Below are positions 1 through 42,983 of a DNA stretch of 42,983 bases, one piece after another. Numbering within the stretch: the stretch's first letter is position 1; each line of letters opens with the position of its first letter. Under the pieces are notes generated by a model. It searched no databases and was not told the origin of the DNA. It saw only the letters and a list, made by a program, of their open reading frames with translations. The stretch comes from an uncultured Bacteroidales bacterium (GTDB lineage Bacteria; Bacteroidota; Bacteroidia; Bacteroidales; WCHB1-69). A program made the translations under genes and the position numbers. The stretch is taken from the NCBI GenBank assembly GCA_905233585.1, contig CAJOFD010000015.1:1-42983 (forward strand). The letters run 5' to 3'.

Positions 1-1
1 C

Positions 2-916
2 AATTTGGAAGCACAAACTTATATCTCCATGCGTCCCAACTGGACATTTAACCCGCCACAAGCAGAAAATTCCACGTATGAATATTATGTAAGCCGAGGT
101 GTAGGCAATACTGAAAAAGAAGCAAGAAAGGATGCCTTTGTCTTGGCCGTCAAAGAGGCACAAGCACGGGTTGGTGTCGGCTCCAATTCAACTGAAATCT
201 TCAAGGCATTTCAAACAAGTGATGGGGATTTCAATGTGATAGCCAGTGCATACGAAATCCCGATGAAAGAGGTTTGCTATTTTTCCGAAAAGACCCTTGA
301 CAATAACCAATGGTATTACTATCAGCTGTTGCAAGTTGCTATAAGTGGCAATATCACACCAGATTTCAGACAATTTTCAGGAGATTGTTATGATTTTAGC
401 AAGGCTAAAGAATTGCAAGAGATATTAGGAGAGGAAAATAAAAAACTATTGGATGCTCAGAAAAGAAATGCCAGGCAAAAACTGTTGGAGGCGTATAAAC
501 AGTACGATATTTCTTATTCTGAGTTTTGTTATGATATAAACAAGTTTCAAGATCTGCCAACGACTGGATATTTATTAACCAAGAGCAATAAGATTAAAGA
601 GGTAGGACATTATCTATGGACGCTTCCTCCTTTTACCGCCTTAGGAGTGGGAGCGGGAGTAGGACTAGGACTAGGCGAATCAGACCCTGGGTTGGCATGC
701 GCTATAATATTTCCTACAATAGTAGCATCTGCTCTTCCGTCAATTATATGCTATTCTATTGCTTCAGGATACAAGAAAAAAGCGTGGAAAGCTTATCGAA
801 AACCATACGATGATGCAGTGAGAGATCTGCAAGGGAAGGAGATGCGTATTTCACTTCGATTTTCTCCTTCTGTTGGGCATAATTGGGCCGGTGTTGGTAT
901 GCAGATGTCATTTTAA
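2..916 (+). CDS. LPP20-like envelope protein, 5'-truncated by the window edge
   Basis: The reading frame is open to the left edge, so the true start and any signal peptide lie outside; the TTG at 5 is probably not the start. The first ~115 visible residues have a pattern like LPP20-type lipoproteins (SRGVGNTEKEARKDAF followed by AVKEAQARVG): a short strand, then a helix with regularly spaced Ala. A charged helical stretch follows (about residues 130-175). A Gly-rich hydrophobic part (about 205-255, with GVGAGVGLGLGE) can form one or two membrane segments, and a basic tail follows it. It lies 86 bp upstream of another exported protein on the same strand. The function is not known. The family resemblance is judged by eye only. 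Confidence 0.6.
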   Translation, partial: NLEAQTYISMRPNWTFNPPQAENSTYEYYVSRGVGNTEKEARKDAFVLAVKEAQARVGVGSNSTEIFKAFQTSDGDFNVIASAYEIPMKEVCYFSEKTLDNNQWYYYQLLQVAISGNITPDFRQFSGDCYDFSKAKELQEILGEENKKLLDAQKRNARQKLLEAYKQYDISYSEFCYDINKFQDLPTTGYLLTKSNKIKEVGHYLWTLPPFTALGVGAGVGLGLGESDPGLACAIIFPTIVASALPSIICYSIASGYKKKAWKAYRKPYDDAVRDLQGKEMRISLRFSPSVGHNWAGVGMQMSF

Positions 917-1002
917 CTGATTATTATTGAGAAATCATGATACATAATAAGGCTGCAAACTTGAAAATAATAGATACTTTGTTGTGAAATAAATATCAAA
1001 TT

Positions 1003-2460
1003 ATGAAGAGAACAATTCTAACAATCGTGTTAATATCACTTTTTTGCAGTATATCTGCCCAAAACACAGACTTTGACGCCTACCGCAAGCAAAAACAGCA
1101 GGCGTGGGCAACCTACAAGGACACCAAACAAAAAGCATGGACGGAATATCGTGACCAATTAAACAAAGCGTATGCTGACAAAATGAGACAAAAATGGCAA
1201 GCATTTCGCTCACTATCTGCTATCCCTATTCCCAAACGTCCCGAACCGCCCAAACCAACCGTAAAAACCAATCAGGCACCCGTAGCGACAAAAGCAGGAA
1301 CGGTAAAAGAAATTATCACTTCAGTTGTCCATGATATGCCTGAACCCGTACAGCCTATCCCCCGTCCGACAGATGAACCGGAGGCTGCTTATACATTTTC
1401 TTTTCACAGTACTCCCTGTAAGGTACATTTGAACAAAAACATGAGTTTCAGGCTCTCTAATGCAAATGAAGCTACTGTAGCAGAAGCGTGGCAAACCCTT
1501 TCCGCTTCCGGATATGATATGGTCGCAGACGATTGTTTGAACTATCGTGACCAGTTGGATTTGAACGATTGGGGATATATTGAATTGACCAAATGCCTGT
1601 CACAAAACTTTTTAGGCAAATCCGCCAATGAATCAGCCTTAATGCACGCCTACTTGCTGGTACAATCAGGATACAAGGTCCGCTTGGCACGCTCCAACGA
1701 CAAACTGGTGCTATTAATGCCTTTTACAAATATTGTTTATGAATATGTCTATATTTTATTGGACAATGAAAAATATTATGTCTTGGACAAAAATAAAAAC
1801 AATGGGAACTATTATGTTTTCAATGCCAAATTTGCAGGAGAAAAAACGGCTTCGTTGGCGATGCAAGGCGAACCTCGTTTTTTTGATGACCCTACCCCGC
1901 AAAAAACATTTTCTTCTTCCCGTTATCCTAATATATCCGTATCGGTTTCCACCAACAAGAATCTGATGGATTTTTACCGGTCCTGCCCTGTTACAAGCAA
2001 TTGGAATGAATACGCAAAGGCTTCTTTGAGTAGAAAAGTGAAAAAAGTATTATATCCTGCCCTTAGAAAACAACTTGCAGGCAAAACAGAAGCGGAAGCT
2101 GCCAATATTCTATTGAATTTTGTACAGACCGCATTCGATTACAAGACAGACCAAGAGCAATTCGGCTATGAGAGACCTTTGTTTGGAGATGAAATTTTTT
2201 ATTATCCCTATTCTGATTGTGAAGACCGTTCCATTTTGTTTTCTATTTTGGTTCGGGAATTGCTCAAATTGGATGTTGTTATGCTGCATTATCCAGGACA
2301 TTTAGCAACTGCGGTACATTTTCCAGATGAAGTTTCGGGATATTATTTTATGGTAAAAAACAAAAAATATGTCGTATGCGACCCCACTTATATAGGTGCT
2401 CCTGTGGGAGATTGTATGCCGCAGTTTGTCGGCACAAGTGCAACAATTATTGAAATTTAA
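1003..2460 (+). CDS. Secreted transglutaminase-like protein with coiled-coil N-terminus
   Basis: The 485-residue protein starts with a clear signal peptide (MKRTILTIVLISLFCSISAQ). Residues ~24-68 are a charged, aromatic-rich helix with repeated units (AYRKQKQQAWATYKDTKQ, then EYRDQLNKAYADKM), probably a coiled coil. A Pro-rich linker at 74-128 follows. The last ~150 residues resemble a transglutaminase-like Cys protease fold: the Cys in DCEDRS (C406), the His in PGHLATAVHF (H433 or H439) and the Asp in VVCDPTYIGAPVGD (D460) are in the right order for a catalytic triad. It probably acts in the periplasm or at the cell surface as a peptidase or cross-linking enzyme; the substrate is unknown. 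The following lipoprotein gene starts 10 bp downstream, so the two are likely co-transcribed. Confidence 0.75.
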   Translation: MKRTILTIVLISLFCSISAQNTDFDAYRKQKQQAWATYKDTKQKAWTEYRDQLNKAYADKMRQKWQAFRSLSAIPIPKRPEPPKPTVKTNQAPVATKAGTVKEIITSVVHDMPEPVQPIPRPTDEPEAAYTFSFHSTPCKVHLNKNMSFRLSNANEATVAEAWQTLSASGYDMVADDCLNYRDQLDLNDWGYIELTKCLSQNFLGKSANESALMHAYLLVQSGYKVRLARSNDKLVLLMPFTNIVYEYVYILLDNEKYYVLDKNKNNGNYYVFNAKFAGEKTASLAMQGEPRFFDDPTPQKTFSSSRYPNISVSVSTNKNLMDFYRSCPVTSNWNEYAKASLSRKVKKVLYPALRKQLAGKTEAEAANILLNFVQTAFDYKTDQEQFGYERPLFGDEIFYYPYSDCEDRSILFSILVRELLKLDVVMLHYPGHLATAVHFPDEVSGYYFMVKNKKYVVCDPTYIGAPVGDCMPQFVGTSATIIEI

Positions 2461-2470
2461 AATTATAAAA

Positions 2471-3145
2471 ATGCAAAAGATAACAAAATATAAAAAAAAC
2501 ATTACTTCTCTTGTAGTGCTTACACTTGTCTTGATGGTATCAGGGGCAAGTTGTAAAAAGGAACAAGAAACAGGAACGCTCTATGGTATAAATACAGACA
2601 AAGTAAGCGGTGAACCCGTAAAAGGTGTTAATGTTGAATTGCTATCCACAGACTATAAAGCCCAAACAGGAACAGACGGCTGGTACAAGTTCACAGAGGT
2701 GGAGATGGGCGAATATGAATTACAAGTAAGCAAACAGAGTTATAGTTTTGTCAAAAAACAAGTTACCGTACAAAACAATTCTGTTCGCGGTGATGCACAG
2801 ATAGAACAAGTCCCCACCTTTCAATACAACGGACACACGTATATGGTGGCTCCTGAAGCAGAAGAACATATGATATTAACTTATGCACATTATTCCTATT
2901 GTCAGAATTTATCGCAATATGGCTATTCGGATTGGAGGTTGCCAACAATAGAAGAATTACAACAAATGTACATTGATAAAGATAACATTGGAGGATTTCA
3001 AGATAAGGTCTATTGGAGTTCAACTTATAGCAGAAACGTTTCCTCAGGAGATCTTTATTATTGTGTTTTGTTTTCAAATGGAAATGTGCAGGAGGCACTA
3101 CCCAGTTCATTTTTGCGTGTCCGCCCAATCCGTGTAGAAAAATAA
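2471..3145 (+). CDS. Lipoprotein with carboxypeptidase-regulatory-like and DUF1566-like domains
   Basis: The frame is open further upstream, but ATG 2471 is the preferred start because it gives an N-terminus MQKITKYKKN, a hydrophobic core and a lipobox ending VSGASC; the upstream codons overlap the preceding gene. The 224-residue product has a short beta-sandwich like the carboxypeptidase regulatory domain (about 36-105; GTLYGINTDKVSGEPVKGV, then TGTDGWYKFTEVEMGEYEL). A C-terminal domain like DUF1566/Lcl follows (YGYSDWRLPTIEEL, YWSSTYS, VRPIRV), often seen in Bacteroidota surface lipoproteins. It is likely anchored in the outer membrane. Its role is unknown; the 10-bp spacing suggests it works with the transglutaminase-like protein upstream. 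Confidence 0.78.
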   Translation: MQKITKYKKNITSLVVLTLVLMVSGASCKKEQETGTLYGINTDKVSGEPVKGVNVELLSTDYKAQTGTDGWYKFTEVEMGEYELQVSKQSYSFVKKQVTVQNNSVRGDAQIEQVPTFQYNGHTYMVAPEAEEHMILTYAHYSYCQNLSQYGYSDWRLPTIEELQQMYIDKDNIGGFQDKVYWSSTYSRNVSSGDLYYCVLFSNGNVQEALPSSFLRVRPIRVEK

Positions 3146-3214
3146 TACTAAAGCAACCCATTGGTGAAATTAAAACAGAGCATATTTTAATCTACATATA
3201 GTTAAAATATTGAT

Positions 3215-3225
3215 TATTAGTAATA
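3215..3225. repeat. Isolated copy of the 11-bp palindrome TATTAGTAATA
   Basis: This perfect palindrome around a central G is the same word that makes up two of the four units just before the ATPase gene at 3579. It lies about 310 bp upstream of that array, in the 433-bp gap between the lipoprotein and the ATPase. It could be a distant second operator site or chance in AT-rich DNA. Confidence 0.45.
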
Positions 3226-3267
3226 TTTATAAAACATATTTTTCCACATCTCAAACAGATAGCACTA

Positions 3268-3362
3268 TTTTCACTTTTCAAAAAGTGAAAAACAATTAAA
3301 AAATCACTTTTTCAAAAGTGATTTTTTTTTGTATTCAAAGCAACAACTTTCTTTACAAAGAA
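3268..3362. repeat. Long palindrome-rich direct repeat, copy A (upstream of ATPase 1)
   Basis: This 95-bp copy is nearly identical to 4845-4938, so the two bracket the ATPase gene at 3579. It holds two hairpins that share their core words: CACTTTT and AAAAGTG occur in both, so the right arm of the first can also pair with the left arm of the second. The second hairpin has A-rich and T-rich flanks (AAAAAATCACTTTT and AAAAGTGATTTTTT) and would act as a Rho-independent terminator in either direction. The right end carries the word CTTTCTTTACAAAGAA that also opens repeat C at 4924. Confidence 0.9.
3302..3332. terminator. Bidirectional terminator-like hairpin
   Basis: The arms ATCACTTTT and AAAAGTGAT surround a tiny loop and are flanked by A and T runs, giving a U-tract on either transcript. 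It could end transcription of the lipoprotein operon finishing at 3145. No direct evidence of function. Confidence 0.6.
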
Positions 3363-3520
3363 TGATTTTATTTGATAATGCGTGGATCTGAGATACTCAA
3401 ATTACCTTACTAAATGAATATACACCGCCTTAACAACACCCTTTTACAAACACACAAACAATTGACAAACAATAATATAACATGTTTTTTTTAATATTTT
3501 TCACACAAAAGCAATAAAGC

Positions 3521-3580
3521 ACTTAGTAAGTACGTTATTAGTAATAAATTTATTAGTAATAAATCAATTAGTACAATTAT
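3521..3580 (+). promoter_or_regulatory. Iteron-like array: four TTAGTA units at exact 15-bp spacing
   Basis: TTAGTA begins at 3523, 3538, 3553 and 3568, a strict 15-bp period. The units are ACTTAGTAAGTACGT, TATTAGTAATAAATT, TATTAGTAATAAATC and AATTAGTACAATTAT. The first three each contain an 11-bp dyad centred on G (ACTTAGTAAGT, TATTAGTAATA twice). The last unit touches the ATG at 3579. This arrangement fits a cooperative operator overlapping the translation start, or a replication-type iteron. The regular spacing is seen directly; protein binding is inferred. Confidence 0.65.
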
Positions 3581-4697
3581 GGATAGTCTATTTGTATTTG
3601 GAAAAACAGTAAGTGGCAATGCTTTTACAGACCGAGAAGAAGATACAAAGAAATTGGTTTCCAATTTCAAGTATGGTGTAAATACTTTTATTGTCTCCCC
3701 TCGCCGATGGGGCAAAACATCGTTGGTAAAAAAAGCAAAAGGTATAGCAGAAAATGAAAAGCTTAAAATAGTGTATATGGACGTACATCGCTGTCGTACT
3801 CATGAAGATTTCTGCGAACGCTTTGCCTCAGCAGTGCTAACACAAACAGCCGGCAAAATGGACGAATGGCTGGATATTGCACGTTCGTTTCTTAGTCGTT
3901 TCAGTTTTGCCATCAATGCGTCTCCCGAACCAATGGGTGAAATGAGCATAAAACTGCAACTTTCCCCCCAAGAACGCTCATTAGAAGATTTGCTCCAATT
4001 ACCAGAGCATATCGCCAAGAAAAAAAACATTCGTGTAGTGGTATGTATAGATGAATTTCAGCAGATAGGTACTTTTCCAAACTCATTACAGTTTCAAACC
4101 GAACTTCGCTCCACATGGCAACATCACAAGTTGACCTCCTATTGCCTATTCGGTAGCCGCAAACACATGATGGAATCTTTTTTTGACGACACAACCAAAC
4201 CATTTTATAAATTCGGAGACATCATCTACTTAGGACGTATTCCTATGGAATACTGGATAACATACATTACCAACAAATTCTATCAAGAAGGGAAACACAT
4301 CTCACAAGAACAAACAGAATGGATAGTTAATCAAGTAGATGGAAATTCTTCTTATGTACAACAACTGGCATGGTATGTTTTTCAACGTACAGCAAAGAAA
4401 GTTGATGAAACAATACTTCGCGAAGCGTTTGAGGAACTTGTTTTTCAATGTTCCGATATATTTGAAGCAAAAACAGAAGGTCTGACGGCTTTCCAAATGA
4501 ATTTCTTGCAAGCCGTATCCGATGGATTTCACACAGGACTCACATCCTCCAAAGTTATTTCTCGCTATCATTTAGGCTCATCTCCCAATGTTATTTCCAT
4601 AAAGAAATCTCTGATAGACAAAGACCTCATTCTTGTTGAAAACAAGAAAATACTACTTGCTGATCCAATAATGGGTGCATGGTTAAAGAAAAACTAA
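3579..4697 (+). CDS. P-loop ATPase of the archaeal-ATPase (ATPase_2-like) type
   Basis: This 372-residue protein has a Walker A at about 40-50 (SPRRWGKTSLV), a Walker B at 151-161 (IRVVVCIDEFQQI), and the family-typical stretch LFGSRKHMMESFF followed by FYKFGDIIYLGRIP (190-222). The last ~90 residues look like a winged-helix module (QMNFLQAVSDGFH, LGSSPNVISIKKSLIDKDLI). These proteins belong to the STAND/AAA-like group; many are multicopy in Bacteroidota and their roles are mostly unknown. No TAnnTTTG promoter was found. The start is chosen at ATG 3579, which directly follows the 15-bp iteron array. Direct repeats A and B lie on either side. It is not closely similar to the next ATPase, so the pair is not a simple duplication. 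Confidence 0.88.
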   Translation: MDSLFVFGKTVSGNAFTDREEDTKKLVSNFKYGVNTFIVSPRRWGKTSLVKKAKGIAENEKLKIVYMDVHRCRTHEDFCERFASAVLTQTAGKMDEWLDIARSFLSRFSFAINASPEPMGEMSIKLQLSPQERSLEDLLQLPEHIAKKKNIRVVVCIDEFQQIGTFPNSLQFQTELRSTWQHHKLTSYCLFGSRKHMMESFFDDTTKPFYKFGDIIYLGRIPMEYWITYITNKFYQEGKHISQEQTEWIVNQVDGNSSYVQQLAWYVFQRTAKKVDETILREAFEELVFQCSDIFEAKTEGLTAFQMNFLQAVSDGFHTGLTSSKVISRYHLGSSPNVISIKKSLIDKDLILVENKKILLADPIMGAWLKKN

Positions 4698-4844
4698 TTT
4701 TTTCACACGACTTTCCGCACCCTACTTCTATAGAAAAAAATCAGCCATATAATGCAATAAATATTCTACGCACCCACCGAAAAACACACAACTAACATAA
4801 ATACAATAATTTAATAGATTAATAGAAATGTATCCGACTATTAT

Positions 4845-4938
4845 TTTTCACTTTTTAAAAAGTGAAAAATAATCAAAAAATCACTTTTTCAAAAGTGATT
4901 TTTTTTGTATTCAAAGCAATAACTTTCTTTACAAAGAA
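4845..4938. repeat. Long palindrome-rich direct repeat, copy B (between the two ATPases)
   Basis: This 94-bp copy matches 3268-3362 with a few substitutions and one T fewer. It keeps the same two hairpins with shared arms and the same right end. Its last 15 bases overlap the start of the second repeat family (copy C at 4924), so the two repeat families are fused here. Together with the rest of 4698-5044 it fills the gap between the ATPase genes; no other gene is visible there. Confidence 0.9.
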
Positions 4939-5005
4939 ATAAAATCACATAAAAACTTTCTTTATAAAGAAAAAAAATATCAAAAATATTTCTTTATAAA
5001 GAAAA
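4924..5005. repeat. Direct repeat C with three phased 16-bp palindromes
   Basis: This 82-bp unit aligns without gaps to 6274-6355 with four mismatches by eye, so it brackets the second ATPase gene. It contains TTTCTTTACAAAGAAA at 4924 and TTTCTTTATAAAGAAA at 4957 and 4989. The 33- and 32-bp steps are about three helical turns and put all three palindromes on one face of the DNA. The third palindrome sits immediately upstream of the -7 promoter element at 5012. Confidence 0.92.
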
Positions 5006-5011
5006 ATATTG

Positions 5012-5019
5012 TACCTTTG
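5012..5019 (+). promoter_or_regulatory. Bacteroidota -7 promoter element (TACCTTTG) for ATPase 2
   Basis: TACCTTTG matches TAnnTTTG and lies 25 bp before the ATG at 5045. The third palindrome of repeat C (4989-5004) covers where the -33 region and spacer would be, so a protein bound there should block transcription. Confidence 0.7.
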
Positions 5020-5044
5020 CAAATAATTTAAAATACATACATTT

Positions 5045-6241
5045 ATGCAAACTCTTGTTTCTGCGTACAATAGAAGTTTAGACAATACAGATTGTACTTT
5101 TGTAAGATACCTGTATCATTTCATCAATTGGCAAGAACGGCTTATCGGCATAAAAGGCAGTCGGGGTGTAGGTAAAACCACGCTATTGCTGCAACACATC
5201 AAAACAGCTTTTTCCGATAGGGCTCAGGCTTTTTATGTTTCTTTGGACAATATCTGGTTTAGCAGTAACACCCTTTCAGACTTGGTGGAATACCTCTATA
5301 CCCATGGGGTTACACATATTTTTTTGGACGAAGTGCATCGGTACCCGCAATGGATACGGGAAATAAAAAACATTTACGATAGTTATCCCAAACTGCACAT
5401 TGTATTCACGGGCTCATCTCTACTTGAAATAGACAATGCCCAAGCTGACCTTTCCAGAAGAGTACGCATGTACAAACTATGCGGCTTGTCGTTCAGAGAA
5501 TATTTAGAAATCAACAATGTGTCTTCCTTGCCCCCCATTACACTTACCGATATTTTGAAAAAACATGTGCAAATATCAGCAGATATTGTCTCTAAAATAA
5601 CAGTATTGCCTCATTTTGAACAATATTTGCAAAGCGGCTACTACCCTTTTTTTGTCGAAACCACTTCAAAACAAAGTTATTGGGAACGGATACAACAAGT
5701 TATTACAACTATCATTGAAAATGACATACCCGCAGTAGAAAAAGTCGAATACGAAACTCTACTAAAAACCAAGCACTTACTGATATTATTATCTCAGATG
5801 GTACCTTTCACTTTAAATATTACAACCCTTTGCGACACAATATCGGTTACTCGGAATCAACTCATCAAACTCTTGACCTTGCTTGAAAGAGCGGAACTAA
5901 TACGGCAGTTGCGGTCTGATACCAAAGGACTAAAAGCATTAGGCAAACCAGATAAATTACTACCAGGCAATCCCAATATAATGTATGCCCTTAATACTAT
6001 TGTGGATATGGGTACGCTGAGGGAAACATTCTTTGCCATGACAATAGCACATTCCCATATATTACAACACCCCAAACAAGGAGATTTTTGGGTAGATAAC
6101 AAATATTTGTTTGAAATAGGTGGCAAAAACAAAGGATTCAATCAAATACGCAACCTAACAAATAGTTATGTAGTAGCAGACAATATTGAAACAGGCTTCG
6201 GAAATAAAATTCCACTTTGGCTATTTGGATTTATTTATTAA
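5045..6241 (+). CDS. AAA_14/DUF4143-type P-loop ATPase
   Basis: The 398-residue protein shows Walker A at 38-46 (GSRGVGKTT), Walker B at 91-103 (HIFLDEVHRYPQW) and a sensor-1-like strand at 119-125 (IVFTGSS). The diagnostic DLSRRVRMYKLCGLSFREYLE region lies at 135-155 (a 21-residue stretch, key residues RR and FREYLE). The C-terminal half, with FEQYLQSGYYPFF and an ending around YLFEIGGKNKGFNQI, fits DUF4143, a region with a nuclease-like fold in many relatives. The family is abundant and multicopy in Bacteroidota; its function is not established. The gene is exactly bracketed by repeats C and D and has its own promoter at 5012. Confidence 0.92.
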   Translation: MQTLVSAYNRSLDNTDCTFVRYLYHFINWQERLIGIKGSRGVGKTTLLLQHIKTAFSDRAQAFYVSLDNIWFSSNTLSDLVEYLYTHGVTHIFLDEVHRYPQWIREIKNIYDSYPKLHIVFTGSSLLEIDNAQADLSRRVRMYKLCGLSFREYLEINNVSSLPPITLTDILKKHVQISADIVSKITVLPHFEQYLQSGYYPFFVETTSKQSYWERIQQVITTIIENDIPAVEKVEYETLLKTKHLLILLSQMVPFTLNITTLCDTISVTRNQLIKLLTLLERAELIRQLRSDTKGLKALGKPDKLLPGNPNIMYALNTIVDMGTLRETFFAMTIAHSHILQHPKQGDFWVDNKYLFEIGGKNKGFNQIRNLTNSYVVADNIETGFGNKIPLWLFGFIY

Positions 6242-6273
6242 AATACTATAAATCACATAAATACAAAAACACA

Positions 6274-6355
6274 TTTCTTTATAAAGAAATAAAATCACAT
6301 AAAAACTTTCTTTACAAAGAAAAAAAATATCAAAAATCTTTCTTTATAGAGAAAA
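6274..6355. repeat. Direct repeat D (downstream of ATPase 2)
   Basis: It aligns without gaps to 4924-5005 with four mismatches. It starts 32 bp after the stop of the ATPase and holds palindromes at 6274, 6307 and a decayed one at 6339 (TTTCTTTATAGAGAAA). Unlike copy C, no promoter element follows it. The rest of 6356-6538 is A-rich sequence in which I see no gene. Confidence 0.92.
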
Positions 6356-6538
6356 TTTTTTTGAAAGATAATCAAAACAAAAAAAAATCTTCCAAAATCA
6401 CCCTTGAAAACAGAATTATTTTCAACAAACGACAGAAAAAAACACACCTTAAACATCATTTTTCAAACTGAGAATCATTTATTTATAAAATATTTTACTT
6501 TTTACCTATCAACTTAGTATGTTAATAGATTTTTTTTA

Positions 6539-6546
6539 TATCTTTG
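6539..6546 (+). promoter_or_regulatory. -7 promoter element (TATCTTTG) for cysK
   Basis: The match to TAnnTTTG lies 50 bp before the cysK start, predicting a leader of about 45 nt. No clear -33 TTTG was found. Confidence 0.65.
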
Positions 6547-6596
6547 CAGTATCAAAAAAATAAAAATATATTTTAACAAAAAATTATTATACAAAT

Positions 6597-7529
6597 ATGT
6601 CAAAGATTTTTAAAACAGCAGACGAATTAATAGGACACACTCCCCTATTGGAACTCACTCATATTGAAAAAGAATATGGGCTTGAAGCAAAAATTTACGC
6701 AAAATTGGAATATTTCAATCCGGCAGGAAGCGTAAAAGACCGCGTAGCCAAAGCAATGATAGACGATGCGGAACAAACGGGCAAACTCACCAAAGGTTCG
6801 GTTATCATAGAACCGACAAGCGGCAACACAGGCATCGGATTGGCAAGCGTAGCAGCTGCCCGCGGGTACCGCATTATCATCGTTATGCCCGAAACCATGA
6901 GCGTGGAACGCCGACAACTCATGAAAGCCTACGGAGCAGAACTCGTTTTATCAGACGGAGCAGCAGGAATGAAAGGAGCCATTGCCAAGGCACAAGAATT
7001 GGCCGACAGCATTCCTAACAGTTTCATTCCGGGGCAATTTGTCAATCCTGCCAATCCCAAAATGCACTTCAACACTACGGGCCCCGAAATATACAATGAC
7101 ACTGACGGTGCAGTGGATATTTTTGTGGCTGGTGTCGGCACAGGCGGCACTATAACCGGAGTGGGACAATACTTAAAATCAAAGAAACCGGAGGTGAAAA
7201 TCATCGCAGTGGAACCGCTAACATCAGCAGTACTCTCAACAGGTGTGGCCGGCTCCCACAAAATTCAAGGCATTGGAGCAGGTTTTGTTCCAGAAGTACT
7301 TGACACTAAAATATACGATGAAATCATTCCGGTACAAAACGAAGACGCATTTTCCACAGGTAAAATATTTGGCAAAAAAGAAGGCGTTTTGGTAGGAATT
7401 TCCTCAGGAGCAGCTCTTTGGGCCGCCATAGAAGTGGCTAAACGTCCGCAAAACAAGGGCAAACATATTGTTGTATTGCTTCCCGATACGGGCGAACGCT
7501 ATCTCAGCACAGCATTATTTGCAGAATAA
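6597..7529 (+). CDS. cysK: Cysteine synthase A (O-acetylserine sulfhydrylase)
   Basis: This PLP enzyme makes cysteine from O-acetylserine and sulfide in the cytoplasm. At 310 residues it has the usual family length. Visible motifs are the Schiff-base lysine in NPAGSVKDR (K47), the substrate-binding loop TSGNTG (74-79), the phosphate-binding [10 protein letters not shown], and GISSGAALW near the end. It is followed after 76 bp by an Rrf2-type regulator. Its usual partner, serine acetyltransferase, is encoded at 32835-33605 in this window. Confidence 0.97.
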
Positions 7530-7554
7530 CAACATATTACAATGGTAACACCAA

Positions 7555-7583
7555 GGGAAAGATAGACTATAGCTATCTTTCCC
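7555..7583 (+). terminator. Stable hairpin after cysK
   Basis: GGGAAAGATAG and CTATCTTTCCC form a perfect 11-bp stem with a 7-nt loop. Only a weak T-rich tail (GTTTAT) follows, so it may be a terminator, an mRNA-stabilising hairpin, or a dyad bound by the Rrf2 regulator encoded just downstream. Confidence 0.6.
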
Positions 7584-7605
7584 GTTTATAAAAGATAAAT
7601 TCAAC

Positions 7606-8043
7606 ATGATGATTTCCACACGCGGCAGATATGCCATTAGAGTGATGATAGACATTGCCGAACAATATTCTTCAAACTATATCCGTTTGAAAGATATTTC
7701 CCAACGGCAAGACATTTCATTGAAATATCTTGAAAGTATCACAAATATGCTTTCAAAATCGGGATTACTTGAAGGGCAACATGGACATGGCGGAGGCTAC
7801 AAACTCTCAAAAAAACCGGAAGAATACACCATCGGAGAAATACTTCTCGTTACAGAAGGCACTCTCGCCCCTGTGGGTTGCTTGGCATGCAATACAAAGG
7901 CTTGTCCTCGTGAATCTATATGCAAAACCCTCCCCATGTGGAAAGACCTATATAAAACAATCAGCACATTTTTCAACACACATACTCTTGCCGACCTTGT
8001 GCAAAAATCTCCAGACTTTGGATATTTCAACGCATCTCTTTAA
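7606..8043 (+). CDS. Rrf2-family transcription regulator (CymR/IscR-like)
   Basis: A small DNA-binding regulator of 145 residues, the usual Rrf2 length. The N-terminal winged helix is typical (ISTRGRYAIRVMIDIAEQ, then ISLKYLESITNML, and a GHGGGYKLSK wing). Four cysteines at about 86-100 (VGCLACNTKACPRESIC) resemble the Fe-S or redox-sensing cluster region of IscR-type members. Start ATG 7606 or 7609 cannot be separated. In Bacillus the related CymR controls cysteine genes with CysK as partner, so the adjacency to cysK suggests control of sulfur or cysteine metabolism; Fe-S control is the alternative. Confidence 0.9.
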   Translation: MMISTRGRYAIRVMIDIAEQYSSNYIRLKDISQRQDISLKYLESITNMLSKSGLLEGQHGHGGGYKLSKKPEEYTIGEILLVTEGTLAPVGCLACNTKACPRESICKTLPMWKDLYKTISTFFNTHTLADLVQKSPDFGYFNASL

Positions 8044-8173
8044 CATTCGCATTTGCAACAAATATGCTTGATGTTGCCTGAAACAAACGGCAAACATATT
8101 TCCCCTTAAACAAAATAGGACACTGTTTTGTTTTTTTATTCTTTTTTCCACTCAATATCTCAAACATTTTTTA

Positions 8174-8181
8174 TACATTTG
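8174..8181 (+). promoter_or_regulatory. -7 promoter element (TACATTTG) upstream of the small ORF
   Basis: The match to TAnnTTTG lies 63 bp before ATG 8245 and supports independent transcription of the 56-codon ORF, possibly reading on into porW. Confidence 0.5.
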
Positions 8182-8244
8182 CAATGTGAACCTCATATTT
8201 TATTTATAAAATGACTATTGTTACAACCCTAAAAATTCCATATA

Positions 8245-8415
8245 ATGAACGAGTCAATTAAAATACAGATAGACAATTTGATACAAGAAATATCCGCCAT
8301 GAGTGATTTAAATCAAAAAATGGAGGCATACAATTATATGCTTCGTCAAGCCGATTTTTGTATCTGGACACTTGAGGAAGAACAACTCCAATACAATAAT
8401 GCTGGAGATTACTAA
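8245..8415 (+). CDS. Small hypothetical protein, 56 residues
   Basis: The frame from ATG 8245 to TAA 8413 gives MNESIKIQIDNLIQEISAMS..., a short acidic, helix-forming peptide ending in YNNAGDY. It contains one Cys and one Trp (ADFCIWTLEEEQ) and no signal peptide. Even use of all amino acids, a promoter upstream and its place in a 477-bp gap in front of porW favour a real gene. I do not recognise a family. A chance ORF is possible, though the composition differs from the surrounding AT-rich spacer. Confidence 0.6.
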   Translation: MNESIKIQIDNLIQEISAMSDLNQKMEAYNYMLRQADFCIWTLEEEQLQYNNAGDY

Positions 8416-8520
8416 ACAACAATTATCTTAATTCATTATTTGTCAAATAACAATATTTAATTGTTTTTCACGTTAAAAAATAATTAATATAATGTTATTT
8501 TATTTGATAAATATAAACGA

Positions 8521-11193
8521 ATGAATTTTCACCGAAAAACTTCATATCAACAAAAATATATTGGTATTACCCTTTTGTTTCTGCTCTTGTTGTTGTGTAA
8601 TTGCAGCACAAAAAAAGACGCATTTTTCAACCGTGCCTACCATTCAACAACAGCACATTTCAATGTGATATTCAACGGTAGCGAAAGTTACAAAGAAGGT
8701 TTTGAAAATATAAAAAACACCCCTAACGACAATTACACAAGCGTTTTGCCCGTCTATTTCCGACCGACCAAAACAGATGCTTTGAAACAAGCCCCCCAGT
8801 GGGACAAAACCATAGAAAAATGTTCCAAAGCCATCAAAAAACACTCCATGATGATAAAAGGGGTGCAAAAATGCAAACCTATAGACAAAGCCTATCTTCT
8901 ATTGGGGCAAGCCTATTACCAACGACAAGATTATGCCGATGCTCTTGGCGTTTTTAATCACCTGATATTCAACCATTCAAAAACGAATACATATCTAGAC
9001 GCTTACACTTGGAAAGCCCAAACGCTAATTCAATTAGACCGTCTGCAAGAGGCTGAAGAAAATTTGGAAGAGGTCCGCGCTTTGATGGCAGACAACAAAG
9101 AACAATACAAACAACATTGGGAAGCCGTATTTTCGGATTTGCTTATTGCTCAAAAAGATTATGAACAAGCAAGCATTTATTTAACCGAATTGGTAAAACA
9201 CCGACATCTTAATCGCGACTTTAAAACACGTATATATTTTATTTTAGGGCAAGTTCAACAAAAATTAGAACAAATGCCGGCAGCAAGTCAAAATTTCCAG
9301 ACAACTCTTAAACGAAATCCCGTTTACGAAATGGAATTTAATGCAACTATTAATTTGGCAACATGTTCCGATGATATTGATGTCTCAAGAAACAAACTCA
9401 AAAAATTGTTTAAAGATGGTAGAAACGAAACTTATAAAGACCAGATTTTCTACACATTAGCCTTAATAGACCTAAAAGAAGACGACACCGTTGCCGCAAT
9501 AAACAATTTGGAATCATCTATTTTCTGGTCGGTGAACAACAAACATCAAAAAACAGTTTCGGCTTTAACTTTGGCGGAAATTTATTTCTCGCAAACAAAA
9601 TACCCGCAAGCCTTAACACATTATGATACCGTTTTAGCAAGCCTTTCTCCTACTTTTCCGCAATACAACACCCTCAAAAAACGGACAGAAATATTGAAAG
9701 ATTTGGTATCAAATCTCATGCAAGTAGCCCACGAAGACAGTATGCAATATTTGGCCTCATTAAGTGAATCAGATAGAGATATTTACATCAATAAATTGAT
9801 TGAACAATACAAAGAAGACGAGCAACAACGTTTAAACGACAATGCAGAAAAACTCAAAATGATAGAATCTGCTAAAAACAAACGTCAGAACTCTTCATCT
9901 GCAACTCGGAACGGAAAAATGGTATGGATTTTTGCTGATGCTACACAAACAAAATTGGGCATTCAAAAATTCCAAAAACAATGGGGGGTGCGTACATTGG
10001 AAGATTTTTGGTTTGTCAATGACATACAACTCATGAATGATTTTGCCAATAATCAACCTTTTGAAGAAACCAACAACACAAAAGGTAACGACACCTTGTC
10101 TTCAACAGCGGACAAAAACACTGCCAATCGCTCATCAAATCCCACCACCAAAGCATTTTATTTGCAGGATATGCCTACCACTCCTGAAGCCATGGCAAAA
10201 TCGAACGAAACAATTGCCAATGCTATATACAATGCAGGTACAATATATGAAAATGATTTGAACGACAAAAATTTAGCTATAAATCAATGGGAAGATTTAT
10301 TAAAACGTTATCCTGACCATAAATTGGCGTCTCCTACTTGTTTTCAATTGTACAAAACCTTTGCCGCACTTAATAACACCAACAAAAGTGAGTATTACAA
10401 ACAATTGATATTGTCCAAATACGGGCAAACAGACTACGCCCGTATCATACAAGACCCAAACTATTACCAAAAGATAGCGGAACAGCAACAACAGGCAGAA
10501 AGATTCTACACAATGGTGTACGATACTTTTGCCCATCAGCACTATTGGTCTGCCTATCAACTAGCAGAACAAGGTTGCAATGAATGGAGCGACATCAATA
10601 TTACATCAAAATTGGCCTATATAAAAGCTATTTCTGCAGGGAAATTATATGGCAATGATAGTTTGAGAGTTTTATTACAAACAATTCCAATAAAATATCC
10701 AACAACAAGCATAGACACCGCCGCCACTGAATTATTGGCAGCTTTGGATAGATTGGAAAAACCTGTTTCGCAAACAAATACTCCTAATATTGAAGAAAAA
10801 ACTATTGTTGTAGAACCTTTTACCTACAACGAAAAAACTTTTCATTTTGTTATCGCAGTGGTAAATATCAAAGATACAAAAATCACCCCATTGAAAAACA
10901 ATATAGCAGACTTTAACAAAACATTCTTTGGATTACAGAATCTTGAATTATCCAATTTTTACATCAACAATGCGGAACAAATGATAACCATATCAAAATT
11001 CAAAGATAAAAATGCCGCCATGGACTACTACAAACTATTTATCTCTGACACCAAATATTTATCAACATTAAACAGCACGCCTTCTGCAAAAGTATATGTG
11101 ATTTCAGATGCCAATTATGTTACATTCTATAAAAACAAACAACAAAGAGCCACTTATGACGAATTTTTCAAAACAAATTATTTACAACAATAA
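8521..11193 (+). CDS. porW: Type IX secretion system periplasmic lipoprotein PorW/SprE
   Basis: This 890-residue TPR lipoprotein fits PorW (Porphyromonas) and SprE (Flavobacterium), which are needed for type IX secretion and, in gliders, motility. It has a hydrophobic leader with a lipobox-like LCNCS (Cys at 26 or 28), then the family-typical start KKDAFFNRAYHSTTAHFNVIFNG. TPR-like helices follow at ~120-330 (KAYLLLGQAYYQRQDY and similar) and again at ~560-700. A SPOR-like C-terminal domain lies at ~765-880 (FHFVIAVVNIKD, DFNKTFFGLQNLELSNFYI, ending TYDEFFKTNYL). No other T9SS genes are in the window; the core por/gld genes usually lie elsewhere. Confidence 0.9.
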   Translation: MNFHRKTSYQQKYIGITLLFLLLLLCNCSTKKDAFFNRAYHSTTAHFNVIFNGSESYKEGFENIKNTPNDNYTSVLPVYFRPTKTDALKQAPQWDKTIEKCSKAIKKHSMMIKGVQKCKPIDKAYLLLGQAYYQRQDYADALGVFNHLIFNHSKTNTYLDAYTWKAQTLIQLDRLQEAEENLEEVRALMADNKEQYKQHWEAVFSDLLIAQKDYEQASIYLTELVKHRHLNRDFKTRIYFILGQVQQKLEQMPAASQNFQTTLKRNPVYEMEFNATINLATCSDDIDVSRNKLKKLFKDGRNETYKDQIFYTLALIDLKEDDTVAAINNLESSIFWSVNNKHQKTVSALTLAEIYFSQTKYPQALTHYDTVLASLSPTFPQYNTLKKRTEILKDLVSNLMQVAHEDSMQYLASLSESDRDIYINKLIEQYKEDEQQRLNDNAEKLKMIESAKNKRQNSSSATRNGKMVWIFADATQTKLGIQKFQKQWGVRTLEDFWFVNDIQLMNDFANNQPFEETNNTKGNDTLSSTADKNTANRSSNPTTKAFYLQDMPTTPEAMAKSNETIANAIYNAGTIYENDLNDKNLAINQWEDLLKRYPDHKLASPTCFQLYKTFAALNNTNKSEYYKQLILSKYGQTDYARIIQDPNYYQKIAEQQQQAERFYTMVYDTFAHQHYWSAYQLAEQGCNEWSDINITSKLAYIKAISAGKLYGNDSLRVLLQTIPIKYPTTSIDTAATELLAALDRLEKPVSQTNTPNIEEKTIVVEPFTYNEKTFHFVIAVVNIKDTKITPLKNNIADFNKTFFGLQNLELSNFYINNAEQMITISKFKDKNAAMDYYKLFISDTKYLSTLNSTPSAKVYVISDANYVTFYKNKQQRATYDEFFKTNYLQQ

Positions 11194-11219
11194 TTTAAAC
11201 AGTTTTTGAAAAATAATGT

Positions 11220-11227
11220 TATCTTTG
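11220..11227 (+). promoter_or_regulatory. -7 promoter element (TATCTTTG) for valS
   Basis: TATCTTTG lies 37 bp before ATG 11265, after the stop of porW at 11193, so valS probably has its own promoter. No -33 box at the expected spacing. Confidence 0.6.
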
Positions 11228-11264
11228 TATTTTTGTGAAATTTATTTTGATTATTTGAATAAAA

Positions 11265-13895
11265 ATGGAAATAGCAAGTAAATATAATCCTTCAGAAGTT
11301 GAAGACAAATGGTATAAATATTGGTTGAACAAAGGATTTTTTAAATCAACCCCAGACTCTCGTGAAGCCTATACGGTTGTCATTCCCCCTCCAAATGTTA
11401 CAGGAGTATTGCACATGGGGCACATGCTCAACAATACCATTCAAGATGTATTGGTACGCAGAGCCCGTATGATGGGCAAAAATGCTTGTTGGGTACCTGG
11501 TACCGACCATGCTTCGATAGCAACAGAAGCCAAAGTGGTGGCAAAACTGAAAGAACAAGGTATAGACAAACGAGATATAGGTCGTGAACAATTTATGGCC
11601 CACGCTTGGGAATGGAAAGAAAAACATGGTGGTATTATTCTTGAACAATTGAAAAAACTGGGAGCCTCTTGCGATTGGGACAGAACAAGTTTTACAATGG
11701 ACAAACCTCTTTATGAATCTGTTATTCATGTTTTTGTTGATTTATACAACAAAGGTTTAATTTATAGAGGTGTTCGTATGGTCAATTGGGACCCCAAAGC
11801 CCTAACCGCTGTTTCAGACGAAGAGGTTATATACAAAGAATCGAAATCAAAACTATACTATCTTCGTTATTATATTGAAAATGAAGACAAATATATAACC
11901 ATAGCCACCACACGTCCTGAAACGATATTGGGCGATACAGCTGTTTGCGTCCATCCTGAAGATGAACGATACAAAAATATTGTTGGCAAAAGGGTTATTA
12001 TTCCAATGGTAGGCAGAAGCATTCCTGTTATCGCCGATGAATATGTGGACAGAGAATTCGGAACAGGCTGTTTGAAAATCACACCCTCTCACGATATTAA
12101 CGACTATAATATCGGTTTAAAACACAAATTGGAAAGCATAAACATTTTCAACGATAACGGAACCTTAAACGAAAACGGTCTTCAATATCAAGGCAAAGAC
12201 CGTTTTGTTGTTCGCAAAGAAATTATTGCTGAATTAGAAAATTTAGGGTTAATAGAAAAAATTGAAGACTATGTAAATAAAGTCGGACATTCTGAACGCA
12301 CCGATGCTGTTATTGAACCGAAACTGTCCACTCAATGGTTTGTGAAAATGAAATCATTGGCACAAAGAGCCCTTGAAGTGGTAGAAAACGATACCATAAA
12401 ATTCCACCCAATAAAATTCAAAAACATTTACCGTCATTGGTTGGAAAATGTTCAAGACTGGTGTATCAGCCGCCAATTGTGGTGGGGACAACAAATTCCT
12501 GCCTATTATCTTCCCAATGGAGAAGTGATTGTTGCCCAAACGAAAGAAGAAGCCTATCGTATGGCACAGCAAAAATTCGGGGCAAATATTTGCACTATAG
12601 ACCAAATGGTACAAGATGAAGATGTTTTGGATACTTGGTTCAGTTCGTGGCTATGGCCAATTTCGGTATTTGACGGCATCAGAAATCCTGATAATAAAGA
12701 AATAAACTACTACTACCCTACTGCAGACTTAATTACCGCTCCAGACATTATCTTCTTTTGGGTAGCCCGTATGATAATGGCTGGAGAAGAATATCGCAAT
12801 GAAGTACCTTTCCACAATGTGTACTTTACAGGTATTGTTCGCGACAAATTAGGCAGAAAAATGTCCAAATCGTTGGGCAACTCCCCTGACCCTATTGAAT
12901 TGATGAACAAATATGGAGCAGACGGTGTCAGATGCGGCATGTTGCTAACCGCACCGGCAGGCAACGACCTTCCTTTTGATGAAGCCCTTTGCGAACAAGG
13001 TAGAAATTTCTGCAACAAAATATGGAATGCTTTGCGCTTGATAAAAGGTTGGACAACAAATGATAATTTGCCACAATCCGAAACCAACAAATTGGCTGTT
13101 CAATATTTTGAAAATGTATTCAACAAAACACTTCTTTCAATAGAAGAAAATTTTGAAAAATATCGTTTGAGTGAAGTGTTGATGGCTACCTATAAATTGA
13201 TTTGGGACGATTTTTGTGCTTGGTATCTCGAAATGATTAAGCCTGAATATCAACAACCTATCGACAAACAAACATATCAGACAAGTATTGCATTTTTTGA
13301 AAAATTGATGTGTCTGTTACATCCTTTTATGCCGTTTATCACAGAAGAAATTTGGCATACTTTGGCAAATCGGTCCGATAATGAAAGTATTATGATAGAA
13401 AATATGCCAAAATCTTCAAATTTTGACAACCAATTGCTGCAACAATTTGAAAAAAGCAAAGAAGTGATAATTGGCGTACGCGGTTTGCGAAATTCCAAAG
13501 GTATATCCCCAAAAGAAAAGCTACAACTATTTGTGAAACAAAACATTGAAGAATCCAATAAAGCATTCGACAACATTAGACTCAAAATGTGCAATCTTTC
13601 TCAAATACAATATATTGATACAAAAATGGACAACACATTGTCTTTTATGGTTGGAAATATTGAGTATTATATTCCAATTAATATCAAAATAGATGTAGAA
13701 AGTGAGAAGAAAAAATTGGAAGAAGAGATTAAATATTACGAAGGTTTCTTGCAATCTGTAATGAAAAAACTCAGCAATGAAAAGTTTGTCGCCAATGCCA
13801 AACCTGAAGTTGTTGAAACAGAACGCAAAAAGCAATTTGATGTTACACAAAAACTGCAAACATTAAAAGATAGTCTCAACAAATTGATGAATTAA
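11265..13895 (+). CDS. valS: Valyl-tRNA synthetase
   Basis: Class I aminoacyl-tRNA synthetase that charges tRNA-Val in the cytoplasm; 876 residues, normal for Bacteroidota. The HIGH motif is HMGH (50-53) within [13 protein letters not shown], and the KMSKS motif is at ~532-536 ([14 protein letters not shown]). The editing domain shows [17 protein letters not shown], a Val/Ile-RS signature. The anticodon-binding helices and a C-terminal coiled coil (about 805-876, [20 protein letters not shown]) that identifies ValRS are present. No oddities. Confidence 0.98.
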
Positions 13896-13917
13896 ATCGG
13901 TTTTTATGCTATCTTTG
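13884..13917 (+). promoter_or_regulatory. Promoter for the yitT-purE-dnaX operon
   Basis: TATCTTTG at 13910-13917 matches the -7 element, and TTG at 13884-13886, inside the last codons of valS, is close to the expected -33 position. The leader would be about 40 nt. Confidence 0.65.
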
Positions 13918-13958
13918 CATAAAGAAAAAAATAATAAATAGAATATAAATATAGAAAT

Positions 13959-15056
13959 ATGAACAAGACATCTGCATTAAAAGCATGGTTTGCCCAAATA
14001 AATGATTCACATGAACGTATTGGTTCTAAAGAATGGTATATGGCCTATGGAAAAATTGTATTTGGCTGTCTTCTTTTTGCGTTAATAGATTTATTTTGCG
14101 TTGTACCCTATGGGTTGGCACCCGGTGGCGTGTATGGCCTGATGAGCGTTTTCAATAATATATGGGGGGTTCCAATGAATTTGGTCATTTATATGGACGT
14201 TACACTATTGCTTATCGGATTCGTTTTTTTAGGACCAAGATTCGGAATAAAAACCATCTTATCCATATTCTTAATATGGTTATTTACCTATATTACAGAA
14301 ATTTTGCTTGTCAGCAAAGTAGGTTATTTTCCTGTGGTGCATTCCGGTAATATTATTTCCATTGACGACTATAACAGTTTAACCGACCAAATAAAAAATA
14401 TGTATTTGCCTATTCGCCCATATAAATATTCAGCTTTGGGCATTACCCACTATTTCCAACCGGACTATTTATTAGCCTCCGTAGTAGGTGGATTGGTTTA
14501 TGGTATCAGTATCGGAATTATTTTCAGTGCAGGAGCAACATCTGGTGGCTCCGATATCATCTCTATGATTATTCACAAATACACACATATTTCGTTAGGT
14601 GTGCTGGTTATGATTGTAGATTCAAGCATTGCATTAACAGCCATTGCCATAGACGGTTCAATCAGACTGCCCGTTTACTCCATCATTTTGATATATATCG
14701 AATGTATCATCATTGATAAAATTGTAGATACAAAAATCAACCGAACATTGCTCATTGTTTCTGAACATACAGAAGAAATCAAGCAACTAATGACAAACAA
14801 ATTAGAACGGAAGGTTTCTATTATACAACAAATGGGAACCTATAATGGAAACCAAACACAAATTCTATATGCTACCGTTAGCAAACCAGAATACAAAAAA
14901 TTGAAAAATGAACTTAAGAAAATTGATTCAAAGATATTTATAAATCTTATCAACAATACTGAAGTTTCAGAAACAAACATAGAATTGAACACAAACGAAA
15001 ACATTGACCTAAAAAAAATAAAAACACATGGCAACAATAAGTATTATCATGGGTAG
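13959..15056 (+). CDS. YitT family membrane protein (DUF161/DUF2179-type)
   Basis: A 365-residue integral membrane protein. Five or six hydrophobic segments lie between residues ~30 and 255, with Gly-rich signatures GLAPGGVYGLMSVFNN and IIFSAGATSGGSDIISMIIH typical of the YitT family. The cytoplasmic C-terminus (about 265-340, TLLIVSEHTEEIKQLM, YATVSKPEYKKLKNEL) is the ligand-binding-like DUF2179 domain. The function of the family is unknown; transport has been proposed. The last 29 bp overlap the start of purE, so the two are translationally linked. Confidence 0.9.
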   Translation: MNKTSALKAWFAQINDSHERIGSKEWYMAYGKIVFGCLLFALIDLFCVVPYGLAPGGVYGLMSVFNNIWGVPMNLVIYMDVTLLLIGFVFLGPRFGIKTILSIFLIWLFTYITEILLVSKVGYFPVVHSGNIISIDDYNSLTDQIKNMYLPIRPYKYSALGITHYFQPDYLLASVVGGLVYGISIGIIFSAGATSGGSDIISMIIHKYTHISLGVLVMIVDSSIALTAIAIDGSIRLPVYSIILIYIECIIIDKIVDTKINRTLLIVSEHTEEIKQLMTNKLERKVSIIQQMGTYNGNQTQILYATVSKPEYKKLKNELKKIDSKIFINLINNTEVSETNIELNTNENIDLKKIKTHGNNKYYHG

Positions 15057-15516
15057 CATTTCAGACTATCCTGTAATGGAAGATGCAATAAAATTTTTAG
15101 AAGAAATAGGTATTGATTACGATTGTAGAGCCTTATCTGCACATCGCACCCCTGAATTGGTAATGGAATTTGCCACCCAAGCAAAATCCAATGGCACCAA
15201 AGTTATTATTGCCGGTGCCGGTGGAGCGGCACATCTTCCCGGAGTAATAGCAGCCTATACGGCTATTCCTGTTATTGGCGTACCTATCAAATCATCAAAT
15301 TCTATTGACGGCTGGGATTCTATATTGTCTATTTTGCAAATGCCATCAGGCATTCCTGTGGCTACCGTTGCTTTGAATGGAGCCAAAAATGCGGCTATTC
15401 TCGCTACGGAAATGATAGCAATAGGTGATGGTAATCTTTACAAAAAATTAGAAAATTTCAAAGAATCATTAAAACAAAAGGTAATAGACGCAAATATTAA
15501 ATTGCAAAATAAATAG
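15028..15516 (+). CDS. purE: N5-carboxyaminoimidazole ribonucleotide mutase (PurE)
   Basis: This 162-residue enzyme of de novo purine synthesis moves the carboxyl group of N5-CAIR to give CAIR. Motifs are GSISD (9-13, substrate phosphate binding), ALSAHRTPE with the catalytic His, and GAGGAAHLPGVIAAYT. The length fits the class I octameric enzyme. PurK is not adjacent. The start ATG 15028 lies inside the yitT gene, and dnaX follows after 9 bp, so the three genes form a tight operon. Confidence 0.96.
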   Translation: MATISIIMGSISDYPVMEDAIKFLEEIGIDYDCRALSAHRTPELVMEFATQAKSNGTKVIIAGAGGAAHLPGVIAAYTAIPVIGVPIKSSNSIDGWDSILSILQMPSGIPVATVALNGAKNAAILATEMIAIGDGNLYKKLENFKESLKQKVIDANIKLQNK

Positions 15517-15525
15517 ATTGTTGTT

Positions 15526-16632
15526 ATGGAAAATTTTATTGTATCGGCAAGAAAATATCGTCCACAAACATTTGACTCTGTTGTTGGACAGTCTGCCATA
15601 ACCACCACTTTAAAAAACTCTATTTTAAAAGATCAAATAGGACAAGCATTTTTGTTTTGCGGACCACGAGGTGTAGGCAAAACAACTTGTGCTCGTATTT
15701 TCGCCAAAACCATCAATTGCACCAATCGCACCCCCGAAGGTGAAGCGTGCAATGAATGCGAATCTTGCCGTTCGTTCGCTGCTTCGGCTTCTTTTAATAT
15801 TTTTGAATTAGACGCTGCCTCCAATAATGGCGTGGACCACATACGCACATTGGTGGACCAAGTCAAAGTGCCGCCAAGTGGAGTACAATACAAAGTATAT
15901 ATCATCGATGAAGTACACATGTTGAGCCAATCGGCATTCAATGCTTTCTTAAAAACATTGGAAGAACCGCCTGCTTACGCTAAATTTATTTTAGCAACAA
16001 CCGAAAAACACAAAATATTACCAACTATTCTATCACGTTGCCAAATATTCGATTTTAAAAGAATTGGTGTAAAAGATATTATTTCTCATCTTGAAGGTAT
16101 TGCCCAAAAGGAAAATATCAAATATGAACTTGACGCTTTAAATATTATTGCACAAAAAGCAGATGGTGGCTTGCGGGACGCATTGTCTATGTTTGACCAA
16201 ATGGTTAGTTTCTCTGACGGAAATTTAACCTATAATAATGTTATTGAAAATCTAAACATTTTAGATTACGATTATTTTTTCCAAATGGTTGATTTCTTTA
16301 TCAATAACAATATGGCAGACGCTTTGTTGCTATACAATACCATCACCGAAAAAGGATTTGAAGGCTCTAATTTTCTTGCAGGGTTGAACGATCATTTGAG
16401 AAATCTTTCTATTTGTAAAAACAGCAAAACATTACCATTATTATCTTTAAGCGACAATATCAAACAGAAATATCAAGAACAAGCCGAAAAATTCACTGCC
16501 AAACAATTGGTTGACTTATTGACATTGTTCACTCAATATGAATATCAATACAAAAACATACCCAACAAACGTTTACATGTAGAAGTTGCCTTGATGCGGG
16601 CCTGTAACATCAACAAAGTCAGGCAATCGTGA
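15526..16632 (+). CDS. dnaX: DNA polymerase III gamma/tau subunit, ATPase part (gamma-like product)
   Basis: The clamp-loader AAA+ ATPase: Walker A GPRGVGKT (46-53), the zinc-binding cysteines at 65, 75, 78 and 81 (CTNRTPEGEACNECESC), DEVHML (128-133), ATTE sensor 1, and the SRC arginine finger (170-172). Domain III ends near 360 (LHVEVALMRACNIN). Translation stops at TGA 16630 after 368 residues, just where the tau linker should begin; the tau part continues in the +1 frame (see next entry). The 368-residue product by itself is a complete gamma-like ATPase. Either the gene uses a programmed frameshift or it carries a single-base error. Confidence 0.95.
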   Translation: MENFIVSARKYRPQTFDSVVGQSAITTTLKNSILKDQIGQAFLFCGPRGVGKTTCARIFAKTINCTNRTPEGEACNECESCRSFAASASFNIFELDAASNNGVDHIRTLVDQVKVPPSGVQYKVYIIDEVHMLSQSAFNAFLKTLEEPPAYAKFILATTEKHKILPTILSRCQIFDFKRIGVKDIISHLEGIAQKENIKYELDALNIIAQKADGGLRDALSMFDQMVSFSDGNLTYNNVIENLNILDYDYFFQMVDFFINNNMADALLLYNTITEKGFEGSNFLAGLNDHLRNLSICKNSKTLPLLSLSDNIKQKYQEQAEKFTAKQLVDLLTLFTQYEYQYKNIPNKRLHVEVALMRACNINKVRQS

Positions 16633-17407
16633 GGTCGATAGTGACGAGTCTCAAAATTTGATAGCCAGCACGATCAATCCTAATAAAGAGAATACCACTC
16701 ATATTTTTAGGAAACCACAAGTTGTTGCTTCCAAATTCAAAACGACCTCCATCAAACACTTACTTCATGAGAATGAAACAAGAACCGAAAAACAAGAAGA
16801 AACAGAGGCAAACACAAGTACCCTTGCTACTACTGTTGAAACTAATCCCCCACCAACACCGCTACCATCTATTGAAGAACAATCGCATATTGATACACAT
16901 TCCGCAGATAGTGAACACTCAACAGCATTAACCATTGATGAACAACCACCAATTGCTGAAAACACCAATACCACGATTGACGAAACACCTGCTTTGGAGA
17001 AAGTAGAAACAAATACTGAAGTTGAACCAACAGCAAATATACTTTCTATTGATACTATTTGGAAAACCTGCGTAGAACAACTCCCTGATGAATATTATGC
17101 AGCCAAAAACTTTTTGCATAATATCAATATCAATGAACCTAAAAACAATATAATAGAAATACACGTAGGCGGTTCCTCTATTAAAGAAATACTTTTGCCC
17201 ACCATTCCTATACTATCGGCATCATTATCACAACAACTGCAACAATCTTACACCCTATCGATAGTTGTAGTAAAATCACAAAATACCAAGACAGAATCGT
17301 TTATTGACCATTCCAACCCCGAAACTGTTCTAAATAATATTATCAAAGAAAACGAAGCCGTTTTAGAATTAAAGGAAAAACTTAACTTGCACTTGATTTA
17401 CAAGTAA
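16595..17407 (+). CDS. dnaX: DnaX tau-type linker and C-terminal domain in the +1 frame
   Basis: This frame is open from 16595 and overlaps the end of the dnaX ATPase frame by 38 bp. It encodes a long Thr/Glu/Pro-rich linker (RTEKQEETEANTST..., about 130 residues) and then a compact domain (SIDTIWKTCVEQL, then LSQQLQQSYTLSIVVVK) resembling the C-terminal domain of Bacteroidota DnaX tau. No ATG occurs anywhere in it; the first possible non-ATG start is TTG 16658. It is thus most likely expressed only as a +1 (or -2) shifted extension of dnaX. Zero-frame codons before the stop read AAA GTC AGG CAA TCG TGA. No A- or T-run is present in the 38-bp window. Confidence 0.8.
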   Translation, partial: CGPVTSTKSGNREVDSDESQNLIASTINPNKENTTHIFRKPQVVASKFKTTSIKHLLHENETRTEKQEETEANTSTLATTVETNPPPTPLPSIEEQSHIDTHSADSEHSTALTIDEQPPIAENTNTTIDETPALEKVETNTEVEPTANILSIDTIWKTCVEQLPDEYYAAKNFLHNININEPKNNIIEIHVGGSSIKEILLPTIPILSASLSQQLQQSYTLSIVVVKSQNTKTESFIDHSNPETVLNNIIKENEAVLELKEKLNLHLIYK

Positions 17408-17501
17408 TTGTTTGTTTATTTTTACTTTTTATATATCTTTTACTGTTTTGCGTATGATATTTACAAAACATTTTCAGTGAAAAAACAAAAATAATTTTAT
17501 C

Positions 17502-17509
17502 TAAATTTG
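17502..17509 (+). promoter_or_regulatory. -7 promoter element (TAAATTTG)
   Basis: The match to TAnnTTTG lies 29 bp before the thioesterase start at 17539. Confidence 0.55.
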
Positions 17510-17538
17510 CAACGTTAAAATACGCATACGCCCGAGAA

Positions 17539-18327
17539 ATGAAAACAACTATCAGTAAAACAGGAAAATATCAATTTACAGCAGAGGCAGTACATTGTGA
17601 TATTCAACAAAAATTATTCATAAGTACCCTTTGTCATCATATCTTACGAGCAGCAGACCTTCATTCCACAGAACGCAAATTCGGCATGAGCTATTTGAAA
17701 ACGATAAATAAAACATGGGTTCTCTCTCGGTTTGCTTTGGAGATATTTCAAATGCCCAAAGCCTACGATGAGTTTTCTATAGAAACATGGGTGGAAAATG
17801 TCATGAAATATTTCACTGCCCGCAATTTTTCCATTCTCAATCCATTAGAACAAACTTTAGCATATTGTCGTTCAATATGGTCAATGATAGATACGGAAAC
17901 GCGCCACCCTATTGACTTGTTTTCCGTTCGCAACGGTGAAATAGCCAATTACATAACTTCAGAAAAAAAATGTCCAATTGCAGGATTTGCCAATTGGAAA
18001 CCCAATAACCACACCAAGCCTACCAAACAAATACAAATCTTGTATAGCGATTGCGATAGCAATGGGCATTTAAACAGCGTAAAATATATTGACCACGTTC
18101 TGGACCTTTGGGACATTGATTTTCACAAAACATTTCACGTTTATAGACTTGAGATAGCCTATCAAGCAGAATGTTATTTTGGAGATACGCTTTTGATATA
18201 TAGAGAGGAAATACCAACAAAAGATGCTAATACCAAAGAATTTAGAATACAAATATGCAAACTGCTCGCTTCTGAAAAGACTGAAATGGAAGTCTCCAAA
18301 ATAAAAATCTGTTTTACAAAACAATAA
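17539..18327 (+). CDS. Acyl-ACP thioesterase
   Basis: The 262-residue cytoplasmic protein is a double hot-dog enzyme of the FatA/FatB-like bacterial family, which releases fatty acids from acyl carrier protein. The first hot-dog domain runs from ~10 to 135 (MSYLKTINKTWVLSRFALEI, FSIETWVENVMKYFTARNF). The second, from ~155, has DCDSNGHLNSVKYIDHVLD, where the Asn/His pair in SNGHLN fits the catalytic region. The physiological role in Bacteroidota is not settled, but free fatty acids or lipid remodelling are likely. It stands alone with its own promoter. Confidence 0.88.
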   Translation: MKTTISKTGKYQFTAEAVHCDIQQKLFISTLCHHILRAADLHSTERKFGMSYLKTINKTWVLSRFALEIFQMPKAYDEFSIETWVENVMKYFTARNFSILNPLEQTLAYCRSIWSMIDTETRHPIDLFSVRNGEIANYITSEKKCPIAGFANWKPNNHTKPTKQIQILYSDCDSNGHLNSVKYIDHVLDLWDIDFHKTFHVYRLEIAYQAECYFGDTLLIYREEIPTKDANTKEFRIQICKLLASEKTEMEVSKIKICFTKQ

Positions 18328-18345
18328 GAATAAATACAAGATTTC

Positions 18346-18957
18346 CTATTCAAATTTTTTGTAGCCCAAAATAAATATCATTGAAGATAAGTCTTTGCTT
18401 ATCTTTGTCATGGTTCTTAGTAAGGGGGTATCGCTGTTTTTGATTTTAAAGAAAGCAACTTTACTATGTTCAAACGATAACACACAAGTTTCACCATCAA
18501 ATATATCGCCACTTATAGTTACGGAAGTTGATGTTGTTTTTTCTTTTTTATTTGTTATTTGAATTTTCTGACTTGGAATCAAAACAATTTTATTTATTCT
18601 TATAACAATATCTTTATTTGAGCGATAATCTATATTTTCAGTTCTTTGCAGGTGATAATATTGCTTTAATAATTGTTTTTGCATTCTATTGTACAAAATA
18701 TTCACACACATTTGTTTTAACGCATTTGAAGATACATCTTCCTGATTATAAAAACAATATTTTATATCCTCATCGGATATGGGCAAAATCACAATAGTTC
18801 GTCTTTGTGAAAAATCAAATGACTGATACTTTTTTAACACATCAATGACATTATACCAATTTTGATATTCAACATAATGATTTTGAGCATTATTATCAAG
18901 CAATAATACAAAAAACAAAACAAGAAACAAGCCTATTTTTTTCATCTCTATATTCAA
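18346..18957 (-). CDS. Secreted hypothetical protein
   Basis: A 203-residue product with a signal peptide (MKKIGLFLVLFFVLLLDNNAQ if started at 18945; ATG 18957 adds four residues). The mature part is basic and rich in Tyr, Lys and Ile, with no recognised domain; ITNKKEKTTSTSVTISGDIF followed by SFEHSKVAFFKI suggests a beta-rich C-terminus. It is divergent from tilS, and a CAAAGTTA (TAACTTTG on the minus strand) at 18972-18979 is a good -7 element. I do not recognise the family. Confidence 0.75.
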   Translation of the reverse strand: MNIEMKKIGLFLVLFFVLLLDNNAQNHYVEYQNWYNVIDVLKKYQSFDFSQRRTIVILPISDEDIKYCFYNQEDVSSNALKQMCVNILYNRMQKQLLKQYYHLQRTENIDYRSNKDIVIRINKIVLIPSQKIQITNKKEKTTSTSVTISGDIFDGETCVLSFEHSKVAFFKIKNSDTPLLRTMTKISKDLSSMIFILGYKKFE

Positions 18958-18971
18958 TTATTTATACTTTG

Positions 18972-18979
18972 CAAAGTTA
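18972..18979 (-). promoter_or_regulatory. -7 promoter element (TAACTTTG, minus strand)
   Basis: Gives a very short leader for the secreted hypothetical gene starting at 18957 or 18945. It faces the tilS promoter 28 bp away. Confidence 0.6.
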
Positions 18980-19006
18980 TTTAAAAATTCCAAACAAAAA
19001 AATAAT

Positions 19007-19014
19007 TATCTTTG
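19007..19014 (+). promoter_or_regulatory. -7 promoter element (TATCTTTG) almost touching the tilS start
   Basis: Only four bases separate the element from ATG 19019. Since transcription normally starts about 4-7 bp after this box, the tilS mRNA should be leaderless or nearly so. Confidence 0.65.
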
Positions 19015-19018
19015 CATT

Positions 19019-20350
19019 ATGTTATCTCAATTTCTATCATTTATAAACAAACATCAATTAATCGCTCCTACTGACCGTATATTACTGACTGTCAGTGGCG
19101 GAGTAGATTCTATGGTAATGCTACACTTATTCATGCAAACAGATTTTCATTTTGCCATTGCTCATTGTAATTTTCAATTGCGAGGACAAGATTCTATTGA
19201 TGATGAGCAATTTGTCAGTCAGTTTGCCCAAGAACACAACATTCAACTATTTTCACAAACCTTTGACACTCAAAATTATGCAATACTGAAAGGTATTTCG
19301 ATAGAAATGGCAGCAAGAGAATTGAGATACAATTGGTTTCAGCAAATACTACAAAAACATAACTACACTTTGATTGCGACTGCCCATCACCAAAACGATG
19401 TTTTGGAAACATTTTTCTTAAATATGCTTCGGACAACGGGCTTGTCGGGCTTGCGTAGTATCAAAGCTAAACAAGGCAATATTATTCGCCCAATGTTGTT
19501 CTGCGGGAAAAACGAAATTTTGCAATATGCAGAAAAAAATCATTTGCAACACCAAGAAGACATAACAAATCAGGATGATAAAATTCTTCGAAATTATATC
19601 CGCCTACACATTATTCCAGAATTTGAACATCTAAAACCCAATGCGAAAAAACAGATGCTCAACACTATTCATATTTTAGGGCAACAAGAAAATATATATA
19701 AATCTCATATTCAAACTATTGCAAAAAATATAATAAAAACCGACAATCAATATAAATCTATAAATATCAGCGATATAGAACAGTTAGAATTTGCTACAAC
19801 CTATCTATACGAAATTTTAACAGACTATGGAATGAATTATACACAAGTGCAACAAATGCTTCAGCATTTGCATAGTACAGAAGAAAAATATTTTGAAACA
19901 CCAGACTATCAAATTATAAAAACGAGAAACCACATTCAAATACGCCAACATCTTGTTGAAAATAAGAAAATTATAACAATACAAGAAATTAATGACAATC
20001 CTTGTACAATCGGAGGTCTGTATTTTGAAATTTTAGACTATAGCAATCTGCAGGAAATATATTTAAAAACTGACAAGTCAACAATCTACTGCGATTTTGA
20101 AAAGATAATTTTTCCTTTAGCATTACGGACATGGCAACATGGCGACTATTTTTATCCTATCAACGGAATTGGAAGAAAAAAAATTAGCGATTTCTACACC
20201 AACAACAAACTATCTTCTTTTGAAAAATCTCATACTCAATTGCTTTGCAATGCTAACAATGAAATAATTTGGGTAGTCAATATGCGAGCCGACAATAGAT
20301 TCAAAGTCAGCAAAAACACAAATAAAATATTGAAAATAAAACTATTGTAA
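19019..20350 (+). CDS. tilS: tRNA(Ile)-lysidine synthetase
   Basis: TilS attaches lysine to C34 of tRNA-Ile2, letting it read AUA instead of AUG; it is essential. The PP-loop SGGVDS is at 26-31, followed by IAHCNFQLRGQDS and ATAHHQNDVLETFFLNMLR, all typical. At 443 residues it is the long form with the C-terminal domains (RTWQHGDYFYPING, KKISDFYTNNKLS). Its 3' end overlaps the convergent rseC gene by 9 bp. The start ATG 19019 follows closely on a promoter, so the mRNA is probably leaderless. Confidence 0.96.
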   Translation: MLSQFLSFINKHQLIAPTDRILLTVSGGVDSMVMLHLFMQTDFHFAIAHCNFQLRGQDSIDDEQFVSQFAQEHNIQLFSQTFDTQNYAILKGISIEMAARELRYNWFQQILQKHNYTLIATAHHQNDVLETFFLNMLRTTGLSGLRSIKAKQGNIIRPMLFCGKNEILQYAEKNHLQHQEDITNQDDKILRNYIRLHIIPEFEHLKPNAKKQMLNTIHILGQQENIYKSHIQTIAKNIIKTDNQYKSINISDIEQLEFATTYLYEILTDYGMNYTQVQQMLQHLHSTEEKYFETPDYQIIKTRNHIQIRQHLVENKKIITIQEINDNPCTIGGLYFEILDYSNLQEIYLKTDKSTIYCDFEKIIFPLALRTWQHGDYFYPINGIGRKKISDFYTNNKLSSFEKSHTQLLCNANNEIIWVVNMRADNRFKVSKNTNKILKIKLL

Positions 20351-20761
20351 TTTTTGAATAGTAAAAGTAAACTTCTTGTTCAATCGGTGTTTTTGTTTAA
20401 ATAACACAAAATAATAAATTGCCACAATACCTAAACTTATCAACACCTGCAACAATTCAATTTTTGTACAAAATCTTGCAACGAAAAACGCTGCAAATAA
20501 TAACATTAACGGAATAAGATAGGCATATATCACCGCTTTCAATCCACTATTAACAGCAATGCCAATCCGAACAAATTCACCCACTTGAAAACTTTGTGCA
20601 TTTAGTGTATCTATATGATAAACAACATTTTGTTTGTCTAAAGAAGAACAAGCACCCCTATTATGACAAGTAGAACAAGCACTTCCTTTTTCCAAAAGCA
20701 CATCAACAGAATCTGTAGAAACTGAGGTTACTTTCGCTTGATGATACACAAAATCTGCCAT
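20342..20761 (-). CDS. rseC: RseC/MucC-family protein
   Basis: A 139-residue membrane protein. The N-terminal part carries a cysteine cluster (GSACSTCHNRGACSS, residues 27-41) as in SoxR-reducing-system/RseC proteins, and two transmembrane helices follow (about 75-95 and 100-122). The family is linked to electron transfer (RNF complex) and envelope stress. In many Bacteroidales the gene precedes rnf genes; here it instead follows a thioredoxin lipoprotein gene by 7 bp, so the two likely form one transcript. It overlaps tilS tail to tail. Confidence 0.88.
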   Translation of the reverse strand: MADFVYHQAKVTSVSTDSVDVLLEKGSACSTCHNRGACSSLDKQNVVYHIDTLNAQSFQVGEFVRIGIAVNSGLKAVIYAYLIPLMLLFAAFFVARFCTKIELLQVLISLGIVAIYYFVLFKQKHRLNKKFTFTIQKLQ

Positions 20762-20768
20762 TTCGTTC

Positions 20769-21266
20769 TTATTCTGCCAATAAGGTTTCTAATTTTTGTC
20801 GTATCTGTGCCTCTGTTTCTTCTTCCCCCAAAAAACCTAAAATTTGGTCATTGGCACCTTTCTTAAAGAACAATAAGGTTGGCATACCTTCAATACCAAT
20901 AATTTGGGCAATATCTGGTAAAATATCCACATCTACACGATAAAAAGCAATTTTACCCTCATATTCCTTGGCTAATTTATCATATATAGGCGAAATATTT
21001 TGACAAGGTCCACACCACGTTGCATAAAAATCAATCACACAAGGTATATCTTTTTGATATTTAATATCTTTCCAATATTCAGGAGTCGCTACTTTGTCTG
21101 CAAAAGCAGATTCAGTTTTAAATTCTACTATTCCATTTTCCAAGACAACAATTTGAGGTTCCAATGCCATTTGATTATCTTGATTTTCTGCTATTTGAGA
21201 TTTATTTCCACAAGAAAAACATACAAATAATAATACAACACACCAACTAATGATTTTCTTTGACAT
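20769..21266 (-). CDS. Thioredoxin-domain lipoprotein
   Basis: The 165-residue product has a lipoprotein signal (MSKKIISWCVVLLFVCFSC, Cys 19) and a full thioredoxin fold: the active site ATWCGPC near 85-91, a DFYATW strand before it, and the cis-Pro loop IEGMPTLLFF. It is predicted to be anchored in the envelope and to reduce or exchange disulfides there. The next gene on the strand, rseC, encodes a Cys-rich redox protein, which fits a shared redox role. The promoter on the minus strand is at 21300-21307. Confidence 0.92.
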   Translation of the reverse strand: MSKKIISWCVVLLFVCFSCGNKSQIAENQDNQMALEPQIVVLENGIVEFKTESAFADKVATPEYWKDIKYQKDIPCVIDFYATWCGPCQNISPIYDKLAKEYEGKIAFYRVDVDILPDIAQIIGIEGMPTLLFFKKGANDQILGFLGEEETEAQIRQKLETLLAE

Positions 21267-21299
21267 AACTATTTTTTATTTATTGGAATAATAACTATG

Positions 21300-21307
21300 C
21301 AAAAGTA
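21300..21307 (-). promoter_or_regulatory. -7 promoter element (TACTTTTG, minus strand)
   Basis: Drives the thioredoxin-rseC pair; leader of about 30 nt. Confidence 0.6.
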
Positions 21308-21340
21308 CACTTTTTTCTGTATAGTTTAATAAAAAAATTG

Positions 21341-21348
21341 TACTTTTG
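21341..21348 (+). promoter_or_regulatory. -7 promoter element (TACTTTTG) for the lamin-tail protein
   Basis: Same box as the divergent minus-strand promoter 34 bp away; 18 bp before ATG 21367. It also shows that the apparent TTG start at 21346 is inside the promoter and not used. Confidence 0.65.
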
Positions 21349-21366
21349 ATTTTTTTAAAATTGAAT

Positions 21367-23961
21367 ATGAAAAAACTTATCTGTTTTTTATTTTTATTTT
21401 ACTCGTTAACTTCTGCATACGGACAAATATTTGACGATTTTTCCGATAGAGAACTACACAATAATCCTACATGGTCAGGGGATACCAACAATTTTATCGT
21501 CAATTCAGCCCAACAATTGCAATTGTCAGCCTCAGGGGCTGGAATCAGTTACATTTCGACATACACTGCAGATTTTTCCTTTCCCAAACAATGGTTGTTT
21601 AACATCAAAATGTCATTTTCTCCATCAGACAATAACTATTGTTGTTTTTATTTATCATCAGACAAGGCTAATTTAACAGATTCAACCCTAAATGGTCTTT
21701 ATTTACGTTTCGGCGAAAACGGCAACAATGATGCGATTAAACTCTTTGAACAAAAAGGGAACAATCATCGTTTGTTAGGCAATGGAATATCAGCCTATAT
21801 AGCCTCGGCTTTTGATATTTGGGTGAAAATTATTGTTGATGACAATATTTGGAGTATTTATACCGCCCCAAATACAACCGACACCCTATTTGTTGAACAA
21901 TTCAAATGTACATTCAATACTATTACAGCCCCAAACATTGGAATAAAATGTGTTTATACCTCATCAAATGCCAATAAATTTTTCTTTGACAATATTTACT
22001 ATGGGTCTATCCTTTCAGACACTACGCCCCCCGTTGTTGTGAAATATGAATTTAACAACAACGACAAATCAATCCTTTCTCTATTTTTCAATGAAAATAT
22101 AGATACTTCAACAATAAATATCGCTCACTTTGAAGCAAGTCCCAATATAGGAAAACCTCAAAACATTGTTTTTTACAATAATAATTTATCTAAAATAGAC
22201 TTGATTTTCAATGAACAATTTGCCGAAAATCAAATTTGCACATTAAATATCAAACACATAAAAGATTTGTCGGGCAATAGTCTTGCCGATACCAATATTT
22301 CCATTGTCAATTATCGCTCCACCCCATTTGAAATATTAATAACAGAAATTATGTCTAAACCTTCCCCCATGGTAGGTTTGCCCGATGCGGAATATATTGA
22401 ATTATATAATTCGAAAGATTATCCTATCAACCTGAAAAATTATCAATTAAACGTTGGCAATTCATCCAAAACATTCCCTGATTACACATTACAAGCACAT
22501 GAATATCTGATAATTACAGCGAACAGTTCGATACCATTATTGGCATCGTTCGGCAATATTTTAGGATTTTCAAGTTTGCAAATCACCAATGACGGACAAG
22601 AAATTTCTATATTCAATACAGATACAACATTGATACACAATGTTTATTTTTCTTCCCAATGGCATAGCAACAATACAAAAGCCAATGGCGGTTGGTCATT
22701 GGAAATGATTGACACCCAAAATCCTTGTGGAGAAGCAGAAAACTGGAAATCATCAATAGCGGATATGGGTGGAACTCCAGGTGCAATAAATTCTGTGTTT
22801 CAAAGCAATCCCGATACAAAACTCCCAAATATTGACCACATTTTCACAAATACAGACAGCATTGTCAGCATCTATTTTGATGAAAAAATATTACCTTCCA
22901 CATTATTAAAATTATCTAATTATCAATTTGACCATAAAATTGCAGCCCAACGAATAATATCTATCGGTAAAGATTGGAAAAGTGTTAGTCTGCTTGTTTA
23001 TCCTTATCTCAAAGCAAACACCATTTACACGCTATCTATAACAGATACAATTAGTGATTGTGTTGGCAATATGATTCCCCTAAAAACATATTCATCTTTC
23101 GGATTAGCGCAAAAAGCACAAGGCAACGAAATAATTATCAACGAAATATTATTCAATCCCCAAAACGATGGAGTAGATTTTGTTGAAATATATAACAATT
23201 CAGATAAAATTATTGATTTAAGTTCATTAAGTTTGTCCTCACGGCAAAACAATGGCACAATTGGGGCAATCAAACCTATTACAAGCATAGCAAAAAGTAT
23301 ATTTCCACAACAATATCTGCTCTTGTCCACCAATTCTGCCATAGTGATGTCGCAATATATTTGTTCTTATCCCGAAGCCTTGCTTGAAGTGCCTGCTTTG
23401 CCAGCCTTACCCAATACTTCAGGTAATATCATTCTATTGTGCGACACAAATATCATTGATGAATTTACTTACGATGAATCAATGCACTATTCCATGTTAA
23501 AATCTTTCGATGGAGTGAGTCTGGAGCGTATCCGGTTTAATGCACCCACACAATCGGCAGACAATTGGCATTCGGCAGCAGCCACTGCAGGATTTGCTAC
23601 ACCCGGTTACAAAAATTCTGTCTATTTGGATGACGAAGTTTTAAAAGACAGCATAACACTTATACCCGATATTTTCTCGCCTGATATGGATGGTTTTGAT
23701 GATGTATTGACCATCAATTATCTTTTTTCTGCCAATGGTTATCGCATCTCTATTGATATATATACTATCAATGGACAAATGATTCGCCGTTTGGTAAACA
23801 ACGAAACGGTTGGCACTGAAGGCTTTTTCACATGGGACGGCACTATTGACAATCATTCAAAAGCACCCGTGGGACAATATATTCTGCTCATTAAGTTGTG
23901 GGATTTGAATGGGAATATTAAAAAATTTAAGAAAAGTTGCACCTTGGCCATTAAGTTTTAA
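21367..23961 (+). CDS. Secreted lamin-tail-domain surface protein
   Basis: ATG 21367 gives a clean signal peptide (MKKLICFLFLFYSLTSAYGQ). The 864-residue protein then shows a jelly-roll, ConA-like region (~20-215), an SbsA/Big_5-like Ig domain (~220-320, DTTPPVVVKYEF, LFFNENIDTSTI), a lamin-tail domain (~320-450, ILITEIMSKPSP, AEYIELYNSKDYPINLKNY), a second Ig-like domain (~480-585), a second lamin-tail domain (~585-720, IIINEILFNPQNDGVDFVEI) and a FlgD-like C-terminal domain (~765-864, FSPDMDGFDDVLTI, FFTWDGT, GQYILLIKLWD). The last resembles the C-terminal regions that send proteins through type IX secretion, but it is not a certain CTD. Probably a surface adhesin or structural protein. Confidence 0.85.
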   Translation: MKKLICFLFLFYSLTSAYGQIFDDFSDRELHNNPTWSGDTNNFIVNSAQQLQLSASGAGISYISTYTADFSFPKQWLFNIKMSFSPSDNNYCCFYLSSDKANLTDSTLNGLYLRFGENGNNDAIKLFEQKGNNHRLLGNGISAYIASAFDIWVKIIVDDNIWSIYTAPNTTDTLFVEQFKCTFNTITAPNIGIKCVYTSSNANKFFFDNIYYGSILSDTTPPVVVKYEFNNNDKSILSLFFNENIDTSTINIAHFEASPNIGKPQNIVFYNNNLSKIDLIFNEQFAENQICTLNIKHIKDLSGNSLADTNISIVNYRSTPFEILITEIMSKPSPMVGLPDAEYIELYNSKDYPINLKNYQLNVGNSSKTFPDYTLQAHEYLIITANSSIPLLASFGNILGFSSLQITNDGQEISIFNTDTTLIHNVYFSSQWHSNNTKANGGWSLEMIDTQNPCGEAENWKSSIADMGGTPGAINSVFQSNPDTKLPNIDHIFTNTDSIVSIYFDEKILPSTLLKLSNYQFDHKIAAQRIISIGKDWKSVSLLVYPYLKANTIYTLSITDTISDCVGNMIPLKTYSSFGLAQKAQGNEIIINEILFNPQNDGVDFVEIYNNSDKIIDLSSLSLSSRQNNGTIGAIKPITSIAKSIFPQQYLLLSTNSAIVMSQYICSYPEALLEVPALPALPNTSGNIILLCDTNIIDEFTYDESMHYSMLKSFDGVSLERIRFNAPTQSADNWHSAAATAGFATPGYKNSVYLDDEVLKDSITLIPDIFSPDMDGFDDVLTINYLFSANGYRISIDIYTINGQMIRRLVNNETVGTEGFFTWDGTIDNHSKAPVGQYILLIKLWDLNGNIKKFKKSCTLAIKF

Positions 23962-24112
23962 ATGATAAAAGGTAAACACAAAAATATCCCCCCAAACCCG
24001 ACCATAGAAACACATTGCATGTGTCCTTGATAGTTTCAGAAATGAACATTCCGACACACTCTATATCCGAAAAACATGACATATTCAATGTAATAATAGA
24101 TAGACACAAGTA

Positions 24113-24154
24113 CAATTCTCAATTCTCAATTCTCCATTCTCAATTCTCAATTTT
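24113..24154. repeat. Six tandem copies of a 7-bp unit (CAATTCT)
   Basis: CAATTCT is repeated six times with two substituted bases. The reverse-complement unit recurs at 29332-29349. Short tracts of this word are seen in intergenic DNA of several Bacteroidota; they can expand and contract. It lies in the 275-bp gap before lpxH. Confidence 0.85.
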
Positions 24155-24211
24155 CAGTTTCATCCGCTTATATTTTTGTCTGCCGTAGTGCTTTTTTTCA
24201 GAAAAATATTG

Positions 24212-24219
24212 TACCTTTG
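24212..24219 (+). promoter_or_regulatory. -7 promoter element (TACCTTTG) for lpxH
   Basis: Seventeen bases before ATG 24237. The 20 bp around it are identical to the promoter region of the ATPase gene at 5001-5020. Confidence 0.65.
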
Positions 24220-24236
24220 CTTTAGCCAAACGAAAG

Positions 24237-24998
24237 ATGGAAACAATAAACGGAAATATTTATTTTATATCCGATTGTCATTTCGGATTGCCCGATTTGC
24301 CGACAAGTAAAGCACGGGAAAAACGTGTCGTTGCATTTTTGGAGCAAATAAGCCACGATGCCACCCATTTGTTTCTCTTGGGAGATATTTTTGATTATTG
24401 GTTTGAATACAAAGATGTTGTTCCCAAGCATTATGTGAGACTGTTGGGCAAATTAGCCCAAATGAGCGATAGTGGCATCAAAATATATTATATTCTCGGC
24501 AATCACGATATGTGGAATTTCTCATATCTGCAAGAAGAAATCGGTTTGACTCAACTGACAGGCATACACGATATGCTCATCAACAACAAAAAAGTACGTT
24601 TGGGACATGGGGACGGTTTGGACAAAACAGATAAAGGCTATTTGTTAATCAAATGGATATATGCCCAAAAATTCAATCAGAAATGGTTTGCAGCCCTGCA
24701 CCCCAGATGGTCTTTTGCTATTGCCAATAAGGTATCATTGAAAAGCAGAAATGCACATTTGGAAGAAGATAAAATTTTCAAAGGAGAAGACAACGAACCT
24801 ATTATACGGTATTGTAAGCAAATATTAGAAAAAGAATATTTCGATTTCTTTATATTTGGACATAGGCATTATCCCCTTGATTTCCATTTTCCCAATGGTA
24901 CACGTTATATCAACACAGGTGATTGGCAAAATTATGACACTTATTTTGTCATGAAAGATGGAGAATGCGAATTGAAATATTTTAAACCAAATTTATAA
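24237..24998 (+). CDS. lpxH: UDP-2,3-diacylglucosamine diphosphatase
   Basis: LpxH splits UDP-2,3-diacylglucosamine to lipid X and UMP in lipid A synthesis at the inner face of the cytoplasmic membrane. The 253-residue protein has all calcineurin-like metal ligands: D13 and H15 (SDCHFG), D50 (GDIFDYWFEY), N89/H90/D91 (GNHDMW), H124 (GHGDG), and H209/H211 (FGHRH). GDIFDYWFEY and the ALHPRWSFAIA region separate LpxH from other phosphoesterases. A gene of unknown function follows after 13 bp. Confidence 0.94.
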   Translation: METINGNIYFISDCHFGLPDLPTSKAREKRVVAFLEQISHDATHLFLLGDIFDYWFEYKDVVPKHYVRLLGKLAQMSDSGIKIYYILGNHDMWNFSYLQEEIGLTQLTGIHDMLINNKKVRLGHGDGLDKTDKGYLLIKWIYAQKFNQKWFAALHPRWSFAIANKVSLKSRNAHLEEDKIFKGEDNEPIIRYCKQILEKEYFDFFIFGHRHYPLDFHFPNGTRYINTGDWQNYDTYFVMKDGECELKYFKPNL

Positions 24999-25011
24999 AA
25001 ATAAAAAATAT

Positions 25012-25692
25012 ATGGAAGATAAAATGCAGATAATTTGTAATCAACTTATTGCAAAAAGTCAATTAAAAATTAATACCTACAACGAAACGGAAAAAGCCTT
25101 TAATTTGTTAAAACATGAGGCGGAAACATTTCCAGACATCTTTGCCAAAACAGAAAATACCAATGAAAACATTGTTGTTTCCTTTGAATCGAAACAGCCA
25201 CAATGTTTTAGTTTACGCTATGGAAGCGATGTTTTGTTTTGTATTTTGCATAGCAATGTTTTTGAATTCAATCGCGACCACGAAGTAATGAAAACACCGT
25301 ATATTAGAGAAAAGAAAGAACGTTCGTTTTGCGGACTCATTTCCATATACAATTTTCTTACCGATTCCGTTATTTATGACCGATTCAACGATGTAGGGTA
25401 TCTTATAGGTAGAATCTTTGTTAATTCTGAAGGACATTGTTATATTGATGGCAAACGGGAAATAGGGCAATTCTACAATAATTTCAGTTCTACTATTTTT
25501 GACGAAAAAATAGCCCAAACCATTTTTCAATCGGCATTGCAATATACCATCAATTTCGATTTGTTGGTTCCACCTTACGAAATGGTGAAAGAAATTACCG
25601 TTCACGATATGGTTGAATTGAATAATCAACATATAACCATCAAAACGGCTAAGCGTTTAGGTTTTCGTTTTCAATCAGATACAGACAAATAA
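25012..25692 (+). CDS. Hypothetical cytoplasmic protein
   Basis: A 226-residue protein with no signal peptide or membrane segment. ATG 25012 is taken, with ATG 25024 as an alternative. Mixed alpha/beta character; Phe- and Asp-rich (VFEFNRDHEVMKTPYI, ISIYNFLTDSVIYDRFNDVG), and two runs of Cys-containing strands (QCFSLRYGSDVLFCIL). It sits 13 bp after lpxH and ahead of tRNA-Glu, so is probably in the lpxH transcript. I do not recognise the family. Confidence 0.75.
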   Translation: MEDKMQIICNQLIAKSQLKINTYNETEKAFNLLKHEAETFPDIFAKTENTNENIVVSFESKQPQCFSLRYGSDVLFCILHSNVFEFNRDHEVMKTPYIREKKERSFCGLISIYNFLTDSVIYDRFNDVGYLIGRIFVNSEGHCYIDGKREIGQFYNNFSSTIFDEKIAQTIFQSALQYTINFDLLVPPYEMVKEITVHDMVELNNQHITIKTAKRLGFRFQSDTDK

Positions 25693-25733
25693 TTTTTTTT
25701 TGTAAAAAGTGGCTTTGGTATTATTTTTTTTTA

Positions 25734-25741
25734 TACCTTTG
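25734..25741 (+). promoter_or_regulatory. -7 promoter element (TACCTTTG) for tRNA-Glu
   Basis: TACCTTTG lies 26 bp before the first base of the tRNA. Confidence 0.65.
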
Positions 25742-25767
25742 CGAAACAAAAATTCAAAAGAAAATTT

Positions 25768-25839
25768 GGTCGGTTCGTCTAGGGGCTAGGACACAAGATT
25801 TTCATTCTTGCAACAGGGGTTCGATTCCCCTACCGACTA
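25768..25839 (+). tRNA. tRNA-Glu (anticodon TTC)
   Basis: A full cloverleaf can be drawn: acceptor GGTCGGT with ACCGACT (first pair G-U), D arm with GTCT...AGGAC, anticodon stem CAAGA/TCTTG with loop TTTTCAT giving anticodon TTC, and T arm AGGGG-TTCGATT-CCCCT. The discriminator is A. CCA is not encoded. A terminator follows at once, so it is a single-tRNA transcript. Confidence 0.97.
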
Positions 25840-25840
25840 C

Positions 25841-25871
25841 AAGAAGCCTGTTATTCAGGCTTCTTTTGTTT
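25841..25871 (+). terminator. Rho-independent terminator of tRNA-Glu
   Basis: AAGAAGCCTG and CAGGCTTCTT form a 10-bp perfect stem around the loop TTATT, followed by TTGTTT. Confidence 0.92.
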
Positions 25872-25890
25872 AAATACTTCTTGGAATAAG

Positions 25891-27252
25891 ATGTCATCTA
25901 AAATAAAGAACAAATATTCAATTTGGGTATTTTTGTGGATAAAGTTTGTTCATGATATTTTGTACTATCGCAAAACTTATGTCAGAAGAGCTTCGAATAT
26001 ACCTCATTCAGAAAAATCTCCATGCATTATAGTCAGCAATCATCAAAATTCACTCAACGATGCGATTGCTATCATCATGTCAATGAAAAGACATAAAATT
26101 TGGTTTTTGGCTCGTGCTGATGTGTTTTACAACAAGACAGCCAAACGGCTATTGAATATATTGGGTGTATTGCCTGTTTTCCGACAAAGAGATGGTTTTG
26201 CCAATTTGAAAAACAATTTCCAAACATTTGACATTGCAGAAAAATATCTGTTGAATGGTTGCTTCATTTGTTTGTTTCCCGAAGCCAAACATCAAGACAG
26301 ACATTATTTGGGAACATTTTTCCTTTCCTATACCCGCATGGCTTTTGACGTTGCTGCTGCCACCAATTTTTCAAAAGAAGTATTCATATTGCCGAGTGCG
26401 AACCATTATACCGATTATTTCAATATTCAATCCGATATACTCATCAATTACGGTGAACCTATTTCATTAAAACCATATTATGAACTCTATCAAATCAATC
26501 CACGTTCGGCACAAGAGCAGGTAAACAAAATAGTACATCAAAAAGTTGATGAACTTATGCTGAATATTCAAGATACAGAAAACTATAATGCCATTTATCA
26601 ATTGTTAAACAATGTGGGTAACGATTATGCCATTTTCCAACATGTCAAAGCTGATAATTTACCCCAAAAACTGAAAATTGACCAAAAAATTGTTCATCAA
26701 TTGGAATATGTAAAAAATACGCAAACAGATTTGTTTCACAATATTTGCCAAACAAGTGAACAATATACTTCTTTGTTAAACCAATATCATTTGACGGACA
26801 AATGTGTAGCAAAACCGTATTCTATACTGAAAATGATTGGCATGATAATGGGATTGTTGGCAACAATGTGCATTTTTATTGTGGGATTTATTCATTATGT
26901 CATACCTTATTTTATTCCTAAAATAGCCTCCCGAAAAGTCAAAGACCCTTTGTTAAAACCATCATTTGCCCTTGCTTTGCACGCAATAGCAACGATACCT
27001 ATATTTTATCTTCTATATATTATTATTGTCAGCCTCATCTTTCATAGTTGGTGGATAACATTGGTTTATGTGCTACTGTTGCCATTTTGTGGTATTGTTG
27101 CATGGTGGTGGTTGCAATATGTGAAAACATTTATAAAAATGGCAAAAGCCAGATATGTCAAAGATTTTAAACCCGCAATATGGGAAAAACTACAAGGTAC
27201 GAGACTAACCTTGAAAAAACTACTCGGTCAAGTTATGGGTTCAACTTTTTAA
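25891..27252 (+). CDS. PlsC-like acyltransferase with C-terminal membrane segments
   Basis: This 453-residue membrane protein carries the glycerolipid acyltransferase motifs: NHQNSLND (HX4D, residues ~50-57), the lysophosphatidate-binding FLARADVF region, GVLPVFRQRDG, and FPEAKHQ (FPEG-like) near 130. The usual PlsC is ~240 residues; here the second half has three hydrophobic segments (about 310-345, 360-390, 395-415), so it is a fusion or an extended form common in Bacteroidota. Probable role: acylation of lysophospholipids or another lipid. The 3' end overlaps the convergent cvpA by 12 bp. Confidence 0.86.
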   Translation: MSSKIKNKYSIWVFLWIKFVHDILYYRKTYVRRASNIPHSEKSPCIIVSNHQNSLNDAIAIIMSMKRHKIWFLARADVFYNKTAKRLLNILGVLPVFRQRDGFANLKNNFQTFDIAEKYLLNGCFICLFPEAKHQDRHYLGTFFLSYTRMAFDVAAATNFSKEVFILPSANHYTDYFNIQSDILINYGEPISLKPYYELYQINPRSAQEQVNKIVHQKVDELMLNIQDTENYNAIYQLLNNVGNDYAIFQHVKADNLPQKLKIDQKIVHQLEYVKNTQTDLFHNICQTSEQYTSLLNQYHLTDKCVAKPYSILKMIGMIMGLLATMCIFIVGFIHYVIPYFIPKIASRKVKDPLLKPSFALALHAIATIPIFYLLYIIIVSLIFHSWWITLVYVLLLPFCGIVAWWWLQYVKTFIKMAKARYVKDFKPAIWEKLQGTRLTLKKLLGQVMGSTF

Positions 27253-27732
27253 GTTCGAAGTCGCTATTTTATCTATTTGAGGTAGCAAAAAATCGGCAAT
27301 TGCTTTGCATTTGGCATAAGTAATAGAAGATTCTTTGCGTTGAGCAGTCAGCAGTTTTTCATTTACGTCTATTTCGGCAACGAAATGGAAAATAATTCCT
27401 GCCAATACTAATATTTTAAAACCGCCAAACAATAACCCTAAAATTTTGTCCACTCCGTCAGGCAGAACAAAATTAAATATTGTTTTGCACAATTTACCCA
27501 ATACAAAAACCGCTACCACCACGAGTACAAAAATAACAATTTGTACTACAATTGATGATGTTTCTGCCGGCAATGGCAAATGTGGGGCTATCATATTTTG
27601 CCCGAAAATAGCCGCCCACCCTCCTGCCAATAGGGCTAAAATGGAAAATAGTTCGGTAAAAAATCCTTTGCTAAAGCCACGAATAGCAAACCAAATGGCT
27701 GTCAATAGAACAATGGTATCTATTATTTTCAT
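27241..27732 (-). CDS. CvpA-family membrane protein
   Basis: 163 residues with four hydrophobic segments (starting IIDTIVLLTAIWFAIRGFSKG, a typical CvpA start with residues F-G-F at the end). The family is named for colicin V production; it acts in envelope homeostasis. The start overlaps the stop of mlaF by 4 bp (translational coupling), and the 3' end overlaps the plus-strand acyltransferase gene. In Bacteroidota, cvpA next to mlaEF genes suggests a part in envelope lipid transport. Confidence 0.88.
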   Translation of the reverse strand: MKIIDTIVLLTAIWFAIRGFSKGFFTELFSILALLAGGWAAIFGQNMIAPHLPLPAETSSIVVQIVIFVLVVVAVFVLGKLCKTIFNFVLPDGVDKILGLLFGGFKILVLAGIIFHFVAEIDVNEKLLTAQRKESSITYAKCKAIADFLLPQIDKIATSNLKS

Positions 27733-28493
27733 ATATTTTTTCGTTGGGCAGCAAACATTGCTTTGGCATACTTGGAAGCATAGACAAAATCATTTACTTC
27801 TTGATTGTCGGTAGTAAGAATTTCGCTATTGGAGCCTTTCCACCACAATTGTCCTTGATAGATAAATGAAATAGTTTCTCCTATTTCCATCACAGAATTC
27901 ATATCATGGGTATTGATAACCGTTGTAATGTTGAATTCATGGGTAATTTCATATATGAGTTGGTCTATTACCAAAGAGGTTTTCGGATCCAAGCCCGAAT
28001 TGGGTTCATCACAGAACAGATATTTTGGATTAAGGGCAATAGCACGTGCTATAGCCACTCTTTTTTTCATACCACCGCTTATTTGAGAGGGATACAAATC
28101 GTGAGCATGTGATAAATTGACACGTTCCAAGCAAAAGTCCACTCTTTCTTTCTTTTCATTTTCTTTTTGATTGGTCAGCATTGTCAATGGGAACATCACA
28201 TTTTCGGATACTGTCATAGAGTCGAACAATGCACTACCTTGAAACAACACCCCCATTTCCTGTAACAACAATTGATGTTCAGATTTATTCATCTTTGACA
28301 AATCTTTGTCATCGTACAAAATAGTTCCTTCATCGGGTTGATAAAGACCTATCAGACATTTCATCAAAACAGTTTTTCCAGAACCGCTCTGACCGATAAT
28401 CAAATTTGTTTTGCCCTGTTCAAATGAGGTGCAAATATCAGACAGAACCGTTCTGCCATTAAAATGCTTATATAAATTCTTTACCTCTATCAT
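27729..28493 (-). CDS. mlaF: ABC transporter ATP-binding protein, MlaF type
   Basis: The 254-residue ATPase shows Walker A GQSGSGKT (34-41), the signature ISGGMKKRVAIARA, and Walker B YLFCDEPNSGLDP. The sequence GGMKKR instead of LSGGQ is typical of MlaF/Ttg2A subunits that drive phospholipid transport between the membranes. The permease gene mlaE lies 2 bp upstream on the same strand. The periplasmic MlaD-type protein is not in the window, or is encoded elsewhere. Confidence 0.92.
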   Translation of the reverse strand: MIEVKNLYKHFNGRTVLSDICTSFEQGKTNLIIGQSGSGKTVLMKCLIGLYQPDEGTILYDDKDLSKMNKSEHQLLLQEMGVLFQGSALFDSMTVSENVMFPLTMLTNQKENEKKERVDFCLERVNLSHAHDLYPSQISGGMKKRVAIARAIALNPKYLFCDEPNSGLDPKTSLVIDQLIYEITHEFNITTVINTHDMNSVMEIGETISFIYQGQLWWKGSNSEILTTDNQEVNDFVYASKYAKAMFAAQRKNI

Positions 28494-28495
28494 AA

Positions 28496-29236
28496 TTACC
28501 CCAAAAATATTTTTGTCAAAACTACATTAAAAAACAAAAGTGTAAAACTGCTATTTACAACAGCCTGTGTGCTGGAACGACCAACTTCCAAGGCTCCACC
28601 TTCTGTTCTATAACCATAGAACCCGGAAACAGAAGCAATGACGATGGCAAAAACAAAGGTTTTTATCAAGGCGTAATAAATATCATACGGACGGAAGAAA
28701 CTCATCAACCCTTCCAAATATTGTTGTGAAGGAATTGTGGACATAAACTCACAAGCGAACCAACCGCCTATCAGACACAAGAAAATACTGATGATGACCA
28801 ACAAGGGATTGACAATACCACATGCAATAATTTTGGGTAACAACAAGTGTGAAGCAGAATTTATACCCATCGTTTCTATAGCATCTATCTGTTCGGTTAC
28901 TTTCATAGTACCAATTTCGGAGGCAATGCTTGAACCTATTTTCCCCGCTAAAAACAAACTGATAATTGTGGGGGAAAATTCCAAAACAACAGATTGTCTA
29001 ACTACAAAACCGATAGTCCACGTGGGTATCCAGGGACTTTCTGTTTGCAAGGAAGTTTGAATAGTCAATACGGCTCCCATAAATAAGGAAATAACCGAGA
29101 CTATCAATAATGATTGCAAACCCAAATCATCTATTTCCTGAATAAGTTGTTTCCTAAAATAAGACATTTTTTTAGGGCGAACAAATACCCTTTTCATCAA
29201 AAACAAATATTCACCTATAACTTGAAGTATTTTCAT
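28496..29236 (-). CDS. mlaE: ABC transporter permease, MlaE type
   Basis: 246 residues with several membrane spans. The family-specific loop EIGTMKVTEQIDAIETMGIN (residues ~115-134) is a clear MlaE signature, and VVLEFSPTIISLFLAGKIGSS precedes it. It probably forms the membrane channel of the Mla-type phospholipid transporter with MlaF. First gene of the mlaE-mlaF-cvpA operon; a -7 element is at 29311-29318 on the minus strand, giving a leader of about 70 nt. Confidence 0.92.
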   Translation of the reverse strand: MKILQVIGEYLFLMKRVFVRPKKMSYFRKQLIQEIDDLGLQSLLIVSVISLFMGAVLTIQTSLQTESPWIPTWTIGFVVRQSVVLEFSPTIISLFLAGKIGSSIASEIGTMKVTEQIDAIETMGINSASHLLLPKIIACGIVNPLLVIISIFLCLIGGWFACEFMSTIPSQQYLEGLMSFFRPYDIYYALIKTFVFAIVIASVSGFYGYRTEGGALEVGRSSTQAVVNSSFTLLFFNVVLTKIFLG

Positions 29237-29310
29237 TGTCCAATTGAAATGATTTATAATGTTTTTTTAGGATGATTTTTCATTGCATACAAGGAAATCA
29301 TCTATTGTTG

Positions 29311-29318
29311 CAAAGATA
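29311..29318 (-). promoter_or_regulatory. -7 promoter element (TATCTTTG, minus strand) for mlaE
   Basis: CAAAGATA on the plus strand, 75 bp upstream of the mlaE start. Confidence 0.65.
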
Positions 29319-29614
29319 CAATTTTTTTACTTGAGAATTGAGAATTTTGCAGGTGATGAGCGGAGAAGTTATACCTATTTAAACTTATTCCGAATTGCTA
29401 TACAAATGGGCATAGTCAATTAAGTGTCGAAAAATGAGAAAATTCGTATAGTTGTAAATAGTTGCGGCTATTGTTACATTGCATAAAACCTATTTCATCA
29501 GATATTGGGTGTATTGAAATCTCAGAACAACCGATAATATTTCGACAGGCTCCATTGACAAAGTATTTTTCCCCTTAATTAATCATTGCGAAATAACGTT
29601 TTTTTGATAAAATA

Positions 29615-29647
29615 TATAGAGCCACTTTAAATGGAAATAGCTCTATA
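29615..29647 (-). terminator. Possible terminator hairpin after the vWA lipoprotein
   Basis: The arms TATAGAGC/GCTCTATA bracket a 17-nt loop. On the minus strand a T-rich stretch follows (TATTTTATC). The loop is long, so confidence is modest. Confidence 0.4.
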
Positions 29648-29712
29648 CACTGAACACAGAACATTAATGTTCTCTATTCGCATAAAAAATTAAAATAGAA
29701 TAGAAATCGTAA

Positions 29713-30906
29713 TCAATATCGAGGAGAAAGAATTTCCATTATTTTTAGTGCCATATCCGTTTCCTCTTTAAAGCCATCTTTACTATTATTTTTTCCATCT
29801 AAAGATTTACTTCCATCAATTACTAATACAAAATAAGTGTTTATAGCGGTTTTGGTTACTTCCCTATATTCTGAATTAGGTTGCCAAATACCTGAACGGA
29901 ATTCGTATTCTTGCGTAACCTTTTCGACTTGTGGCATATATGCAATACCATTCAACTGCAAATCATGAATATCAAAATATACATTGATGTTGTCTTGAGT
30001 ATAAAGGTTAGTGGCTTTTAATGAATTATTTGCTTTGAACAGCTGTATAGTCGCCCCATCACTCAACTTTATATCGGTCAAAAAATAAGAGAAAAGGGAT
30101 TTTTTTAATTTGGCCGTAAGGGTTACTTCCTGATTTTGACTATTCACGAAGTTCATTCGTATCATTTTACCTGCATATCCCTTAGGAATACGAAAAGTAT
30201 AGGAATTTTTTTCAAAATGGCTACGTAATTCGGTTATAATAGATTGAAAATTATCTGCACTAATAAGTTCTGGTGCTTTTTCTTTTCCTTCAGAACTATA
30301 ACGGAAACATTCCATATCTTGTTTCAACATTTCTTTAAATTGAGCATCTGTAAGCTTGTTACGTTCTTTTGTATCCCGCAAATCTTCTCCCTCATACATC
30401 ATAGGATAAACTTCAAATGTATTCTTACTGAACCATCCCATAGCATTTTTTAGTTGTCTGTGAACTCGTTTTTGATATTGTTTAGGAGTTCGATTGAACA
30501 ATATACGTTTTTCGTTCTTTGCTACTTGAGACGATGCATTATCTAAACCATCTGTGAGCAAGAAAATATAATACTTGGTCAATGGATCCCGTTGGGCAAT
30601 CTTTCGTCTTATATAATTTACTCGTTTGGCAGCAAGTTCCATAGCATAATATGCAGTTGTATTATTTCCCCGCGGCACTGTTTTTATATCAGTTCGAATC
30701 TGGGAAGTTCCATTGCCATCTAAAAGATTATATGGAGGAGATTGGGGTTTTAAATTCATAAATAAACCACGCTCTGCACGATAACTAGTCGTTGGTTTAT
30801 CACTAAATCCAATTACATCTCCACGAAAGAAATTATCATGTCGGGTTGCACATGACAATAATAATAACATAATCCCAATAATTGAGAAGAGAATATGATT
30901 TTTCAT
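29713..30906 (-). CDS. Lipoprotein with an apparently circularly permuted vWA domain
   Basis: The 397-residue protein has a lipoprotein signal (FSIIGIMLLLLSC, Cys 19). Right after it come the parts of a von Willebrand A domain that normally sit in the middle: a strand DVIGFSDKPTT (30-40), the MIDAS Thr region GNNTTAYYAME (80-90), and LLTDGLDN (116-123, MIDAS Asp 119), then the usual last strand FEVYPMMYEGEDL. A beta-sandwich-like segment follows (~235-350). The MIDAS motif DxSxS, which normally starts a vWA domain, lies at the C-terminus: FVLVIDGSKSLDG (D364, S366, S368), followed only by the first helix TDMALKIMEILSPRY and the stop. Probably binds a metal ion and a protein ligand in the envelope; partner unknown. 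Confidence 0.8.
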   Translation of the reverse strand: MKNHILFSIIGIMLLLLSCATRHDNFFRGDVIGFSDKPTTSYRAERGLFMNLKPQSPPYNLLDGNGTSQIRTDIKTVPRGNNTTAYYAMELAAKRVNYIRRKIAQRDPLTKYYIFLLTDGLDNASSQVAKNEKRILFNRTPKQYQKRVHRQLKNAMGWFSKNTFEVYPMMYEGEDLRDTKERNKLTDAQFKEMLKQDMECFRYSSEGKEKAPELISADNFQSIITELRSHFEKNSYTFRIPKGYAGKMIRMNFVNSQNQEVTLTAKLKKSLFSYFLTDIKLSDGATIQLFKANNSLKATNLYTQDNINVYFDIHDLQLNGIAYMPQVEKVTQEYEFRSGIWQPNSEYREVTKTAINTYFVLVIDGSKSLDGKNNSKDGFKEETDMALKIMEILSPRY

Positions 30907-31039
30907 TTTTCTTAGTGCCGATTTTATCCTGTTGGCTTTTCAGTTCTATATTATTAATAAAAAAATTCGACTTCTTACTATAGAGCAAAAAGCCGATATT
31001 GTTTAAGGATATAAAAAGAGGCATGAAACCTTCGTTTTT

Positions 31040-31238
31040 TACAATCCTTATTCCAAGTTAGGTGACTGGTAATTACCCTTGCAACAAATAAGGCACGAAT
31101 ATTCCACGCCAATGCGTGAACTTTCCGTAAACCTATTCTCTGTTGCTTTAGATTACCAGTCTTTAACTTGAGAGAACAAGTACTTCTAGCTCTATGTTTA
31201 TTTGCTATTTTTATAGCATATTAAATTGTTTATTTAAC
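31040..31238 (-). ncRNA. Structured RNA, candidate 6S-like RNA
   Basis: A long, nested rod can be folded: CAAGTTA/TAACTTG (31054-31060 with 31164-31170), GACTGGTAAT/ATTACCAGTC (31064-31073 with 31152-31161), GCAACA/TGTTGC (31081-31086 with 31141-31146), a bulged AATAAGG/CCTATT, and then a large open loop containing the hairpin CACGC-CAAT-GCGTG (31105-31118). This gives 23 perfect base pairs plus a bulged six, broken by internal loops. The minus strand has a promoter box at 31243-31250, so the RNA should be read leftwards, about 200 nt long. A rod with a wide central bubble and free-standing promoter suits 6S RNA (the 6S-Flavo type is known in Bacteroidota). The end is uncertain; no strong terminator was seen. 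Confidence 0.55.
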
Positions 31239-31242
31239 AATG

Positions 31243-31250
31243 CAAAGATA
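31243..31250 (-). promoter_or_regulatory. -7 promoter element (TATCTTTG, minus strand) for the structured RNA
   Basis: CAAAGATA on the plus strand; there is no protein gene directly downstream on the minus strand for over 300 bp, which points to an RNA transcript. Confidence 0.65.
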
Positions 31251-31590
31251 AAAAAAATATAGATACAACAAGTAAAATTATCGAAAATATTTTTCAAAAC
31301 TTGCTCGTTACTTTTCACCCAACACTTATCTATGCCTCTTTAAACAAAGAGGAATATTTCAATTCCTATTTATATGACGGAGAAAACTATATCAAAACAT
31401 GGTATAAGCAAACAAACTAATATTTTGTTTTTTTTTACTTACAACACCCTATATAGGATATTTAAATTTGTGATTCTTTAATTTTTTCCTCATTAGCCGT
31501 TGGGACACAAATATTTGTATCCCAACATTCTCAAATTCCAACATATCATGACACATCAACAGGTTCAGTTTTACATAATAAAAAAAGTTG

Positions 31591-31598
31591 TATCTTTG
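31591..31598 (+). promoter_or_regulatory. -7 promoter element (TATCTTTG) for the permease gene
   Basis: Only 11 bp before ATG 31610, predicting a leader of about 5 nt. Confidence 0.65.
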
Positions 31599-31609
31599 CA
31601 AGTAAAAAT

Positions 31610-32830
31610 ATGGGGTTATTTTTTCAAAACAAAACGGAATACAAAGTCCAATCCCTCAGTCGGGCGACATGGGGCAGGCTTATACGCAATCGCCAAGGAG
31701 CGGTTTTGCTGATTTTTTTAGCCTTGACAACACTTATTGCGATTCTTGGTTATCTCATCACCCCGGATAGCACCCCCTACGCCAATGAACAAATATTGGA
31801 AGTACGCCTGCTCAAACCCTTATCCAAAGTTACCGTCGCCTCTGTAAAGAAAAACCAACAGGTGACGGAACACAATATTTTTTATAAAATGCTGTTTGGA
31901 CAGCCCAATCCATTTCAACCTATTGCTATTGACAAATATTGGTTTGCAAACGATAGTATCGTTTTACAACGATATAACGAAGTTGCTCCGTACAATATAG
32001 AACGCATTCATCTTGCCGATATGGTTTATGCCATCAAAGGCGAAGTACAAAGAGACAAGAATCTATGCACTTTCACCACCCTTGAAGGCATTCCAATGCA
32101 AATATCTATAGATGATTTGCAACATGCAGCCCGACAACAAATCCGGACAAGAACCTATATTTTAGGCACCGACCGCTACGGGCGGGACGTGTTAAGTCAA
32201 TTGATTATAGGCACAAGGGTAAGTCTGTCTGTCGGTTTTGTGTCTGTTTTTATCGCCTTGCTCATCGGGGTGTTTTTGGGTGCCATAGCAGGCTACTATC
32301 GAGGCAAAGTAGATGATATAATTATGTGGGTAATTAATGTGGTATGGTCTATTCCCACATTGTTGCTGGTTATTGCCATCAGTTTTGCTTTAGGTACGGG
32401 ATTTTGGCAGATATTTATCGCCATAGGACTCACCATGTGGGTGGATATAGCAAGAGTGGTGAGAGGACAAGTGATTTCCTTGCGGGAAAAAGAATTTGTG
32501 GAAGCCTCCAAGTCGTTAGGCTTTCGCAATATGACCATCATATTCAAACATATTCTTCCCAATATTGTAGGCACCATTATAGTAGTTGTTGCCGCCAACT
32601 TCGCTTCTGCCATTCTAACAGAAGCCAGCCTTAGTTTCTTGGGGATAGGAGTACAACCGCCCATGCCCTCATGGGGAACGATGATAAAAGAAAACTACGG
32701 ATACATTATTTTGGATTATGCCTATTTGGCTATCGTACCGGGCATTGCCATTATGCTGTTAGTGCTTTGTTTTATGCTTTTGGGCAATGTCTTAAGAGAT
32801 GTTTTGGATGTCAAAAGTGAAAGCAACTGA
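31610..32830 (+). CDS. ABC transporter permease, OppC/DppC type
   Basis: This 406-residue inner-membrane protein is a peptide/nickel-type permease: one N-terminal transmembrane helix (~31-50), a ~130-residue periplasmic insertion, then the signature GTDRYGRDVLSQLIIGTR (~185) and five more helices with the EAA-type loop EASKSLGFRNMTIIFKHILPN (~303). The large insertion after the first helix is normal for the Bacteroidota members. The other subunits (binding protein, OppB, ATPases) are not adjacent, which is also usual there. ATG 31610 is chosen from the close promoter. It converges with cysE, 4 bp apart. Confidence 0.92.
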   Translation: MGLFFQNKTEYKVQSLSRATWGRLIRNRQGAVLLIFLALTTLIAILGYLITPDSTPYANEQILEVRLLKPLSKVTVASVKKNQQVTEHNIFYKMLFGQPNPFQPIAIDKYWFANDSIVLQRYNEVAPYNIERIHLADMVYAIKGEVQRDKNLCTFTTLEGIPMQISIDDLQHAARQQIRTRTYILGTDRYGRDVLSQLIIGTRVSLSVGFVSVFIALLIGVFLGAIAGYYRGKVDDIIMWVINVVWSIPTLLLVIAISFALGTGFWQIFIAIGLTMWVDIARVVRGQVISLREKEFVEASKSLGFRNMTIIFKHILPNIVGTIIVVVAANFASAILTEASLSFLGIGVQPPMPSWGTMIKENYGYIILDYAYLAIVPGIAIMLLVLCFMLLGNVLRDVLDVKSESN

Positions 32831-32834
32831 CACC

Positions 32835-33605
32835 TTAAATACCGTCATTTAGGTTTTTCACCTTTTTGTTGCTTAAAATAGATTTGTCTATCCACGTATT
32901 GCTACCGATAACACAACCGTCTCCGATATAGGTGTCTCCCCCCAAAATAGTTGCATTGGCATAAATTACTACGTTGTTGCCCACGCTGGGGTGGCGTTTG
33001 TAACCTCGTATCAATTTGCCGTTTTCATCTTTTTTGAAACTTCTTGTTCCCAAAGTTACCCCTTGGTAAATCCTTACGTGATGTCCGACTTCGGCAGTTT
33101 CCCCTATTACCACACCAGTGCCATGGTCTATACAAAAATACTCCCCTATTTTTGCCCCCGGATGAATGTCTATGCCTGTCTTGGAATGGGCATATTCGCT
33201 CATAATTCTTGCAATGGTGTAAGATTCCAACAGATACAATTGATGAGCATATCTGTAAGCAATGGTAGCGATAATGCCCGGATAGGAAATAAGCACCTCC
33301 TCGTATGATTTGATAGAAGGGTCGCCTTCAAAAACGGCTTCCACATCGGTGTTGATTAGTGGAATTATTTCGGGAATGCTCTCCACAAATTTGGCGGCCA
33401 ATTCTTCACTGTCGTTTTTCTTTAATGTTTGATAAATAAAATTTATCAAACTAATATCATCTTCCAAATGTTTGAAAAAAAACAATTTTGGAAAGGTTAG
33501 GGTATATAAAGCCTTTAAGGTATCCAATATGGCTTCTTTGTTGAGTTTGGTATTTATTTCCAGTCTTGATTTTTCTATCTGTTGAATAATGTTATCGTAT
33601 TTCAT
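32835..33605 (-). CDS. cysE: Serine O-acetyltransferase
   Basis: CysE makes O-acetylserine, the substrate for CysK encoded at 6597. The 256-residue protein has an all-helical N-terminal domain and a left-handed beta-helix with the active-site stretch DIHPGAKIGEYFCIDHGTG, then GETAEVGHHVRIYQGVTLG and ATILGGDTYIGDGCVIGS. It ends in NLNDGI: a C-terminal Gly-Ile tail of this type inserts into the CysK active site and holds the cysteine synthase complex together in other bacteria. No neighbour on the strand within 100 bp; convergent with the permease gene. Confidence 0.95.
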   Translation of the reverse strand: MKYDNIIQQIEKSRLEINTKLNKEAILDTLKALYTLTFPKLFFFKHLEDDISLINFIYQTLKKNDSEELAAKFVESIPEIIPLINTDVEAVFEGDPSIKSYEEVLISYPGIIATIAYRYAHQLYLLESYTIARIMSEYAHSKTGIDIHPGAKIGEYFCIDHGTGVVIGETAEVGHHVRIYQGVTLGTRSFKKDENGKLIRGYKRHPSVGNNVVIYANATILGGDTYIGDGCVIGSNTWIDKSILSNKKVKNLNDGI

Positions 33606-33713
33606 TATTTTAAATTATTTTCTGTCAATATAAAACTTATCTAATAGGATTTAAGTAACGTGTTCGCAAAATAAATATTGTACAAGCCCCAAAAATGCTC
33701 ATTGCAAATATTG

Positions 33714-36700
33714 TTAAGGTTGTGTCTCATCTTCCTCCGCCTCTTGATGTCTGTTCAAAAATTTCTTTTTCAAAGAAAGGCTTGCCAAAGTATAACGATA
33801 ATTACCCAAGTTTTTCGCCTTATCGCTCTGCAATTCTTTTTTCTTTTGCGGGGTGTCCTTTATCCATTGGTTAAATTCTTTCACCGAAGAAACCGCTTGC
33901 ATGGTTGTGCCTGCATAATAGAAATAGAACCATTGGTCATCAAATTCCAAATAAAGATGCAATGTTGTTTTGTTGTTTGAAGATTTATTGGTGCTTTTTT
34001 TCTGAATTTCGAGAATGCCGGGCACCTGTTTATTGACTTCTTTTTTGCCACAAATGGTTATGCCCAACTCTTTATCCTGCGAAACAAACGATTTTGTAGC
34101 CACATTCCAAGCCATATTCACATCGGCAAACATAAAAGTAAGTTGCAAGGCTTTGGGCAAACGTCTGAAATGATAATATTGTTTCAAATCTGCCGACTGA
34201 CGGGCATATTCTTTTTCTCCCAACATCTCCAACAATGCCGTTTGATAACTTTTGCATTCAATCACATCAACAGGTTCCAAATTTTGCGAAGCCTCAATAT
34301 ATTCACTCAGCAAATTCATACATTGTTCATTAAAATAGAAATTTAACGATGCCGACACTTCTATCTTCGCCGAATCTTTTTCGATATAATTGACAATTTG
34401 TCCCATTGGCACAAATTCCATTCTACCGAAATTGGTACCCAAATCCAAACGTCCTTCCCCACGTGCTATACAATTCTTTTTATCCAAATAGACAGCATTG
34501 CCGGGCAAATCCAAATTATCCAATTTTTCGAGAGAAGCAACCACGTATGATTCTATTTCTTCGTTGTAGGTCAGATAGCCATACACACTGATATATTCAG
34601 GATTATTTATTCTATCTTTGGCACGCCCGATAGCTGGATAAATTTTACCTTCTGCATTGGAGGCAATGGCTGCCACTACGGGCATATCGTTAGTATCTCT
34701 TGTTTTAGCGGTAATGGGTATCAACACCGAATCCGGATTGACCGCCCCATTGAAACGAATGGGAGCATATTGATTGGTATCACAACTATACAACAATGAC
34801 ACAGCTCCACGCATGGTCAAGAATTTATCTTCAGCCTTCAAGGTAACTGAACCGCTATAACCGAAATGAGGATTTAATGTAAAATTGGCTTCGTAACCGA
34901 TTTTGCCATAACCGCGTGTCTGCTTGTCTTTATTTATCCATAACGAATCCAAATAAATCTCCTGACGTTTTTCTTTGGCATCTATATAATTGTAATATCC
35001 ATCGGCATGATAAGCGTCTTTGGCTTCCAACAAAACATTCGCCTTATAGACTTCGTGATATTGATTGTCGGTATTAGCCAATATTTTTGAATCTTTCAAC
35101 GGAGCGATGTTTGCCTTGCGATGTATCTTTACAATGCCCTCTTTTGGAAAAACCGCTGCATCGGCAATCTCTACAAAACGTACACCATAGGCAGTAATTT
35201 CATATTTGCTGAAATCATAATTTGCCCTTGTTGTTGTAAATTGCAATTGTTTTTGTTCTGGATTGGTCGAAATCAACTCATTGCCCTCCGACCGCATAGT
35301 ATATAAGTCTTTAATCTCGGTATTGGGTATATCAACAGAAGCATATTTATCTTCGTAGGTAAATTGCAATTGTTTTTCAGCAACCAACCAATCAAACTCT
35401 TTCGCATAGGTTTTAAACATATTGATAGGGAAAAATATGGGTTGTGCATTCCCATTAGCAATAAAATTACCTTTCTGCTTTTCAAAATTCAAGTAAGCCT
35501 TATGGTCTGTGGCCTTAATATAATAATCATTGGAAGTAGAATCGTACAAATCAATATCCAATGAAGAGGCTTTCATTTCATGATGTAAAAATTCATAATC
35601 TTGCGAATGCATAGTGGCAATATCGTAAATAAAATCCCCTGAACCTCTTACTCCTGACGATGATACAACCAATTGACCATCTAATTGTGTTCCCGTATAC
35701 ATTGTGAATTTTGGTTTGGTATTGTTCACAAACATCTTATCTTCATACGGTAACCAATGTGCCTTTGTATTTGCACACTGTACAGGCGGAAATTCGGTTT
35801 CTGCCAATTGCGCATCTATACGATAATTATCAAAGATAGCATTCATAGAATCCAAAAAGAACAACATGTGTTTACCTTCGGCATGAGATTGCAAATAATC
35901 CAATTTGCCCGTACATCTCAAACCTTGATTGCTCAAATCTATTTTGCCGTCAAAACTACCCCGCCCCTGATAGGCAGGCATTTCCCCATTAGTATTATAA
36001 ATAAATCCCAACGAAAAATCAGGACGCACCCGCAATGGTCTTTCTATGTCAGGGAAAATGCCTCCCGAATACAAAAAACCATCAAACAATAAGGAATCTG
36101 TATCAAAATCGTCCATATTTTTAATGGTAAATGTTGTTGTTTGAAAATAGAAACGCTCTTTATCGTAGGCTCCGTTGTACACAAAATCATGATTGTAATA
36201 AACCCTTCCCTTCGATTTGCTGTCAAAATACGGATAGCCTGGTATTGACAAGGTACTTGACTTGTTGTTGGCTTGGTCTATATACAACGTTCCGGAAATA
36301 TCCGACAGATAACTCCGCACTTTTTCCAAAGGATATTCCCCCATTGCATTTTGTCCTTTGGATTTGTCTTCCACAAAAAACATCAAGGAATCCACTACGG
36401 CAAAATCCATTGTAAACGATTCATAATTAAATTTGCTATTGGTTACCCAAAAATCGAACAATCCCACTTCCACCTTTCCATGAAAAACAAAATCACGGTT
36501 TTGTTTCATCGTTATTTTCTTTTCTTTGGGCAAAACATTGACAATTTGCGAATCGCTGACAATAATCAAATCAATACCTTTTATATCCAAGTCATTATTG
36601 ATTAAACTAAATGTTGCATTGGTATGCCCTGCCCCTACAGTGGAACGGAATTGCAAAATATCATAATCTTTTTTCTTCAGATCATTCAACAGATAATTAC

Positions 36701-38252
36701 CCAATCGTGGCAAATATTTTACCGTATGGTCGTTGATGTCATAATCGACAAAACCATATTCTACAAGTTGGAATATAAGACTTTGTATATCGGAACGGGA
36801 ATATTTGAAATAGGCAGCAATTTCATCAACGGTAGCCTCCCGCACACCCGTTGTCCGATAAAATTCATATAAAGTATAAAGCGGATTCACCTGATTCATA
36901 CCCATAAATTGATATAATCTGTCAGCAGAAAAATAAGAAACAGACTCTATCAAAGCATTTACATTTCCCATAGGACCGGGAATGGGACCAAATTCAATAT
37001 TTTCTTCGTTCATTTTCCAATGCAGAGCATCAGCAAAAATATCCACCTGATGATACGAATCAAAGAACGGCATACGCATAGGACCTTCTTTACCACGGAA
37101 AAGCCACAACTCTCTACTTTGCGGTGTATATTGCAGTTCTATGGCCGAATGAAAAATAGAATCTGTTTCCCGACCCGTAGAATCTTTATCTACATAAAGT
37201 ATTGTTCTACAAGTTTTCGAAGACAACTGCTTTGGTTTCAATACAAAACTTGCAGATTTGGCAATCATCACCACTTTGTTTTCTCTTTTAAAACGCAATT
37301 CCGCCAAATTAGCAGCCTCCCCTTGTCCCATAAAGGTATTGCCCCGCATGTGAATACCTCCACAATAATCAACTTCTGAACAAATATTATTGACCTTAAT
37401 ATTTTTATCATAACTTGTAAAACGCGGATATGTAACTTTTTCTTCAGCCACTTCGGTGGACATTACCCTATCTTCCAATTTGCCCAATTGGGGTGCAGTA
37501 AAATATTCCGGATTGTGATACAAGGCTTGTTCTATTTCTATATGCACAGACCTCAACAAGACCTTATAACTATCAAAAGTGGCATAGACTTTTTCGCTCA
37601 CGCCCGCTTTTTGCCAATCCACCATACCCTTTCCGCCGATAAAAACCATAGTGGTCGGAGAAAAATAACCCGAAGTATTTTTTATCTGCAAACTGTCTTT
37701 TCCGTTTGAGGCCACCAAATCCAATTTTGGATAAACAATTTTGGGAATAGAATCAAATTCAAAATAAAAATGATCAACATTGGCAGTGTACCAATGCAAA
37801 CCGGAATATCTGTTGAGAATATTCTCATTCAAAACAGTATAATAGGCTTTCATCAACATAATAAACTGATTGGAGTGGTTTTTGACAATATATTCTATTG
37901 ATTTAGCAAAATTTTGTTCACTCTTTTTTGATTGATTGCTTTCTATAACCAACTTGTATGTTTTGATAAAATCCGCCAACTGAGGTATAGGTCGCATTTT
38001 TGCTTTAAATATCTTATTGGCAAGGTCTATGAATATCAATTGTTCATCATTAGACATCGCATCCCACATGGAGGGGAAAATTGCAATAATTTGTTCAGCC
38101 TGCTCTTTTTGGTCTTTGTTTACAGATGAATATATGTTTGTTATTTCCTCAACTGTCAAACTGGGATTCACGGTTAAATGTGTTACGTTTTGAGCAACAC
38201 TCGCCACAGATATAAACAAGTATAACAATATAATGAACAATATCTTTTTCAT
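33714..38252 (-). CDS. Giant secreted protein of unknown function (1512 residues)
   Basis: The gene begins with a clear signal peptide (MKKILFIILLYLFISVASVAQ) and encodes one uninterrupted 1512-residue exported protein. The first ~170 residues are helical. From ~270 to ~1260 the sequence is beta-rich with alternating hydrophobic strands and repeated motifs of the kind FDGKIDLSNQG and GYGKIGYEANF, recalling OstA/LptA- or AsmA-like beta-jelly-roll proteins, but I do not recognise a family. Within it, residues 471-515 look like a winged helix (TVDEIAAYFKYSRSDIQ, LVEYGFVDYD). The tail is Lys-rich. The envelope, perhaps the outer membrane, is the likely location. It is followed by cysE 108 bp away and preceded by prmA 37 bp away. 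Confidence 0.8.
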   Translation of the reverse strand: MKKILFIILLYLFISVASVAQNVTHLTVNPSLTVEEITNIYSSVNKDQKEQAEQIIAIFPSMWDAMSNDEQLIFIDLANKIFKAKMRPIPQLADFIKTYKLVIESNQSKKSEQNFAKSIEYIVKNHSNQFIMLMKAYYTVLNENILNRYSGLHWYTANVDHFYFEFDSIPKIVYPKLDLVASNGKDSLQIKNTSGYFSPTTMVFIGGKGMVDWQKAGVSEKVYATFDSYKVLLRSVHIEIEQALYHNPEYFTAPQLGKLEDRVMSTEVAEEKVTYPRFTSYDKNIKVNNICSEVDYCGGIHMRGNTFMGQGEAANLAELRFKRENKVVMIAKSASFVLKPKQLSSKTCRTILYVDKDSTGRETDSIFHSAIELQYTPQSRELWLFRGKEGPMRMPFFDSYHQVDIFADALHWKMNEENIEFGPIPGPMGNVNALIESVSYFSADRLYQFMGMNQVNPLYTLYEFYRTTGVREATVDEIAAYFKYSRSDIQSLIFQLVEYGFVDYDINDHTVKYLPRLGNYLLNDLKKKDYDILQFRSTVGAGHTNATFSLINNDLDIKGIDLIIVSDSQIVNVLPKEKKITMKQNRDFVFHGKVEVGLFDFWVTNSKFNYESFTMDFAVVDSLMFFVEDKSKGQNAMGEYPLEKVRSYLSDISGTLYIDQANNKSSTLSIPGYPYFDSKSKGRVYYNHDFVYNGAYDKERFYFQTTTFTIKNMDDFDTDSLLFDGFLYSGGIFPDIERPLRVRPDFSLGFIYNTNGEMPAYQGRGSFDGKIDLSNQGLRCTGKLDYLQSHAEGKHMLFFLDSMNAIFDNYRIDAQLAETEFPPVQCANTKAHWLPYEDKMFVNNTKPKFTMYTGTQLDGQLVVSSSGVRGSGDFIYDIATMHSQDYEFLHHEMKASSLDIDLYDSTSNDYYIKATDHKAYLNFEKQKGNFIANGNAQPIFFPINMFKTYAKEFDWLVAEKQLQFTYEDKYASVDIPNTEIKDLYTMRSEGNELISTNPEQKQLQFTTTRANYDFSKYEITAYGVRFVEIADAAVFPKEGIVKIHRKANIAPLKDSKILANTDNQYHEVYKANVLLEAKDAYHADGYYNYIDAKEKRQEIYLDSLWINKDKQTRGYGKIGYEANFTLNPHFGYSGSVTLKAEDKFLTMRGAVSLLYSCDTNQYAPIRFNGAVNPDSVLIPITAKTRDTNDMPVVAAIASNAEGKIYPAIGRAKDRINNPEYISVYGYLTYNEEIESYVVASLEKLDNLDLPGNAVYLDKKNCIARGEGRLDLGTNFGRMEFVPMGQIVNYIEKDSAKIEVSASLNFYFNEQCMNLLSEYIEASQNLEPVDVIECKSYQTALLEMLGEKEYARQSADLKQYYHFRRLPKALQLTFMFADVNMAWNVATKSFVSQDKELGITICGKKEVNKQVPGILEIQKKSTNKSSNNKTTLHLYLEFDDQWFYFYYAGTTMQAVSSVKEFNQWIKDTPQKKKELQSDKAKNLGNYRYTLASLSLKKKFLNRHQEAEEDETQP

Positions 38253-38289
38253 ATTCTTTCAACTTTATCAATCACATCAAAACTATATT

Positions 38290-39129
38290 TTACTTTTTTA
38301 TCAATCTGGCAGCCACCCATTCGTCTTTGACCGAATGAGAATGATAAACAATACCATATTTTTCGGCTTCGGCTTTCAACAAATCCAAATCGGGGTGAAG
38401 ATAAAAACCGCTCAAAAACAAAACAGCATTGCTTTTCATCGCTTGAGCATAACATTTCATATCCTTCAACAAAATATTACGATTAATATTTGCTATCACA
38501 ATATCGAAATTCTCATCTTTTATCAAAGAAGCATCACCATATTGCACGAGAATATTTTTGCAATCGTTTCTTTTGACATTGTCCACACAATTATTATATG
38601 CCCATTTGTCATTGTCAATAGCTAACACTGAATTGGCCTCTCGTTTTTGTGCCAAAATAGCCAATACACCTGTTCCTGTTCCCATATCCAATACTTTTTT
38701 GCCTACACAATCTTCTTTCAACAAAAAACTAATCAATTGGGCGGTGGTTGGGTGATGAGCCGTACCAAAAGACATCTCCGGTTTTATAACAATGTCAAAT
38801 TCTACATCTTTTAGTGGCTCATGAAAAGGAGCACGAATATAGCACTGCCCATCTACAAGCACAGGCTGATAACTTTGTTCCCACAAAGCATTCCAATTTT
38901 TTTCTTCCATTTGCTGATAGGCGAAAGAAAAGTCAAAAGGAAAATCTTTGGCTCTTTGGGACAAGTCTTCAAATAATTGCTTGTTAAACTGTTCTTGTTG
39001 TATATAGGCATTCAAGCCATCGGTATTCTCTTCAAAACTATCGCAACCCAAATCAGACAAAAGAGCAATGAGTATCTCATTGCCTTCTGAGGGTTCGCTC
39101 ACCTTACATGAAATTTTTATATAAGCCAT
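38290..39129 (-). CDS. prmA: Ribosomal protein L11 methyltransferase
   Basis: PrmA trimethylates ribosomal protein L11 with S-adenosylmethionine. 279 residues. The N-terminal substrate domain is followed by the Rossmann-fold methyltransferase: FGTAHHPTT (typical of PrmA), VLDMGTGTGVLAILAQK (AdoMet-binding motif I), and IVIANINRNIL (motif IV, NxxxN form). It begins at the base directly after the stop codon of tpiA, so both are on one transcript. Confidence 0.94.
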   Translation of the reverse strand: MAYIKISCKVSEPSEGNEILIALLSDLGCDSFEENTDGLNAYIQQEQFNKQLFEDLSQRAKDFPFDFSFAYQQMEEKNWNALWEQSYQPVLVDGQCYIRAPFHEPLKDVEFDIVIKPEMSFGTAHHPTTAQLISFLLKEDCVGKKVLDMGTGTGVLAILAQKREANSVLAIDNDKWAYNNCVDNVKRNDCKNILVQYGDASLIKDENFDIVIANINRNILLKDMKCYAQAMKSNAVLFLSGFYLHPDLDLLKAEAEKYGIVYHSHSVKDEWVAARLIKK

Positions 39130-39906
39130 TTAATCGTTTTTTGTACAAGTTTCAGCTGCATTGACAATTTCGACAAAATCTTGAGCAGACAAGGAGGCAC
39201 CACCTATCAAGCCGCCATCGACATCAGTACAAGAGAACAAATCCAAAGCATTTTTGGCATTGCAACTTCCACCATAAAGGATATAGGTATTGTAGGCCAT
39301 TTCGGTACCATATTTTTCTTCTATCAGTTTTCTGATAAAGGCATGCACTTCTTGTGCTTGTTGCGGAGTGGCGGTCAAACCTGTACCGATAGCCCAAATA
39401 GGTTCATAAGCAATGGTTATATTTTCAAATTGTTCTACCGACAAATGAAACAAAGTGTTTTTGATTTGATTTTCTATCACTTGTTTAAAATTGCCGTTTT
39501 CTCTATCGGTCAAACTTTCACCGCAGCAAAAAATTGGATTTATCTGATTGGCTAACAAAATATCTATTTTCTTTGCCAATTCCTCATCGGTTTCGTGGAA
39601 ATAATTTCTTCTTTCAGAGTGTCCGACAATACAAAAGTCCACATCTACTGATTTAAGCATAGCCGCACTGATTTCTCCGGTATAAGCGCCTTTTTCTGCA
39701 TAGGCAACATTTTGTGCTCCTACATAAAAATTGCTTTCTTGAGCTATATCGGTGGCCATTTCAAGATACAAAGCAGGCGGACAGATTATAATTTCTGTTT
39801 CCAATCGCATATCTTCTATTGATTCTGCTATGGCTACCAACAAATCTTCTGCTTCGGAAAAAGTATTGTTCATTTTCCAATTACCTGCTACTATTTTATT
39901 TTTCAT
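39130..39906 (-). CDS. tpiA: Triosephosphate isomerase
   Basis: TpiA interconverts dihydroxyacetone phosphate and glyceraldehyde 3-phosphate in glycolysis. 258 residues. Catalytic and binding residues are visible: N9 and K11 (AGNWKMN), H96 (VGHSERR), E168 (AYEPIWAIGTG), and the phosphate-binding GGSCNAKNA and GGLIGGASL. A promoter box lies at 39991-39998 on the minus strand. prmA follows with no gap, so the two are co-transcribed. Confidence 0.97.
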   Translation of the reverse strand: MKNKIVAGNWKMNNTFSEAEDLLVAIAESIEDMRLETEIIICPPALYLEMATDIAQESNFYVGAQNVAYAEKGAYTGEISAAMLKSVDVDFCIVGHSERRNYFHETDEELAKKIDILLANQINPIFCCGESLTDRENGNFKQVIENQIKNTLFHLSVEQFENITIAYEPIWAIGTGLTATPQQAQEVHAFIRKLIEEKYGTEMAYNTYILYGGSCNAKNALDLFSCTDVDGGLIGGASLSAQDFVEIVNAAETCTKND

Positions 39907-39990
39907 AATATTAATTTTTATTTGATTTACACTCTATTTTATAACATGAATAAGATTTATAAAACAATTATCCTGCTCTTTTTATTTCTG

Positions 39991-39998
39991 CAAAGATA
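39991..39998 (-). promoter_or_regulatory. -7 promoter element (TATCTTTG, minus strand) for tpiA-prmA
   Basis: CAAAGATA on the plus strand, 85 bp upstream of the tpiA start, gives a leader of about 80 nt. Confidence 0.65.
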
Positions 39999-40050
39999 GC
40001 ACAAAAATCATCAACTACGGACAAACTTGGGCAAAAACTATATGAGATAT

Positions 40051-41889
40051 TTATTCAGAAAGGTTTATATCCGCCTCGTCTTGTTTTGACACAATTGCAT
40101 GATAATAATTGTACACATTCAAGGCTTTGCTTTTGCCTATCACCTGTTCCAAATCTTCCAATGAAGCATTTTTGATAACACTTACCGAACGAAATGTGGA
40201 CAACAATTTCGCTGCAATCTGCTCCCCTATGCCTTGAATATTAGTCAGTTCTGTTTTTATCAAATCTTTATCTCTTTTGTTCCGGTGATGAGTGATACCA
40301 AAACGGTGGGCTTCATCTCTAAGATGTTGTATAATACGTTGTGTTTCGGATTTTTTATCAATAAACAAAGGTATAGGGTCGTTGGGACGATAAATTTCTT
40401 CCAATCTTTTTGCGATACCCAACAAGGGTATGGTATTTTCCAAACCTAGTTGCTTCAATACTTGATAAGCCGCCGACACCTGTCCTTTGCCTCCATCGAC
40501 AACAATCAAATCGGGCAATGGCTTTTCTTCTTTCAACAATCTTGAATAACGGCGGGTAAGCACTTCGGCCATAGTGGTAAAATCATCGGGTTTATCCACT
40601 GTTTTGACATTATATATGCGGTATTCGCTTTTTGAAGGACGTCCATTTCTGAAACACACCATTGACGAAACAGGAAATTGACCTTGTATGTTGGAATTGT
40701 CAAAACATTCTATATATGCAGGCGGTTTAGGCAGTTGCATATCTTTTTGCATCGTTTCCAGCAATTGAATGCGGTGCAGTTCCGGATTGGACAATTCTTT
40801 CTGCCTTTGTTTTTCGTTCATATAATTTGCGGCATTGTGCATGGCAAATTTTAGCAATTTATATTTTTCTCCCGATTTGGGAACAACAACTTTTACATCT
40901 GCCAATTCAAAATCAAAAGCAAAGGGCACAATTATTTCCTTTGACGGATTGGTAGCATTGTTGCGAATATCAACAATGGCATACAAAAGCAAATCTTCCA
41001 ACGACTCGTCAAGGGCTTGTTTCACCATGAGCGTTTGCGTACTCACAATGGCACCGTTTACTACATTAAAATAACAGATATAAGCCGCTTCTACATCTCC
41101 GACAATAGCATAAACTTCTACATTATGAAGGGTTTCACTCAATACAATAGATCTTGATTGATAGGTTTGCAAGAGTATAATTTTTTCTTTTACCTCTTGT
41201 GCTTTTTCAAAATTCATCTCGGCAGCGTATGCCATCATTTTTTCTTTCAACTCATTGATGACAAATGTAGTATTCCCTTTCAATATTTGTTCTATCTGCC
41301 GTATATTCGCCTGATAATCTTCAGCGGACTGATAGGCAACACAGGGAGCCATACATTTTTTGATATGGTAATCCAAACAAGGTTTGTATTTATGATTAGA
41401 GATAGCCTCTTGAGTAAGTGGCATCTTACAAGAACGCAAAGGAAACAATTCCGCTAATGTATCCAACAGGGAATGCAATGCCTTTACTGACGAATAGGGT
41501 CCGAAATATTTTGACTTCGGGTCTGTTTTTTTACGCGTAGGAAACAATCTCGGAAACGGTTCATGGGTAATGCACAACCACGGATAGGTTTTGTCATCTT
41601 TTAGAAGAATATTGTATTTGGGCTGATATTGTTTTATCAAATTGTTTTCCAACAACAAGGCATCATTTTCTGTATCCACCACCGTATACTGAATATCGGC
41701 AATATTGGCGATAAGAGCCTGCAATTTTCTATGATGATGTTCCTTGTTGAAATAGGAAGAAACCCTTCTTTTCAGATTTTTGGCCTTGCCCACATAAATG
41801 ACAGTACCCTCATCGTTGTAATATCGGTACACTCCACTTTGTTCCGGAAGTGTTTGTAATATATGGGCAATATGTTCGCTCTGTTTCAC
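40051..41889 (-). CDS. uvrC: Excinuclease ABC subunit C
   Basis: UvrC makes both cuts around DNA damage in nucleotide excision repair. 612 residues. The N-terminal GIY-YIG nuclease is GVYRYYNDEGTVIYVGKAKN (19-38); the PCLDYHIKKCMAPC cluster follows near 165-180. A UVR domain (EMNFEKAQEVKEKI), the RNase H-like nuclease (ECFDNSNIQG, LIVVDGGKGQ) and a C-terminal helix-hairpin-helix (NIQGIGEQIAAKLLSTF) complete the protein. It lies 17 bp after prfA on the same strand. Confidence 0.97.
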   Translation of the reverse strand: MKQSEHIAHILQTLPEQSGVYRYYNDEGTVIYVGKAKNLKRRVSSYFNKEHHHRKLQALIANIADIQYTVVDTENDALLLENNLIKQYQPKYNILLKDDKTYPWLCITHEPFPRLFPTRKKTDPKSKYFGPYSSVKALHSLLDTLAELFPLRSCKMPLTQEAISNHKYKPCLDYHIKKCMAPCVAYQSAEDYQANIRQIEQILKGNTTFVINELKEKMMAYAAEMNFEKAQEVKEKIILLQTYQSRSIVLSETLHNVEVYAIVGDVEAAYICYFNVVNGAIVSTQTLMVKQALDESLEDLLLYAIVDIRNNATNPSKEIIVPFAFDFELADVKVVVPKSGEKYKLLKFAMHNAANYMNEKQRQKELSNPELHRIQLLETMQKDMQLPKPPAYIECFDNSNIQGQFPVSSMVCFRNGRPSKSEYRIYNVKTVDKPDDFTTMAEVLTRRYSRLLKEEKPLPDLIVVDGGKGQVSAAYQVLKQLGLENTIPLLGIAKRLEEIYRPNDPIPLFIDKKSETQRIIQHLRDEAHRFGITHHRNKRDKDLIKTELTNIQGIGEQIAAKLLSTFRSVSVIKNASLEDLEQVIGKSKALNVYNYYHAIVSKQDEADINLSE

Positions 41890-41906
41890 AACAAAGAGAA
41901 TAAATT

Positions 41907-42983
41907 CTATTGTGCTTCAACCGCTTCTTTTAGTCTTTCTGCATTTTCCGCTACCTGCAAGGCTTCTATCGTTTCTTGAATATCACCGTCCATAAAACCG
42001 ATAAGATTGTACATGGTCAAATTGATTCTATGGTCTGTTACCCTATTTTGAGGATAATTGTAGGTGCGTATTTTCGCTGACCTGTCACCGGTGGAAACCA
42101 TTGTTTTGCGTTTGGATGCCACTTCGTTGAGATATTTTTGATACTCCATTTCAAAAATTCTTGTTCTCAACACTTTCATTGCCTTTTCAAGATTCTTTAT
42201 TTGTGATTTTTCATCTTGAATGGCAACCACAATTCCCGTAGGTATGTGTGTTAGCCGCACGGCGGAATAGGTTGTATTGACCGACTGACCTCCCGGACCG
42301 GAAGAACAGTAGGTATCTTTTCTTATATCACTTTGCTTGAGTTCCACATCAAATTCATCGGCTTCAGGCAAAACAACCACCGATGCCGCTGAAGTATGCA
42401 CACGACCTTGAGCTTCGGTTTGCGGAACACGTTGCACCCGATGAACGCCCGATTCGTATTTCAACAAACCGTAAACACCTTCTCCTATAACATTGAATAC
42501 AATTTCCTTGAATCCGCCCATGGTGCCTTCAGTTGAAGAAACCACATCTATTTTCCAATTTTTCGACTCACAATAATGGGTGTACATTCTGAACAAATCG
42601 CCGGCAAAAATACTTGCCTCATCGCCGCCTGTACCCGCACGTATTTCCACTACGGCATTTTTATTGTCTTGAGGGTCTGAAGGTATCAGCAAAAGACGGA
42701 TTTCCTCTTCCATTTTTTCGCAATCTTCTGTCAATTGGGCCAATTCTTCTTTGGCCATCAATCTAAAATCTTCATCTTTTTCGGTTGCCAGCACTTCTTT
42801 GGCATTGGCAATATTATCCAATATATTTTTGTAACGTTTGTAAGCATCTACAACTGGCTGCAAGTCTTTGTAGTCTTTGTTCAACTTCACATAACGTTTC
42901 ATATCGGCAATAATATCAGGCTGAACTATCTGTTCGCCTATTTCCAACCATCTCTGCCGAATAATTTCCAATTTGTCTAATAA
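41907..42983 (-). CDS. prfA: Peptide chain release factor 1, 5'-truncated by the window edge
   Basis: RF1 reads UAA and UAG and releases the peptide. The frame is open to the right edge (two Leu, Asp and Lys codons precede the TTG at 42971), so only the first few residues are missing. Identity comes from the RF1-type recognition motif PQT in VPQTEAQGR (RF2 would have SPF there), GTGGDEASIFAGDL, and the catalytic GGQ in SSGPGGQSVNTT. uvrC follows after 17 bp and probably shares its transcript. Confidence 0.97.
   Translation of the reverse strand, partial: LLDKLEIIRQRWLEIGEQIVQPDIIADMKRYVKLNKDYKDLQPVVDAYKRYKNILDNIANAKEVLATEKDEDFRLMAKEELAQLTEDCEKMEEEIRLLLIPSDPQDNKNAVVEIRAGTGGDEASIFAGDLFRMYTHYCESKNWKIDVVSSTEGTMGGFKEIVFNVIGEGVYGLLKYESGVHRVQRVPQTEAQGRVHTSAASVVVLPEADEFDVELKQSDIRKDTYCSSGPGGQSVNTTYSAVRLTHIPTGIVVAIQDEKSQIKNLEKAMKVLRTRIFEMEYQKYLNEVASKRKTMVSTGDRSAKIRTYNYPQNRVTDHRINLTMYNLIGFMDGDIQETIEALQVAENAERLKEAVEAQ

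Follow-up and report, generated by a model that had tools for sequence, protein, structure and literature searches.

Two candidate phage-defence genes of a Bacteroidales bacterium lie between long direct repeats of a putative DUF4143-type operator array

Restriction-modification genes insert with long target duplications of variable length, according to the accounts in PMC1643837 and PMC3031569, which cite Nobusato et al. 2000 and Furuta et al. 2010. This is the closest known phenomenon to the locus described here, and it answers the remark in a first-pass annotation of this DNA that no description of such flanks was known. The candidate defence families PDC-S01 and PDC-S27 are described as ATPases fused to PD-(D/E)XK, are patchily distributed and are horizontally moved (PADLOC; PMC12988326); most PDCs are unvalidated for anti-phage activity (PMC12988326). 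We found nothing on operators or repeats in the literature on DUF4143, COG1373/COG1672 and cassettes, nothing on PDC-S01 regulation or mobility, and no paper describing PDC-S01/S27 promoter arrays or a repeat-bounded layout.

We analyzed a window of 42,983 nucleotides, a contig of an uncultured Bacteroidales bacterium. Two ATPase genes and four long direct repeats are arranged in it as follows, and the stretch from A to D contains no open reading frame of 80 aa or more other than the two ATPases and antisense frames that overlap them.

3268..3362, forward strand: repeat A, with type-1 palindromes at 3271-3288 and 3304-3321 (33 bp apart) and a type-2 palindrome at 3349-3362
3363..4844, forward strand: insert 1, 1,482 bp between A and B, carrying ATPase1; a putative insertion unit
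3535..3563, forward strand: operator-like iterons of ATPase1, TTATTAGTAATAAA twice, 15 bp apart
3579..4697, forward strand: ATPase1, 372 aa, a P-loop ATPase (ATPase_2/AAA_22) with a predicted C-terminal winged helix and a weak PDC-S27 match
4845..4938, forward strand: repeat B, a second copy of A, its last palindrome shared with C
4924..5005, forward strand: repeat C, three type-2 palindromes starting at 4925, 4958 and 4990 (33 and 32 bp apart)
5012..5019, forward strand: -7 box TACCTTTG, the Bacteroidota TAnnTTTG, directly 3' of array C
5045..6241, forward strand: ATPase2, 398 aa, AAA_14 plus DUF4143, PDC-S01 family, with a winged-helix region and C-terminal PD-(D/E)XK-like D/E/K residues
6274..6355, forward strand: repeat D, a copy of array C with three type-2 palindromes, 32 bp past the ATPase2 stop codon

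The repeats reported in the first-pass annotation are real. A and B are 94.7% identical over 95 bp (E 2e-36), and C and D are identical at 78 of 82 positions (95.1%; E 5e-32). The two families do share a word, CTTTCTTTACAAAGAA, at 3347-3362 and 4923-4938, although the second copy starts at 4923 and not at 4922 as first given. With up to 3 mismatches allowed, the window holds 16 occurrences of this word, where 3.3 were expected and 100 shuffles gave at most 8; 14 of these occurrences fall within A to D or at their edges. All four repeats are arrays of 16- to 18-bp palindromes at 32- to 33-bp spacing, either type 1 (TCACTTTTYMAAAAGTGA) or type 2 (TTTCTTTAYARAGAAA). The order is 1-1-2 in A, 1-1-2-2-2 in B plus C and 2-2-2 in D, and the A/B and C/D boundaries fall on palindrome edges. 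Repeat A retains a decayed promoter -7 region, GTATTCAAAG; repeat D has no -7 box. When the whole 2.28-Mb genome was searched for the palindrome, as had been proposed, TTTCTTTAYAAAGAAA occurred at this locus alone. An Rfam search of the region matched no family, and sigma-70 and terminator scans gave counts not above those of shuffles. We rejected a classical transposon or IS, because the open reading frame list and Pfam reveal no transposase and repeats of 82 to 95 bp are not a short target duplication.

The two ATPases are dissimilar, as had been noted: BLASTP gives E 2.7, and their Pfam domains differ (ATPase_2/AAA_22 in ATPase1, AAA_14 in ATPase2). ATPase2 matches seven PADLOC PDC-S01 models (best E 7e-27) and AAA_14 (E 1e-29). 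In ATPase2 itself DUF4143 scores weakly (E 0.0015, under the gathering score); 18 of the 22 alignment members have it at E up to 0.1. The alignment has invariant G38, G41, G43, K44 and T46, conserved C-terminal D/E/K residues and members with winged-helix matches; a search for similar folds in the PDB yielded nothing beyond generic AAA+ proteins at low TM-scores. The PDC-S27 match of ATPase1 (E 3e-5) covers only residues 38-211, whereas clear S27 proteins at other loci score about E 1e-195; its structure model closes with a winged helix and shows no evident nuclease domain. By protein search each ATPase is single copy in the genome, ATPase2 having one weak paralogue; four further AAA_14 genes score above the Pfam cut-off.

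We then compared the arrays with those of homologues. The best palindrome pair lies at 32- to 33-bp spacing in 82 of 109 promoters of DUF4143 ATPases, compared with 6 of 109 shuffled sequences, and TAnnTTTG is present in 100 of the 109 upstream regions. Judged from these upstream regions, palindromes of 16 to 18 bp set 32 to 33 bp apart are a hallmark of DUF4143/AAA_14 ATPase promoters. Across 104 genomes, the type-1 double palindrome occurs only in DUF4143-ATPase promoters (the same double palindrome as in A in G010, G016, G036, G041, G070 and G071), at this locus and in a small number of arrays that lack an intact ATPase. In the same genomes the type-2 double palindrome is confined to this locus, one relic and two promoters, both of close ATPase2 homologues. 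By sequence, A and B belong to the array type of another DUF4143 subfamily, with a single type-2 palindrome added. The relatives of ATPase1 lack the type-1 double palindrome and have a different operator-like element, iterons with a 14- to 15-bp period (30 of 45 relatives), and no close relative shows flanking by A/B; the A/B repeats do not belong to ATPase1.

Array C is kept in the closest ATPase2 homologues (L009, L010, L233 and L235) and is ATPase2's own promoter array. Repeat D is absent from all four, so the bracketing is an event of this locus rather than a fixed feature, and the earlier view that each gene is bracketed by its own repeats is not supported. The same absence, which extends to most homologues, weighs against the idea that upstream and downstream arrays form an operator pair for DNA looping, kept by selection. 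C and D do agree in their three palindromes and in the spacing of these, and array copies lie soon past the stop codon at L032, L034, L106 and L245. Even so, we consider looping highly improbable.

We think it somewhat probable that the locus consists of two stacked candidate phage-defence genes that landed in a DUF4143-type (PDC-S01) operator/promoter array and left long direct duplications. For the bracketing, with repeats of 95 bp (A/B) and 82 bp (C/D), insertion with long target duplication is the reading that fits best. At the start, a type-1 array whose DUF4143 ATPase has been lost would have stood beside the type-2 array of ATPase2 (1-1-2-2-2-ATPase2). A 1.48-kb ATPase1 unit would next have entered behind the third palindrome, with 95 bp (1-1-2) duplicated in the process, to yield A-ATPase1-B. 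C/D are not a plain target duplication, because C belongs to ATPase2's own promoter; D may be a duplicate of that array from a second such event or the remnant of a lost neighbouring copy. The encoded protein, an AAA ATPase carrying a winged helix, probably binds the palindromes of its own array, which are spaced by three helical turns and lie upstream of the -7 box, and would repress or tune its own gene; self-regulation, one of the options first proposed, is plausible. A search for the orthologous empty locus with cysK DNA found no match in four same-genus genomes.

Tandem duplication followed by decay would account for the arrays differently. Side-by-side array-ATPase units would have lost coding parts, and orphan arrays would bracket the survivors by chance, A/B coming from a type-1 gene and D from a second ATPase2 copy. 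Such decay does occur. Two solo arrays keep the first ~17 codons (L347) or the last ~8 codons (L348) of an ATPase gene; they are deletion relics, not the empty sites with a single repeat that the first-pass annotation had proposed to look for. Upstream of its array, L077 retains the C-terminal end of a further DUF4143 ATPase, and tandem S01 genes occur in G046 and G066. D could be a deletion relic because such remnants exist, and for D this is a real rival. However, the window's three intergenic stretches hold no credible coding relic of either ATPase family, in a low-powered search that scored known short relics weakly; the single raw hit was compositional. D also has neither the -7 box nor the start codon kept by the relic L347. 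A and B share 95 bp that run across two array types, and a single duplication accounts for this better. For the locus as a whole we consider tandem decay unlikely.

We asked how often other loci have this layout. Direct repeats flank 15 of 50 DUF4143-ATPase homologues, compared with about 1% of control genes, and 14 of 78 named loci, compared with 5 of 298 control genes, of which 2 resemble such ATPases. Repeat-bounded single-gene modules without a transposase, as first proposed, thus recur for these ATPase families, even though about 70 to 80% of homologues have no detectable flanking repeat. They are not ATPase-specific, an idea we dropped, since ORF6N, KilA-N, AbiE and AbiL-type units also occur. 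Elsewhere the repeats duplicate the end of a neighbouring gene and separate S01, S27, S05, AbiE and AbiL-type genes. The sole clean filled/empty pair (L180/L181), which carries an ORF6N gene (PDC-S05) and not an ATPase, has a 1.2-kb single-gene insertion with a duplication of ~118 bp of the 3' end of a gene that we call X. For the perfect 61-bp repeat of L111 in G071, relatives keep the neighbouring gene and not the upstream flank, and no empty site was found. Serial units with S01, S27, AbiE and AbiL-type cargo occur at gene X (L107, L179), at fragment Y (L108, L395, L398) and at S01 arrays in G070 (L344).

A further possibility is a circle-type cassette, in which a repeat-gene unit excises between direct repeats, integrates at another repeat copy via RecA and builds arrays. 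Nearly every fragment of gene X ends at the stop codon, and its inner end is cassette-specific (161-163 for ORF6N, 170 for the 402-aa, 96-100 for the 480-aa and 193 for the 419-aa cassette). The junction taaagtcgtata|X170 is common to different cassettes, and the genes downstream of gene X differ between genomes; these observations favour such a route. However, circles leave the origin of the first repeat copies unexplained, none was detected, and no other docking site was seen, type-1 and type-2 arrays being absent elsewhere in the host genome. We regard this route as quite unlikely. Relatives are also encoded on one unannotated phage record, on four viral contigs and on 36 plasmid records, the last all below 60% identity. 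Elements of this kind thus carry S01 now and then; nothing ties this locus to one, and we set a phage or plasmid origin aside.

Chromosomal integron cassettes also carry defence genes, in single-gene arrays separated by repeated sites. The units here likewise place single defence genes between repeated sites. Unlike integron sites, their repeats vary by locus and come from genes or operators nearby, and no integrase was noticed beside the units examined, in a comparison of repeats and neighbouring genes. The resemblance to restriction-modification insertion is closer: defence-type genes without a transposase, long variable direct target duplications, and filled/empty polymorphism between related genomes, which here comes from L180/L181, the window having no empty allele to compare. 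In contrast to that system, the cargo here is PDC-S01, S27 and S05 single genes, AbiE and AbiL, the host is Bacteroidota, the targets include defence-gene operator arrays and gene ends, and several units are stacked per site. A more speculative mechanism is that DUF4143-type ATPase-nucleases drive their own insertion by binding the arrays, nicking two palindromes some 66 to 76 bp apart and inserting units with long target duplications. We find this very doubtful; if true, it would define a class of transposase-free single-gene mobile elements that also act in phage defence and carry neighbour defence genes in trans.

PDC-S01 reportedly ranks among the commonest candidate defence genes in prokaryotes, and in rumen genomes it is the individual defence locus met most often (PMC12988326, PMC13356809). 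Related gut bacteria show the layout again, with long copies of local DNA on either side of single defence genes, which suggests how candidate defence genes this common accumulate and how they are regulated. The data yield a testable operator rule, with a palindrome spacing of 32 to 33 bp ahead of the -7 box and a 14- to 15-bp period for ATPase_2 relatives. They also yield a layout rule that would extend the restriction-modification phenomenon to other defence genes and may account for the build-up of small defence-gene stacks.

By alignment, the four direct repeats that the first-pass annotation placed around the two ATPase genes are present with high pairwise identity: A and B are 94.7% identical over 95 aligned bp, and C and D are 95.1% identical over 82 aligned bp. 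We found that A to D are composed of two palindromes, type 1 (TCACTTTTYMAAAAGTGA) and type 2 (TTTCTTTAYARAGAAA), with neighbors of the same type 32 to 33 bp apart. A search of the whole 2.28-Mb genome found the type-2 16-mer only at this locus.

Features of the locus, in order
3268-3362, repeat A, palindrome order 1-1-2
3535-3563, ATPase1 promoter repeats, TTATTAGTAATAAA twice, 15 bp apart
3579-4697, plus strand, ATPase1 (372 aa)
4845-4938 and 4924-5005, repeats B and C, fused, palindrome order 1-1-2-2-2
5012-5019, -7 box TACCTTTG, paired with array C
5045-6241, plus strand, ATPase2 (398 aa)
6274-6355, repeat D, palindrome order 2-2-2

ATPase2 is an AAA_14/DUF4143 protein matching the PADLOC phage defense candidate family PDC-S01 (E 7e-27). 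We sampled its homologues in 104 same-family genomes and among the 80 best named hits, nearly all Bacteroidota. In 82 of 109 non-redundant upstream regions, the spacing of the best palindrome pair was 32 or 33 bp, versus 6 in shuffled copies (Fisher p ~1e-28), and a TAnnTTTG -7 box was found in 100 of the 109. Under a strict criterion, 11 of 11 palindrome pairs had the 32- to 33-bp spacing, and no pair was found in 372 control upstream regions. The palindrome sequence varies among DUF4143 subfamilies and is common to relatives; type-2-like palindromes lie at the promoters of all four closest homologues seen (loci L235, 73%; L233, 67%; L009 and L010, 64%). By these promoters, C together with its -7 box is identified as ATPase2's promoter array. 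In the same genome, we noted by eye ~33-bp direct iterons, resembling the window arrays, 5' of a TAnnTTTG -7 box at two other AAA_14 genes (L357, contig C6; L358, contig C47).

When the 104 genomes were scanned, a double type-2 pattern at array spacing matched only the window locus, the L009 and L010 promoters, and one site in genome G066; its reversed control gave no matches. A double type-1 pattern matched DUF4143 ATPase promoters in G010, G016, G036, G041, G070, and G071, as well as A and B, two more G070 arrays, and arrays in G019, G034, and G035. A and B are thus a different DUF4143 subfamily's operator array and not, as had been proposed, the ATPase1 flank. ATPase1 relatives at 70 to 76% identity had no A/B-like flanks. 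ATPase1 itself falls into ATPase_2/AAA_22; a winged helix is predicted at its C terminus, and its match to PDC-S27, a second PADLOC candidate family, is only weak. The best direct repeat was at 14 to 15 bp in 30 of 45 ATPase1 relatives, versus 3 of 45 shuffled and 9 of 120 AT-rich control regions. In G068, a relative lies inside one of two paralogous blocks, the other being without the gene. The relative's 53-bp operator-like stretch (L121:9900-9952) recurs 5' to an AlbA_2/Schlafen-type gene farther downstream, a layout that would suit a regulator common to the two genes.

The solo arrays of G035 and G066 keep ATPase codons (array plus ~17 first codons and array plus ~8 last codons, respectively) and are deletion relics. 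Type-1 arrays near PhzF-like genes in G019 (L345, C205:2422, a 3-kb contig with no S01 gene) and in G034 (L346, C81, at the contig end), neither with an ATPase on its contig as available, would be either solo arrays or assembly breaks.

To score bracketing, we searched the 500-bp flanks on either side of each gene against each other for direct repeats above threshold. They flanked 15 of the 50 family ATPase2 homologues, 5 of 50 ATPase1 homologues, and 14 of 78 named ATPase2 homologues, versus 5 of 298 other genes; since the homologue sets partly overlap, the window is itself part of the family set, and several members are closely related, there are fewer independent events than counts. Two of the five repeat-flanked controls resemble such ATPases; without them, p = 2e-11 (ATPase2 set) and 0.002 (ATPase1 set). 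The genomes are mostly draft metagenome assemblies, with repeats close to contig ends in several. The repeats are not alike between loci. They are array copies at the window, L032/L034, L077, L106, and L245. Elsewhere a neighboring gene supplies them: at L107 gene X (92 aa) with its 3' end, at L110 a 682-aa gene with its 5' end, and at L283, where there are three copies, a 575-aa gene with its 3' end. At L111 the repeat is a perfect 61-bp intergenic stretch. At L245 (Duncaniella), a ~90-bp stretch containing an inverted repeat with a ~20-bp stem lies before the S01 gene and right after its stop codon (2890-2980 and 4195-4283). L356, on contig C21 of the window's own genome (~2113-2472), has an AAA_14 ATPase between ~64-bp direct repeats with a hairpin-like AACCGCCgttattttAGCGGTGGTT. 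S01 homologues L263, L294, and L306 are on contigs of metagenome-assembled genomes labeled Verrucomicrobia, Coriobacteriaceae, and Clostridiales; these may be real transfers or Bacteroidota contigs placed in the wrong bin.

Judged by sequence comparison, the gene X loci display the insertion process. In G011 (L181), gene X directly adjoins the next gene; in G040 (L180), the same junction is filled by an insert of 1211 bp that carries a single ORF6N gene and is flanked by a ~118-bp copy of the gene X 3' end. Stacks come after gene X in other genomes, made up at L107 of ATPase_2, X-fragment, DUF4143 ATPase, and X-fragment and at L179 of DUF4143, X-fragment, DUF4143, X-fragment, and AAA_21 plus RloB. 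Most X-fragments stop at the gene X stop codon; their inner end is characteristic of the cassette. In several genomes, a further fragment, Y (119 bp), borders DUF4143, ATPase_2, AbiE, and HEPN-type genes. In G070, a type-1 S01 array occurs three times (67 to 108 bp, ~96%) around DUF4143 and AlbA_2 genes, an independent parallel to A and B. PADLOC matches on cargo were PDC-S01, PDC-S27 (~E 1e-195), PDC-S05 (ORF6N, E 5e-104), AbiEi/AbiEii, and AbiLi/AbiLii.

Insertion with long, variable target duplication was described for restriction-modification genes from Helicobacter pylori genome comparisons (Nobusato 2000, as cited in PMC1643837). PDC-S01 and PDC-S27 have been described as very common, unvalidated ATPases fused to PD-(D/E)XK (PMC12988326; for the rumen, PMC13356809); among open-licence full texts, we found none on their operators or repeat-bounded layouts.

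In our model, a 1482-bp ATPase1 unit would have entered a 1-1-2-2-2 array once, behind the third palindrome, and the accompanying 95-bp duplication yields A-ATPase1-B exactly. The insertion may have come about by staggered nicks, by circle recombination, or through incoming DNA recombining illegitimately. The origin of D is less clear: it may come from a second like event at ATPase2's own array or be a remnant of a deleted neighbor. That D is a conserved second operator is argued against by its absence from close relatives. Each ATPase would bind its own tandem palindromes beside the -7 box and thereby control its own level, and such putative self-control would fit a toxic defense protein.
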